This document shows, piece after piece, positions 1-54,963 of a stretch of DNA of 54,963 nucleotides. The notes under the pieces are model-generated. The model saw nothing but the letters and a program-made list of their open reading frames with translations, was not told the DNA's origin and made no database searches. The position numbers and the translations under genes were made by a program. The stretch spans positions 6,606 to 61,568 of the forward strand of contig DYDB01000003.1 of NCBI GenBank assembly GCA_020718085.1, written 5' to 3'. The number at the start of each line of letters is the position of its first letter. Position 1 is the first letter of the stretch. This DNA is from Micavibrio sp. (GTDB lineage: Bacteria; Patescibacteriota; Minisyncoccia; Moranbacterales; GCA-2747515).

Positions 1-822
1 CGGACCTTTGATATCTTTGAGATTACGTAAAACTTCAGTAAGAGTCGCCACATCATGCCCGTCAATTGGTCCAAAATAAAGGAAACCTAATTCCTCAAAA
101 AGAGTGCCGGGTGTCAACAAGCCTTTTGTATATAGCTCTGCCTTACGTGCAAGTTCATGCATCGCCGGTGATTTTCGGGAAAGAATATCTTTACTCTCTT
201 TACGTAAACGCTGAAAGCGTCGCGAAGATATAAGTCGTGTTAAATATTTATGCATTGCACCCACATTTGGCGAGATCGACATTTTATTATCATTTAAGAT
301 CACCAGTACATCTGCCATGACATCACCCGCATGGTTGAGAGCTTCAAATGCCATACCTCCTGTCAGTGCACCATCACCAATGACAGCAATGTGTTTTTCC
401 TTACTATTTTTTGATGCAAGCGCCATGCCCACCACAGCACTGATGGACGTAGTTGAATGTCCCACACCAAAAGCATCATGATCACTTTCCTCTCTCTTGG
501 GAAAAGGTGAGAGACCGTTTTTTTGACGAATTGTACACAAATGGTCCTTCCGTCCTGTAAGAATTTTGTGTGGGTATGCCTGATGACCCACATCCCAAAC
601 GATCTTATCCACGGGTGAATTGAATATGTGATGCAATGCAACTGTAAGCTCCACCACACCGAGGTTTGATCCAAAGTGACCGCCTGTACGCGCAACAGAT
701 TCAATGAGAAAATCACGCACGTCATCACATAGAACACATAATTGTTCATGAGTCAGTTTTTGCACATCGTGAGGACCATTGATCGTATGAAGTATGTGAT
801 ATTTTTCTGTACACTGCGACAT
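1..822 (-). CDS. dxs: 1-deoxy-D-xylulose-5-phosphate synthase, N-terminal part (runs off left edge)
   Basis: Minus-strand translation from 822 reads MSQCTEKYHILHTINGPHDVQKLTHEQL...GGHFGSNLGVVELTVALHHIF...DKIVWDVGHQAYPHKILTGR...GDGALTGGMAFEALNHAG; ThDP-binding GDGALTGGMAFEALN motif typical of DXS. Confidence 0.95.
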   Translation of the reverse strand, partial: MSQCTEKYHILHTINGPHDVQKLTHEQLCVLCDDVRDFLIESVARTGGHFGSNLGVVELTVALHHIFNSPVDKIVWDVGHQAYPHKILTGRKDHLCTIRQKNGLSPFPKREESDHDAFGVGHSTTSISAVVGMALASKNSKEKHIAVIGDGALTGGMAFEALNHAGDVMADVLVILNDNKMSISPNVGAMHKYLTRLISSRRFQRLRKESKDILSRKSPAMHELARKAELYTKGLLTPGTLFEELGFLYFGPIDGHDVATLTEVLRNLKDIKGP

Positions 823-891
823 AATAGTTATTCTAAAAAAGATTTTGCACACCTTTTGACATTTTACACTACATAAAATACAGTACAAGGT

Positions 892-2115
892 ATGAATATA
901 CAAGATATAAAACAAGATTTTCCCATATTTGCAAGGCAAAAAGACCTTGTTTATCTTGACTCTGCGGCAACTTCCCTCACGCCACAGACTGTCATTGATA
1001 AATTGTGTGATTATTATACCACATATAATGCCAATATTGCGCGTGGACTCTATAAGATCAGCGCCCAAGCAACAGAAGAATTTGAGATGTCTCGAGGAAG
1101 CATTGCGCAATTTATCGGCGCCAATGAAAATGAGATCGTTTTTACATCTGGCACGACCATGAGCCTCAACATGATCGCACATGGACTTGCACACAACATT
1201 ACATCCCAGCACAACATCGTCACAACAGTACTGGAACATCATGCAAATTTCATTCCATGGCAACAGGTTTGCAAAAATGTCAAAGCGGAGTTTCGTGTAG
1301 CCGTGCTCACAGATCATGATGAGGTAGATCAAAACGATCTGCTTGAGCTCATTGATGAGAATACACGGATCATTGCACTAACGCATGTATCCAATGTGCT
1401 TGGCACGATCATTCCTCTCCAAGACATTATCAAAAAAATCCGAATAAAAAATCCGAACGTGATCATCGTGGTCGACGCAGCGCAATCCATTGCGCACGTA
1501 CCCATTAATGTAAGAGATCTTGACTGTGATTTTCTCGCATTTTCCATACACAAAATATTTGGGCCAACCGGCGTTGGCGTGCTCTATGGCAAGAAAGATC
1601 AATTGGAAAAATTACAACCGTTGTTTACAGGTGGTGAAATGATCGAAAGCGTATCTACGTGTGATACCACATTTCGCGAGCTACCCCATCGTTTGGAAGC
1701 AGGTACGCCAGACATCGCAGGCGTGATCGCATCGCGCACTGCGGTCGATTATCTTTTACACATCGGTTTTGAAACAATCCTCACACACGAAAAAGAACTG
1801 CTCACATACTGTATGGAGCAATTCCATGATCATTTCGGACAAGAAATTCGCATTATCGGCCCACAAAACAGCGTGAATCGTTCCGGGCTCATCAGTTTTA
1901 CTTTTGGGAGCTTTCATCCACATGATATCGCGACAATTCTTGATGATAGCGTTTCCGTCGCTATTCGTGCAGGTCAACACTGTGCAATGCCATTACATAT
2001 GGAATCACTACATCTCAATGCAACAGCACGCGTAAGCTTTTCTGTTTATAACACAAAACAAGATATCGACACGCTAATCGTAGGTCTGCACGCCGTGCAA
2101 AAAACTCTCTCTTAA
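892..2115 (+). CDS. sufS: SufS-type cysteine desulfurase
   Basis: 407 aa; YLDSAATSLTPQ, NIARGLYKIS, PLP-lysine region SIHKIFGPTGVGVLYGK, active-site RAGQHCAMPL. Confidence 0.95.
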   Translation: MNIQDIKQDFPIFARQKDLVYLDSAATSLTPQTVIDKLCDYYTTYNANIARGLYKISAQATEEFEMSRGSIAQFIGANENEIVFTSGTTMSLNMIAHGLAHNITSQHNIVTTVLEHHANFIPWQQVCKNVKAEFRVAVLTDHDEVDQNDLLELIDENTRIIALTHVSNVLGTIIPLQDIIKKIRIKNPNVIIVVDAAQSIAHVPINVRDLDCDFLAFSIHKIFGPTGVGVLYGKKDQLEKLQPLFTGGEMIESVSTCDTTFRELPHRLEAGTPDIAGVIASRTAVDYLLHIGFETILTHEKELLTYCMEQFHDHFGQEIRIIGPQNSVNRSGLISFTFGSFHPHDIATILDDSVSVAIRAGQHCAMPLHMESLHLNATARVSFSVYNTKQDIDTLIVGLHAVQKTLS

Positions 2116-2158
2116 TTACCTCACAAACATTCTCACTTTATAAACATTTAACTCAGCT

Positions 2159-2536
2159 ATGGATATTTACCAAGAAAAAATTCTCGATCATTATCATAGT
2201 CCGCGAAATACTGGCACACTCGAACATCCTACACACAGACATTGTGCTAACAATCCTACATGTGGTGATAAGATCTGCATTACGCTCATTGTTGAAAACA
2301 ATATCATTGTTGATATCAAATTCACTGGCGAAGGATGTGCCATCTCTCAAGCAGCTGCATCCATGGTCACTGAAAAGATCAAGGGTGACACAACTGAAAA
2401 TGCACTAAAACTGACACGTGATGATATTGTAAAAATGCTCGGTGTAGAGATCGGCATTGGACGCATCCGCTGTGCCCTTCTAGGCATTGAGACAATTCAA
2501 AAAGCAATTCAATGCGGACAAGTTAACAAAAACTAA
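2159..2536 (+). CDS. sufU: SufU/NifU-like Fe-S cluster scaffold protein
   Basis: 125 aa; YQEKILDHYHSPRNTG, three conserved Cys (NPTCGD, GEGCAIS, RIRCALLG); directly after sufS. Confidence 0.92.
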   Translation: MDIYQEKILDHYHSPRNTGTLEHPTHRHCANNPTCGDKICITLIVENNIIVDIKFTGEGCAISQAAASMVTEKIKGDTTENALKLTRDDIVKMLGVEIGIGRIRCALLGIETIQKAIQCGQVNKN

Positions 2537-2593
2537 AAATCTGTCATTGCGAACCATTTTGGATGGTGAAGCAATCCATATTTCAATAACACC

Positions 2594-2893
2594 ATGATAA
2601 TTGACAAAGAACTATTTCAAAAACTTCACACGGTCATTGACCCAGAACTTAACATTCCCATTACTGACATGGGACTCATTTATGGCATTGAAAAAACTGA
2701 ACACACAATCCACGTCACCATGACACTTACCACGATCGGCTGTCCGCTCTATGATGTGATTCATGATGAAATTGTGCGCACACTTAAAACCGATTCAGCA
2801 ATTACAGATGTAAAGATCGAACTTACTTTTGATCCTCCGTGGAATCCCGACATGATGACCGACGCAGCAAAAATGGAAGTGGGATTTTTGTAA
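2594..2893 (+). CDS. MIP18/DUF59-family Fe-S assembly protein (SufT/PaaD-like)
   Basis: 99 aa; VIDPELNIPITDMGLIY, TTIGCPL, FDPPWNPDMMTDAAK motifs of the DUF59 family; third gene of suf operon. Confidence 0.9.
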   Translation: MIIDKELFQKLHTVIDPELNIPITDMGLIYGIEKTEHTIHVTMTLTTIGCPLYDVIHDEIVRTLKTDSAITDVKIELTFDPPWNPDMMTDAAKMEVGFL

Positions 2894-2896
2894 AAA

Positions 2897-2942
2897 AGAA
2901 AACCGACCTGTCGCATATGCAAATGCAACAGGTCGGTTTCGC
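2897..2942 (-). terminator. intrinsic terminator for 2947..3330
   Basis: AAACCGACCTGT (2900-2911) / ACAGGTCGGTTT (2928-2939); T-run follows on minus strand. Confidence 0.8.
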
Positions 2943-2946
2943 ATGT

Positions 2947-3330
2947 TTACTTGAAAAGACGTGCGAATGTCTTTCTGCCCTTTATAACTTCCTCAAACAA
3001 CTTTTGAGTCACCGGTCCCTTTCCTTTTACAAAATGGTACCCGGTAATATCATCAAAATTTTCTACAGGCGCATAACTTTGTTCATCAAGAAGACTAGCA
3101 ATATCTTCCTTTGACAAACATATCATCAGCATTGCTGTTACAGAATCTTTGACTGACTGTCGTGCATCAAAGTGTAGAGTTATGTGCGATCCGCACATTG
3201 CCTTGTTTTCGATCTCTACCTCATATGGTGTCAGGGTTTCTACGATTGATTTTTCTTGCGCATAAACCCCGACCGCATTAATCATCAAAATTGAAAGGAA
3301 AAAACAGATGCTACATGCGAAAATTTTCAT
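2947..3330 (-). CDS. small exported protein of unknown function
   Basis: Signal peptide-like MKIFACSICFFLSILMINAVGVYAQ; start placed at ATG 3330 because AAGGAGAG lies just upstream. Confidence 0.7.
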   Translation of the reverse strand: MKIFACSICFFLSILMINAVGVYAQEKSIVETLTPYEVEIENKAMCGSHITLHFDARQSVKDSVTAMLMICLSKEDIASLLDEQSYAPVENFDDITGYHFVKGKGPVTQKLFEEVIKGRKTFARLFK

Positions 3331-3375
3331 GATCACTCTCCTTAGGCAGTTTTTGGTTAACGAACATTAAACTTC

Positions 3376-3404
3376 ATTATATCATATACTTGCCTTATTG
3401 TCAA
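3376..3404 (-). promoter_or_regulatory. sigma70-type promoter
   Basis: Minus strand TTGACA-17-TATAAT with extended -10 (TGA-TATAAT). Confidence 0.8.
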
Positions 3405-3418
3405 TATTCGCATCAACA

Positions 3419-3447
3419 AAAAACACCGTTTTTACGGTGTTTTTTCT
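3419..3447 (-). terminator. intrinsic terminator for 3462..4268
   Basis: aaaaaacaccgt-ttt-acggtgtttttt hairpin. Confidence 0.7.
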
Positions 3448-3461
3448 TTTAAGTGGTCCTA

Positions 3462-4268
3462 TTATTCAAATTTGAAACTATCAAACATCTCATTCTGCAC
3501 TCCGCCGCTGTCAGATTTACCCCAAAAACGAGATGAGTGACCTAGATCACATAATGCCAACTTACTTTCTGTTGTAGAATAGTATGCAAATATCATCCAG
3601 TTCAAAAAACATCCACCTTCTTCTTCACCATAGTTTTCCATTGCAGATCTCACAACATGTGAGCTAACATTAACCTTTCCATCTTCAAAAACAATATTAT
3701 TCGATTTACAACCCTGATATCCTTGACGTTGTGCAAAAACAGCATTGATGGATGTCGATTCATTTTCTACCGATATAATCGAGATGACCACACCACCAGA
3801 TATATCAGACGGTTTACCTTGTAAATCCCGATCAAACATATCAAAATCAAAATGGTAACATTTATCTTCATCATAGGAATATACATTTTTCGATCCGACA
3901 TATACACGACCTGTCTTATCGTCAGAAATAACAATAATAGCTTGGTCTTTCAAGCAATCGGCGGATTGATCCAAAACACCGCCACCAATATCAAATGACT
4001 GATAGTTATATTTTGGCACCTTCATCGAAAATCCTAACGTATGATTTGTGTATAGATTCCATTCATCATCCACACTTACCAACGTAGCTGGTTCTTGACC
4101 TGTTTTTTGTTCTACATCCTCCACCTTTTGGCTTTTTTGTACAACAGTCCTTTGTTCTGTTATCACAGGTGCTATCGCACGATCCGGTTTGAGTGCAATA
4201 TATGCCAACAGACCGATTACGATCAGTGCAAGAATCACAAGTGTTGTGATGAGGATATTATGTTTCAT
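3462..4268 (-). CDS. N-terminally membrane-anchored protein of unknown function
   Basis: 268 aa; single N-terminal TM ILITTLVILALIVIGLLAYIAL followed by extracytoplasmic domain. Confidence 0.7.
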   Translation of the reverse strand: MKHNILITTLVILALIVIGLLAYIALKPDRAIAPVITEQRTVVQKSQKVEDVEQKTGQEPATLVSVDDEWNLYTNHTLGFSMKVPKYNYQSFDIGGGVLDQSADCLKDQAIIVISDDKTGRVYVGSKNVYSYDEDKCYHFDFDMFDRDLQGKPSDISGGVVISIISVENESTSINAVFAQRQGYQGCKSNNIVFEDGKVNVSSHVVRSAMENYGEEEGGCFLNWMIFAYYSTTESKLALCDLGHSSRFWGKSDSGGVQNEMFDSFKFE

Positions 4269-4321
4269 CTTTTCTTTTTAATTTTTATGTCCACTATGAA
4301 CATAGTATATCACAAAAATAT

Positions 4322-4864
4322 TTACGTGGAGCGTTTTTCTATCTCATCAATTATATCAAACCAATATTCTCCACGAGGCACATATTCTTTAGGATTTTTT
4401 TGTAGCTCTCGCAAAATTTTTGATATAGGCATAAAGCGAACTTCTTGCACCTCACTTTCTTGTAATTTTAGTTTCTTTATATCTCCATCAAATTTAAAAA
4501 GATACACATAGTAAAATTCGTTATTTTTTATTTCTCCAATTTCTATTGATACTTTTTTTACATTACAAAATTGCAACTCTTCTTCATCGATCGTCAATCC
4601 AATCTCTTCTTTTATTTCTCTCACAGCAGAAACAACGGGCTTTTCACTTGCACCAACATGTCCTGCTACTGAAAGATCCCATAAGTCAGGATAGAGCGAT
4701 TTATTTTTTGTTCTCAATTGAAGGAGAATTTCACCTTTTGCATTGTATATCCAAATATGGGCCGCCCTATGCCAAAAGCCATTCTTATGTGCTTCACTCT
4801 TCATTTTTTGCATTTTTGTGATTTTGTTGTTCTCATCACAAATATCGATCAATTCATCTGTCAT
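4322..4864 (-). CDS. NUDIX hydrolase (IDI-type/YfcD-like subfamily)
   Basis: 180 aa; complete Nudix box GHVGASEKPVVSAVREIKEEIGL (Gx5Ex7REUxEExGU). Confidence 0.88.
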   Translation of the reverse strand: MTDELIDICDENNKITKMQKMKSEAHKNGFWHRAAHIWIYNAKGEILLQLRTKNKSLYPDLWDLSVAGHVGASEKPVVSAVREIKEEIGLTIDEEELQFCNVKKVSIEIGEIKNNEFYYVYLFKFDGDIKKLKLQESEVQEVRFMPISKILRELQKNPKEYVPRGEYWFDIIDEIEKRST

Positions 4865-4910
4865 ATTATTGTAAAAACACTGTCTATATTTAGAGGATCA
4901 TCATCACACA

Positions 4911-4938
4911 AAAAGCACTGCGTGAATGCAGTGCTTTC
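4911..4938 (-). terminator. intrinsic terminator for ispG
   Basis: AAAGCACTGC-gtgaat-GCAGTGCTTT. Confidence 0.7.
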
Positions 4939-4944
4939 AAGGAA

Positions 4945-6141
4945 CTATTTAGGGTCAATCCACTTCTTATCCTTCTTGATCAGTTCAATAAGCGTATCAA
5001 GCGCTTGCTCCTGTGGAATGTTTCGTTCAATGACTTCCTTGCCGCGATACAAACTGATCTTACCTGGTGCGCCGCCCACATAGCCAAAGTCTGCATCCGC
5101 CATTTCTCCCGGACCATTGACAATGCATCCCATCACAGCAATGCGTACACCTGTAAGATGTCCGAGACGTGATTTGATCTCCTTGGTAACCGAAGCAATA
5201 TCAAAGAGGGTGCGCCCGCAGGATGGGCACGAAATAAATTCTGCTTTTGTGATCCGACGCTTTGTTGCTTGAAGAATTGTAAAGCACACGGGAATTTCAT
5301 CCTCTGGTGGTTCTGTCAGTGATACGCGAAGCGTGTCTCCAATGCCCTCCAAGAGAAGCGTGCCAATACCAATCGTTGATTTGGCACGACCATCCTCTTC
5401 ACTACCAGCTTCCGTCACACCGAGATGAATTGGGTAATCCATAGCTTCCGCATCCATTTCATATGCAAGTAATCGATTCGCCTCGATCATGACCGTTGGA
5501 TCGGAAGATTTGATCGCAACCACAATATTATGATATTCGTGCTTCTGAAATACACGCAAATATTCCATCACACTTTCCACAAGGCCTTGCGCCGTATTAC
5601 CATACTTTCCCAATATGCGTCCAGAGAGCGATCCCCAGTTTGCACCAATGCGAATCGGCTTCTGCGACTTTTTGAGCTCATCAATGAAAGGCAAAAGCCC
5701 CTCTTCAATTCTTTCTAATTCTTGTTGATATTCATCATCAGTTAGGATCTTATCTCCCATTCCGCGACTATCCAAAAGATTACCTGGATTGAGACGAATT
5801 TTATCTGCGTATTTAAGTGCTTCAAATGCTGCGGCTTTGTCAAAATGGATATCTGCGACAATCGGCACATCACAATTATGTTCTTCTTTGAGAATTTTTT
5901 TGATCTCTCTGAGGGCATGCACATGTTTCACTGTTGGTGTGGTAATACGGACAAGCTCCGATCCAGCACGCACACATCGCATAATTTGATCAACTGTAGC
6001 ACTCACATTAAGAGTATCCGTATTTGTCATCGTTTGTACACGAATCGGTTCATCACCGCCAATGCCAATATTTCCCACCTGCACGACACGTGTTTTACGA
6101 CGCGGTTTCAGCGCCTTGTAATCAAAATCATGTGCTGTCAT
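4945..6141 (-). CDS. ispG: 4-hydroxy-3-methylbut-2-en-1-yl diphosphate synthase
   Basis: 398 aa; RRKTRVVQVGNIGIGGDEPIRVQTMTNTDT, FISCPSCGRTLFD, VAVMGCIVNGPGEM-type Fe-S cysteines. Confidence 0.96.
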   Translation of the reverse strand: MTAHDFDYKALKPRRKTRVVQVGNIGIGGDEPIRVQTMTNTDTLNVSATVDQIMRCVRAGSELVRITTPTVKHVHALREIKKILKEEHNCDVPIVADIHFDKAAAFEALKYADKIRLNPGNLLDSRGMGDKILTDDEYQQELERIEEGLLPFIDELKKSQKPIRIGANWGSLSGRILGKYGNTAQGLVESVMEYLRVFQKHEYHNIVVAIKSSDPTVMIEANRLLAYEMDAEAMDYPIHLGVTEAGSEEDGRAKSTIGIGTLLLEGIGDTLRVSLTEPPEDEIPVCFTILQATKRRITKAEFISCPSCGRTLFDIASVTKEIKSRLGHLTGVRIAVMGCIVNGPGEMADADFGYVGGAPGKISLYRGKEVIERNIPQEQALDTLIELIKKDKKWIDPK

Positions 6142-6315
6142 ATGACCTATAGATCAATAGTTAGAAGTCTTATTTCTATCGTCAGTGTATGAAAAAATGC
6201 ACCATTTGTCAAAATCAAAATATATTCTTATAACACTCACTATATTCATCTGCATTTAATGATATACCCAAAAATGTTATACTGAACATATATAATTTCA
6301 TACATTAAACATTAT

Positions 6316-7404
6316 ATGAAAAATCACTACATTGTTATTATGGCTGGAGGTTCCGGTACGCGCTTATGGCCCCTGTCTCGTAAAGATAACCCCAAACAAT
6401 TTCAAAAGCTCACAAGCGAAGAACATACGCTTCTCCAAGAAACGTATGACCGTGTTTCCCCACTTGTGGAGAACCTCGATCACATTTATGTTGCCACCAC
6501 ACAAAGTTATGAGAATATCGTAAAAGAACAATTACCAAATCTTCCCGTAGAAAATATCATTCTCGAACCATGCGGCCGAGACACAGCGCCGGCAATTGCC
6601 TTTGCTACACGTATTATTCACCGCAAGGATCCCGATGCGATCATCACCACCACACCGTCAGATCATGCGATCAAAAACCCCGGATCTTATATCTGTACCG
6701 TGCAAACGGCGTTTGACGTCCTCGCTGACCATCCAGAAAAATTTGGATTGATCGGCATCACACCTACAGAACCCAGTACCGAACTGGGCTATATTCAAAT
6801 GGGCAAAGAATTAAAAAGCGACTACAAAAAACGCGTTTTTGAAGCGGTTGCATTCAAAGAAAAACCGGATGCAAAAACCGCAAAAAAATATGTGAGTAAC
6901 TGGTCATATTTGTGGAATGCCGCATACTTTGTATTTAAAGCAGAAACATTCCTTGCGATGGTACAAAAATTCACACCACACATCCATGATGCACTCGTAC
7001 AAATTGATGCAGCAAAGGACACCAAATCTATGCAAGATATTTTTTGTAAACTTCCCAAAGAACCGATTGACACAGTGATCTTGGAAAAATTATCTGCGCA
7101 AGATCGATTCGTTGTACCGGCAGAACTTGAGTGGAGTGACGTCGGCAACTGGCGCACACTCCATGACTTTCACCGTTGTGAGAACAGCACAAAAAACGTT
7201 ACGCGCGGGAAGGTCGTGGGGATCAACTCACAAAACTGTTTCGTATTTGGGCATCACAGCAAGACAATTGCCACGCTTGGACTCAACGATATTGTGGTCA
7301 TTGATACAGATGACGCAATTCTCATTGCACACAGAGATTACGCACATGAGGTCAAAAAAGTTATCGAGCAACTCAAGGATCAAGAAATGGAAGATCTGTT
7401 ATAA
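6316..7404 (+). CDS. manC: mannose-1-phosphate guanylyltransferase
   Basis: 362 aa; MAGGSGTRLWPLSRKDNPKQF signature, EPCGRDTAPAIAFA, TTPSDHAI. Confidence 0.95.
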   Translation: MKNHYIVIMAGGSGTRLWPLSRKDNPKQFQKLTSEEHTLLQETYDRVSPLVENLDHIYVATTQSYENIVKEQLPNLPVENIILEPCGRDTAPAIAFATRIIHRKDPDAIITTTPSDHAIKNPGSYICTVQTAFDVLADHPEKFGLIGITPTEPSTELGYIQMGKELKSDYKKRVFEAVAFKEKPDAKTAKKYVSNWSYLWNAAYFVFKAETFLAMVQKFTPHIHDALVQIDAAKDTKSMQDIFCKLPKEPIDTVILEKLSAQDRFVVPAELEWSDVGNWRTLHDFHRCENSTKNVTRGKVVGINSQNCFVFGHHSKTIATLGLNDIVVIDTDDAILIAHRDYAHEVKKVIEQLKDQEMEDLL

Positions 7405-7407
7405 AAC

Positions 7408-7440
7408 AAAAACATCCACAGACACGTGGATGTTTTTTTG
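7408..7440. terminator. bidirectional intrinsic terminator (manC / 7463..7942)
   Basis: aaaaACATCCAC-agacac-GTGGATGTttttttt between convergent genes. Confidence 0.8.
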
Positions 7441-7462
7441 CAAGTTATATCTTTATATGTTT

Positions 7463-7942
7463 TTATGCGCTCTTTGTAAAAGCAACGCCATAGATCATAA
7501 TTTCATCACCACACAGCCAATCATATGTTGTTTTTGAGTCCATAGATTGTCTCCGATTTCCGTTCTCTTCCCACACATCTCTTCGTCCTTCTACCCAATA
7601 ACAATTATCTTCTTTTTTGGTAATTTTTTTAATGTATGCCCCATCACATTTTTCATGTGTACATTCGAATGCAATGACATCTCCCACAAAAAATTCTGTA
7701 GCCGGCACCACATCAACCAACGCACGATCAAAAAATCCATACGATTCCATAGAATGTCCCTCAACCTGAAAAACACGTGTATGCGCAAAATCATATCGCT
7801 CTTTACCAATATTTTCATTGGCATATGGTACATATTCTGCCGCATTTGCAATTACGCCAAAAGGCAAAAAAGCCCATAAAACAAAGACAAAAATGAAGCC
7901 AGGGTAGTACATATACAAAAATCTTATATATTTAATGCCCAA
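7463..7942 (-). CDS. S24/S26 (signal peptidase I/LexA-like) peptidase-fold protein
   Basis: 159 aa; GHSMES...ALVDVVPATEFFVGDVIAF...AYIKKI; N-terminal hydrophobic segment. TTG start in the given ORF. Confidence 0.65.
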   Translation of the reverse strand: MGIKYIRFLYMYYPGFIFVFVLWAFLPFGVIANAAEYVPYANENIGKERYDFAHTRVFQVEGHSMESYGFFDRALVDVVPATEFFVGDVIAFECTHEKCDGAYIKKITKKEDNCYWVEGRRDVWEENGNRRQSMDSKTTYDWLCGDEIMIYGVAFTKSA

Positions 7943-7967
7943 TTATCTCTCAATAATTGAACTGCCT

Positions 7968-7996
7968 ACTATAGCATATTTTTGTTTTTTTGTCAA
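7968..7996 (-). promoter_or_regulatory. sigma70-type promoter of 7463..7942
   Basis: Minus strand TTGACA-17-TATAGT, extended -10 TGC. Confidence 0.75.
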
Positions 7997-8010
7997 TAGT
8001 TTTGAAAATT

Positions 8011-8043
8011 AAAACTACTTTATGTTCTCTCATAAAGTAGTAC
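8011..8043 (-). terminator. intrinsic terminator for 8064..8999
   Basis: ACTACTTTATG-ttctct-CATAAAGTAGT, then TTTTAATTTT on minus strand. Confidence 0.75.
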
Positions 8044-8063
8044 CATCAACGTGTCAAATTCTG

Positions 8064-8999
8064 TCAAAAATTCACTTCCAATGCAGTAAATCTCCTTTTA
8101 TACTCCTCAAATACCCGTGGCCCGTGCGGTTTGGGCAAAAACACAAGAAATTGATCCGTGTAAAGCACGATTCCTCCTTTGTACTGCGTTTTTGGATTAT
8201 CCTTAATTTTACGTTCTTGCGCTCTTTTGAGTCGTTGCTCCATGCCACGATCCCCTAAAATCAATTCAAGGAATCGTCGCGTATTTTTTGTTAGTATTGT
8301 GTCTTTCATAGCTGTCACATAAGATCTGTTCCGCATCATATGCGGTTTATATGAGTGAATCCATTGATTTTCCATACAAAAATGAGAAAAAACACCTGTA
8401 TCAAAAACAGGAAATATATAGGAATATTCATGTGCAGCAAAAAGATCTTTTGTTGGCACCGTAAGAGATTCTGTAGTGATGTGATAATTCAAACATGCAC
8501 GATCATTCACTTTGTCTCCGTAACGGCGAAATCCGCACGCGTGCGCCAAAATTGTCACACAGAGTCGACCTGTCCAAATATGCCCATGTTCATAGACGAT
8601 CAGGAGATCCAGGTCGCTCTTTTCTTCACAATGATCATATGACAACCGTCCCGTCACACAGATCATACGCACGAAAGGACTCATGCATAATATACGTGCA
8701 ATCTTTTGTATCTTTTTTCTTTTTTGCATACTGATAATTGCACGGCTGCGACGTGTATCTACCAAATGCTCCCGCCCTTGTAAAAAATATAATCCGTTTT
8801 TTTCTCCAACATATTGACGTATTTCCCATGCTGAAAGCGCATCATAAACGTCTGAAAGTATCCATGTGCCATTCGTATGGTCTGCACTGCAACGGATCAT
8901 ATCTTTCCATACTTCAAAAGCCGTCAGTGGTCGATCAAATACATCGTGGTATGTGATCGTTGCCAAAATATTTTTATACAATATAGAATCCACAAACAT
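8064..8999 (-). CDS. nucleotidyltransferase-fold (MNT-like) protein
   Basis: 311 aa; TGRLSYDHCEEKSDLDLLIVYE resembles the NTase GS..DxD motif region; function unknown. Confidence 0.5.
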   Translation of the reverse strand: MFVDSILYKNILATITYHDVFDRPLTAFEVWKDMIRCSADHTNGTWILSDVYDALSAWEIRQYVGEKNGLYFLQGREHLVDTRRSRAIISMQKRKKIQKIARILCMSPFVRMICVTGRLSYDHCEEKSDLDLLIVYEHGHIWTGRLCVTILAHACGFRRYGDKVNDRACLNYHITTESLTVPTKDLFAAHEYSYIFPVFDTGVFSHFCMENQWIHSYKPHMMRNRSYVTAMKDTILTKNTRRFLELILGDRGMEQRLKRAQERKIKDNPKTQYKGGIVLYTDQFLVFLPKPHGPRVFEEYKRRFTALEVNF

Positions 9000-9057
9000 G
9001 ACTTACTGCTAATACAACCCTCCCCCTTATTTCTCATGCCTCTTTACCAAAAGCGAT

Positions 9058-11898
9058 CTATAAAAATTTTGCTGTAGGACTTTTTTTATTTTTTTTCAAT
9101 TTTTCCGGTATACCGCTAAAGATCAATTCCCCGCCTTTTTGTCCACCATCCGGACCAAGCTCAATCACCCAATCCGCATGTCGGATCACATCTAAATTAT
9201 GCTCCACAACTAAAACAGTGTTTCCCTTGTCAACGAGCCCATCCAACATATGCAACAATTTCTTTGTATCATCAAAATGTAATCCGGTTGTAGGTTCATC
9301 CAAGATATATAATGTTCTTCCCGTTGATTTACGAGCAAGTTCCGTCGCCAATTTAATACGCTGCGCCTCACCACCGGAAAGATTTGTTGCACTTTGTCCA
9401 AGATGAATATATCCTAGTCCAACTTTCTTCATTGCTGAGAGTTTTTCTTTGATAAGCGCATGGTTTTTAAAAAATTCATATGCATAGTCCACACTCATAT
9501 CTAACACATCTGCAATTGTCACACCATTGTATTCCACATCCAAAATACGACTATGATAGCGACTTCCCCCACAAGCCTCACATGGCACATACATGTCCGG
9601 AAGCAAGTGCATTTCAACTTTGACAGAACCATCCCCGCGACACACTTCACAGCGACCCCCTCTCATATTGAAGCTAAAATGACTGGCATCAAAACCTTTT
9701 TCCTTTGCACTATCTGTGCCGGCAAAAAGATCGCGAATATGCGTGAATACACCTGTGTATGTTGCCGTGTTAGATCGCGGCGTACGCCCAATCGGGTTTT
9801 GATCGATCGTGATCACTTTGTTGATATTTTGCAATCCAGTAATTTTTTTGTATTTACCAGGCTCGACTGATGAGCGATGAAATTTTTGTGCAAGGATGCG
9901 TGAAAGGATCTTATGCACCAAGGTTGATTTTCCACTGCCAGAAACACCACATACAGTGATGAACATTCCTAAGGGAAACGATACGGTCACATCGCGCAAA
10001 TTATGTTCACTAGCCCCAAAAACAGTAACATCCTTACCATTGCCTTTGCGTTTTTTCTTTTTCTCCGCCACAGTCAATTTCCCGGAAATATATTTTGCCG
10101 TTGCAGTTTTTGCTTGCATCATTTTTTGCAGCGTCCCCGAGAAAACCAGCTTGCCACCTTCATCTCCGGCACCCGGTCCCATATCTACGATCCAATCCGC
10201 TTGCTTCATTACATCCGCATCATGTTCAACGACAATGAGCGTATTTTGTGATGCTTGAAGTCGCTTCATGGCATTTAAGAGTCGCATTGTATCTCGACTA
10301 TGTAAACCTGCAGTTGGTTCATCCAAGACATAAATTACACCCGTAAGATCGGACTTGATCTGCACGGCCAAACGAATGCGTTGCGCTTCACCACCGGAAA
10401 GTGTATTACTAGATCGCGATAGCGTGAGATATTCCACGCCAACATCACACAGCGCTTGTGCACGCGCATGCATTTCTGATACAAGCGCATCGATCATCAT
10501 TTTTTCCTCACGTGAAAAATAACCATGATCTTTGATATGCGTTATTTTATGCACAAATTCACTGAGTGGCAAAGACACAAAATGATCAATGGTATTCTCA
10601 CCGACCGTTACCGCGAGATATTCTTTTTTTAGTCGCTTGCCCTCACATGAAAAACAGACGCGCTCCACCATATAGCGCTCCAATTCTCTGCGCATATATT
10701 CCGATTTCGTATTACGATAACGTTCTTCCAGATCAGAAATAATACCCTTGAAATCATCTTGCGATTGTGATACGCCATAAAAAATAATTGCAAGATTGGC
10801 CTTGGATATTTTTTTAACAGGTTCCGACAAAGAAAAATTGTATTGCTTTGCAATTTTTTCCAAACTTTTTTTATGTTTACTATAGGCAGTATTTTTTCCT
10901 CCAGATTTACTCCAAATATGGATCGCTCCCTCTTCAATAGATAAATTATCATTGGGAATCAAAAGATTCGGATCGATCTCATTTTTAATTCCCAAACCGT
11001 CACATTCTGCACATGCACCATCAGGATTATTGAATGAAAAGCACCGTGGCGTGATCTCCGAAAGACGAAATCCTGATTCTTTGCAATAATAGTCACGAGA
11101 AAATTCTTCCTCTTTTTTGTCATCGTAAGAAACCACACACAAACCGCCGGACAATTTCATTGCTGTCTCAATTGAATCCATCAGACATTCGCGATCCAGA
11201 TAGCTCATTTTATGTTCAAATCGATCGATCACAATATCAATGTCCACAGAAACTGCATCGCTTACGACCATTTCCGCTTCCGCCACAGTCACAACCTTAT
11301 GATTAAAGCGCACACGCACATATCCCTCTTTCTTAATGCCTTGCAAGATCTCTGTATTATTTTTTTTACGTGTATCGACTGGTGAAAGAATTGTGACAAG
11401 TTGCCCTTCTGCAGTTTTCATGATCTGTAGTGCAATATCACGTACACTTTTCCTTTTGAGCGGCCTCCCTGTTGTTGGGCAATGTGGCACACCAACAGAT
11501 GCAAAAAGAATACGCAAATAATCATAAATTTCCGTCATCGTACCTACAGTCGAACGAATGCTTTTGCTTACACTTTTTTGATCAATTGCAATAGCTGGTG
11601 AAATGTTCTCTATGCGATCCACATCAGGCTTGTTCATTACACCCATTACACTACGAGCATGTGTTGACAAGCTCTCCATAAAGCGACGATTGCTTTCTGC
11701 ATAAATAACGTCAAACGCCAAAGAGCTTTTCCCAGAACCGGACAGTCCTGTGACTACGGTCATTTTATTACGCGGAATATCCACCGATACGTTTTTAAGA
11801 TTATTAACGCGTGCATTGTGGATAGAAATTTTTGTCGGATCAGAAGTTTTTTCTACATGAGATTTCTTTTTTTTGAAAGATGTGTGTGATCGATCCAT
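9058..11898 (-). CDS. uvrA: excinuclease ABC subunit A
   Basis: 946 aa; two ABC domains (GLSGSGKSSLAFD, GVSGSGKSTLVHK), NTLSGGEAQRIRLA, NLSGGEAQRIKLA, C-terminal zinc module GRCEVCRGDG...VPCEACGGSRY. Confidence 0.96.
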   Translation of the reverse strand: MDRSHTSFKKKKSHVEKTSDPTKISIHNARVNNLKNVSVDIPRNKMTVVTGLSGSGKSSLAFDVIYAESNRRFMESLSTHARSVMGVMNKPDVDRIENISPAIAIDQKSVSKSIRSTVGTMTEIYDYLRILFASVGVPHCPTTGRPLKRKSVRDIALQIMKTAEGQLVTILSPVDTRKKNNTEILQGIKKEGYVRVRFNHKVVTVAEAEMVVSDAVSVDIDIVIDRFEHKMSYLDRECLMDSIETAMKLSGGLCVVSYDDKKEEEFSRDYYCKESGFRLSEITPRCFSFNNPDGACAECDGLGIKNEIDPNLLIPNDNLSIEEGAIHIWSKSGGKNTAYSKHKKSLEKIAKQYNFSLSEPVKKISKANLAIIFYGVSQSQDDFKGIISDLEERYRNTKSEYMRRELERYMVERVCFSCEGKRLKKEYLAVTVGENTIDHFVSLPLSEFVHKITHIKDHGYFSREEKMMIDALVSEMHARAQALCDVGVEYLTLSRSSNTLSGGEAQRIRLAVQIKSDLTGVIYVLDEPTAGLHSRDTMRLLNAMKRLQASQNTLIVVEHDADVMKQADWIVDMGPGAGDEGGKLVFSGTLQKMMQAKTATAKYISGKLTVAEKKKKRKGNGKDVTVFGASEHNLRDVTVSFPLGMFITVCGVSGSGKSTLVHKILSRILAQKFHRSSVEPGKYKKITGLQNINKVITIDQNPIGRTPRSNTATYTGVFTHIRDLFAGTDSAKEKGFDASHFSFNMRGGRCEVCRGDGSVKVEMHLLPDMYVPCEACGGSRYHSRILDVEYNGVTIADVLDMSVDYAYEFFKNHALIKEKLSAMKKVGLGYIHLGQSATNLSGGEAQRIKLATELARKSTGRTLYILDEPTTGLHFDDTKKLLHMLDGLVDKGNTVLVVEHNLDVIRHADWVIELGPDGGQKGGELIFSGIPEKLKKNKKSPTAKFL

Positions 11899-11984
11899 AG
11901 ATATATATGAATTTAAAATATGGCGGCATTAGTTTCCCATTTTAGACCATTTTTAGCCAATGGTCAAGAATCCATCGCAAATAC

Positions 11985-12014
11985 AAAAACTCTCCTATCA
12001 TGAAGAGTTCTTTC
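11985..12014 (-). terminator. probable intrinsic terminator for 12042..12380 and the upstream cluster
   Basis: Minus strand AACTCT-tcatgatagg-AGAGTT followed by TTTTG. Confidence 0.5.
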
Positions 12015-12041
12015 AAAAATGATCACAAAATGAAAAATTGA

Positions 12042-12380
12042 TCAATTTTTGCTCGTGTTTTCTGCAATATGCTTTTCCAGATCCGCGATCGCTCCCGCAA
12101 CAATTGCATCATAATCCGATACATGCACACGCATAAATTCTTCAATTTTGCTCATATCCACAACTTCAGGATCTGCCATCATATCCTCAAGAGTTTTTCT
12201 TTGAGTTTCGTCGAGCACTTCATACACATTCACCAGAACGCGTTTTATCACAGATTCTGTCATTTTCTCGACTACGCTCTGCTGTTGTATATCGCCAAGA
12301 TTGTCAAAACCAAATTTTTGTGCAATAACGTGATAAATATCTTGTTGCATATTTTGTTCATTGTTTTGTGTATTGTCCAT
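12042..12380 (-). CDS. small conserved protein, paralogue of 17437..17760
   Basis: 112 aa; shares VxxKMTESVIKRVLxxxY and DYDAIVxxAIADLxKHIAE with the 107-aa protein. Confidence 0.8.
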   Translation of the reverse strand: MDNTQNNEQNMQQDIYHVIAQKFGFDNLGDIQQQSVVEKMTESVIKRVLVNVYEVLDETQRKTLEDMMADPEVVDMSKIEEFMRVHVSDYDAIVAGAIADLEKHIAENTSKN

Positions 12381-12425
12381 AGAATATGATAGATTTATGA
12401 TTTACATGAAAATTTAAGTGAGTGG

Positions 12426-14315
12426 TCAGACAAAAATTTTGTCCAACGGAATTTTTTTGTTTGCAGCATGTACAGCAATACGCGTAAAATACGTACCAAT
12501 TGTTGTATTATTTTTTGGCGTTGCCACTTCATGGCCCAAATATTTCTTTGCCAGATTCACTACACGATCCACTTGCTGTTGTGTAACTTCATTATTATTT
12601 TCAAGTAGGCCCATAGGCATACTTCCTACATTTTTTGCCGGCAATCCATACAATTTCTGGATCTCCGTTGCAATAGAATTATTAAACTGCGGATCTTTGA
12701 TCATCTCTGCGATCACCGCTTTTTCTTGAGCTAAGCTCATTACTCCCGTTGGCATTTTTTCCACAACGGTGGCAGATGGCATAACTGGAGCTTTTTCCAT
12801 TCTTGGCGCCGCATGTTCCGTCATCGAAACATTTCCACTTGGTGTAATCTGTTCAGTCGCAGGTGCTACTGTCGATTGCACTGCTTCAACACCTTTAGCA
12901 ACACCGCCTACAGTCTCAATATTACCACTTTCTGAAGGAAAGACCTTCTTCATCGCATTAAGTCGACTGGCAATATCTTCCTTTGCTTTTGGCACTTCTG
13001 TTGTCTGTGGAGATGTAACTTCGATCGCTTCATGTGGCACACCAACATTTTCTACCTCCGGTTGCACATTGACTGATGCCATCTCTTGCGCAGCACCAAA
13101 AGATCCTTTCATTTTATTGAGACTTGTGAGAAGGTCATTTTTCGAAGACTGCTCTACCACATTCTGGACCTTTTCCGTAGATTCCACCATTATCGTTTCT
13201 TGTGGCACTGCTTGTCCATTTATTTCAACCGGTGATTCATTCTGAAATGTTGCTGTGATATTTTCCGTATTAATACCCATTCCTTGCGCAGCATTGTGTG
13301 CCAATTCTTGTTGTGCACGCATTTCCTCCATAGCCTTTTGAATGAGCACTGTATTACCACCTTTTGGTGTATGCTCCACTGCTTCAAGAGTAACTTGTTC
13401 TGCTGCAGGGATCTCTGCAGCAGAAACTTCTCCTACACTAAAAACCTTACCCACCTCTCCCAATGCCATAATGCCGGCAGCAGCACCAATTCCAACCATG
13501 ACACGCTGTTTACGATCAGCCAATTTTCCTTGGAACATCTCATCAATTTTCTGAAACGATGTATCATCAAAACCTTTAAGATGCGCCATCTGGTCCTCTA
13601 TGCTCAAACTTTTAAAATTATCCATCGTTTCAGTTACATGCGCTTGTTCTTTTTTCTGTGCACGTGCTTCCATCCACCCTGTTGCACCAACACCGGCAAC
13701 AGTCGCTCCCAATACACGCTTACCCATCGCTGCGGCACCCAAAACACCCGCCGCAGCACCGACACCTGTTGCCAAGCCTCCGGCAAAAAGAGCTGCAGAA
13801 ACTGCAATTTTGTATTTTGTAGGAACCTTCTTATACCATTCTGCTGTTTTCTGTATCACCTCACCACATTTTCCACCAAAAGTTTCCGCCTTTGCCTTGC
13901 TATGACTGTCAACGAGATTGCAACTTTCCTGAAGCTCAAAAGTCTTCAGCTCTGCCAAAGATTCTTTTTTTTGCTCTTCCGGCAATTGATCAACGCGTGC
14001 AAGATGTGCTTCGCGATACTGCGCAAGAGATGTGTTATATGCTTTTCTCATAACATCAGAATCCACATCTTGCCCCGTATCCACATCCCCCAAAAATTGT
14101 TTAAGTTTATTTATGGTACTTTCCCGCCTTTGAAGCACACGTGCATAGTCGTCACGCGCAGTATCCAAAGCCTTTTTTAAAGACTCCATGTCCACCTCTC
14201 TTGCCTCACTTTGCGATTCAGCAGGCTCCATGTCACCTTCCATTTTTTCGGATGAATGCTGTTCTGTTGCAGAAGTTTGTGATGCAGATATATTTTTTTC
14301 AGGATCAAATGACAT
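12426..14315 (-). CDS. large coiled-coil/TM modular protein (surface-apparatus candidate)
   Basis: 629 aa; N-terminal coiled coil, hydrophobic segments AVSAALFAGGLATGVGAAAGVLGAAA and VMVGIGAAAGIMALGEVGKVFSV, one PVEINGQAVPQE module, C-terminal TTIGTYFTRI module. Confidence 0.8.
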   Translation of the reverse strand: MSFDPEKNISASQTSATEQHSSEKMEGDMEPAESQSEAREVDMESLKKALDTARDDYARVLQRRESTINKLKQFLGDVDTGQDVDSDVMRKAYNTSLAQYREAHLARVDQLPEEQKKESLAELKTFELQESCNLVDSHSKAKAETFGGKCGEVIQKTAEWYKKVPTKYKIAVSAALFAGGLATGVGAAAGVLGAAAMGKRVLGATVAGVGATGWMEARAQKKEQAHVTETMDNFKSLSIEDQMAHLKGFDDTSFQKIDEMFQGKLADRKQRVMVGIGAAAGIMALGEVGKVFSVGEVSAAEIPAAEQVTLEAVEHTPKGGNTVLIQKAMEEMRAQQELAHNAAQGMGINTENITATFQNESPVEINGQAVPQETIMVESTEKVQNVVEQSSKNDLLTSLNKMKGSFGAAQEMASVNVQPEVENVGVPHEAIEVTSPQTTEVPKAKEDIASRLNAMKKVFPSESGNIETVGGVAKGVEAVQSTVAPATEQITPSGNVSMTEHAAPRMEKAPVMPSATVVEKMPTGVMSLAQEKAVIAEMIKDPQFNNSIATEIQKLYGLPAKNVGSMPMGLLENNNEVTQQQVDRVVNLAKKYLGHEVATPKNNTTIGTYFTRIAVHAANKKIPLDKIFV

Positions 14316-14459
14316 AATATTATACTTAAATGGATCACTACTATTTTACATCATACCAATATGAAATGGAATGACCAAAATAGCTTCTATACATCTCAAC
14401 GGAATATTGAACTATGCACTGAACGAGGATTCATTTTCACGATACAATGCAGCCGCCAC

Positions 14460-16958
14460 TTATGTCTTCCAAAAATGTTCTGACGCAGCTGTACCTTGCG
14501 ACTGTGCATGCGCTTGTAAAGCTTGTACTGTGCGACCAACTACCTCACGTTCCACGATCTCACGGTCACGTCCATATTTCAATCGTGAGAGTTCCTTTAT
14601 CGGTTCCACGATATCCAGATTTCCTTCTGTCGGAAGTGGTGCCTTCATATTAAACGGTGACGTAGAAACATTATTAAGCAAAAGTTTTGCAAAATAATGG
14701 TAGTTGTCCACATTGGTCAAATCCTGTGCCGTAAAGATCGGTGCAAACTGTTTTTCAAGAAATTCCGCATCTTCCGGACCGACGCGATATGCGGCAAGTG
14801 AACCAACGTTACCAAACACTGCTTTGGAAATTCCTTCCGATAATTGACCAATGAATTGATGTGCAATGATAAGCGCCAATCGATATTTACGCGCTTCTGA
14901 CAAAATTTGTGCAATTGAGTCTGTCGTTACATTTTGAAATTCATCGATATACAAATAGAAATCTTTACGATCTTGCTCAGCCATGTCGACACGACCCAGT
15001 CCTGCCATCAACAATTTACCCACAACGATCATGCCCAAAAGATGACTGTTCGTTTCTCCGATCTTACCCTTCGATAAATTCACAAGTAAAATTTTCTGAT
15101 TATCCATGACATTGCGAAAATCCAGTGTACTTTTTTGTTGAGAAATGATTGGACGCATCATATCATTGGAGAGAAATGGCGTAAGTTTTGATGTGATATA
15201 CGGCACCATGTTTGCAAGCGCAGCTTCACCACCGGCTTTTTCAGCCTCGTTCGTCCAAAAATCCCTCACAACTGAATTTTTACATTTTGACAATTTCATG
15301 CGACGAAAATCTTCATCTGCCAAAACTTTTGGAATTTCCATAAGCGTTGAACCTGACTCCGGATCATCCATGATCAAAAGCATTGCATTGCGCATGTATT
15401 GCTCGAACATCGGACCGCCAGTTGCCTTGAGGTCATAAAGCTTATCAAAAATGTTGATGATCTCATTAACAACAAATGTCTTCTCTTCGGGCTTATTATA
15501 TTCCAACATATTGAGACCAAATGGACGTTCTGTATCCGATGGATCAAAATACACTACATCTTCTGCTCGTTCCTTCGGCACAGCAGTCAATATCTTTGCG
15601 ATCGCATCTCCATGCGGATCAATAAAACACATACCATGTCCGTTACGAACGTCCTGTTTTGCCATTTCCTCCAAGAGTGTGGACTTACCCACGCCAGTTT
15701 GTCCAATGACATACAGATGTCGTCTTCGATCATTTTGTGAAAGATATACGTCAGTATTTACACCACGATAATCATTCCATCCTAAATAGACGCCTTCTTT
15801 TGGAATATCAGTTGGTGGTGGTGCACTTCCGGCTTTGAGCCATTTAATCTTTGGCGTTTCCGTTGTAGAGATCGGAAAGTGAAATATGCTGGCAATTTCC
15901 TCCACACCAAGCAATACACCGGCGGAATCATCAAATGCACGAAAAATATAATTAAAAGCTTGACGCTTTGCTTTTGAACCAAAACGCTTGATCACAAAAT
16001 GATTAATGCCATGATTTTCGAACTGTGAGAACGCATTTTCCATATGTGATAAAATTTCCTCTGCACGACTCTGTGTGCTCGCTGACGCAATAAGTCGAAT
16101 ATTCACCATGAAAGCGGACTTCGATGTTTTCATTTCAATTGATTTGACCAATTCTTGTTCTTCCGGTGTAAGCTGAATATTTTTTTCCATCGAATGTTGA
16201 TCAGCTTTCTTTGTGACAAACGCTTTATTTGCTTCCTTGAAGAGCTGTCCTGCAATTGTTCTGTCCACATCCTTTAATTGTTTACCTTGTTGCATTTCAT
16301 GAGCGAATTTGCGACCTTTCGCACGCCATCCCATGCCCGCATCATGCAAAATGATCTGAATACTTGCACCTTCATCATGAGAGTTTAATTTGCTGAATGC
16401 TGTTGTAATTTCACTAAGCGGATCTTTTTCCATACGTTCATATGTACGCACTGGCAATGCAAAGCTCTTCTTAAGCGTAACGACGCCCATTGCTGTTTTT
16501 GATCCCGGAGTAAAAATTGTATAATCATCAATTTTCTCGATTGATGAATCTGAAAAGTAACTATGCACTTGTTTTTCAAGAGATGACCGATATTTTTTTG
16601 GCACAGAAATATAAAAGAATATTTCTTCCTTGCCGGCTGGATTTGCAATTTCCAGCGTAATCGTCGGTTTTCCATAAAAAAATGATTTCCACGACAATTT
16701 TTTATCCTTCAATTGTGCAAGAGACGTCAATAACTGCTCCATCACACCAATTTCCTCTTTCCACTTTTCAGGATTTTGCATCCCGACATCATTACGGTTT
16801 TTATTTTGTGCAACACGAATCACCTCCAAATCCTCATTCATCGAACGATTGATGATTACGCGATATCCAAAAATACTTTTGAAAATCAAAGAAACTCCTG
16901 TGCCCACACTGATAAGTGCCAAGACAATGATCAGAACAATGAAAATCAAGTCAACCAT
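14460..16958 (-). CDS. type IV secretion/conjugation coupling-type ATPase (TraG/VirD4-like)
   Basis: 832 aa; N-terminal TM, Walker A VIGQTGVGKSTLLEEMA, CFIDPHGDAIAKIL, VVYFDPSDTERPFGLNML, Walker B DFYLYIDEFQNVTTDSI, LIIAHQFIGQL. Confidence 0.92.
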   Translation of the reverse strand: MVDLIFIVLIIVLALISVGTGVSLIFKSIFGYRVIINRSMNEDLEVIRVAQNKNRNDVGMQNPEKWKEEIGVMEQLLTSLAQLKDKKLSWKSFFYGKPTITLEIANPAGKEEIFFYISVPKKYRSSLEKQVHSYFSDSSIEKIDDYTIFTPGSKTAMGVVTLKKSFALPVRTYERMEKDPLSEITTAFSKLNSHDEGASIQIILHDAGMGWRAKGRKFAHEMQQGKQLKDVDRTIAGQLFKEANKAFVTKKADQHSMEKNIQLTPEEQELVKSIEMKTSKSAFMVNIRLIASASTQSRAEEILSHMENAFSQFENHGINHFVIKRFGSKAKRQAFNYIFRAFDDSAGVLLGVEEIASIFHFPISTTETPKIKWLKAGSAPPPTDIPKEGVYLGWNDYRGVNTDVYLSQNDRRRHLYVIGQTGVGKSTLLEEMAKQDVRNGHGMCFIDPHGDAIAKILTAVPKERAEDVVYFDPSDTERPFGLNMLEYNKPEEKTFVVNEIINIFDKLYDLKATGGPMFEQYMRNAMLLIMDDPESGSTLMEIPKVLADEDFRRMKLSKCKNSVVRDFWTNEAEKAGGEAALANMVPYITSKLTPFLSNDMMRPIISQQKSTLDFRNVMDNQKILLVNLSKGKIGETNSHLLGMIVVGKLLMAGLGRVDMAEQDRKDFYLYIDEFQNVTTDSIAQILSEARKYRLALIIAHQFIGQLSEGISKAVFGNVGSLAAYRVGPEDAEFLEKQFAPIFTAQDLTNVDNYHYFAKLLLNNVSTSPFNMKAPLPTEGNLDIVEPIKELSRLKYGRDREIVEREVVGRTVQALQAHAQSQGTAASEHFWKT

Positions 16959-16989
16959 AAAAATTTTTGTATTAAAAAATTGCGAAATG

Positions 16990-17421
16990 TTATTCTTCGA
17001 TCAATCCTTTGGCAAGAAGTGCCTGATAAAATTCCTCGGCACGCATACGGTCATGTAATTGATCCAATACGTAAAAATCTTCTGTGTGTTGCGCTACCTT
17101 TACTGCATGTATCACACCTTTTGTAGTTGCAATATCCATCAAATGTGATATTTGTGATTCCAGATCGGTCATCTGATGCAACATGCTAGCATCTTGTGCT
17201 ACAGCTGCAGCGTTCGTTTGCTGCGTTGTTGCCACCTGAGAGAGTATCTTTGCATATACAGTGTCATCTTGTGCACGTGGCACCTCAGAAGCAACTTCGC
17301 GGACAGTCTCCTTCTCAGAGAGATTAGGATCCTGCGACATCCCAGCATTGAAACGATCCTCTAAATTTACGTTTTCTGGACTAATATTCTCGTTGTTCAT
17401 TTTACCTTGTGGTTCCAACAT
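16990..17421 (-). CDS. small cytoplasmic helical protein of unknown function in ATPase cluster
   Basis: 143 aa; tightly packed between ATPase and 107-aa paralogue, same strand. Confidence 0.7.
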   Translation of the reverse strand: MLEPQGKMNNENISPENVNLEDRFNAGMSQDPNLSEKETVREVASEVPRAQDDTVYAKILSQVATTQQTNAAAVAQDASMLHQMTDLESQISHLMDIATTKGVIHAVKVAQHTEDFYVLDQLHDRMRAEEFYQALLAKGLIEE

Positions 17422-17436
17422 ATTTTTTAGAAAAAA

Positions 17437-17760
17437 CTACATGGCAGATGTTTCTGCAATGTGCTTTTTGAGATCAGCGATCGCCTCATTGATGATCGCA
17501 TCATAATCAGTTAATTTTTCACGCAAAAATTCTTCGATCGCATTTGGATCAACACTTTCGATATTTTCCATCAATTCTTCAAAACGCTTTCGATCAGAAC
17601 TACTTAACTTTGTATAAGCATCCAAGAGAACACGCTTGATCACCGATTCCGTCATGCGTTCGATCAATCGTTCTTGTCGATCAGAATCAAGGTCTGTAAA
17701 ACCGAATTCCTGCGCGATCACTTCCTGAATTGTTTGCGGTTGTTGTACATCTTGTGTCAT
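17437..17760 (-). CDS. small conserved protein, paralogue of 12042..12380
   Basis: 107 aa; VIAQEFGF, RMTESVIKRVLLDAY, LTDYDAIINEAIADLKKHIAE. Confidence 0.8.
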   Translation of the reverse strand: MTQDVQQPQTIQEVIAQEFGFTDLDSDRQERLIERMTESVIKRVLLDAYTKLSSSDRKRFEELMENIESVDPNAIEEFLREKLTDYDAIINEAIADLKKHIAETSAM

Positions 17761-17789
17761 AATTTTGCTTTAATTATTTGTATTATACC

Positions 17790-20700
17790 CTAATTTTGTT
17801 CTGGAGGGAAAATGCGATCAACTGTGCCCGTGACTTTTGCGCGTGCCATAATACTTGCAAAATATGAGCGCACTGTTGCACCAGGCCTTGGTTCACCGAT
17901 CTCCGGTCCAAATACATCTTTTGCGCGTGAGATCACATCCTCCAGATTAAATTGAGCCTTGCTAAGATAGCCTGCGGAGGCAGCGACGCTATCCGCACGT
18001 AAAAATGATATCTTCGCGCCTGCAATATTTTCTATACGATTTGTATCAAATGTGCTTCGCATTTCTCTAGCCACCGCACGCACAAAATCATCCTCATGAA
18101 AACGCGGCTGTTCTCGTAAAGCTCGCATGATCTGATCGTCAGGGAAATTCTTATACGTATCCACAGAATGCTCCGCGACATCTCGCGCATGAGCCGCATT
18201 TTCACCTTGTGACATCAGATCATTCAGATGTCTTGCAGTCTTTACGCGCTGCAGCTGATCGGGTGTATACAATTCCTCAGGCACAGGTTTTCCGTTGATC
18301 TCAACAGGCACTCCACCTTGAAGTTTTGCTTTGACATTGAAAATATCCTTTTCTCCCATCTTTTCAGCAAAAGATTGGCTTAACTGTGCATTTTTATGTA
18401 ATGCATCCGTACTGTTTTGCATGAATTCTTTTGCAAGAGGTGAGCGACGTATGATCTTTTCATGTCCCTGTTCCAAAGATGGTTGCACATCATGACCGGG
18501 ACGAATTTCTCGCGCGGAATCATAGAAACTTTTTCCATTACTTTCGAGGTGCTCACGCAACTTCATGTTAAGTTTCATCATTGCCTGTCTTTTCTCCATC
18601 GCATCTCCGAAAATACTTGTATCGTTTTTATATTCACTTGCCAATTTCTGTGCGTATTCTTTATCAACACCCCTCTGTGTCAACTCCTTGGCAATATCAC
18701 CAGCCGGTGTATCGGGCGTAAATGAAAAACCAGTTGACATTACTCGCGTACCTTCCTTATGTGAAAAAAACTCATCCGCATTTTTTGAACGACGCACCAC
18801 GCGCTCATCACCATTCTGCGTTGTATGTTCTTGCTTCTGTCGTATTTCAGTGGGTTGTTCCGCTTGTTCCTGAACATTTTCAACAGGCGCTGTTGGTGTT
18901 TCAATTTTCACTGCATTCTCGACAACGGGATCTTGCAAAGAACTGATCTCATGTGTACGTAAAACTTCCATCACGGTCTTATTCGATAGATCGATGTTTT
19001 TTTCGCCAATAATCTTGATAAAGGCCTTATCAAAATTCGATTGTGCCTTATCAGGATTTACATGTTTGATCTCCTCAAAATATTTATCTGCCGGTGCCTT
19101 GTCAAAAAATGTATATTGATCTTCATTCATGCCAAACATGCGTTGCATATCGCCTTTTGTATATATCTCCTTCACAACACTTTCAGCTTGATCACCAACA
19201 TTTTCCGGAGATATTGCATGCGGAAGTTCAACTTTTGTCGCATCCGGTACAATATGTGGCCCACCCTCAAAATCAATATTCGTTTTGACATCTGCCAAAT
19301 TATGCAAATCAAGAATAATTTTTGTATCGGGCCTGATATGATCAATATCTATACCAGGATGTGCTTTTGCATATTCGTTTGCCAAAACTGTCGCACGCGT
19401 TTGCGCCCATTCGTGCACACTGTGATATTTCTCCGGATCCCATCCCATTTTACCCTCTGAAAGAATTTTGTGATTTTCTTGATTTTCGAGAAACTCTTGA
19501 ATTGTTCTACTGATATTTGATCCTTCTTTTACTGCTAAAATACCAATACCTTTTTCTGGATCAATAGAAATATCTCCTGTAAGTTCTTTCCACCGTGACA
19601 CATTCATTTCCTGTGCACTAGCAGAAACATCTTGAGAGTCAGCAACATTCATACCATCATACATTCTAGTATCAACCCATGCAGACTGCATCTTACCACG
19701 CGTCAATTCTTCAAAATTATATCTTTTCAACCCCATCTCACGATCAACCGCTGTCACTGGAATATGATTAATTGATTGAGGAACACCCTCATTATCATAA
19801 ATAATATCGTGCACATCCCTAATGTTCATTTGTTCTGCAAAAATCTTCCCTAATAAATGAGACTTCGCAAGAGGATCAAGCCCCTCAACACCCTCTTTTT
19901 TCAGCCCCTGTTCTTCACCTTGTCCTGAGATATCCGTTGACGCCGCGCGTATTGTTTCTTGTGAGAGACTAGGATCTGATTCCAAACCGGCTCCCGGTAC
20001 ATGAACCTGTCCAACGTGTCCCAAGTAGCTCGGCTTGTAACCATATTTTTCCCAAATTTCTTGTGGCACAGGTTTACCATTTAAGATCACAGAGCCTTCA
20101 TGTATATCCAATGTTGGATTTTGATCGGTGATATGCATTTCCTGTGCAACACGTTGCGCCGTTATTACATCGCGTTCTAAATGCACGCGATCAGCGATCA
20201 TGTTGGACCGTGCGATCATTCCCTTTTCCCAATTATTGATCACTTCCTGTCTTGGTGTATCCGGATGTTCCTCTACAAACTTTTTGAAAGCCTCCGTATT
20301 GTATTCTTTCTGAAAATCTGCATACGCTTGCGTATCATGAAATCCTTGCGATTGAAATTCCGTAATGTGATCATTGTAAGAAGTATATTTATCGAGCCAT
20401 GCTTCCGTAACTGATCCATCGCGCAAAGCTGCTTCCACTTCCGCACCATCTATGTTCTTTGGTTCCACATCCAAAAGTGGTTTACCTGCACGATTAAGAA
20501 ACGCGTGATCCACACTCGTATCACTTTTTACAATATCTTCTGCACCATGCGCATCACCACCCATAAGCATAAATACACTTCCTCCGGCAATCGCGCCGGT
20601 GATCAATCCCGCAAGCTTTGCGTTACCGGAAATTGCCTCCAAACGCTTTGCATCATTCACGATCGTGCCATGGTCAAAATCCATGAGGCGTAAAAATTTT

Positions 20701-22229
20701 TCCTCTTCTGTCATTTCTGAAAAGGCTTTTTTCTCTGCTGATTTTTCCTTTTCAAAACGACTTTTCTGCCATTTTTCAAAAAGCTTCGCCGTACCCATGC
20801 CAACTGCCACACCAGCACCGATCGGTGCCAAGAATTTACTCGTAGCAGCAGTGAACTTAAGTGCTGACATCGTCGTTTCTCCTGCACCAAGTTTCAGTGC
20901 AATTTTTGGTGCCATACTGAGTGCTGTACGCACACTGCCAGAAATAGCACCAAGTCCGATAGAACCAACGGCAAGAGTTTTTTGCACATTTTTATTGCGT
21001 GCCCATCGTGAAAACGTCGGGAGATATTTCTGTATGATCGGCGTGCCTTCTGATTTGATTTGCGTTCGTTGTTCTTGTAAAGATGCCACCTCCATATTTC
21101 GTCCTTCCACAACATCTTGAACGAGATTTTTGCGATCTTCAGGTGAAAGTTCATTATAATTATCAAGTAAAAAATTCTCTAACGCTTTGAATGCTGATTC
21201 ATAATCCTCACGAAATATTTGCACTTCTTTCTGTGCCGCCATATTTCCATCTTTGTTCCATGGCAATTTTCGCAATTTTGCCAATGCCGTATTAATTGCC
21301 ATGTCCTTACGTACAAAAACTTCACGCTTTTGTACCAGAATTGCACGCATTTCCTCTATTTTTTCGTGACGAATCTCGATTTTTTTGCCGTTATGCGCTT
21401 CTTTTTTTGCCGTAGCGATATCATCCCACTCTTTTTGAAATTTTGTCACATCATCCTCCGCCTCTATATTTTCACGCCTCTGCACTTCACGATCGAACTT
21501 ATTCTCTTCATCCATATCAGTATCACGTGATCCTTTTGGCACATCCGCAACAATTTCAACATCCGCCTTTTTTTCCTCATTTTTTTCATCTTCTTTTCCC
21601 GATCTCTCACCCAAAAGACTCAGTACGAGCCCTATTTTTTCAGACTCTTCTATATCATCAGAAAGACGCTGAGCGTCTTGTTCATATTTCGTTAATTTCC
21701 TTTTTTCTCCCTCAAATTTACCCTGTGCAACATCGCTCGCATCAAACTGTTTCTTACTGTCATACCGATTCTCCATGCCGATAATTCCTTGCAAACGCAC
21801 GATTTCTTTTTGCAACTCCTGCAATTCCTCTTTTTTGCCATTGATATTTTCCCCCTTGCGCGTATTAATATAATCACGCAATGACTGTTGATCGATATTT
21901 TTAAATATCTCATCTGCATATTTTTCTCTTTTTGCCATAAGAGCATTCTTTTCTTTTTGATGGGTTTCAAGCTCTTCTTTTTTTGCGGTCATGCCGCCAG
22001 CGGTATCATTTGTTGCATGCAGTGCACTTTCCCTGCTGGTGATTTTTTGGTCAATCAGTGTAATTTCTTGATCTATTTCTGTGCGAACACGTTTTTGTTC
22101 CTCGTTACCATTTTTCAAAAAATGAGCAATTTTTTCCGCTGATGCTGAACGCAAAGCAACTACGATATGCGCATTCTCCTCAGCTTTTCGTTCCTGTTGT
22201 GATATAGATTTTGGTTTTTCAAAACTCAT
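17790..22229 (-). CDS. giant coiled-coil/TM modular protein
   Basis: 1479 aa; N-terminal coiled coil, TM hairpin region, GLITGAIAGGSVFMLMGG TM, three INGKPVPxE-like modules, GGPHIVP module, C-terminal ATVRSYFASI module. Confidence 0.82.
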   Translation of the reverse strand: MSFEKPKSISQQERKAEENAHIVVALRSASAEKIAHFLKNGNEEQKRVRTEIDQEITLIDQKITSRESALHATNDTAGGMTAKKEELETHQKEKNALMAKREKYADEIFKNIDQQSLRDYINTRKGENINGKKEELQELQKEIVRLQGIIGMENRYDSKKQFDASDVAQGKFEGEKRKLTKYEQDAQRLSDDIEESEKIGLVLSLLGERSGKEDEKNEEKKADVEIVADVPKGSRDTDMDEENKFDREVQRRENIEAEDDVTKFQKEWDDIATAKKEAHNGKKIEIRHEKIEEMRAILVQKREVFVRKDMAINTALAKLRKLPWNKDGNMAAQKEVQIFREDYESAFKALENFLLDNYNELSPEDRKNLVQDVVEGRNMEVASLQEQRTQIKSEGTPIIQKYLPTFSRWARNKNVQKTLAVGSIGLGAISGSVRTALSMAPKIALKLGAGETTMSALKFTAATSKFLAPIGAGVAVGMGTAKLFEKWQKSRFEKEKSAEKKAFSEMTEEEKFLRLMDFDHGTIVNDAKRLEAISGNAKLAGLITGAIAGGSVFMLMGGDAHGAEDIVKSDTSVDHAFLNRAGKPLLDVEPKNIDGAEVEAALRDGSVTEAWLDKYTSYNDHITEFQSQGFHDTQAYADFQKEYNTEAFKKFVEEHPDTPRQEVINNWEKGMIARSNMIADRVHLERDVITAQRVAQEMHITDQNPTLDIHEGSVILNGKPVPQEIWEKYGYKPSYLGHVGQVHVPGAGLESDPSLSQETIRAASTDISGQGEEQGLKKEGVEGLDPLAKSHLLGKIFAEQMNIRDVHDIIYDNEGVPQSINHIPVTAVDREMGLKRYNFEELTRGKMQSAWVDTRMYDGMNVADSQDVSASAQEMNVSRWKELTGDISIDPEKGIGILAVKEGSNISRTIQEFLENQENHKILSEGKMGWDPEKYHSVHEWAQTRATVLANEYAKAHPGIDIDHIRPDTKIILDLHNLADVKTNIDFEGGPHIVPDATKVELPHAISPENVGDQAESVVKEIYTKGDMQRMFGMNEDQYTFFDKAPADKYFEEIKHVNPDKAQSNFDKAFIKIIGEKNIDLSNKTVMEVLRTHEISSLQDPVVENAVKIETPTAPVENVQEQAEQPTEIRQKQEHTTQNGDERVVRRSKNADEFFSHKEGTRVMSTGFSFTPDTPAGDIAKELTQRGVDKEYAQKLASEYKNDTSIFGDAMEKRQAMMKLNMKLREHLESNGKSFYDSAREIRPGHDVQPSLEQGHEKIIRRSPLAKEFMQNSTDALHKNAQLSQSFAEKMGEKDIFNVKAKLQGGVPVEINGKPVPEELYTPDQLQRVKTARHLNDLMSQGENAAHARDVAEHSVDTYKNFPDDQIMRALREQPRFHEDDFVRAVAREMRSTFDTNRIENIAGAKISFLRADSVAASAGYLSKAQFNLEDVISRAKDVFGPEIGEPRPGATVRSYFASIMARAKVTGTVDRIFPPEQN

Positions 22230-22317
22230 AGTACTTTTAATTTCCCCCTAAACTTTAACATTCATAATTATACAATACTTTATATACTTTACCTAGACAC
22301 ATTTTTCAGATATGCAC

Positions 22318-22354
22318 ACAAAAAAATGCTCACCATTTGAGCATCTTTTTGTGC
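22318..22354 (-). terminator. intrinsic terminator for 22369..24759
   Basis: AAAAAAATGCTCA-ccat-TTGAGCATCTTTTT. Confidence 0.75.
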
Positions 22355-22368
22355 ACCCATCAGCATTC

Positions 22369-24759
22369 TTATATCTGCGCATCTCCTTGCGCAAGTCTCA
22401 TTTTTTCGCGTAAAATCGTTCTGAATAAGTAATTTGAAACCTTTGTACGACCATTTGTGTTATCTTGCACTCCACTGCTTATCATGACAGACTGCAATCG
22501 CTCTTTCGTTCGCTCACTGATCTGCAATTGCATCACATCATTGACAGACATGTGTGCAATGCGTTGAATAAATTGTTTCTGCTCCTGCACAGATGTCCCT
22601 TGTGTCATTTCATCTGAAAAAATATCAGCGATACGCTCAAAAACAGCTTTTTTATAAATTTGACTCTCTTGGGGATCCGCTATGATTTCCCGCACTTTTT
22701 GAAGCTCTGTTTGCAAAGAAATTGTGGACGAATCATGATGATCTTGTTCAAAAGAATTTTTTGACGTATCATCTTGTCTTTCTGGTGTTTGATCCTGCAC
22801 CTCTTCCACGGTGGGCTTTTGATCAGATGCTCTTTTGATCTTCTGTTGTTCCGGGACAATATGCGGTCCACCGACAAAAACAATATTATCGATATGTATT
22901 TCTTTTGTTTCCTTGCCATCAGTAGTTTTTTGGATCAGATCAAGATCGATCTGTGTATTGGGATAAACCTTATTTAGATCTAAGAACTTATGCTCCTTGC
23001 TATATTTTTGTGCAAGGAGAAATGCCATTTGCGACGGTGTTTTCCCCGAATCTTTCAATAGCTCAGGATGTACATTAAAATATTTTGTCATTGACCCGAT
23101 AATACTACTGTTTTTCTCAACAATAACAGTTTTATGCATATCCATAGGACTTTCCTCCGCAATCGTAGATTCATTGATCTCTTGTGCTTTTTCTGCTTTC
23201 AGCTCTTTTTCTTTCGCATGTTCCGCAACAATTTTTTCTATTGCCTTTATACGTGACGCATTATCAGCCTCACGTACCGTTTCAGTATATCGCATCGTAT
23301 CATGCGCATTTGCGATGCTATGTTCATCTTCATTTTTATGTTTCCCTCCCGTGGCATATCCCAAAATAATACCGCCAACCACCATAGACACGACAAAAGC
23401 CTTTTTTATTTTTGGTGAGATGCGCGCATATTGCAAAGAAATATTATGTAAAATTTGAGAGATCCTTCCACCAGCTTTTTCTCCACGTGCAGACACGTCA
23501 GTTGCAAAACGCTCAACACCCTCTTCTATATTAATGTGTGTATTCTCCATTTCCTTTTTTACGCCACCGTAAATGGATGTGTATTGTAAATATGCCTCAC
23601 GATATTCTTTCCATGCCTCATGATATTCCTCACGAAATATCTTTATATCGTCATCACCAACAGAAACATCCTTCCCAAAAAAGCTCTTGATACGCACCAA
23701 TGAATCGTTCTGATCGATCGTTTTTTGCGTAAACAGGGATCGTGCGTCTGCAAGTTTCTGTCTCAATGCATCTAATTTTCTTTTCATTTCCTGTTTCTCG
23801 TTTGTATTTTCCTTCTTTTCTACGGATGCCTGCTCTTTTTTTGTATCCACACCAGACACTGATGTTTCTTTCACATTCGATTCGATATCTTTTTGTATTG
23901 TTTGCTGCGGAACAGCAGCAACGGCATTTTGCATATCGCGTTTTTTTTGTGCCTCGACAACAACTTCGCGTATTTTGTGTAGATGCGTGCGAAAAACATA
24001 CATGGCATGTGCCAAGTCCGCACCTGTTAGACCATCCTTTTTTTCAATATCTTGTGCAACTTTTTGCCAGAACAGTTCTACTGCATTTTTATCAGACTGA
24101 TCGATCTCTTGATATAATTGCGTCACATTTATCACACGATTGACTACGGCCAACTTTTGTCTATTTTTTAGATCTTCTGCCTTTTTTTTAGCATCTTCAT
24201 CCGATTTTTTTATTGATTCAGAAACCAAAATCATAAGTGCGTCGAATGCAAGTGGGAGATCTCGCAATGTGATCTCGATTCCCAAGTCCTCTCTGAGATA
24301 TGATTTTTGACGCTCGCGAAAAATACTAAATTCTTCTTCAAATTTTTTAGGATCATAATTCTTTTCACCCAAAATCTCTTTTGTGAACGGGCGCACGAAC
24401 TTGATATAATTCCCAACTGCGCTATATACATTCGGTTTTACAATTTCTTGCATCTGTTCCATCGTGATCTTTTTAGATTCTCTGGATTTTACAGAGATCT
24501 CACCATTTGCATCATGGTGTTCGAAAGATAATTGTTGTATCACAGCGGTTTCGATCTCTCGCACATTCTGTGGATTTGTTATGCTTTCTGCAGCAACAAA
24601 GTCAGAAACATTCTTGCGAATAATATCTTGTACAGCAGGATCATGTGGATTCCTTTGCTCTTTCATCACATCTTTAAGATGCGCTACAAGAGCAGAAATT
24701 TTTCCAACCATTTCATCGCTAAAAAGATCATCCTGTTCAATGTGTGTGTATTCATTCAT
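22369..24759 (-). CDS. large coiled-coil/TM modular protein
   Basis: 796 aa; coiled coil, TM IKKAFVVSMVVGGIILGYATGG, GGPHIVPEQQK module, C-terminal TKVSNYLFRTIL module related to the other two large proteins. Confidence 0.8.
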   Translation of the reverse strand: MNEYTHIEQDDLFSDEMVGKISALVAHLKDVMKEQRNPHDPAVQDIIRKNVSDFVAAESITNPQNVREIETAVIQQLSFEHHDANGEISVKSRESKKITMEQMQEIVKPNVYSAVGNYIKFVRPFTKEILGEKNYDPKKFEEEFSIFRERQKSYLREDLGIEITLRDLPLAFDALMILVSESIKKSDEDAKKKAEDLKNRQKLAVVNRVINVTQLYQEIDQSDKNAVELFWQKVAQDIEKKDGLTGADLAHAMYVFRTHLHKIREVVVEAQKKRDMQNAVAAVPQQTIQKDIESNVKETSVSGVDTKKEQASVEKKENTNEKQEMKRKLDALRQKLADARSLFTQKTIDQNDSLVRIKSFFGKDVSVGDDDIKIFREEYHEAWKEYREAYLQYTSIYGGVKKEMENTHINIEEGVERFATDVSARGEKAGGRISQILHNISLQYARISPKIKKAFVVSMVVGGIILGYATGGKHKNEDEHSIANAHDTMRYTETVREADNASRIKAIEKIVAEHAKEKELKAEKAQEINESTIAEESPMDMHKTVIVEKNSSIIGSMTKYFNVHPELLKDSGKTPSQMAFLLAQKYSKEHKFLDLNKVYPNTQIDLDLIQKTTDGKETKEIHIDNIVFVGGPHIVPEQQKIKRASDQKPTVEEVQDQTPERQDDTSKNSFEQDHHDSSTISLQTELQKVREIIADPQESQIYKKAVFERIADIFSDEMTQGTSVQEQKQFIQRIAHMSVNDVMQLQISERTKERLQSVMISSGVQDNTNGRTKVSNYLFRTILREKMRLAQGDAQI

Positions 24760-24902
24760 AATATCTATTCACTGTAATTTTTCAAATTCTTTTACATTAT
24801 ATCACATCAGAATGCTATATGGATATCACATCTGAATTTTAGATAATTTTTATCAATACATCTATGATATAATTATAATGTTCATAACTTTCAAAAACGA
24901 TC

Positions 24903-26483
24903 ATGATACTCAAACAAAAACAGATCCACTACATCCTCCTTGCAGCGATCATTGCATTAGCATTTTTTGTTCGCATATATAATATCGATTCCGTACCAAG
25001 CGGTATTTACCCGGATGAAGCAAACAACGGCACAAACGCTTTGGATGCGCAAAAAGAGGGTGTTTATCCGTGGTTTTATCCGGATAATAACGGGCGCGAA
25101 GGACTTTTTATAAACTTTATTGCACTCCTTTTTAAATTTTTTGGTGTAAGTATTTTTACATTCAAACTTCCTGCGATCATTATGGGTTCATTGACTGTTT
25201 TGGGCGTGTATCTGCTTTCGCGCGAGCTCTTTATTTCCAGACCACAACTTGCGCTCATTGCCGCCTATCTTACCGCAGTAAGTTATTGGGCAGTGAACTT
25301 TTCCCGTATTTGTTTTCGCGCGAATATGATGGTACCGATCCTTGCATTTCTTTTTTATTTTCTTTTCAAAGCCGTCCGCACAAATAAACTGGTCTATTTT
25401 GCCGTTGCCGGTGCAATATGCGGTCTCGGCTTTCATACATATATCGCATACCGACTCACACCCGTTTTGATCATTGTTCTTTTTCTGCTATTTGTCATAC
25501 AACAAGGTTTTCTGCCATTTCTCAAAAAATATTGGCGTGGAATGATACTTTTCATTTTATTTGCTTTACTCGCCTTTGCTCCAATGGGATATACATACTA
25601 CACACATCCGGAATATCTCTCCTCACGGACAGGAGATGTTTCTGTTTTTGCTGTTGATGATGTGCCGCTCACTGAAACACTTTTGCATACAACCACCCTT
25701 TCACTTCTCAAATATAACATCGCGGGCGATAACAACTGGCGTCATAATTTTCCCCCATATCCACTACTCGAACCAAGTGTTGGCGTAATGTTTCTCGGAG
25801 GCATCCTTACATCATGCGGTTTGTTTTTTCTCTATTTATTTCGTCGTTATCACACGAACATACGCAATCGCACATTTGTTGTACACGGATTTCTCTTGGC
25901 ATGGTTTGTAGGATTTTTAGCACCAGAGTTTCTCACAACAGAAGGACTGCCTCATGCTCTGCGCTCCATTGGCACGATCCCCGTTGTGTTCATTTTTGCA
26001 GCATTTTTTATCACGGTCCTTCTTGAGCGAGCACATAAGCACTCGCGCATCCTCTTTGTCACAACATCATGCATAACCGTTACATTGCTTATTTATTCGG
26101 GATTTTTTGACATGATAAAATACCATATTTTTTGGGCAACGCGCGTAGAACAAGCACACGCATTCAACAAGAACCTTACAGACATGGGTTATTTTATAAA
26201 CGCTCTCCCACAGAACGATACACCCATTTATGTTGTTGCCGGACACATGGAACTCCTACCTGTTACAATGCTCACGACCAATCGTCCAAATATACGATAC
26301 ATCTACGAAGAAGACATAAAAAAGATCGACCTGACTCAACCATTTATCATCTTTCTTCCCTCCGAAAAAGATGCAATGATCGATCACATCATGACGCAGA
26401 GTGATATTATGATCGAGAAGATCACCTATCCTCTTGATAGCTCATTTATTATGATCACATCAATTAATCAACAAATATTATGA
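24903..26483 (+). CDS. GT39-type (PMT/ArnT-like) polytopic glycosyltransferase
   Basis: 526 aa, multi-TM; VPSGIYPDEANNGTNALDAQKEG...NNGREGLF acidic loop-1 motif. Confidence 0.82.
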   Translation: MILKQKQIHYILLAAIIALAFFVRIYNIDSVPSGIYPDEANNGTNALDAQKEGVYPWFYPDNNGREGLFINFIALLFKFFGVSIFTFKLPAIIMGSLTVLGVYLLSRELFISRPQLALIAAYLTAVSYWAVNFSRICFRANMMVPILAFLFYFLFKAVRTNKLVYFAVAGAICGLGFHTYIAYRLTPVLIIVLFLLFVIQQGFLPFLKKYWRGMILFILFALLAFAPMGYTYYTHPEYLSSRTGDVSVFAVDDVPLTETLLHTTTLSLLKYNIAGDNNWRHNFPPYPLLEPSVGVMFLGGILTSCGLFFLYLFRRYHTNIRNRTFVVHGFLLAWFVGFLAPEFLTTEGLPHALRSIGTIPVVFIFAAFFITVLLERAHKHSRILFVTTSCITVTLLIYSGFFDMIKYHIFWATRVEQAHAFNKNLTDMGYFINALPQNDTPIYVVAGHMELLPVTMLTTNRPNIRYIYEEDIKKIDLTQPFIIFLPSEKDAMIDHIMTQSDIMIEKITYPLDSSFIMITSINQQIL

Positions 26484-28282
26484 TCAGAAAAAATTATATT
26501 TTCATTGTCACCTGCATTGTTCTATTTATGGGCATTATTTCGATCTCTCTTGCATGGACTGACGCACTTACTTTTGACGAAGTTGCACATATTCCTGCAG
26601 GATACAGCTATGCCGCACTACACGATTATAGGTTAAATCCCGAACACCCACCCCTTCCAAAATTGCTTTCCGGACTCATGCTCCTTCCATTGCACCCAAA
26701 TTTTGATACGACACAAGACTTCTGGAACAACACCCATGGCAGCGGAGAATATGGCCAATGGGATGCTGGGCGTCATTTATTGCATCATGCAGGTAATCCT
26801 ACCGACAAATTGGTTTTTTTTGCACGCATGCCATTTGTCCTCATTTCTCTCATGTTTGGCATTTTTCTTTTCTATTGGGGCAAAAAAATAGGTGGGATCG
26901 TCACCGGACTTTTTGCACTCATTCTCTATGCTTTTGATCCAAATGTTCTCGGGCACAACCACCTTGTCACCACAGATCTTGCAATTGCTGCAGCATTTGG
27001 TATTGCATTCTTCTTTTTTTTACAATTCCTCAAGAATCCCACATGGCCACATGTTCTTTATGGCGGTCTTGCACTTGGCATAGCACAAGTCACAAAATTC
27101 AGTGCCATTCTTCTTATTCCGTTTTTTGGTCTCCTACTTATCATCTATCCTCTGTTTATCATTCTTCCAAAAACACAAAAGCGATACAGAGTTTTTGGCG
27201 GCTATATTGCAAAAGGCATATGTGCCATTATCATAATGTTTGTCGTTATGTATATAACGTATCTGCCTGTCACCTACAACATGCCATCCGACATCTTGCC
27301 AACAATTGCTGCTGTCAAAGGCCAGCCACAGAAGTATGCGAGGGATAAATACCTGATGGCATTTATCGATAAAACCAATCAACATGTTCTTACGCGACCA
27401 CTCGCCACCTATACGCAAGGCTTGATGCAGGTATTCAATCGTGTTGATGACGGAAATGTTTCCTATTTTATAGGCACTGTTTCAAGTGACGCATCTCCGT
27501 GGTATTTTCCCTTTGTATTTGTCGCAAAACAAACATTCGTACATCTGTTCTTTTACGTTGTTGCATTTATCCTCGCACTTCTTCTTATCATGCAATCATT
27601 GCGACGACTTTTCACACAAAAAATCACATATTCACTTCATGCGTGTCGACGATTTTGCATGCGCAGATTTCATGAGATCTCCCTTGGTGCGTTTATAGTT
27701 TTATACAGCTACATTTCAATTACTGGAAATCTCACCATCGGTTTCCGACACCTTTTTCCCATGATGCCATTACTTTATGTATTGACAGCACGCGTAGTAA
27801 TTGGCTCGTACACAAAATTGCATAATAAATTTTGGCAAAAGATCGTACGCAACACATTTATTGTGATCATCATCGCTCTCATTGCGATTGTCATCAATGC
27901 GTATCCATACTATATTTCCTACTTTAATGCATTGTTTGGTGGTCCAAAGAATGGATTTCACTATGTCACAGATTCCAACGCTGACTGGGGGCAGGATCTC
28001 AAACGTCTCAAAACATATTTGGATCAACATCCGGAAATTTACAAGATCCGTATTGATTATTTTGGTGGAGACAATATAAAAAATCGCATCGGCGATAAAT
28101 ACATTATGTGGTGGGACAGCAAACGTCCTATAGAACCCGGTTATTATGCGATCTCCACACTACTTTTACAAGAATCTCTTCATCGCACAGATCGCGCCTA
28201 TGATGATACGTATCATTGGACAGACAAGTTGTTACCGATTGATCAAGTTGGTACATCCATAATGATCTACAAGGTGGAATAA
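26480..28282 (+). CDS. GT39-type (PMT-like) polytopic glycosyltransferase
   Basis: 600 aa, multi-TM; TFDEVAHIPAGYSYAALHDYRLNPEHPPLPKLL; overlaps upstream gene by ATGA. Confidence 0.85.
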   Translation: MIRKNYIFIVTCIVLFMGIISISLAWTDALTFDEVAHIPAGYSYAALHDYRLNPEHPPLPKLLSGLMLLPLHPNFDTTQDFWNNTHGSGEYGQWDAGRHLLHHAGNPTDKLVFFARMPFVLISLMFGIFLFYWGKKIGGIVTGLFALILYAFDPNVLGHNHLVTTDLAIAAAFGIAFFFFLQFLKNPTWPHVLYGGLALGIAQVTKFSAILLIPFFGLLLIIYPLFIILPKTQKRYRVFGGYIAKGICAIIIMFVVMYITYLPVTYNMPSDILPTIAAVKGQPQKYARDKYLMAFIDKTNQHVLTRPLATYTQGLMQVFNRVDDGNVSYFIGTVSSDASPWYFPFVFVAKQTFVHLFFYVVAFILALLLIMQSLRRLFTQKITYSLHACRRFCMRRFHEISLGAFIVLYSYISITGNLTIGFRHLFPMMPLLYVLTARVVIGSYTKLHNKFWQKIVRNTFIVIIIALIAIVINAYPYYISYFNALFGGPKNGFHYVTDSNADWGQDLKRLKTYLDQHPEIYKIRIDYFGGDNIKNRIGDKYIMWWDSKRPIEPGYYAISTLLLQESLHRTDRAYDDTYHWTDKLLPIDQVGTSIMIYKVE

Positions 28283-28303
28283 ATGCCTATATGCAAAAAA
28301 TTT

Positions 28304-29254
28304 TCAGTCATGTGCATCATTGATCTTTTTTTCCATATTTGCATCATTTTCCTTTTCACTCTTTTCTTCATCAGATAATTCTTCCTTTGTTTCCACGCCA
28401 TCTTTTATTTTATAAAAGATCTTCTCGGCAAAACGCAGATCCACGTATGACAGATCATTGCGTGAAACTGGCAGAGCGGTCTTTTTGATGAATAATTGTG
28501 CCATATCAAGTGTTTCCTCTTCATTTTGTGCCAAAGAGATCAAAATATTCCACGACTCATCAGTTACAAAACGCGCTTCCCGCGAGCCACGTGCATCGAT
28601 AAAATATGGTTGCGTTACCCCAACATTCAAAACATAGATCAATTCCTTTCCTAAGTATGCAATTTTTTCAAGATCATCTTGTGCAATTACACACTGACCG
28701 ATCTCCACATGATCCCTCGCCCGATCAACAATAATGAAATGATCATTTTGTTGAATAAGTGCAGAATTTAGATCAGTTTGTTGTGATACACATCCATCAA
28801 CCAGCACAAAACAATTGCCACTCATATCACCAATACACCACACTGGTAAAACAGCGTGTTCTTCTACTGTGATCGTGATCATATTGGGAAAGTGTTTTTG
28901 TATACGCACATCTTTAATTCGCTGATCTTCACGAATTTTTTCGATTATTTGTGCCTTTTGCAAGAAAAAGAAATTGCTCTTTTTCATACATCCCATGATA
29001 TTTCCAGAAATTGATTCTCTCACATTGGCGATCATAGCATTGCGATCAACGCGTTGTGTGCCCTTTACATCAATTTGCGTGATATCCACAAATCGCGAAC
29101 AAAAAAATATATATGCAACACTTCCAATAAAAAGAACCACCAAAAAAACAAAAAGCCATTTTTTAGGATGATATTCTTTTTTTATCCTTGGAGCATCCTT
29201 GCGCATATGCGCACTGCGCACCACTTTGCTGTGTTTTTTTCTCGCGATCATCAT
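28304..29254 (-). CDS. ftsQ: cell division protein FtsQ/DivIB
   Basis: 316 aa; basic N-terminus, single TM, POTRA-like VDITQIDVKGTQRVDRNAMIANV...IRIQKHFPNMITITVEEH. Confidence 0.85.
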   Translation of the reverse strand: MMIARKKHSKVVRSAHMRKDAPRIKKEYHPKKWLFVFLVVLFIGSVAYIFFCSRFVDITQIDVKGTQRVDRNAMIANVRESISGNIMGCMKKSNFFFLQKAQIIEKIREDQRIKDVRIQKHFPNMITITVEEHAVLPVWCIGDMSGNCFVLVDGCVSQQTDLNSALIQQNDHFIIVDRARDHVEIGQCVIAQDDLEKIAYLGKELIYVLNVGVTQPYFIDARGSREARFVTDESWNILISLAQNEEETLDMAQLFIKKTALPVSRNDLSYVDLRFAEKIFYKIKDGVETKEELSDEEKSEKENDANMEKKINDAHD

Positions 29255-29260
29255 GACGTA

Positions 29261-30154
29261 TTATGCGATATGGATCAAGAAATCCTCTATGATCAATTGT
29301 TTGTTCACATTCGTATCTTGCAACGAAAAAAGCAACGACTCCGTTCTATCGGCAACTTTCAGAAGATGAAATTTATGTGTATCTATCGCGGCCATGCGAA
29401 TGCGATAGATCCACACACAAAAGAAATCCTGAAGATATTTTTCATCTCTTTTTGATAATTCTGTGGCAAGCTGCATACGTTCACCCATAGTCATACGACT
29501 GAGCGAACGTAATTTTTCTCGTGCATACACAACCGTTTCTCTAAACTCCTCATCGTGTACTAAACGATGAAAATAACCCGGTCGCCCTTGCGCGTCATCA
29601 ATGTGTTGCAAATCTTGCGTCTGAGCAGTTAGATCTCGATCATCTACCAAAGAAAAAGTTATGGTGAAACAGCGTGATATGATTGTATCCAATAGTTGGT
29701 CTGAACGATGCGCAACTAAGACAATGAATCGATTTTTTTGTGGTTCTTCCAATGTTTTGAGCAGAGCATTTTGTGCTGAAATTGTGAGCCGATCGGCATC
29801 ATTCACAATAAGCACCTTTGCCTTTTTGTCTGGTGCAAGCGCAAAAGAACGCCGTGCTTCATTTATTTGATCAATAGAAATATCTTTATATACCACTTTG
29901 TTCTTTTTTTCTTCTCTTATCGGCGCAACGATTGTCATATCGCTATCCATAGTTTCATCTATAGACCAGTCAATATCCTGCGCAGAAACAAGTGCGCGTG
30001 AGAATGCTTGTGCGATCACCATTTTTCCGACATGTTCCGGTCCACAAAACAAAAAACCATGGTGTAACTTCTTGCCACATAAAAATTTACTTAGCAAATT
30101 TTTTTGTTTATGGTGTCCGACAATCTCTTTCATCACACTGCGTATTATTATCAA
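29261..30154 (-). CDS. holB: DNA polymerase III delta'/clamp-loader subunit (start may be 30133)
   Basis: MKEIVGHHKQKNLLSKFLCGKKLHHGFLFCGPEHVGKMVIAQAFSRAL...ADRLTISAQNALLKTLEEPQKNRFIVLVAHRSDQLLDTIISRC. Confidence 0.9.
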   Translation of the reverse strand: MIIIRSVMKEIVGHHKQKNLLSKFLCGKKLHHGFLFCGPEHVGKMVIAQAFSRALVSAQDIDWSIDETMDSDMTIVAPIREEKKNKVVYKDISIDQINEARRSFALAPDKKAKVLIVNDADRLTISAQNALLKTLEEPQKNRFIVLVAHRSDQLLDTIISRCFTITFSLVDDRDLTAQTQDLQHIDDAQGRPGYFHRLVHDEEFRETVVYAREKLRSLSRMTMGERMQLATELSKRDEKYLQDFFCVWIYRIRMAAIDTHKFHLLKVADRTESLLFSLQDTNVNKQLIIEDFLIHIA

Positions 30155-31292
30155 TTATTTTTTGCAACGAACCGCAGAATATATCACGAGAAAATTGCTG
30201 TGCTTTTTTTTGCATTGTAGCAGGATCATACTGACCTTCTTTTTCCAAAAATCGCCTCATACCATCTGCCATCATTTCTACAGTCGGCGCGTCAAATAAT
30301 TCTCCCGTCACACCATTCTCTACGATTTCCTTTGCACCACCCCTATTTAGTGCAACGACCGGTATGCCGGCAGACAATGCTTCCACACATACAATACCAA
30401 AATCATCCTCCACAGGAAAAAGCATCGCACGCGCACCGGATATATATGACCATTTTTTTTCTTCATCAACCCACCCCATCATCTGTATTGTCGGACCGGC
30501 AAGTTTTTCCAAGTTTTTTTTCTCATCACCCTCTCCGATCACAATAAGCGGTAATTGTAATTTATTGCACGTCTCTATTGCAAGCGCCACATTTTTATAG
30601 CATGACAAGCGCGAAATGATCAAAAAATATTTTTCACCATCTTTTTTATCCTGTCCCCCTTTCTCCTGTTTTGCATATGCTGTCGGAGATACACCCGGAT
30701 AGATCACTTCGGCATTGCGACGATAATACTTCTCGATACGTTGCCTTGTATAGACAGAATTTGCCACAAGTGCATCCGGACGTTGTGCTGCCTGATGATC
30801 CCACACGCGCAAATATGACAGAAAGAGTCGTGCGCAAAAACCATTTTTTTGCTGTATGATCCTCTGCAAGTAATGTTCATTCTCATCCCACACATATCGC
30901 ATGGGTGAGTGTATATAGGCAATGTGCTTGGTATGCAGCCGTGTCACGATGCCCTTGCTCCATGCACCGGAACTGGAAATGATCACATCATAATCACGCA
31001 GATCAAATGTTTCCACGGCAGTGCCATAGAAAGGCAACAGCCACCGATGATGTGTGCGAATCCACCGCGGCCACTTCTGCAAAAAGCTGGTGCGCACTCT
31101 CTTTGCGGGAAAGAGATGAGACATGTTTTTTTCATCGTACAAAAGTGTGTAGATCGGCGCATCTGGAAACATCTCTGCAATGTCAGAAAGCACCTTTTCT
31201 GCACCCCCAAAATACAAAAGAAAATCGTGCACGATGGCAATCTTCCTCTGTGTTGGACATTGACTTTTTTCATTTTTTATGCTATAATTCAC
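30108..31292 (-). CDS. glycosyltransferase family 4
   Basis: 394 aa; IAIVHDFLLYFGGAEKVL, FLIISRLSCYKNVALAIE, VCVEALSAGIPVVALNRGGAKEIVENGVTGELF. Confidence 0.9.
   Translation of the reverse strand: MNYSIKNEKSQCPTQRKIAIVHDFLLYFGGAEKVLSDIAEMFPDAPIYTLLYDEKNMSHLFPAKRVRTSFLQKWPRWIRTHHRWLLPFYGTAVETFDLRDYDVIISSSGAWSKGIVTRLHTKHIAYIHSPMRYVWDENEHYLQRIIQQKNGFCARLFLSYLRVWDHQAAQRPDALVANSVYTRQRIEKYYRRNAEVIYPGVSPTAYAKQEKGGQDKKDGEKYFLIISRLSCYKNVALAIETCNKLQLPLIVIGEGDEKKNLEKLAGPTIQMMGWVDEEKKWSYISGARAMLFPVEDDFGIVCVEALSAGIPVVALNRGGAKEIVENGVTGELFDAPTVEMMADGMRRFLEKEGQYDPATMQKKAQQFSRDIFCGSLQKIIDNNTQCDERDCRTP
31260..31288 (+). promoter_or_regulatory. sigma70-type promoter of 31360..31743
   Basis: TTGACT-17-TATAAT, extended -10 (TGC). 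Confidence 0.85.
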
Positions 31293-31359
31293 AATCAGTA
31301 TTTGGATATGTATTTATAATTGTTATTTTACCATCATTGAACCAAAGGAGGCAACACAA

Positions 31360-31743
31360 ATGCCGGAAAAAAATGGGTTTTTTACAAAAAAAGGAGCGCT
31401 TATGTTAAGCGTTTTCGCACTCGCACTTGCAGGTCTACTGCTTGTTGCGGGGTGGAATCACGTTCAATCTTATACTGGTGAGCGTCATACACCACTCACA
31501 TTTCAAGAGTGTCGACCTCTCCACGAAGGAATCACTTTTCAAGAAAAGTCGATCCACGTACAGAAGAAGGTTGCATTCTGCAACCCGGTTGTGGAGAACG
31601 AAAAAATCCCAGAGCATGTTGTGATCGATCTCGGAAACGGACAATTCGTTTCTCCGAGCGAGGAAACCGCAACAACCGCCATCTTTCCCGTCACATTTAA
31701 TTATGTGGCAGACAAGGAATGGCACGTGATTGCCAAAAAGTAG
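31360..31743 (+). CDS. small single-TM protein of unknown function
   Basis: 127 aa; AAAGGAGG SD 8 nt upstream; TM ALMLSVFALALAGLLLVAGW. Confidence 0.8.
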   Translation: MPEKNGFFTKKGALMLSVFALALAGLLLVAGWNHVQSYTGERHTPLTFQECRPLHEGITFQEKSIHVQKKVAFCNPVVENEKIPEHVVIDLGNGQFVSPSEETATTAIFPVTFNYVADKEWHVIAKK

Positions 31744-31750
31744 CCTCTGC

Positions 31751-31796
31751 AAAAGTCGCCCCTAGATCAACTGATCTGAGAGCGACTTTTCTTTTT
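31751..31796 (+). terminator. intrinsic terminator of 31360..31743
   Basis: AAAAGTCGC...AGATCA-ac-TGATCT...GCGACTTTTCTTTTT. Confidence 0.85.
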
Positions 31797-31817
31797 CACG
31801 AGAATTTATACCTTTGC

Positions 31818-31845
31818 TGTCATTCCCGTGAAAACGGGAATCCAG
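31818..31845. repeat. dispersed palindrome TGTCATTCCCGTGAAAACGGGAATCCAG
   Basis: CATTCCCG-tgaaaa-CGGGAATC; same family as right half of 41283..41370. Confidence 0.75.
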
Positions 31846-31886
31846 TTAATAATATGAGGTCTATTATGCAAGATATCTAAACTCTC

Positions 31887-32993
31887 TTATTTATAAAGCA
31901 ACATCTTCGTCACCAATCGTGCACATCTCTCCCATGTGAATCTCTTGATATTTTCATAGCCATGCGCAATCGCCGACTCGCGCACGTTCTGATCCACAAG
32001 CAGTGCATGTGTTTTTTCTGCAATATCCGCAGCACTGAGCGGCTCCACAAGAAGTGCGCTGTCTCGCGCAATTTCTCGCAATGATGAATTGTTGGATGTA
32101 ACGACTGGCACACCCACCTGTTGCGCTTCCAAGATCGGCAAACCAAATCCTTCATAGAGCGTAGGGAAAACAAAAACCGACGCATTGCGCAACAGCGCCC
32201 ATTTTTCCTCGACGCTCACAAATCCCGTGAGAATGATATCATTTTTGAATGGGTGTTGCGCAATCTCCTCTTGAATTTTTTCAAAGCCAAATCCTCCCTT
32301 ACCCACCAAAACCAATCTGTGCGGAATGAGAAAATGTCTGCGCAAAATTTCATATGCTTTGAGAATTTGTACAATATTTTTACGTTCTTCCAATCGTCCG
32401 ATAAAAGTGATATAGCCGTTTTTTTGAAGATGATACTTATGTAGCACGTGTGATGTGACATCCAACTGCTCCGGCGGTGCCACATTCATGCCTTCATACA
32501 CGACACGCACTTTCTCCTTTTTGATATGATACAGGCGCAATAGATCACGTTTTGTATTATTGGACACACACACAATATTGCGCGCCCATTTGCAAGAATT
32601 TTTAATTCCCCTGCGCATGGAAACTTGTTCATAGCGAGAATACGCATCAGGACTCATTTCAAATTCCAGTCCGTGCACGACAACCGTCGTTTTCTTTGGG
32701 TGAATTGGCGGTGCAATATGTCCGGGCACCAGTAGATGTGTAGGCCGGTGGACCAACATTGCCAATGACAGACGTATGTATGTCCACAAACGAGGTGACC
32801 AAAGTTCTTTCACACGCCATTCCTTCGGGAGAGAAAAATCAATATTTTCTCGTGTGCCCCGACGCAAATAGAGCGTCACATGTTCTTTTCCCAAGGGTGT
32901 GCGCAAATATTTGATAAGTTGATAAGAATATTCCTCTATGCCGGTTCGTTCATGAAGAAACGCCCGTGATGCATCTATCGCTATTTTATTCAT
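31887..32993 (-). CDS. glycosyltransferase family 4
   Basis: 368 aa; YITFIGRLEERKNIVQILKAYEIL, FVFPTLYEGFGLPILEAQQVGVPVVTSNNSSLREIA. Confidence 0.92.
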   Translation of the reverse strand: MNKIAIDASRAFLHERTGIEEYSYQLIKYLRTPLGKEHVTLYLRRGTRENIDFSLPKEWRVKELWSPRLWTYIRLSLAMLVHRPTHLLVPGHIAPPIHPKKTTVVVHGLEFEMSPDAYSRYEQVSMRRGIKNSCKWARNIVCVSNNTKRDLLRLYHIKKEKVRVVYEGMNVAPPEQLDVTSHVLHKYHLQKNGYITFIGRLEERKNIVQILKAYEILRRHFLIPHRLVLVGKGGFGFEKIQEEIAQHPFKNDIILTGFVSVEEKWALLRNASVFVFPTLYEGFGLPILEAQQVGVPVVTSNNSSLREIARDSALLVEPLSAADIAEKTHALLVDQNVRESAIAHGYENIKRFTWERCARLVTKMLLYK

Positions 32994-33170
32994 AAATCCA
33001 AAATGGATAATAAGTTGTTAGTAAAAAGTCATGAGCAGAGGTCTAATATAATCGTTTTAAGAAATGATATTTGGTATTAATTTTCAATTCACAATTTTCA
33101 ATCAATGTTTCAAATTCACAATTTTAAAACATTGCATAATTGAAACATTGAAAATTATTTATCACATAAA

Positions 33171-34187
33171 CTACCTCTTTGTCGCCAGAATTGTCTTCTT
33201 ATAAATATCCAAATTATCCAGAACTTTACCTGTACCACGCACAACACAACGAAGCGGATCATCTGCCACGTAGCATGGCACACCGATTGTTTTTGTGATC
33301 AGTTGATCCAAATTTTTAAGAAGCGCTCCACCACCGGAAAGCACCGTTCCCTTGTCCATAATATCAGCAGAAAGCTCCGGTGGTGTGTCTTGCAATACTT
33401 TTTTTACCGCGTTGATCACTTCACGAAGTTCATCTTGCAATGCTTCTGTCACTTCATTGGATGAGATAGTGATCGTTTTTGGCAAACCGCCCATGAGATC
33501 ACGTCCACGAATGTCCATACGATCTTCTTTCACTTGCGCAATTGCACTTCCAATTTGAATTTTAATTTCTTCCGCCATTTGCTCTCCGATCGCCAGTGAA
33601 TACTTCCTCTTGATATAATCAGAGATCGCCTGATCGAATTTATTTCCGCCCACACGCGCACTATGCGATGCCACCACACCACCCAATGAGATCACAGCGA
33701 TTTCACTTGTGCCACCACCAATGTTGATGATCATGTTGCCTTGTGCCGTATGTATTTTGATCCCTGCACCGATCATCGCAAGGATCGGCTCTTTCACCAC
33801 ATATGCTCTCTTGGCACCGGCTTTTTCCGCCGCATCCACAACTGCACGTCGCTCTGTAGACGTAATACCCGCGGGAATTGAGATCATCACTTCCGGTCGC
33901 ACAAGAAAAAATCGCCCCGTGACCTTCTTGATAAAATATTTGAGCATGGCCTCTGTTACACGATAATCCGCAATCACCCCGTCCCGAAGAGGTTTGTATG
34001 CGGTGATCGTATCTGGCGTGCGTCCCAACATTTCCTTTGCCTCATTACCCACTGCCAAAACTTTGTTATCGATCATTGATACAGCAACCACTGACGGTTC
34101 ATCTACCACCACACCGCGCTTCGGCACAAAAACAAGCGTATTCGCCGTTCCCAGGTCAATCCCAATTTTTCGTACGATCATGCTCAT
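33171..34187 (-). CDS. mreB: rod shape-determining protein MreB
   Basis: 338 aa; IGIDLGTANTLVFVPKRGVVVDEPSVVA, GAKRAYVVKEPILAMIGAG, NIGGGTSEIAVISLGG, LSGGGALLKNLD. Confidence 0.97.
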   Translation of the reverse strand: MSMIVRKIGIDLGTANTLVFVPKRGVVVDEPSVVAVSMIDNKVLAVGNEAKEMLGRTPDTITAYKPLRDGVIADYRVTEAMLKYFIKKVTGRFFLVRPEVMISIPAGITSTERRAVVDAAEKAGAKRAYVVKEPILAMIGAGIKIHTAQGNMIINIGGGTSEIAVISLGGVVASHSARVGGNKFDQAISDYIKRKYSLAIGEQMAEEIKIQIGSAIAQVKEDRMDIRGRDLMGGLPKTITISSNEVTEALQDELREVINAVKKVLQDTPPELSADIMDKGTVLSGGGALLKNLDQLITKTIGVPCYVADDPLRCVVRGTGKVLDNLDIYKKTILATKR

Positions 34188-34194
34188 ATGTATA

Positions 34195-34989
34195 TTATTT
34201 ACTGGTCACTCTGTACATTCCATTATCCAACGTTTTTTTCTTTCTGTCCATGATCCTCTGATATTTTGCCCAAAATGCAGCATCCATTTCTTCTGCACTC
34301 ACACCCAAACTGATAAAATTTCCGATTACCAGATTAAGAAGGTCAATATTTTCCTCAATGACCTCTTGACGCGATTTGCCCTTGGTGATCGCCTGTGCCA
34401 ATTCTCCCAATTCTTCGATCATGAGATTCAGACGAAACATCATATCCTCATTATTTGTATTCTTCATGTCAAACTTATCATGAAATTTTTGGATCGCATC
34501 ATAATATGTATTCATTTTTTGTCCATTTTCTTGACGCAGATCTATATAACGACCGCAACAATAATTTTCAATCGGCTCTCGTGTTGTTTGTGTTGTTTTT
34601 TTGGGCAACGCCTCCAGTGCAAACCATGCGATCTCATCACACTTATCCGGCTCCATATTTGTTGGTGTACCGGAAATAATATGTGCGATAAAATTAAACG
34701 ACGCCCAATGTTGATTTTCTTTCGGCAAGATGTGATCTGTATGGGGTAAATACCCCACGATATTGATTTCAATATTGAGCTCCTCTTTGATCTCACGTTT
34801 CATCGCGTCGATTGCACCCTCACCATACTTCACACCGCCTCCAGGCTTAGACCACCAGCCAGATTCATTACGCACATTTTTACCGCGCTTCATGAGAAGT
34901 GCCTCATTCTTTTCATTGAGAATGAGCACACCACCACCAACACCGATATAGTCCACCGCTTTTTTACATACACATTTTTTCATATACAC
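34195..34989 (-). CDS. fusion protein: NUDIX hydrolase + MazG-like all-alpha NTP pyrophosphohydrolase
   Basis: 264 aa; Nudix box GGVKYGEGAIDAMKREIKEELNI; C-terminal EELGELAQAI...EENIDLLN (EExxE/ExxD). Confidence 0.85.
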   Translation of the reverse strand: MYMKKCVCKKAVDYIGVGGGVLILNEKNEALLMKRGKNVRNESGWWSKPGGGVKYGEGAIDAMKREIKEELNIEINIVGYLPHTDHILPKENQHWASFNFIAHIISGTPTNMEPDKCDEIAWFALEALPKKTTQTTREPIENYCCGRYIDLRQENGQKMNTYYDAIQKFHDKFDMKNTNNEDMMFRLNLMIEELGELAQAITKGKSRQEVIEENIDLLNLVIGNFISLGVSAEEMDAAFWAKYQRIMDRKKKTLDNGMYRVTSK

Positions 34990-34997
34990 CTATACCA

Positions 34998-35618
34998 TTA
35001 GGACTTAACTGATATTTTTTTACATTCCCTATCGATCTCTTCTTTTACAAAACGTAAAAATATATCTAATTTTGTATCATGACACTGAAAGACGGCATCG
35101 TCCGCCCATGCGTGTATTTTCTCACAAATGCCATCCTCGACCCACTCCCTTTTTTCCCAGTTCTGTGCACCGAGATCTATGCGCTGGATCATTACTTCGA
35201 TCTTATCCAATGCATAGGCAAATCGCGCCTCATCTGTTTTGCGATCACGATATTCCACCCACATCTCTTTCAATTCTTCCTGTGATCTTTCCGGCAAAAT
35301 ACCGTAGAGATCATCTGCAGCATCTTTCTCTTGTTTGTTTTTTATTGCATGCACATTTCCATCATCATGAATATTCCAGTGATCATCTGCAATAATTTCT
35401 ACAATATCATGCACAAGAATGATCTCCAAAACTCGCGTGAGATCCACCGCCAACTCAAATTCTCGACACAAAACCATTGCCAACAAAGCCGTTCTCCACG
35501 TATGTTCCGCGGGACTTTCTTTTCTGGAATTATCACTTATGGACACCTGTCTCTGTATGGTCTTAAGTTTTTCCATGGCATGCACAAATGTCAATATTTT
35601 CTGCAAACGATCTTGCAT
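34998..35618 (-). CDS. HD-domain hydrolase (YfbR/HDDC2-like 5'-deoxynucleotidase)
   Basis: 206 aa; RKESPAEHTWRTALLAMVL...LEIILVHDIVEIIADDHW. Confidence 0.82.
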   Translation of the reverse strand: MQDRLQKILTFVHAMEKLKTIQRQVSISDNSRKESPAEHTWRTALLAMVLCREFELAVDLTRVLEIILVHDIVEIIADDHWNIHDDGNVHAIKNKQEKDAADDLYGILPERSQEELKEMWVEYRDRKTDEARFAYALDKIEVMIQRIDLGAQNWEKREWVEDGICEKIHAWADDAVFQCHDTKLDIFLRFVKEEIDRECKKISVKS

Positions 35619-35644
35619 GTGTTAAAAAAGTGAAAATAAAATAA

Positions 35645-36949
35645 TTATTCCTCCACCAACGTGATATCCGCACCAATACTACGTAGTCTCTCTTGCAAAT
35701 TTTCATACCCACGATTGATGGAATATACATCTCGTAAAATTGATTTTCCTTTTGCGCCAAGCATCGCAACAAGCATGATCGCTGCCGGTCGAAGTGCCGG
35801 TGGTGATGTCAGATCGGCTCCATGAAATTTTGTCGGACCAGTGATCTCCACGCGATGCGAGTCGATCAATGTTGTTTGCCCGCCGAGACGATTGAGTTCT
35901 GTAAAATATACTGCTCGGTTTTCATAAACCCAATCGTGAATGAGCGTCTTACCTTTTGCCATCATCGCAATTGGCACAAAAAACGGCAGATTATCCATAT
36001 TGAGTCCAGGAAAAGGCAATGCATGAATTTTATCTTGCAAAGCTGTAAGTTTTGAAGGGATCATTTTAATATCAACAAGCTGCGTGCGTTTATTATATGA
36101 TCTGTATTTTTTTATTATTTCATATTGTTGACCCATCTTTTCCAATTTGAGAAGTTCCAATTCCAAAAACTCGATCGGACATCGTTTTACAGTCAATTCA
36201 CTCTTTGTTGTAATTGCAAGTGAGAGAAAGAACATTGCCTCGATTGGATCTTCACTGATCGTATACTCCACTTTTTTCTTGAAATTTTTCTTGCCATATA
36301 CTTCAAGTGTTGTTGTACCGATCCCATTGATCTTCACACCAAGCTCTTCCAAGAAAAAACACAGGTCTTGCACCATATAGTTTGATGTTGCCATTTTGAT
36401 CGTTGTCTTCCCCGGAATCTGTGCCGCTGCCATGATCGCTGTTTCTGTCACCGTATCTCCAGATTCATAGAGCACGTTACTTTCCACCGGATGTAATGCA
36501 TCAATTTTGATCTCAAATCCGCATTTTTGCGGTGTGATCACAATACCGTATTTTTCCAGCGCAAAAAGATGCGGACGAATCGTTCGCGCACCAAGTTTAC
36601 ATCCGCCAGCCTGTGGAATAAAATATTTTTTATGTTGACCGGAAAGTGCACTGATGAGCATGATCGCGCTACGCGTTCTCTCGGCAGCTTGTATATCGAT
36701 CGTATCCGGTGTGATTTTTTTTGCCGGTGTCAGTGTCAACGTTGCACCGCTTTTTTCCACATGCATCCCAATACTTGTCAGCACTTCTATCCAACGATTC
36801 ACCTCCTCGATCTGTGGCACATTATGTAAGATCGTCACATCTTGATTGATCACCGAAGCGGCCAGCAATGCCACTGCGGCATTTTTTGATCCATTTACAC
36901 TGATCGTTCCTTTTAGTTTTTTACCGCCGGTTATGTCAAAATATTGCAT
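35645..36949 (-). CDS. murA: UDP-N-acetylglucosamine 1-carboxyvinyltransferase
   Basis: 434 aa; GTISVNGSKNAAVALLAA, catalytic-loop AGGCKLGARTIRPH. Confidence 0.93.
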   Translation of the reverse strand: MQYFDITGGKKLKGTISVNGSKNAAVALLAASVINQDVTILHNVPQIEEVNRWIEVLTSIGMHVEKSGATLTLTPAKKITPDTIDIQAAERTRSAIMLISALSGQHKKYFIPQAGGCKLGARTIRPHLFALEKYGIVITPQKCGFEIKIDALHPVESNVLYESGDTVTETAIMAAAQIPGKTTIKMATSNYMVQDLCFFLEELGVKINGIGTTTLEVYGKKNFKKKVEYTISEDPIEAMFFLSLAITTKSELTVKRCPIEFLELELLKLEKMGQQYEIIKKYRSYNKRTQLVDIKMIPSKLTALQDKIHALPFPGLNMDNLPFFVPIAMMAKGKTLIHDWVYENRAVYFTELNRLGGQTTLIDSHRVEITGPTKFHGADLTSPPALRPAAIMLVAMLGAKGKSILRDVYSINRGYENLQERLRSIGADITLVEE

Positions 36950-37021
36950 AAAAATATCAAAATGATTACCCCTCTCATCTTCGTCAAGTATAGGGGAAAC
37001 AGCTATTTTTCACAAGATAAA

Positions 37022-37056
37022 AAGCCATAGGTGAATTATTATTCTCCATATGGCTT
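37022..37056 (-). terminator. hairpin with minus-strand T-run
   Basis: AAGCCATA...TATGGCTT followed by TTTTTAT on minus strand. Confidence 0.55.
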
Positions 37057-37181
37057 GGTTTATATTATTTCGCTACAGAATGCCCTCCGTAAACGAATAG
37101 ATGCAAAGAAATTAACATCTTTATGTTTTACATTACAACATTGTGTAATGATCTCATATTCACTTTTTAATGAACAAAAAA

Positions 37182-37210
37182 TCGGGTTTGAGTTGTAAAA
37201 ACTCACCCGA
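37182..37210 (-). terminator. probable terminator of 37324..37779
   Basis: TCGGGT-tt-GAGT...ACTC-a-CCCGA followed by TTTTTT on minus strand. Confidence 0.6.
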
Positions 37211-37323
37211 CTCGACTTCTTGTGGCTGTGCGTAAAAGCACATCACCTCATAAGTATAGCACAAAAATACGCCTGCGTCAATCTATTTATTCGCAATTAC
37301 CGAAGATCTTATTACGTTTAATA

Positions 37324-37779
37324 TCACGAACCTGTTTGTTTACATTCAAAAGTCCACGCGTTACTTGCCATATTTTTTAGACCACCATCGGAGACTTTAA
37401 GTGTTGCCGAAGAATTTTGAAAGACATTATTGATGATAAATGTGATCATCACGAACCCTGTCAAAACGATCACTACACCGATGATCGTATTTTTCAATGC
37501 GGATTTTGCCAAAGATGTCATCGCCGTATTTCCAGCAGAAACCATGTAAAAAATACCAGCAATCACAATGACCACAACGCCTGTGATCGCAATGATCTCA
37601 ACAATGAATTTGATGATACCGTGAATACCCTTTACGAGATCGCAAATAGTGCATGCTCCTGATACATTGGATGTTCGTCCACACGGCACGAGAGGATCCC
37701 TATCAGCTGCAAAACAAACCGGGGCTGTGACCAATATGCCACATACAAGTGTAAATAAAAATGTTCTCCAAAATTTCAT
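37324..37779 (-). CDS. VirB2/TrbC-like pilin candidate
   Basis: 151 aa; signal peptide, two hydrophobic helices FIVEIIAITGVVVIVIAGIFYMVSAG and TIIGVVIVLTGFVMITFIINN; next to a transglycosylase. Confidence 0.65.
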   Translation of the reverse strand: MKFWRTFLFTLVCGILVTAPVCFAADRDPLVPCGRTSNVSGACTICDLVKGIHGIIKFIVEIIAITGVVVIVIAGIFYMVSAGNTAMTSLAKSALKNTIIGVVIVLTGFVMITFIINNVFQNSSATLKVSDGGLKNMASNAWTFECKQTGS

Positions 37780-37796
37780 AATTTCATTTTAACATG

Positions 37797-39083
37797 TTAT
37801 AAACGATCTTTATAATTTTCCGCCCAATATTTTACTTTATTGCCATACTGCTTGCATACGGAGCGATCAAGGTTTGATCCACAATAATATCGACGCGCTG
37901 CATCGTACTCTCCTTTTTCGCTTGATGCGCCATCATTGGAAAGCTTGATCGCCATGGCCATGACACCATCAGTGAGACTCCACGGATCTGCCGGGCTGTG
38001 ACCAGTATATTTTTCAATTTTGGATTCATAGCCAACCCATGTTGTCGGCATGAACTGCGCCACGCCCATTGCGCCACCAATGCCATAACTTAATGCACAC
38101 GACACCTTAACTTTTTTATAATCATAATCCAAATCCTCACAAATACGTTTGAAGATCTCTGAATTTTTATCTCCCATCTTGCTTTGCTTATATGTACATC
38201 CACCTGTAAACCGACCAAGATCTGTTTCCACAACGAGCATGCCGAGAATGAAACTTTTGCGCACGCCGGTTTTTTTACTTGCAAACGATGCCGCTTCCAC
38301 AATGTCATCTGTGTCAAACGACTCGCCCAACAAAGAAGATAATTTTGATTCTACTGCAGAAAGTTTTGCGTTCAATTCCGATAGAGTTGCGTCCACTTTT
38401 ACGATCTCCGTTTGTACAGCGGCAGACTGTGCCAAAAGATCAGATTCTTTTTCTTTATGCTCTTCCAACAGAGCTTCTTTTTCATCTTTCAGTGACGCCA
38501 GTTCATTTCTTTTTTGTTCTTGTGCATCTTTTGCTGACTGCACCTGCTGTACCATTTCCACGATCTTCTCTCGCATTGCACCAAGATCATCCGTTTTTTC
38601 CATGAACCGATTTGCCCCATCCGCGTTTTCGATCACCGAAGAGAACAATCGCCCGTTTTGCGCATAATATATACTGCGCATTGCCTCAGAAAGAGATCTT
38701 TGGTAAAGGATAACTTGCCCATTCAACGTTTGGATCTGGGCATCATGGCGTTCGATATCTGCTTCTTTTTTCTCAATATCATTCATGACATCATCGATCG
38801 TCCTTTTTGTTGCACCGAGAGTTTGTTGCACCACATTCAAATTGCCTTGCAACGATGATTTCTGCGATTCGATCTTTTTTACTTTTTTTTCGATCTCATC
38901 TTGTTTGTCTTCCAGATCGTCTTTTTTGTCGTCAATTTCCTTTTGTTCTTCCGGTGTCAATTCTGTCGTTGCATCTTCCGCATAAACAAAACAGCCCACA
39001 GAAAACATCACTAGACTGCACCCTATAATACTTGCCAATTGCACAAAAATTTTACGTATTTTTTGTTTTTTCATAACACACAT
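37797..39083 (-). CDS. exported coiled-coil lytic transglycosylase (SLT fold, VirB1-like role)
   Basis: 428 aa; signal peptide, long coiled coil, GIGGAMGVAQFMPTTWVGYESKI, ARRYYCGS. Confidence 0.85.
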   Translation of the reverse strand: MCVMKKQKIRKIFVQLASIIGCSLVMFSVGCFVYAEDATTELTPEEQKEIDDKKDDLEDKQDEIEKKVKKIESQKSSLQGNLNVVQQTLGATKRTIDDVMNDIEKKEADIERHDAQIQTLNGQVILYQRSLSEAMRSIYYAQNGRLFSSVIENADGANRFMEKTDDLGAMREKIVEMVQQVQSAKDAQEQKRNELASLKDEKEALLEEHKEKESDLLAQSAAVQTEIVKVDATLSELNAKLSAVESKLSSLLGESFDTDDIVEAASFASKKTGVRKSFILGMLVVETDLGRFTGGCTYKQSKMGDKNSEIFKRICEDLDYDYKKVKVSCALSYGIGGAMGVAQFMPTTWVGYESKIEKYTGHSPADPWSLTDGVMAMAIKLSNDGASSEKGEYDAARRYYCGSNLDRSVCKQYGNKVKYWAENYKDRL

Positions 39084-39105
39084 ATCATATCACAAATCCA
39101 CAGAC

Positions 39106-39136
39106 AAAAAAACCGACTATCACTAGCCGGTTTTTA
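39106..39136 (-). terminator. intrinsic terminator of rplY
   Basis: Minus strand AAAAACCGGCTA...TAGTCGGTTTTTTT. Confidence 0.75.
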
Positions 39137-39149
39137 TGAATTTCACATG

Positions 39150-39812
39150 TTATTTCTTCTCTTTCTTTTCTTCTGTAACTACTTTGTCCGCAACACCTTC
39201 GATCTTTGATACATCTGCATCTACGACAGTATTGAGAGCCTCAAGCTCCTCTTCTGATCGCGGTTCAGCAACCGATGCAATGATCACTTCAGGATCCAAC
39301 ATGATCTTCACTTTATCACCGACAATAATGTCTGCGATAGAAATGTTGTCCTCAAATGTCTTAAGATTCTCCAGGTTGATCTCGATCTCATGTGGCAGAT
39401 CTCCAGGAAGTGCACGCACCTCAATTTCATCAATTGTTTTGACCAATGTACCACCCAATTCTTTCACGGCCGGTGCAATACCAACAAACACAAGTGGCAC
39501 TTTTGTTTCAACCTCTTCTTTCATATTCAACACATAGAGATCAACGTGAGAAAAACGATTGGACACAGCTTCATGCTGTACATCATAGATCAATACGTTT
39601 ACCGACTTTTTTTCTCCCTCAACTTCTACAGACACGACAGAGCTCGTACCCGCTTGCGCGAAGATGCGACCAAACACAACACTGTCAATCCACAAATTTT
39701 GTGCGGCAATACCAGCACCATACATCACTGCAGGAATTTTTACGCCAGCTTCCTTGCGCATTTTTCTCCCTGTCGCTTCTCGTTTTTGCACTGTCAATGT
39801 GATCTTTTCCAT
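39150..39812 (-). CDS. rplY: large ribosomal subunit protein bL25 (Ctc/TL5 type)
   Basis: 220 aa; LTVQKREATGRKMRKEAGVKIPAVMYGAG, FSHVDLYVLNMKEEVETKVPLVFVG. Confidence 0.93.
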   Translation of the reverse strand: MEKITLTVQKREATGRKMRKEAGVKIPAVMYGAGIAAQNLWIDSVVFGRIFAQAGTSSVVSVEVEGEKKSVNVLIYDVQHEAVSNRFSHVDLYVLNMKEEVETKVPLVFVGIAPAVKELGGTLVKTIDEIEVRALPGDLPHEIEINLENLKTFEDNISIADIIVGDKVKIMLDPEVIIASVAEPRSEEELEALNTVVDADVSKIEGVADKVVTEEKKEKK

Positions 39813-39923
39813 AAAGAATAAATTATACTTACTTAAATAAATTACATTTGTATCATTTCCAATTTACCAATTCCCATGAGTCACAATAGGATCTTAGTGA
39901 GAAGTGGTTCATTAAAAATGGTA

Positions 39924-40247
39924 TCAGAACATGTCACTTGTATATCCGTCGAATCGATTGAGATAGTCATGTACAGCGATCACATCATTATCCGAAACAG
40001 TTTGTCCGTCAAAGAAACTGCGCGCTTCCATTGGCGTTGTATCTGTCAATACGCCCACGGTCATCATTCCGGCATCATGCTGTGACACGAAGATCATTGC
40101 TGCACCGGCACATTTGGCACATGAAATATGCAAAATTGTTCGATCCTCATCATGCCCGAGCGGCATATACGACAAACTATCGCGCTGTGCACCACACACC
40201 GGACACTTTTGCGGAATTACACGGTCATGTTCTCGTGAAAAGTTCAT
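39924..40247 (-). CDS. zinc-ribbon protein of unknown function
   Basis: 107 aa; CPVCGAQ...ISCAKCAGAAM (2x CxxC). Confidence 0.7.
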   Translation of the reverse strand: MNFSREHDRVIPQKCPVCGAQRDSLSYMPLGHDEDRTILHISCAKCAGAAMIFVSQHDAGMMTVGVLTDTTPMEARSFFDGQTVSDNDVIAVHDYLNRFDGYTSDMF

Positions 40248-40323
40248 ATAGGTTGTATATTAGTATAAAAAAAGGAAAAAAGCAAGTGTTCTCATAGCTT
40301 AACCGATTGTAAGAGCACATTTT

Positions 40324-41121
40324 TCATTTCTCCCACATCTTAAAATATGGATGAAATATCCTATGCCCATCGGTTTTTTTCAGTTCATCATCGATAAAGT
40401 CCTTTGAGATCTCCACCTCCAACGCGTTCATGGCCGTTTCACCTTTTCGCGCTTTTTCCTCAAACCACCACACGCCAAGATTCTTCACATAGAATGGCAC
40501 GTTGAATATTTTGGCATATGTTGGAATTTTGTACTCCAACATACCAACTTCTCGATCTTTCACCGTAAGCCATTTCTCAAAAAACTCTCGCGGCAAAACC
40601 TGAAAGATGAACAAGCTGCACAGCAATTGATCTGTATATCCATATTCTTGTGCGATATATTTTTTGAATGCACAATAATTTTCATGATCTTCACCATCCG
40701 ATTTGGTCCAACTCCATCGATCCTCGGTGAATTTATCCAATCTTTTCACGCCAGAAATGAAAATTTCACCCTCTTTGATTCCCGGTAATTGATCTGCAAT
40801 GTTTCCCAAAATGAGCGCATCCCACTGCACAACTGCAACACTGTCCCAACCGTCGAGATCTTTGCCTCTCTGTTGATACCAATCCAAGATCATCAAGTCA
40901 CCATGGATCCATTTAAACTCTTTTGGTTCGTCACAAAGCGTTGAGATATAAAGATCATCCAGATATGCGCCAAGTTTTTCTCTATACATTTCCACATCAT
41001 TTTTTTCTCCTCCATATAAACCAAAGATCTGACATTCTGGATTATGCTCTTTGATCAATGCCAATCGATTAAGACAAATTTCAGGTTCTTTGTAAAACCA
41101 AAATATGATCGCTAATTTCAT
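40324..41121 (-). CDS. conserved protein of unknown function (possible GT-A-like fold)
   Basis: 265 aa continuous ORF; WFYKEPEICLNRLALIKEHNPECQIFGLYGG resembles GT-A N-termini; weak. Confidence 0.6.
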   Translation of the reverse strand: MKLAIIFWFYKEPEICLNRLALIKEHNPECQIFGLYGGEKNDVEMYREKLGAYLDDLYISTLCDEPKEFKWIHGDLMILDWYQQRGKDLDGWDSVAVVQWDALILGNIADQLPGIKEGEIFISGVKRLDKFTEDRWSWTKSDGEDHENYCAFKKYIAQEYGYTDQLLCSLFIFQVLPREFFEKWLTVKDREVGMLEYKIPTYAKIFNVPFYVKNLGVWWFEEKARKGETAMNALEVEISKDFIDDELKKTDGHRIFHPYFKMWEK

Positions 41122-41225
41122 AATGATGTTGTATTAATATGACTGTAGAATAACACATGATGTGCCATGTCCATATTTTTTGAAAAGTAAACGACCATCA
41201 GATTGAGGTCCGGCGGCTTTGGGTT

Positions 41226-41245
41226 TGCCGGCTTAATCGCCGGCA
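41226..41245. repeat. hairpin TGCCGGC-ttaatc-GCCGGCA
   Basis: Perfect short palindrome. Confidence 0.7.
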
Positions 41246-41282
41246 GAGCGTTTTGTGTCAATTTGTAAACTCACTTTTTATA

Positions 41283-41370
41283 TGTCATCCTCGGGCTTGA
41301 CCCGGGGATCCAGAACAATATTATTTGTAGAAATAATTTTCTAGATTCCCGATCGAAGTCGGGAATGACA
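41283..41370. repeat. 88-nt full-length palindromic (MITE/REP-like) element
   Basis: Ends TGTCAT.../...ATGACA; nested GGGAATC/GATCCC-type arms and inner ATTATTT-gtag-AAATAAT. Confidence 0.8.
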
Positions 41371-41379
41371 GCACACTCT

Positions 41380-41409
41380 ACAACCACCACCTTATCAGGT
41401 GATGGTTGC
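41380..41409. repeat. hairpin CAACCACCACCT-tatc-AGGTGATGGTTG
   Basis: 12-bp arms with one mismatch (G.U on minus strand). Confidence 0.65.
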
Positions 41410-41433
41410 ATACGGCTTCGCCTGTAAACGTAC

Positions 41434-41453
41434 ACCCCAGCTATGCTGGGGGT
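41434..41453. repeat. hairpin ACCCCAGC-tat-GCTGGGGGT
   Basis: Near-perfect inverted repeat. Confidence 0.65.
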
Positions 41454-41469
41454 TTATAGAATAATTAAA

Positions 41470-41501
41470 ATCAGGATCCTGAGAATTTCTCAGGATCCTG
41501 A
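41470..41501 (-). terminator. intrinsic terminator of 41530..41763
   Basis: CAGGATCCTGAGAA-T-TTCTCAGGATCCTG, then TTTTAATTATT on minus strand. Confidence 0.8.
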
Positions 41502-41529
41502 CAGTCAACGAGATTGCTGACTCAGCGGA

Positions 41530-41763
41530 TTACTTTTTCTTCTTTTTGCCGGACTTGAAGTTGAAGTCCAGCGACAACGTCAAGGCCTGGCTGACAAGAG
41601 TTTTGGCGAACTTATGCGCCTCTTGCTTTGAAATACCGATGCGCCGAGCGAAACGCTTTACGCTCTTCTTAACCTTTTTCGGCTTGAATGTATCCACGCC
41701 GGTTCTTTGGATCTGGTCCAACACGTACAGCCAACAGATTTGGTTTCTGCGCAATTCTTTCAA
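41530..41763 (-). CDS. very basic small protein of unknown function
   Basis: 77 aa from TTG at 41763 with AAGGAGG just upstream; Lys-rich C-terminus FKSGKKKKK. Confidence 0.7.
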   Translation of the reverse strand: MKELRRNQICWLYVLDQIQRTGVDTFKPKKVKKSVKRFARRIGISKQEAHKFAKTLVSQALTLSLDFNFKSGKKKKK

Positions 41764-41813
41764 TGTACACCTCCTTATAGTGATCGTTCCCTGACCCATT
41801 CAGAAAACAGTTC

Positions 41814-41843
41814 ATTTTACATCACAAAAAGACTTTTTGTCAA
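41814..41843 (-). promoter_or_regulatory. sigma70-type promoter of 41530..41763
   Basis: Minus strand TTGACA-18-TAAAAT. Confidence 0.7.
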
Positions 41844-41876
41844 TGTTTTTTATTCTTGAACTCAGCATGCATACAT

Positions 41877-41905
41877 TTGACACATATGGCCAAATTTGTT
41901 ATTAT
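41877..41905 (+). promoter_or_regulatory. sigma70-type promoter of 41951..42274
   Basis: TTGACA-17-TATTAT, extended -10 (TGT). Confidence 0.8.
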
Positions 41906-41950
41906 GTGCAGTCGCAATTCCGTGACAATAAACATGGGAGGATCCCTAAC

Positions 41951-42274
41951 ATGAAACATGTATTCATTCGCATCGCTGAAGGAGAAAAAGAGGAAGAGAA
42001 AGTGCAAACGTGCCAACTTCTCAGCGGTGAATCCGCACAAGAGTTTCTCGCAAATCCAAAAAAGTTCCTTAGACAGTACAACAACGCCGTCCTTCTCGAC
42101 AGCTGGACAGTTCCGGAGGATCTTGAAAACGCCACTGCCAGCAACTCCGTTTGCGAGGCATTCGAAGCATTACTCGCTCTCGACGTTCTCAGCGAATTCC
42201 CCGTGGTCTCCGATCTGTATGCAACCATTTTTGAGGCAGGATACAGACTCGCTGCCAGCAAGAATAATGTATAG
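41951..42274 (+). CDS. small acidic protein of unknown function
   Basis: 107 aa MKHVFIRIAEGEKEEEKVQ...; start chosen at ATG 41951 with GGGAGG SD, downstream of the promoter; longer ORF start 41837 lies upstream of the promoter. Confidence 0.78.
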   Translation: MKHVFIRIAEGEKEEEKVQTCQLLSGESAQEFLANPKKFLRQYNNAVLLDSWTVPEDLENATASNSVCEAFEALLALDVLSEFPVVSDLYATIFEAGYRLAASKNNV

Positions 42275-42286
42275 AGGAAACCACAA

Positions 42287-42330
42287 GAACGCCCACCCAG
42301 TAGGAAAACCGAATGGTGGGCGTTTCATTT
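42287..42330 (+). terminator. intrinsic terminator of 41951..42274
   Basis: AACGCCCACC...GGTGGGCGTTTCATTTT. Confidence 0.8.
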
Positions 42331-42366
42331 TCAAAAAGAAAAATGTCGAGATCTCAAAATTTCTTC

Positions 42367-43161
42367 TCAAAGATCATAAATAGTCAGAGCATTCTCATAA
42401 AATATTTTACTTTCAACATCCGCAGAAAGATGCAAAGACTCAATCAAATGAATATGATCATCAATTTTGCACATCGGCCAATCAGTACCAAAGATCACTT
42501 GCTCAGGACGATCTTTGATCGTTTTTTTTACTATTTCTTGTACAACTTCCATACCACCACTTTTCTCCAATACCTCTCCATCAGCCATTGCTGCAGTTTC
42601 AAAATAAATATTTGATATATCCTTTGTAATATCATAGCAATATTGCATTTTTGGCCAAAAGTAGTGTGTAATGATCACTTTTAATTTTGGAAATTTTTTG
42701 GCAATTTCTACGATATATTTTGGATCATTCCATGTAGCACACGCACTGTCACCGGAGTTCTCTCCCGTGTGAAACAGAACGGGCACATGTAATTTTTGGC
42801 ATAATGCATAATATGGAAGACACCTGTCATCAGTTGGAAAATACGGATCGTGCCCGGGAAAAAATTTTAATCCGACGATTCTTTTTTCCTCCAAAAGTTT
42901 TTGATATCTTTCCACTTCTCCTAAACCCCTCTGAATAATTTGCGGACTCCCGAGAAAATAAAAATTCTCTTGATCACCTGCAAGTTCTATTGCCTTCGTG
43001 AGATCGGCAATATGATCACTGTTCTCAATATTGTCAGGAACAATAATTGCCTTTTTCACGGAGTGTTTTTGCATATCATTTTTGAGAACGTGCAAAGCCT
43101 CTTCCAAAGTTCTTGCATTACCCTCAAAAAGTGAGATGTGTACATGTGCATCTATGATCAT
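42367..43161 (-). CDS. amidohydrolase-superfamily (amidohydrolase 2-like) metal-dependent hydrolase
   Basis: 264 aa; N-terminal IIDAHVHI, VPVLFHTGE, VIITHYFWP, VIFGTDWPM. Confidence 0.88.
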   Translation of the reverse strand: MIIDAHVHISLFEGNARTLEEALHVLKNDMQKHSVKKAIIVPDNIENSDHIADLTKAIELAGDQENFYFLGSPQIIQRGLGEVERYQKLLEEKRIVGLKFFPGHDPYFPTDDRCLPYYALCQKLHVPVLFHTGENSGDSACATWNDPKYIVEIAKKFPKLKVIITHYFWPKMQYCYDITKDISNIYFETAAMADGEVLEKSGGMEVVQEIVKKTIKDRPEQVIFGTDWPMCKIDDHIHLIESLHLSADVESKIFYENALTIYDL

Positions 43162-43239
43162 ATGTAGTGAAAAATTTATACATCCTCAGAATATCACAAA
43201 AGATCCCACGTCCCTATCACTCCACATAAGCATTTTGCA

Positions 43240-43279
43240 AAAATAAAATCCATTGATGCATGTGCACCAATGGATTTTG
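43240..43279 (-). terminator. intrinsic terminator of 43314..43883
   Basis: AAAATCCATTG...CAATGGATTTT then ATTTTTGC on minus strand. Confidence 0.8.
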
Positions 43280-43313
43280 AAGTCATTCAAACTTCCGCAA
43301 TTGGAAATCAGAA

Positions 43314-43883
43314 CTACTCTTTAACGTTCGCAACTTTTTTTAAAGAGTCGAGACCGTCACGCAACCTTTCCTCTGCTCTCTTTAATTTCTCGATCATCTG
43401 CGATGATTTTTTGAAAAAGATCTGCGTGCGTTTGCCAATCTTATCAAACTCGAGGCCATACGACTCATAAATGAGGCTGACAGAAGTATCGATGTCACTC
43501 ATCGATTCTTGTTTTTGCACACAGGCTTCTTTTACAACTTCGAGCATGCACGTGATATGTGGATTTAATTCCCAAAAACCATCTGATCGTCGTACCATGA
43601 TCTGATTATTCTTTATATCAATCTCGATCTTTCCTGCAAAATGGCTTGATACATATGGCGCATCTTGCGTATAAAGCCGACAGGTCTCTATGATCGCTCG
43701 AATGATCTCTCTGATCTGCGGGTCACGCTTCTCACGGTATTGTGAGATAATACTACGGTCTCGCTCTTGTGTGCGATTAATGAAAAAAAACATCATAATA
43801 GCACATCCAGCGAACCCCGTGACAATAAGAACTCCTGTTACGGCAACAATTGTTGACTGATGAATATTGATAAATTCAATCAT
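43314..43883 (-). CDS. single-TM protein of unknown function
   Basis: 189 aa from ATG 43883 (AAGGAGA upstream); TM VAVTGVLIVTGFAGCAIMMFFFI. Confidence 0.75.
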   Translation of the reverse strand: MIEFINIHQSTIVAVTGVLIVTGFAGCAIMMFFFINRTQERDRSIISQYREKRDPQIREIIRAIIETCRLYTQDAPYVSSHFAGKIEIDIKNNQIMVRRSDGFWELNPHITCMLEVVKEACVQKQESMSDIDTSVSLIYESYGLEFDKIGKRTQIFFKKSSQMIEKLKRAEERLRDGLDSLKKVANVKE

Positions 43884-43956
43884 GACATTCTCCTTTTCAT
43901 CTATACTGAATTTTATCCTGCAAATACCCACATTAATTAACGAACAATAACCGAGC

Positions 43957-43985
43957 ATTATAGCAGATTATTGAAGTTTTGTCAA
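43957..43985 (-). promoter_or_regulatory. sigma70-type promoter of 43314..43883
   Basis: Minus strand TTGACA-17-TATAAT, extended -10 TGC. Confidence 0.85.
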
Positions 43986-44108
43986 TATTATTTAGCTTAT
44001 AAATGTGAATTTATATCAATTATCCCCCATGCAAAAACGGTTCATACGTAATAAGGGTCATTTTAATGTGACCATCTAAAATGCGATTTTCTCAATCTCC
44101 GAATTACA

Positions 44109-47054
44109 TCAAAGATTTTTTTCAATTTGCTCAACTACGCTTTTTTGCTTTGTGTTATTTCCAACTTCAATTTCACGTGCAATTTTTTCAGCTTCCAAAA
44201 GTGTGATTCCTTCAGGGATTAATGAAATTGTATCTTGCCGTGCTACCCCAACATCATTCAATTCCGTTTTCCACCAATTGCACAATTCTGCCAATATTTT
44301 TTTACCATCCTCACCTTGCTCGAGACAAAATGGAATGATTGGATTCAAATATGTACCTTGAGATCGACCACTGATTATTTCATCCAATAAAAAACGATTA
44401 TACCTAAGTGCATAGATCATAGCGTTCTTATAATTTCGCAATATGTCATCCTTCCTTTTTCCTTCCCACGCCATATGTCCCATGATCAATTGAGATGTTG
44501 CCAAGTGATCATTGTATTCGTGTTGTCGCGCCAAATCTTCAGCATCACTCAAGAGTTGCATAACTTCAGATTCTTTTTCAAAATGCCATCTAATCTGGGC
44601 AAGCCCAATTAGAGAACCGCACTTAAAATAATGAAACCAATCATCAAAAGGAAATTCTAAATACCCAGAAAAACAACTTTCAGCTTCTAGCCACTCCTGT
44701 CTATATAAACAACAGACACCAAGATAATACTCTTCTTCATGAACCATATAGTCATTTCCCTGAACACGAAATATTCTACAAGATTCAGAAAGAAACTTCT
44801 TTGCAGAATCAACATCGCCATGACGCAAATATATTACACCTAGGTGCATAAGGGTCCAATGCTGATCGTAAGAAATGCAATTAGATTTTTCCTTTTCTAA
44901 TTCTTTTTCGATCAATGGAATAACCTCATCAGCTCTATCTTGAAATGCAATTGCATCAAATATATCTCTATGCACCTCACTCTGATCGCCAGATAAATCC
45001 ATGTGCGTTTTAAAGACGTCCTTTAAAATCCTTTCAACCTCAGAATATCGCCCCATCCATACTCTAGCCAGTTGCCAATCAAGGAAACTTCTTGCTAAAT
45101 ATAATTTGTTGTCAGCAATCTCAGGCAAACTAGTCAAATTCTTCTCAGCATCCAAAAATTCTCTCCAGCGACCATGCATTGCATAATTACCCTTTAGCCA
45201 CTGACAAGATAGTACTAGACCATAATAATTTTTTTTCTCTAGACAAAAATTGTAAACATCGGTTAATGCGGTCTTTATATCCTCATAACTTCTTTTTCTA
45301 AAATTTGTCGCCTTTCTCAATCGAAGCATATATTGATCTGGATCATCCTCAGGTAAAAACTTTTCACATTCTTGGATCATCGATTCTATCTTCGTTGGCG
45401 TGTCCGGTTGGGAATAACGTTCATCTCTATTTAAAATATCAATCAATTGTAATAAAGTTTTTGCACGCAAATAATCATCTCCTTCACATTTTTCAATTAT
45501 TTCATTTAAGTTATGCTCAACTTCATCCATACGAACAGAGCCTTCGTATTTTAGTAACACTGAATAATAATAATTCCTCCATAAAATACTATTCTCATTA
45601 TATAATGGGTACATTTTTACATCATTCAAAAACGTTCGCAGTTTTCCCTTAAAACTATACTGAACCAATTCTTCGGCAATATCACGAAATAATTTAATAC
45701 CCACAACCTCATCTGCACAAACACGATGATACAATCGCTCCAATTCAAGTTGCTCTCGATCTTTTCCATAAATCTTTTTCAATAGCTCCTCAAAATACAC
45801 CGCCGCACATTCATGTAATTTATTATGTTTCTCAGAATCTTGAATCTTTAAATTTTTATTTATTACATCTCGAAATAGATCATGCAATGCAAACCCTCCT
45901 TGACGCGATTTTACAAATGGAAAGCGACGCAGTGCATTGAAGTCACTGTCTACATCTTTTTTATTTAATAAATTGCGCAAGATAGGTCTATCAAACCAAC
46001 GCACAATCGCAGCAGCTTCAAGTAATGGGACTAGTTCCTCTGGCACACCTCTCATTAAACGATCCACAACATTTGCGATTCCTTCTGATTTTACAACTTG
46101 AAAATCTTCTATGCCATATTCTATCCAAAGATCCACAATAGTAGCTGCTTCAAGAGGCAAAAAAGAAGTAAACTCAATGATCTGATCCACCTGCTCCGGA
46201 TCTGGAGAACCTCCGCGCATCATATCATAATAACGATGGATCAATTGACGCATATGCTCTTCACTCATCGGGCGCAATTCTTCTACTTGTGCATTCATCA
46301 TCCACCCAGGCCACAAATTACTCCACTCAGGCAATGTTCTTCCAGCAATCACAATCAGCACATTCGTATTAATGTTCTGAGCAATATCACACACCCATTC
46401 TTCCAACACATGCATTTTTTCAAAAGTATCGAGTAAAAGAACAATGCGTTTATCTTCATCAATTTTTGCTATATCCTCTAAGAAATCTGTAGTAAATCGT
46501 TCTGTGGGATCTAGCCATAAATCTGCATCAGTTCTGGACAAAAAACCACGCAACCAATCACTAAGAGCATCTGCGCCCATCCCGCCAGCAACACTTCCGG
46601 CTACGCCACCAATTATCGTTCCGACGCCAGGAACAAACGATCCAACCACTGCTCCAGAAATTGCACCTCCTGCGCTCTCTGCAAATTTTGAAAAAAATTT
46701 ACTTCCTGCACCTTTTTTTTGCACCTTTGCATTAATTTTATTGTACTGATTTAATGTTTTGCGTATTTTTTTCAATTTGATATTATCTTTTTCCAAGTCA
46801 TCTGTCCAACGGGCAATTATGTCCATGATAGATTTTGCATCATCCCCCGAAGAAAGAGCAACAGGAATTTTTTTATTTTCACAATGCAACCGAAACATGT
46901 GCAACAAAGATGACTTCCCCACACCACCAACACCGTGCAAGACCATCAAACGCTTTGGTAATTTTTCAGCTGATACAAAATCTTTGAACATATTGCGTAA
47001 ATGTTCCATGTTTGTAAAATAATTCTGAATGTTACTATTGCCATCGCGTTGCAT
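44109..47054 (-). CDS. STAND-like P-loop NTPase with C-terminal TPR-like repeats and inserted glycine-zipper segment
   Basis: 981 aa; Walker A HGVGGVGKSSLL, Walker B KRIVLLLDTFE, VIAGR sensor-like, winged-helix-like then TPR-like helices; insert AGGAISGAVVGSFVPGVGTIIGGVAGSVAGGMGAD. Confidence 0.8.
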   Translation of the reverse strand: MQRDGNSNIQNYFTNMEHLRNMFKDFVSAEKLPKRLMVLHGVGGVGKSSLLHMFRLHCENKKIPVALSSGDDAKSIMDIIARWTDDLEKDNIKLKKIRKTLNQYNKINAKVQKKGAGSKFFSKFAESAGGAISGAVVGSFVPGVGTIIGGVAGSVAGGMGADALSDWLRGFLSRTDADLWLDPTERFTTDFLEDIAKIDEDKRIVLLLDTFEKMHVLEEWVCDIAQNINTNVLIVIAGRTLPEWSNLWPGWMMNAQVEELRPMSEEHMRQLIHRYYDMMRGGSPDPEQVDQIIEFTSFLPLEAATIVDLWIEYGIEDFQVVKSEGIANVVDRLMRGVPEELVPLLEAAAIVRWFDRPILRNLLNKKDVDSDFNALRRFPFVKSRQGGFALHDLFRDVINKNLKIQDSEKHNKLHECAAVYFEELLKKIYGKDREQLELERLYHRVCADEVVGIKLFRDIAEELVQYSFKGKLRTFLNDVKMYPLYNENSILWRNYYYSVLLKYEGSVRMDEVEHNLNEIIEKCEGDDYLRAKTLLQLIDILNRDERYSQPDTPTKIESMIQECEKFLPEDDPDQYMLRLRKATNFRKRSYEDIKTALTDVYNFCLEKKNYYGLVLSCQWLKGNYAMHGRWREFLDAEKNLTSLPEIADNKLYLARSFLDWQLARVWMGRYSEVERILKDVFKTHMDLSGDQSEVHRDIFDAIAFQDRADEVIPLIEKELEKEKSNCISYDQHWTLMHLGVIYLRHGDVDSAKKFLSESCRIFRVQGNDYMVHEEEYYLGVCCLYRQEWLEAESCFSGYLEFPFDDWFHYFKCGSLIGLAQIRWHFEKESEVMQLLSDAEDLARQHEYNDHLATSQLIMGHMAWEGKRKDDILRNYKNAMIYALRYNRFLLDEIISGRSQGTYLNPIIPFCLEQGEDGKKILAELCNWWKTELNDVGVARQDTISLIPEGITLLEAEKIAREIEVGNNTKQKSVVEQIEKNL

Positions 47055-47225
47055 AGATTTTTATTAAAAATAAATATTACAATTCCTTATTAGTGGAATA
47101 TTTGTTATGAACGATCAAGATACTATTTCTAACGTTTATACACATACTATCACATGAAGTTCCACGTTCCCATCTCTCTATACAAAACAGCCCATATGTA
47201 ATCAAAGCTTTTTTGGTGTAACTGC

Positions 47226-47837
47226 CTAAAGTGCAACTTTTTTAATTTCCAAAACGCACTTCTCTATTTGATCTTCAAGATCATTTCGCGAAGTATCAAA
47301 TGTAAAAATGAATGGCAATGCCAAATTTTGATGCAATGACTTGCGACGATGATATTCAGCGACGGCATCATCCGCATTTTTGAATAACCATGTATGTTTA
47401 AAATTCGTAAGTTTTTGAATGATAAATTCTTCAGGAGGGTTAATATGGATCCAAAAAACTGTAATACTATGTTTTACTGATATGTCATTTATCGTTTCTT
47501 GCGCAAGTATCGGTGCACAATCTGCATCAACGGCGATACTATAACCCAAAGCCGCAAGTTCCTCTGTGACCTTTATAATGATCTCTGTATTTCTCTCCAT
47601 TTTATAACCATGGTCAAAAAGCATTTTCCTGATATCATCATTGGATACCCTTACGAGTGAAAGGCGTTCCGCCAGCGGTTTCATAACTGTTGTTTTTCCA
47701 GAGCCAACCAATCCCACAGGACAGATCATTATTTTGTTTTTTGATTTTTCAATCGGTTTTACAATTTCCTCTTTGTATTTTTCTACCATTTCCAACACCA
47801 CATCGTCAGAAACTATTTTTAGTTGATCTTCTGGCAT
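47226..47837 (-). CDS. P-loop kinase-like protein (AAA_33/zeta-toxin-like fold)
   Basis: 203 aa; Walker A PVGLVGSGKTTVMKPLAERL, RVSNDDIRKMLFDHGY, AVDADC. Confidence 0.7.
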   Translation of the reverse strand: MPEDQLKIVSDDVVLEMVEKYKEEIVKPIEKSKNKIMICPVGLVGSGKTTVMKPLAERLSLVRVSNDDIRKMLFDHGYKMERNTEIIIKVTEELAALGYSIAVDADCAPILAQETINDISVKHSITVFWIHINPPEEFIIQKLTNFKHTWLFKNADDAVAEYHRRKSLHQNLALPFIFTFDTSRNDLEDQIEKCVLEIKKVAL

Positions 47838-47929
47838 AATTTTTCCACTACCATTTACAATGTAATTTATATTCAGAATATCATAATAATTTTAATATCT
47901 AAATCTTTTTGATAAATATCTTCCAATTG

Positions 47930-47965
47930 AAAAGTCGCTGTTCCCCATTTGGGTACAGCGACTTC
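47930..47965 (-). terminator. intrinsic terminator of 47999..49015
   Basis: AAGTCGCTGT...ACAGCGACTT. Confidence 0.75.
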
Positions 47966-47998
47966 TTTGTTATTTTTTTATGCAACCTACAGTGATCA

Positions 47999-49015
47999 TC
48001 AAGTTGTAGGCAAGGCATCCAGCAACCATCTGTCCGGAATATTATTCCAGATGACCATTCCTCCAAGTAGCTGTATGATCGACGCCACTTTTGTCATATC
48101 TTTTTCCTCACAAAAAGCATATCTCGAGATCTTTTCCAATGCAGCTTTTACCTCACGCCTTTTATCTTCGGCAAAAGACGTTCCGGTATGTTTAAGTATG
48201 CACGCAAGAACATCCGCTCGATAATACTCCCACGATTCTTTCAGATCTTTTTCCTTTTTCTCCTTGTATTCTTCATCGGTGAGATATTTTGTGACCATGT
48301 GCAACGTGCCATCCACCTCTTTCATGAAACACTCTGTTCTGTCGGTATCAACGATCGGAGGTTTTGGCGCCCAAAGCATTTCATCTTGATAAAAGGGATC
48401 GGGATGAGTCTCGTGAAAACCCTCCTCCTCACACTCCCTGTCCCACATTGCTTGGATTGCATCAAGTGCTTCTTGCATTTCGTGCATGGATCTCCCCAGA
48501 TTATCCTCTGCACCTTGGACACCTTGATCGAAGAGATATTCAAGCGTTTGATCGTATCCCAAGATCGTATTCCAATGATCCATTTTTTTCTCAAGCTCTT
48601 TCATAAGATCCGTGTCACCAACTCTGAGAACCCACACTAAATAATTACGCGCAGATTTTCCAAGTGCTTCTTCTTGTTTCAAGACTCTGCCGGTATGCCA
48701 GTCGTACATATGTCCCACATCTTCTGAGTTTAGCAAACTCGCGATCACATCCACATGCGGACTTATGTAACCCATAATGAACATGGCCGTTAAGGTCATG
48801 ACTCTTGTGGTTGCATCATCCACGAGAATGAGCTCATCGCACTTGTGCGCAACGTCCTCAAATGTGGGAACGCGTGCATCATAATTACGACCGATAATAG
48901 ACTCTATACTGTTTAGGATTTCCGTTAATAGAGGACTAGGAAAGCGATTGACCTTGCTGGAAAAACACCAACATAATGCCGCTTCACGCCTCAACTCTTC
49001 AATGGTTTTCTCCAT
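47999..49015 (-). CDS. protein of unknown function
   Basis: 338 aa; GAGGAG SD upstream of ATG 49015; no recognised motif. Confidence 0.75.
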   Translation of the reverse strand: MEKTIEELRREAALCWCFSSKVNRFPSPLLTEILNSIESIIGRNYDARVPTFEDVAHKCDELILVDDATTRVMTLTAMFIMGYISPHVDVIASLLNSEDVGHMYDWHTGRVLKQEEALGKSARNYLVWVLRVGDTDLMKELEKKMDHWNTILGYDQTLEYLFDQGVQGAEDNLGRSMHEMQEALDAIQAMWDRECEEEGFHETHPDPFYQDEMLWAPKPPIVDTDRTECFMKEVDGTLHMVTKYLTDEEYKEKKEKDLKESWEYYRADVLACILKHTGTSFAEDKRREVKAALEKISRYAFCEEKDMTKVASIIQLLGGMVIWNNIPDRWLLDALPTT

Positions 49016-49076
49016 GACATACTCCTCTGTATTTGTTAAGGATACGATTTCTATTGACCAAATTTATTGGTTATTT

Positions 49077-49105
49077 ACTATATATGGATAAAATCATAAA
49101 GTCAA
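49077..49105 (-). promoter_or_regulatory. sigma70-type promoter of 47999..49015
   Basis: Minus strand TTGACT-17-TATAGT. Confidence 0.75.
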
Positions 49106-49142
49106 AAGTAAAATCCACACAACAAAGATGTGTGGATTTTTT
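49106..49142 (-). terminator. intrinsic terminator of 49193..49858
   Basis: AAAATCCACACA-acaaaga-TGTGTGGATTTTTT. Confidence 0.75.
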
Positions 49143-49192
49143 ATGCGGGGAGTATGGAATGTTGTTGGGACGTTCTTATTAAAATAATCATG

Positions 49193-49858
49193 TTAATGCA
49201 ATTTCGGATATATAAAATCATCTGATTCTATTCCTGTTAAAATTCCAAAATGATAGCTATTCCCCCATTTTAACTCCTGACTTATTAACTTCAAGTACTT
49301 TTTAAAATCATCTGATGTATTAAGACAAGAAATTGGCTTTTGATTGACAACACACAATAATATTTTTATATCGGAATCAATTGTGTCCAATTGTTTCTTT
49401 TTATTTTTAGCTTTTTTTTCATATTTACAAAGAAAGTCTTTACTAGAATTTATAAATACACCTAGTTGAACATCCTTTTCTCGTTCGTTAGACTCAGTTA
49501 AAGTAAATACTTCCACAACAGCATTTTTTTTATTATATTTTGCTTCAAAATCAGGATTAGGTTTCTTATCACATCTTCTTTTTAACGGTTTAATTTCAAA
49601 AAAACCGAATTTATCAAGCCAAAATATAGAGCGAAGCTCCGCTAAAAAAGATTCAACAGCTTCAATAGTTTTATCATTTTCTTTAAAGTCTAGAGCCAGA
49701 ACTAAATCGCTTGGCGACATGTTGATTATATTTGAAGCACGCTGAATTCTTGATCGAATATCTTTTAAAATTTCCGGATTTTGCAATCTTAAATCACCTG
49801 TTTTATACAATACCCCCTCAATATACTTAATTACTGAATTTACTTTATCATTATCCAT
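49193..49858 (-). CDS. protein of unknown function, possible divergent PD-(D/E)XK-like fold
   Basis: 221 aa from ATG 49858; NPDFEAKYNKKNAVVEVFTL resembles PD-x(n)-ExK core but lacks the Lys. Confidence 0.55.
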   Translation of the reverse strand: MDNDKVNSVIKYIEGVLYKTGDLRLQNPEILKDIRSRIQRASNIINMSPSDLVLALDFKENDKTIEAVESFLAELRSIFWLDKFGFFEIKPLKRRCDKKPNPDFEAKYNKKNAVVEVFTLTESNEREKDVQLGVFINSSKDFLCKYEKKAKNKKKQLDTIDSDIKILLCVVNQKPISCLNTSDDFKKYLKLISQELKWGNSYHFGILTGIESDDFIYPKLH

Positions 49859-49993
49859 GAAAATTAATGTTATCAAAAAAAATTCACGTCCCCATCTCCC
49901 TTTGCACAAAAGTTCATAAAAACAGGTTTATTTTATAGCTGAGAATGTGGGACAATGTTGGAACTTTTTGTTTACAAATTCAATTCAATGATT

Positions 49994-50497
49994 TTAACTA
50001 ATTACAGAAATACCCACTATATAAGGACTTAATCCATGTGGATATCTCCTCATGAATTTATCATAATTTTGTTGATATAAATCTGCGTCCTCATTTTTTT
50101 TCAACCATTTTTCTACTCCTTCTACAATATCATTGCAAAATATTTTTAGATCAATGTTCAACGCATTATTTATTACATTATTATGAAAAGTATTTGTTGT
50201 TTTTGACGGTTCTATAAAAATAACTCTATCGTATGTATTTTTCGGATGTTGTGAACTACCCTGGTGTAGCAATGAACATCGAAAATAGTAACAGTCATTT
50301 CCACTTACAAAGCCCGAATATTTTGGCGCAACATATTCATCAAACCATTTTATAAATTTTTTCTCACTAGCTCTCCCATCATTTGAATCCATAGCTCCAC
50401 ACAAATCAGGTAATGCCAGAACAGAGAATAGTGACAAATAATACAAATCTTCATCCAATCCTTTTTTTATTTGTTCTAATAATTCTTGCATAATCAA
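49994..50497 (-). CDS. HEPN-like protein
   Basis: 167 aa; LALPDLCGAMDSNDG...WFDEYV...CYYFRCSLLHQGSSQ, containing Rx4H (RCSLLH). Confidence 0.6.
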   Translation of the reverse strand: MIMQELLEQIKKGLDEDLYYLSLFSVLALPDLCGAMDSNDGRASEKKFIKWFDEYVAPKYSGFVSGNDCYYFRCSLLHQGSSQHPKNTYDRVIFIEPSKTTNTFHNNVINNALNIDLKIFCNDIVEGVEKWLKKNEDADLYQQNYDKFMRRYPHGLSPYIVGISVIS

Positions 50498-50582
50498 TTA
50501 TTAATTAAAAACTTATTTTTTCACATTTTTTTTAAAATCTTAATCAAAAAATGGATTGCTAGAACGATTTTCAACAATTAAT

Positions 50583-51587
50583 TTACTGACAATCTGCATC
50601 ACAGGCAATACCATCATCATCGCCATCACGCGCTGAACATCCACACACATTAAGCTGATATTGTGCTTCTGCACAGGAGCTCATGTTTGGACATGTTTTG
50701 CTACAATTGCAAGTATAGCTTGAGTTTTCCTTTTTTACCGGTACAGCTGGAGTGATCACAGTATTTGCTTCTTTTTTTGTCTCAGTAGTAATTGTACTAG
50801 CCGTTACTGAAACATCACACACACCATCTGCCCACAATCCTCTCTTTTGTTCTTTTGCTTCTTTTTCTGCATTTTTGTATAGATCTTGATATTTATATGG
50901 TGTTTTGTATGTGTATTCATTGGCATATCCCTCTTTGATCATGTATTCACCAAAATTCGTTCCATCCTCCAAAAATACAAAGCGCAACAGTCTGTTGTAT
51001 TTATCAAGGTTTCCCTGCGTAGCATCTTCTTCAAGATAAACTTTTTTCCCTGATAATAATTCCTTTGCTTTTGTAGATGCTTCTTTGCCGAAACACTCAA
51101 CAGGTTTTCGCGGATCCACTGTTTCTGGCGTATTGATCCCAATCATGCGAATCACTTCATCTTTTCCATCAATGTTAATTTTTATAGTGTCGCCATCCAC
51201 CACATGTACAACATCATGCAAAGAACCTTTTTCCGAACCTTGTTCTTGTTCTGTATTTCTCTCTGTTACACCAACCGCAACTTTTTCCGCATTTTCATTG
51301 GATGTTGTCTTCGTGCGAAGTTGTTCTTGCAGATTTTCTATTTCAGCAGTCAATCGTGCTATTTCAACATCTTTTTGTGCAATGTCCACATTGGCGTGAT
51401 CTGTTGAATCATCCAGTGAAACACTGTAGCCAATGATAGCAAGAACTGCAATAATAGAAGAAATAATCGCAGCTTTATTCGAAGATGTGTTTGGACTTTT
51501 ATTCAACGCTTCTTGTCTAATTTTTTGTAAATATGCCTCTTCAGAGGAAGACAATTTTCTTCCATAACGCATCTTATGATCCCACAT
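50583..51587 (-). CDS. membrane-anchored thermonuclease (SNase) with C-terminal Excalibur-like Ca-binding domain
   Basis: 334 aa; TM IISSIIAVLAIIGYSVSL, SNase VVDGDTIKINIDGKDEVIRMIGINTPET...NRLLRFVF, Excalibur SCAEAQYQLNVCGCSARDGDDDGIACD. Confidence 0.93.
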   Translation of the reverse strand: MWDHKMRYGRKLSSSEEAYLQKIRQEALNKSPNTSSNKAAIISSIIAVLAIIGYSVSLDDSTDHANVDIAQKDVEIARLTAEIENLQEQLRTKTTSNENAEKVAVGVTERNTEQEQGSEKGSLHDVVHVVDGDTIKINIDGKDEVIRMIGINTPETVDPRKPVECFGKEASTKAKELLSGKKVYLEEDATQGNLDKYNRLLRFVFLEDGTNFGEYMIKEGYANEYTYKTPYKYQDLYKNAEKEAKEQKRGLWADGVCDVSVTASTITTETKKEANTVITPAVPVKKENSSYTCNCSKTCPNMSSCAEAQYQLNVCGCSARDGDDDGIACDADCQ

Positions 51588-51660
51588 AACGTACCTATGA
51601 ATATTTTTTTACAGTATACTCCTGTTAGACAAAATTACACAATTTTTGTTTAATAAACAG

Positions 51661-51690
51661 AAAACGACAGATGAGATCACCTGCCGTTTT
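51661..51690 (-). terminator. intrinsic terminator of 51709..52296
   Basis: Minus strand AAAACGGCAG...CTGTCGTTTT. Confidence 0.6.
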
Positions 51691-51708
51691 GATTTCTGGA
51701 TACTGCAT

Positions 51709-52296
51709 TCAACATTTCGCCATAATAGATTGCTCGAATGAAATTACGATTTTTTCAAGCTTTTTCTGATATTCCTTTAACCTTTCAGTTATTGGTCTGG
51801 AATTTAGATTCGTATTTGCCCAAAAGTTGTTCATTTCAGGACAATCGGCAGAAGCAATCGCACCATTATGATGTTTTAACTTTACTGTCACTGCAGGAGT
51901 GTTTTTGGTTGGACCGATAGTTACCGTTCCATTAGCAAAATCAAACGCCATCGGGACACCTTCACCATCTGATAAATTTTCGAAATGATCTGAAATTGGA
52001 AACTGAACAAAAGCACTTCTTGTAAGACACCTCTCGTGATGACTTATGTTTCTTAGTCTCCTCATAAACTTGAAAAGTATCTCCCTTTCTCTCTCGACAC
52101 ATGTAGAATCATACCATTTTTTAAAATGCTCATCGCAACCTTTCTTATGCCTTTGCTCATTGAATAACTCTCTGACAGAAATCGCAGAGTTGAGATAAGC
52201 ACTAAGATAAAAGTCCATTTCCATGCCATGAGATGAGAGTATTTTGGCGAGAAAAAATCTGCATTCCTCCATCTTTTTTCTTATATCAGTCTCCAT
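51709..52296 (-). CDS. HEPN-like protein
   Basis: 195 aa; FYLSAYLNSAISVRELF...FKKWYDS...FMRRLRNISHHE with RNxxxH; GGAGGG SD. Confidence 0.65.
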   Translation of the reverse strand: METDIRKKMEECRFFLAKILSSHGMEMDFYLSAYLNSAISVRELFNEQRHKKGCDEHFKKWYDSTCVEREREILFKFMRRLRNISHHERCLTRSAFVQFPISDHFENLSDGEGVPMAFDFANGTVTIGPTKNTPAVTVKLKHHNGAIASADCPEMNNFWANTNLNSRPITERLKEYQKKLEKIVISFEQSIMAKC

Positions 52297-52351
52297 GCAC
52301 CCTCCACGTTGAATTGACTACATTAAAGAACTTACTTGAACAGAACAAACA

Positions 52352-52380
52352 ATTATAAATGAAAAGACAACAAAAGTCAA
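52352..52380 (-). promoter_or_regulatory. sigma70-type promoter of 51709..52296
   Basis: Minus strand TTGACT-17-TATAAT. Confidence 0.8.
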
Positions 52381-52460
52381 TGCATGATTGGACAAGCTTT
52401 GTTTTCAATATTTCTAAAAAAAATGTCTAACCAGGACAGTTCTCGACGTATGCCTAGTAC

Positions 52461-53198
52461 TTAAAAAGTGTCTAGATCCACATTATGATAATCAATGAAT
52501 TTTTGTTCCACGAGGTCATATTGTCCTTTGTATGGATTTGATGCGCTGTTTATATGTAACGGATCTTTTTGGAAAAGATACACTTGTCCGCGTGGTGGTC
52601 TGCCTGGATATGCCAGAAGGATCCACTGTTCTCGTCCATTCACAAAATCATTTTGCAACGTCAATTGTCGATTGAGCAAAAGATAGACAAAAGTGTGTTC
52701 TTCCAGATAGAAATTAATTTGTTGTGGTGTGAGTTCTTTGCCTTGTTCCTGTGCATCACGCGCTACTTGCTTTTGAAAATCTTCATCTGATTCATAAAAA
52801 TCCTTGATCGCACGAAACGTGCTAAAGAAATCATTGTGTGAAAGATACATCTGAAACCACGAGTCAAAATGAAATGCCGAATCAATTTGAAATTTGCGGA
52901 AATTCTTTGCAACAAGTTTACGCACACCGCCCATGTGGCTGACAGCATTTTGTGCAAATCTATTTTTTGTTTCGTATGCTTCTTTTTCGAAATTCATATA
53001 CAATCCCTCGGAATAAATAAAGTTTGCACCAACTTTGTTCACAACGATCTTATGGAGGAAATGTTCCAATGCATTGATGCATTCTTGCGGTGATTGCGCA
53101 TTGGCTATTCTGCTCATTGATATAGGTAAGACAATGATACCCCAATCTTGCGGGAACTTATTGATGTCAAAGAATTTATTTTTTTCTGAGAAGCTCAT
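52461..53198 (-). CDS. protein of unknown function
   Basis: 245 aa continuous ORF next to tRNA-Ala; no recognised motif. Confidence 0.7.
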   Translation of the reverse strand: MSFSEKNKFFDINKFPQDWGIIVLPISMSRIANAQSPQECINALEHFLHKIVVNKVGANFIYSEGLYMNFEKEAYETKNRFAQNAVSHMGGVRKLVAKNFRKFQIDSAFHFDSWFQMYLSHNDFFSTFRAIKDFYESDEDFQKQVARDAQEQGKELTPQQINFYLEEHTFVYLLLNRQLTLQNDFVNGREQWILLAYPGRPPRGQVYLFQKDPLHINSASNPYKGQYDLVEQKFIDYHNVDLDTF

Positions 53199-53240
53199 AA
53201 TAAGATGAAAATATTGATCTTAATGTTCAATTTATTTCTG

Positions 53241-53313
53241 TGGACCATACCGGGATCGAACCGGTCACCTCATCCATGCCATGGATGCACTCTACCAAAT
53301 GAGCTAATGGCCC
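53241..53313 (-). tRNA. tRNA-Ala (anticodon GGC)
   Basis: GGGCCAT acceptor / ATGGTCC; anticodon stem CATCC-ATGGCAT-GGATG; T-loop GGTTCGATCC; no encoded CCA. Confidence 0.93.
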
Positions 53314-53340
53314 AAACCTTTTGACTATTGTATCACAAAA

Positions 53341-54453
53341 TTAATAGGATTCAATATAATTCTTCATCGTCACTTCACGGCGCAGGTACACGCTCATCAC
53401 AATCCCGCAGGCAATGAGCACGCTGAGAAGCGAACTTCCCCCGTAACTGATAAGCGGAAGCGGAATACCCGTCACCGGCATCACGCCGATATTCATGCCC
53501 ACATTGATCGTAAAGTGGATGAAGAACAGTGCCATCACACCCACTACTACAAAATATCCGAACGCATCTCGCGCCTGTCCCGCGATGAAATAGAAACGGA
53601 AGAATAGCGTGAAAAAAAGACCAAATAATACAATTGTTCCCATGAAACCTACAGATTCCACAATTGTTGCAAAGATGAAATCTGTGTGTTTTTCCGGCAG
53701 GAAGTTGAGTTGTGATTGTGAACCATAACCAAATCCTTGGCCAAACATGCCCCCATTTCCCACTGTGATGATCGACTGCAGCACGTTATACCCCGTGCCT
53801 TGCGGATCAAGCTCGGGATGGATGAAGTTGATGATACGCGCCCGTTGATATGGTGCAAAAACTTGCCATGCAATAAATGAAAGGACACACCCCAAAACAA
53901 CAAATGAGAGAAGAAATCTTTTTTTGATCCCCGACACGAAGATCATCCAAAACCAAATGCCATACAAGACGATTGCTGAACCAAAATCCGGCTGGAGCAA
54001 AACAAAAACTGCCATGATGCTTGTGAGAATGAACGATGCAATGATCGTTGTGATCTCACCTAATTCTCCGCGTTTTTTTGAGATAAAGTGTGCCAAAAAT
54101 ATGATCATGAAGATCTTGATGATCTCAACAGGTTGGATGTATGTAAATCCCAAATTCAACCAGCCTGATGTGCCACGCAATGTTGTCCCAAAAAGCACAG
54201 TGATGATGAGCAGTGCGATCGATACAAAATACAAAAATGTGCTGTATGAACGCAAAATACTATAATCGATCACACCAAATAAAATAAAAACCACGAAGCC
54301 TACACCGACATATGTGAGATGTTTTACAAAGATCGTATTGTCACTGCCTTCTCCATAGGAAAAAACACTCCACAAAGCAATTGTGCCAAATGCCAAGAGA
54401 AGGACCACAGTAAAAAAATAGATGAGGTCGAAAGAAAAGATTTTCCGAAGCAT
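53341..54453 (-). CDS. rodA: rod shape-determining protein RodA (SEDS family)
   Basis: 370 aa multi-TM; GTSGWLNLGFTYIQPVEIIKI, LLQPDFGSAIVLYGIW, TGIPLPLISYGGSSLL. Confidence 0.94.
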   Translation of the reverse strand: MLRKIFSFDLIYFFTVVLLLAFGTIALWSVFSYGEGSDNTIFVKHLTYVGVGFVVFILFGVIDYSILRSYSTFLYFVSIALLIITVLFGTTLRGTSGWLNLGFTYIQPVEIIKIFMIIFLAHFISKKRGELGEITTIIASFILTSIMAVFVLLQPDFGSAIVLYGIWFWMIFVSGIKKRFLLSFVVLGCVLSFIAWQVFAPYQRARIINFIHPELDPQGTGYNVLQSIITVGNGGMFGQGFGYGSQSQLNFLPEKHTDFIFATIVESVGFMGTIVLFGLFFTLFFRFYFIAGQARDAFGYFVVVGVMALFFIHFTINVGMNIGVMPVTGIPLPLISYGGSSLLSVLIACGIVMSVYLRREVTMKNYIESY

Positions 54454-54489
54454 AGAAAAACAACGTGATAATTAACGCGCAGATGTTCC

Positions 54490-54963
54490 TTATTCCGATA
54501 CGGGAATAAATTTCTTCATGAAGTTGAGCGAGTCAAAAACATTTGCCTCTGCTTGCATACTGGATGCTGCAATTGTTCCCGGAAATTTGTGCGGCCACGT
54601 GAGTCGAAATTCTCGTTTTGAATCTGCATCCAATGTTTTTTGGACCGTTTTGTTCGCTGCGATCGGCACACCTCGCTCATCCAAGAGAATAACATTGATT
54701 ACCACATCGTGAAAGTCATACGCACTTTCATTGGACACGAGCCCAAATGCCTCTGCATAATCCGTTGTATTTTCCACCAACCCAAAACGTTGATTGCGCA
54801 CGATGATCTGCGGACTGTCAAAGTTCGTAAATTTCACCCAATCCACTTTATCTATGGTCACATTCACGTTTGACGCTGTTTGTGTTGCCTCCATACCGAT
54901 CTCTACGATGTACTTGTTCTCATTTGGCAAAATAAATGTCATACCGGTGCGTTTTGCCAAAAT
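54490..54963 (-). CDS. protein of unknown function with beta-rich extracytoplasmic domain (partial, runs off right edge)
   Basis: ORF open to the right edge; FGLVSNESAYDFHDVVINVILLDERGVPIAANKT resembles FxLYD-type domains. Confidence 0.55.
   Translation of the reverse strand: MLAKRTGMTFILPNENKYIVEIGMEATQTASNVNVTIDKVDWVKFTNFDSPQIIVRNQRFGLVENTTDYAEAFGLVSNESAYDFHDVVINVILLDERGVPIAANKTVQKTLDADSKREFRLTWPHKFPGTIAASSMQAEANVFDSLNFMKKFIPVSE

Follow-up and report, generated by a model that had tools for sequence, protein, structure and literature searches.

Motors of the VirD4/TraG kind feed cargo into type IV secretion (T4SS) channels. A life on other cells is assumed for Patescibacteria, one class of which, Paceibacteria, has very few cultivated members. 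A survey of the phylum counts 5,713 VirD4-like coupling proteins (T4CPs) in 2,918 genomes, that is about two per genome and mostly far from virB4 (PMC12102498). Since many known T4CPs, like most Patescibacterial ones in that survey, are encoded apart from virB4, co-location with relaxase or channel genes is not strictly defining for a T4CP. The same text reports for Southlakia epibionticum, the one species tested, that the T4SS is essential and the T4CP is not, and hence the ATPase studied here may not serve that channel.

Here, we describe the neighborhood of a chromosomal coupling-type ATPase, E832, in the genome of an uncultured and ultrasmall bacterium placed in Ca. Moranbacteria/Moraniibacteriota, class Paceibacteria. 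The window, meaning the whole stretch of DNA that was analyzed, comprises 54,963 nucleotides. The ATPase family is already known, while its association with conserved partner genes appears to be new.

Results

The cluster consists of seven minus-strand ORFs between positions 12042 and 24759, all in one direction and separated by gaps of 15-144 bp (Table 1). The initial annotation had delimited the same seven genes, and all ORFs were found again with its coordinates and lengths. They are not chance ORFs, since the gene order of the 107-, 143- and 832-aa proteins is retained by their orthologues in most of the 38 Moranbacterial loci compared, where ORFs were assigned simply by taking the longest. 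In 36 of these 38 loci D143 immediately precedes the ATPase, and in 28 a DUF5663 gene adjoins; a giant module is found in 22/36 and a divergent PMT-type gene upstream in 29/36. The synteny on which the initial annotation had staked its reading is conserved, and profile scans did not recognize the large proteins as T4SS subunits, which it had also considered. It had missed the paralogy of C107 and G112 and the conserved divergent PMT-type pair at 24903-28282. Downstream of the cluster lies uvrA.

Table 1. Features of the seven-gene cluster and its divergent flank (window positions)
Feature	Coordinates	Strand	Length	Remarks
A796, large protein	22369..24759	-	796 aa	one TM (454-472); predicted extracytoplasmic module (563-657); 0 Cys
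B1479, giant	17790..22229	-	1479 aa	coiled-coil cytoplasmic N part; TM hairpin and TM ~539-557
B1479, C-terminal side	within 17790..22229	-		~900-aa presumed extracytoplasmic region; 0 Cys
B1479, 'EKGSSIE/GGPH' module, res ~886-1016	19182..19574	-		beta-alpha-alpha-beta order, confident prediction
C107, DUF5663 protein	17437..17760	-	107 aa	pI 4.4; Pfam PF18908 E 2e-5
D143, acidic helical partner	16990..17421	-	143 aa	pI 4.6
E832, VirD4/TraG-type coupling ATPase	14460..16958	-	832 aa	Pfam, AlphaFold, Foldseek
E832, layout	14460..16958	-		N-terminal TM, N-domain res ~60-388, motor res ~400-810
E832, N-terminal domain, res 60-388	15795..16781	-		profile matches
E832, Walker A GQTGVGKST, res 419-427	15678..15704	-		39-orthologue alignment
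F629, second giant-type protein	12426..14315	-	629 aa	TM module 136-277; C-terminal module 531-618 common with B1479
G112, second DUF5663 protein	12042..12380	-	112 aa	52% identical to C107
PMT_2 (GT39-type) membrane glycosyltransferase, divergent to cluster	24903..26483	+		Pfam E 1e-13
Second PMT_2 glycosyltransferase	26480..28282	+		Pfam E 3e-7; conserved synteny

E832 is a chromosomal member of the VirD4/TraG (T4CP) superfamily, of a subtype with an extra N-terminal domain. The assignment had been made from the motifs before, and Pfam, Walker motifs and Foldseek agree on it. Among Pfam families it matches TrwB_AAD_bind (PF10412, over the cut-off), TraG-D_C (PF12696, weakly) and DUF87. Walker A (GQTGxGKST) and Walker B (YLYIDEF) are invariant or nearly so across 39 orthologues, and E832 combines a RecA-type motor carrying Walker A/B with a TrwB/TraG signature, as T4CPs do. 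On the VirB4 side it has no match to PF19044 (TraG P-loop) and reaches 20 bits with TIGR00929 against a cut-off of 643. The AlphaFold model (mean pLDDT 78, pTM 0.56) comprises a TM helix, the N-domain and the motor; the anchor, a hydrophobic helix at residues 2-41, is kept in the ortholog alignment. In Foldseek searches the motor aligns with TrwB (E 7e-11, TM 0.64 by target) and also with HerA structures, and the whole chain aligns with TrwK/VirB4 over ~900 columns (E 2e-14) at a global TM of only ~0.28. A profile of the N-domain finds the separate N protein of a paralogue (E 2e-29), a haloarchaeal N protein encoded by its own gene just before its T4CP (E 6e-24), phage G gp156 (E 2e-17) and plasmid T4CPs of B. 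subtilis (E 1.5e-14) and of the streptomycetacean Embleya (E 1e-10); it does not match the VirB4 or TrsD of the host genome. Because of these N-domain matches, and because the Embleya and Bacillus relatives adjoin conjugation genes, E832 is a T4CP-type motor of the monoderm/archaeal subtype. Given this family membership, it likely transports cargo at the envelope.

Orthologues of E832 were present in 57/57 genomes searched in the order, the best matches being mostly 56-77% identical. Across Patescibacteria the profile matches 188/192 genomes, some of which may be matches to the paralogue. The cluster had been proposed to be a lineage-specific apparatus; this holds for the giants, which are restricted to the lineage, but not for the pan-Patescibacterial ATPase. 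The paralogue occurs in nearly every genome searched, usually with N-domain and motor as separate genes. In the host genome it lies at G000:C7:34500-37500 (L070), split into an N-domain protein (427 aa) and a motor (599 aa) with a zf_Tbcl_2 zinc finger at its C-terminus; the split ATPase is preceded by a 352-aa sigma-like DNA-binding protein and followed by alaS, and genome G029 (L071) is arranged similarly. Searches of IMG/VR gave ten remote loci, mostly matching in the motor region.

D143, an acidic partner of the ATPase, was found in 138/188 genomes of the class. This is the class-wide figure to be used, since loci from other families were partly picked for containing D143 and its frequency there is no measurement. 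In five genomes (L237-L240, L242) D143 is fused to the ATPase N-terminus, which is good evidence of physical partnership. On the strength of the class-wide occurrence and the fusions, D143 is very probably an ATPase subunit. A second lineage group (Uhr-, Magasanik-, Komeilibacteria and others) carries a ~160-190-aa protein in its place upstream of the ATPase; homology to D143 was rejected (hhalign probability 0.2%). In four loci of that group (L132, L136, L138, L139) a conserved protein of ~200 aa (VEGVFDG..MIGSDGKQY..PPNYASKSKLVEGDILKLTI) comes after the ATPase, and in L136 and L138 a gene reading as dnaX comes next.

C107 belongs to DUF5663 (PF18908; 25.5 bits, gathering threshold 23.7). G112 stays below that threshold (18.3 bits) and aligns as a paralogue of C107, so that the cluster holds two giant-DUF5663 cassettes, B1479 with C107 and F629 with G112. 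The latter is a second cassette; F629 is closer to a giant of the sister genome G005 (41% over 373 aa) than to B1479 (27% over 96 aa), and the F629-G112 pair was not seen downstream of the ATPase in the four same-genus loci. The membrane (TM) module of the giants (alignment A4) was detected in 11/287 genomes of the phylum and DUF5663 in only 69/287, absence counts that are upper bounds of true absence since both profiles are weak at phylum distance. A motor so rarely accompanied by this TM module can evidently dispense with it. In 11/11 genomes with the TM module a DUF5663 gene lies beside it, with or without the ATPase nearby. Several giant-DUF5663 pairs lie far from the ATPase (L176, L183, L241, L243, L246), and DUF5663 adjoins the ATPase where no giant was recognized (L237, L238, L287, L297). 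Thus, DUF5663 connects the two, being found with each of them apart from the other. The pair in L176 adjoins a gene reading as ftsZ. In another Patescibacterial group DUF5663 lies near translation genes, with no recognized giant (L165-L174, L179); S1 and IF-2 were seen directly in L168, and the other loci show similar gene sizes.

In the giants, a charged coiled-coil part at the N-terminus leads into a hydrophobic, Gly-rich hairpin that has basic flanks at either end. Next comes another hydrophobic segment with acidic sequence behind it, and the remainder is a long C-terminal region. From the positive-inside rule they are predicted to be oriented N-in/C-out. The 2,275 residues of A796 and B1479 contain no cysteine, and the two cysteines of F629 are both in its N-terminal part. 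One giant relative (L183) has a Pro/Ala-rich spacer. A C-terminal module had been ascribed to all three large proteins. B1479 and F629 have it in common (profile E 1e-27), but the profile did not detect it in A796. What A796 has in common with B1479 is a different extracytoplasmic module of ~90 aa, which recurs in other families. This second module is predicted as strand-helix-helix-strand, with pLDDT 84-93 over local residues ~510-600; the modeled part of B1479 (residues 381-1479, mean pLDDT 55) is poor elsewhere and has no match in the PDB. The sequence pattern and the strand and helix order are only suggestive of LysM, and we do not class the module as such, since neither profile nor fold searches (Pfam, PDB) returned a match. 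Scans of the giants against Pfam, NCBIfam, PHROGs and PADLOC gave no usable match. Within the genus, ATPases are 74-93% and DUF5663 orthologues 61-88% identical; the giants, 629-1671 aa long, align patchily at mostly 23-48%, with one close pair at 93%. Variation of this kind next to a conserved motor is typical of proteins that lie on the surface or are delivered.

In the other families of the class, 21 loci have enough upstream sequence, and the divergent PMT-type gene is found upstream in 13 of them as well. Genomes of ~1 Mb carry a median of about 5 and a mean of about 6 PMT_2 genes, and by our own estimate (~6 copies per ~1 Mb) a divergent PMT gene within 10 kb is expected by chance at ~3%. 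The pair flanks the ATPase operon also where no giant was recognized; it thus belongs to the ATPase locus itself and need not act on the giants.

As the initial annotation had remarked, the seven-gene cluster holds no VirB4, VirB6, VirB8 or VirB10, and relaxase or channel genes are absent from it as well. Other contigs of the host genome carry its T4SS core. Contig C5 has VirB4, PrgI, the PF19044 match of the genome and a VirB6 match below threshold, and contig C2 has a pilin array. The main locus, G000:C5:25200-35380 (L157), encodes a VirB6-like protein (701 aa), a 405-aa protein of no assigned function, PrgI (150 aa), a TrsD-like protein (229 aa), VirB4 (607 aa) and a large unassigned ORF cut by the contig end. 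A complete T4SS, with VirB4, VirB6, VirB3/PrgI and coupling ATPase in one locus, was not found; the parts are dispersed in the genome. In the window itself, positions 37324-39083 (minus strand) encode a 151-aa protein resembling T4SS pilins (sub-threshold PF18895) and, beside it, a 428-aa protein that has a coiled coil and a lytic transglycosylase (SLT_2) domain and may be VirB1-like. An exclusive pairing of the ATPase with VirB4, or with its absence, was rejected: both occur almost universally, and either one may be lacking where the other is present. The relaxase class searched, PF13814 (replication-relaxation, the neighbor of T4CPs on Gram-positive plasmids), has no match in the host genome; it occurs in 24/192 Patescibacteria genomes. 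This family may lie outside the nine relaxase classes of the cited survey.

Discussion

We read the operon, with a probability of roughly 0.5, as a Patescibacterial chromosomal T4CP-type ATPase with class-specific partners and a lineage-specific, fast-evolving envelope-contact module. The ATPase would sit at the membrane as a ring and pump a substrate, with D143 as a built-in subunit or adaptor. DUF5663 may link the motor to the cytoplasmic part of the giants, which would span the envelope in N-in/C-out orientation. The PMT-type enzymes encoded nearby may add glycans to their long extracytoplasmic part, which might evolve fast because it is in contact with the wall or with partner cells. Most likely, the motor would feed the T4SS channel encoded elsewhere in the genome, or the giants would serve as its own contact module or conduit through the envelope. 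A bolder version, which we regard as tentative and rather unlikely, would see a second T4SS-superfamily machine in Paceibacteria, separate from the VirB4 T4SS, in which the coupling-type ATPase, a dedicated D143, a DUF5663 adaptor and interchangeable glycosylated giants reach from the cytoplasm to the surface and set contact with host or prey.

The giants may mediate contact or be cargo themselves. By analogy with effector-chaperone pairs of T4SS or T6SS, they could be substrates, namely polymorphic effectors whose TM hairpins are weakly hydrophobic, and which would each come with a DUF5663 chaperone and be sent by the ATPase via a T4SS into a partner cell. The two-gene cassette of a large variable and a small acidic helical protein, its second copy in the host genome, the borderline-hydrophobic Gly-rich hairpins and the C-terminal modules common to otherwise different proteins would fit such a system. 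We nevertheless consider it unlikely, as the giants show no toxin or enzyme domain in Pfam or NCBIfam, their charge pattern and Pro/Ala-rich spacers suit envelope proteins, and neither a DUF5663 fusion nor another direct sign of a chaperone was seen.

The ATPase might also have no tie to the giants at all and be an autonomous DNA pump, HerA/FtsK-like or for DNA import or export, in an operon that reflects clade-specific co-location. Its HerA matches point this way, as do its full-length relatives in the Bacillus phages G and SPO1, the ATPase profile match kept in 14 genomes in which VirB4 was not matched at the threshold applied, and the different ATPase neighbors in other classes, including the dnaX-like gene. 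However, its closest relatives on plasmids are encoded as T4CPs in conjugation loci, the N-terminal TM is conserved, the synteny with DUF5663 and PMT genes recurs in many families, and some of the 188/192 matches may be the paralogue; a pump of this kind thus seems improbable to us. Least of all do we expect the remnant of a domesticated conjugative element that lost its relaxase and has no current transfer role. T4CP ancestry and the lack of a PF13814 relaxase in the host genome agree with such an origin, but purifying conservation throughout the phylum and stable partners throughout the class argue for a live function.

On our preferred reading of a T4CP-type ATPase with class-specific partners and a contact module, near-universal coupling ATPases that lie far from virB4 now have concrete candidate partners named by a conserved neighborhood: the fused D143, the DUF5663-giant cassettes and the divergent PMT pair. 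The giants are candidates for a fast-evolving module at the surface by which a host is contacted, and the partner genes may show how ultrasmall parasites touch or feed on other cells.

Comparison with known systems

The T4CPs counted in PMC12102498 are almost certainly the same proteins as E832 and its paralogue on contig C7. That work analyzed virB4 neighborhoods, whereas we analyzed T4CP neighborhoods, and in its available part we did not find the partner set described. DUF5663, of which C107 passes the Pfam cut-off, is a family of unknown function, and we found no mention of it in the literature searched. Of the anti-phage defense systems, MADS mad8/HerA was considered and rejected: only the motor region matches, and PADLOC finds no other component among the seven proteins. 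VirB4/TrwK is the best full-length fold match of E832 in the PDB; it differs in that the VirB4 and TrsD of the genome lack a sequence match to E832, and the true VirB4 is encoded elsewhere. The Bacillus phage proteins gp156 of phage G and gp27.4 of SPO1 (phrog_5156; H1, H14) match the family over their full length (PHROG E 1e-82, Foldseek E 6e-42). The phage G relative differs in being phage-encoded, and its annotated neighborhood in that phage contains no giants. T4CPs of Gram-positive conjugation systems (Embleya NZ_CP108778, Bacillus subtilis NZ_CP154917) are likewise full-length relatives including the N-terminal domain, with 25-28% identity over 83%. Both plasmid T4CPs adjoin VirB4-type ATPases and a replication-relaxation relaxase, with PrgI in Embleya, and NlpC/P60 is also among the neighbors of such plasmid relatives. 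Next to the plasmid T4CPs lie a VirB4-type ATPase, a relaxase and conjugation genes; at the Moranbacterial ATPase, D143, DUF5663, the giants and PMT-type genes take their place.
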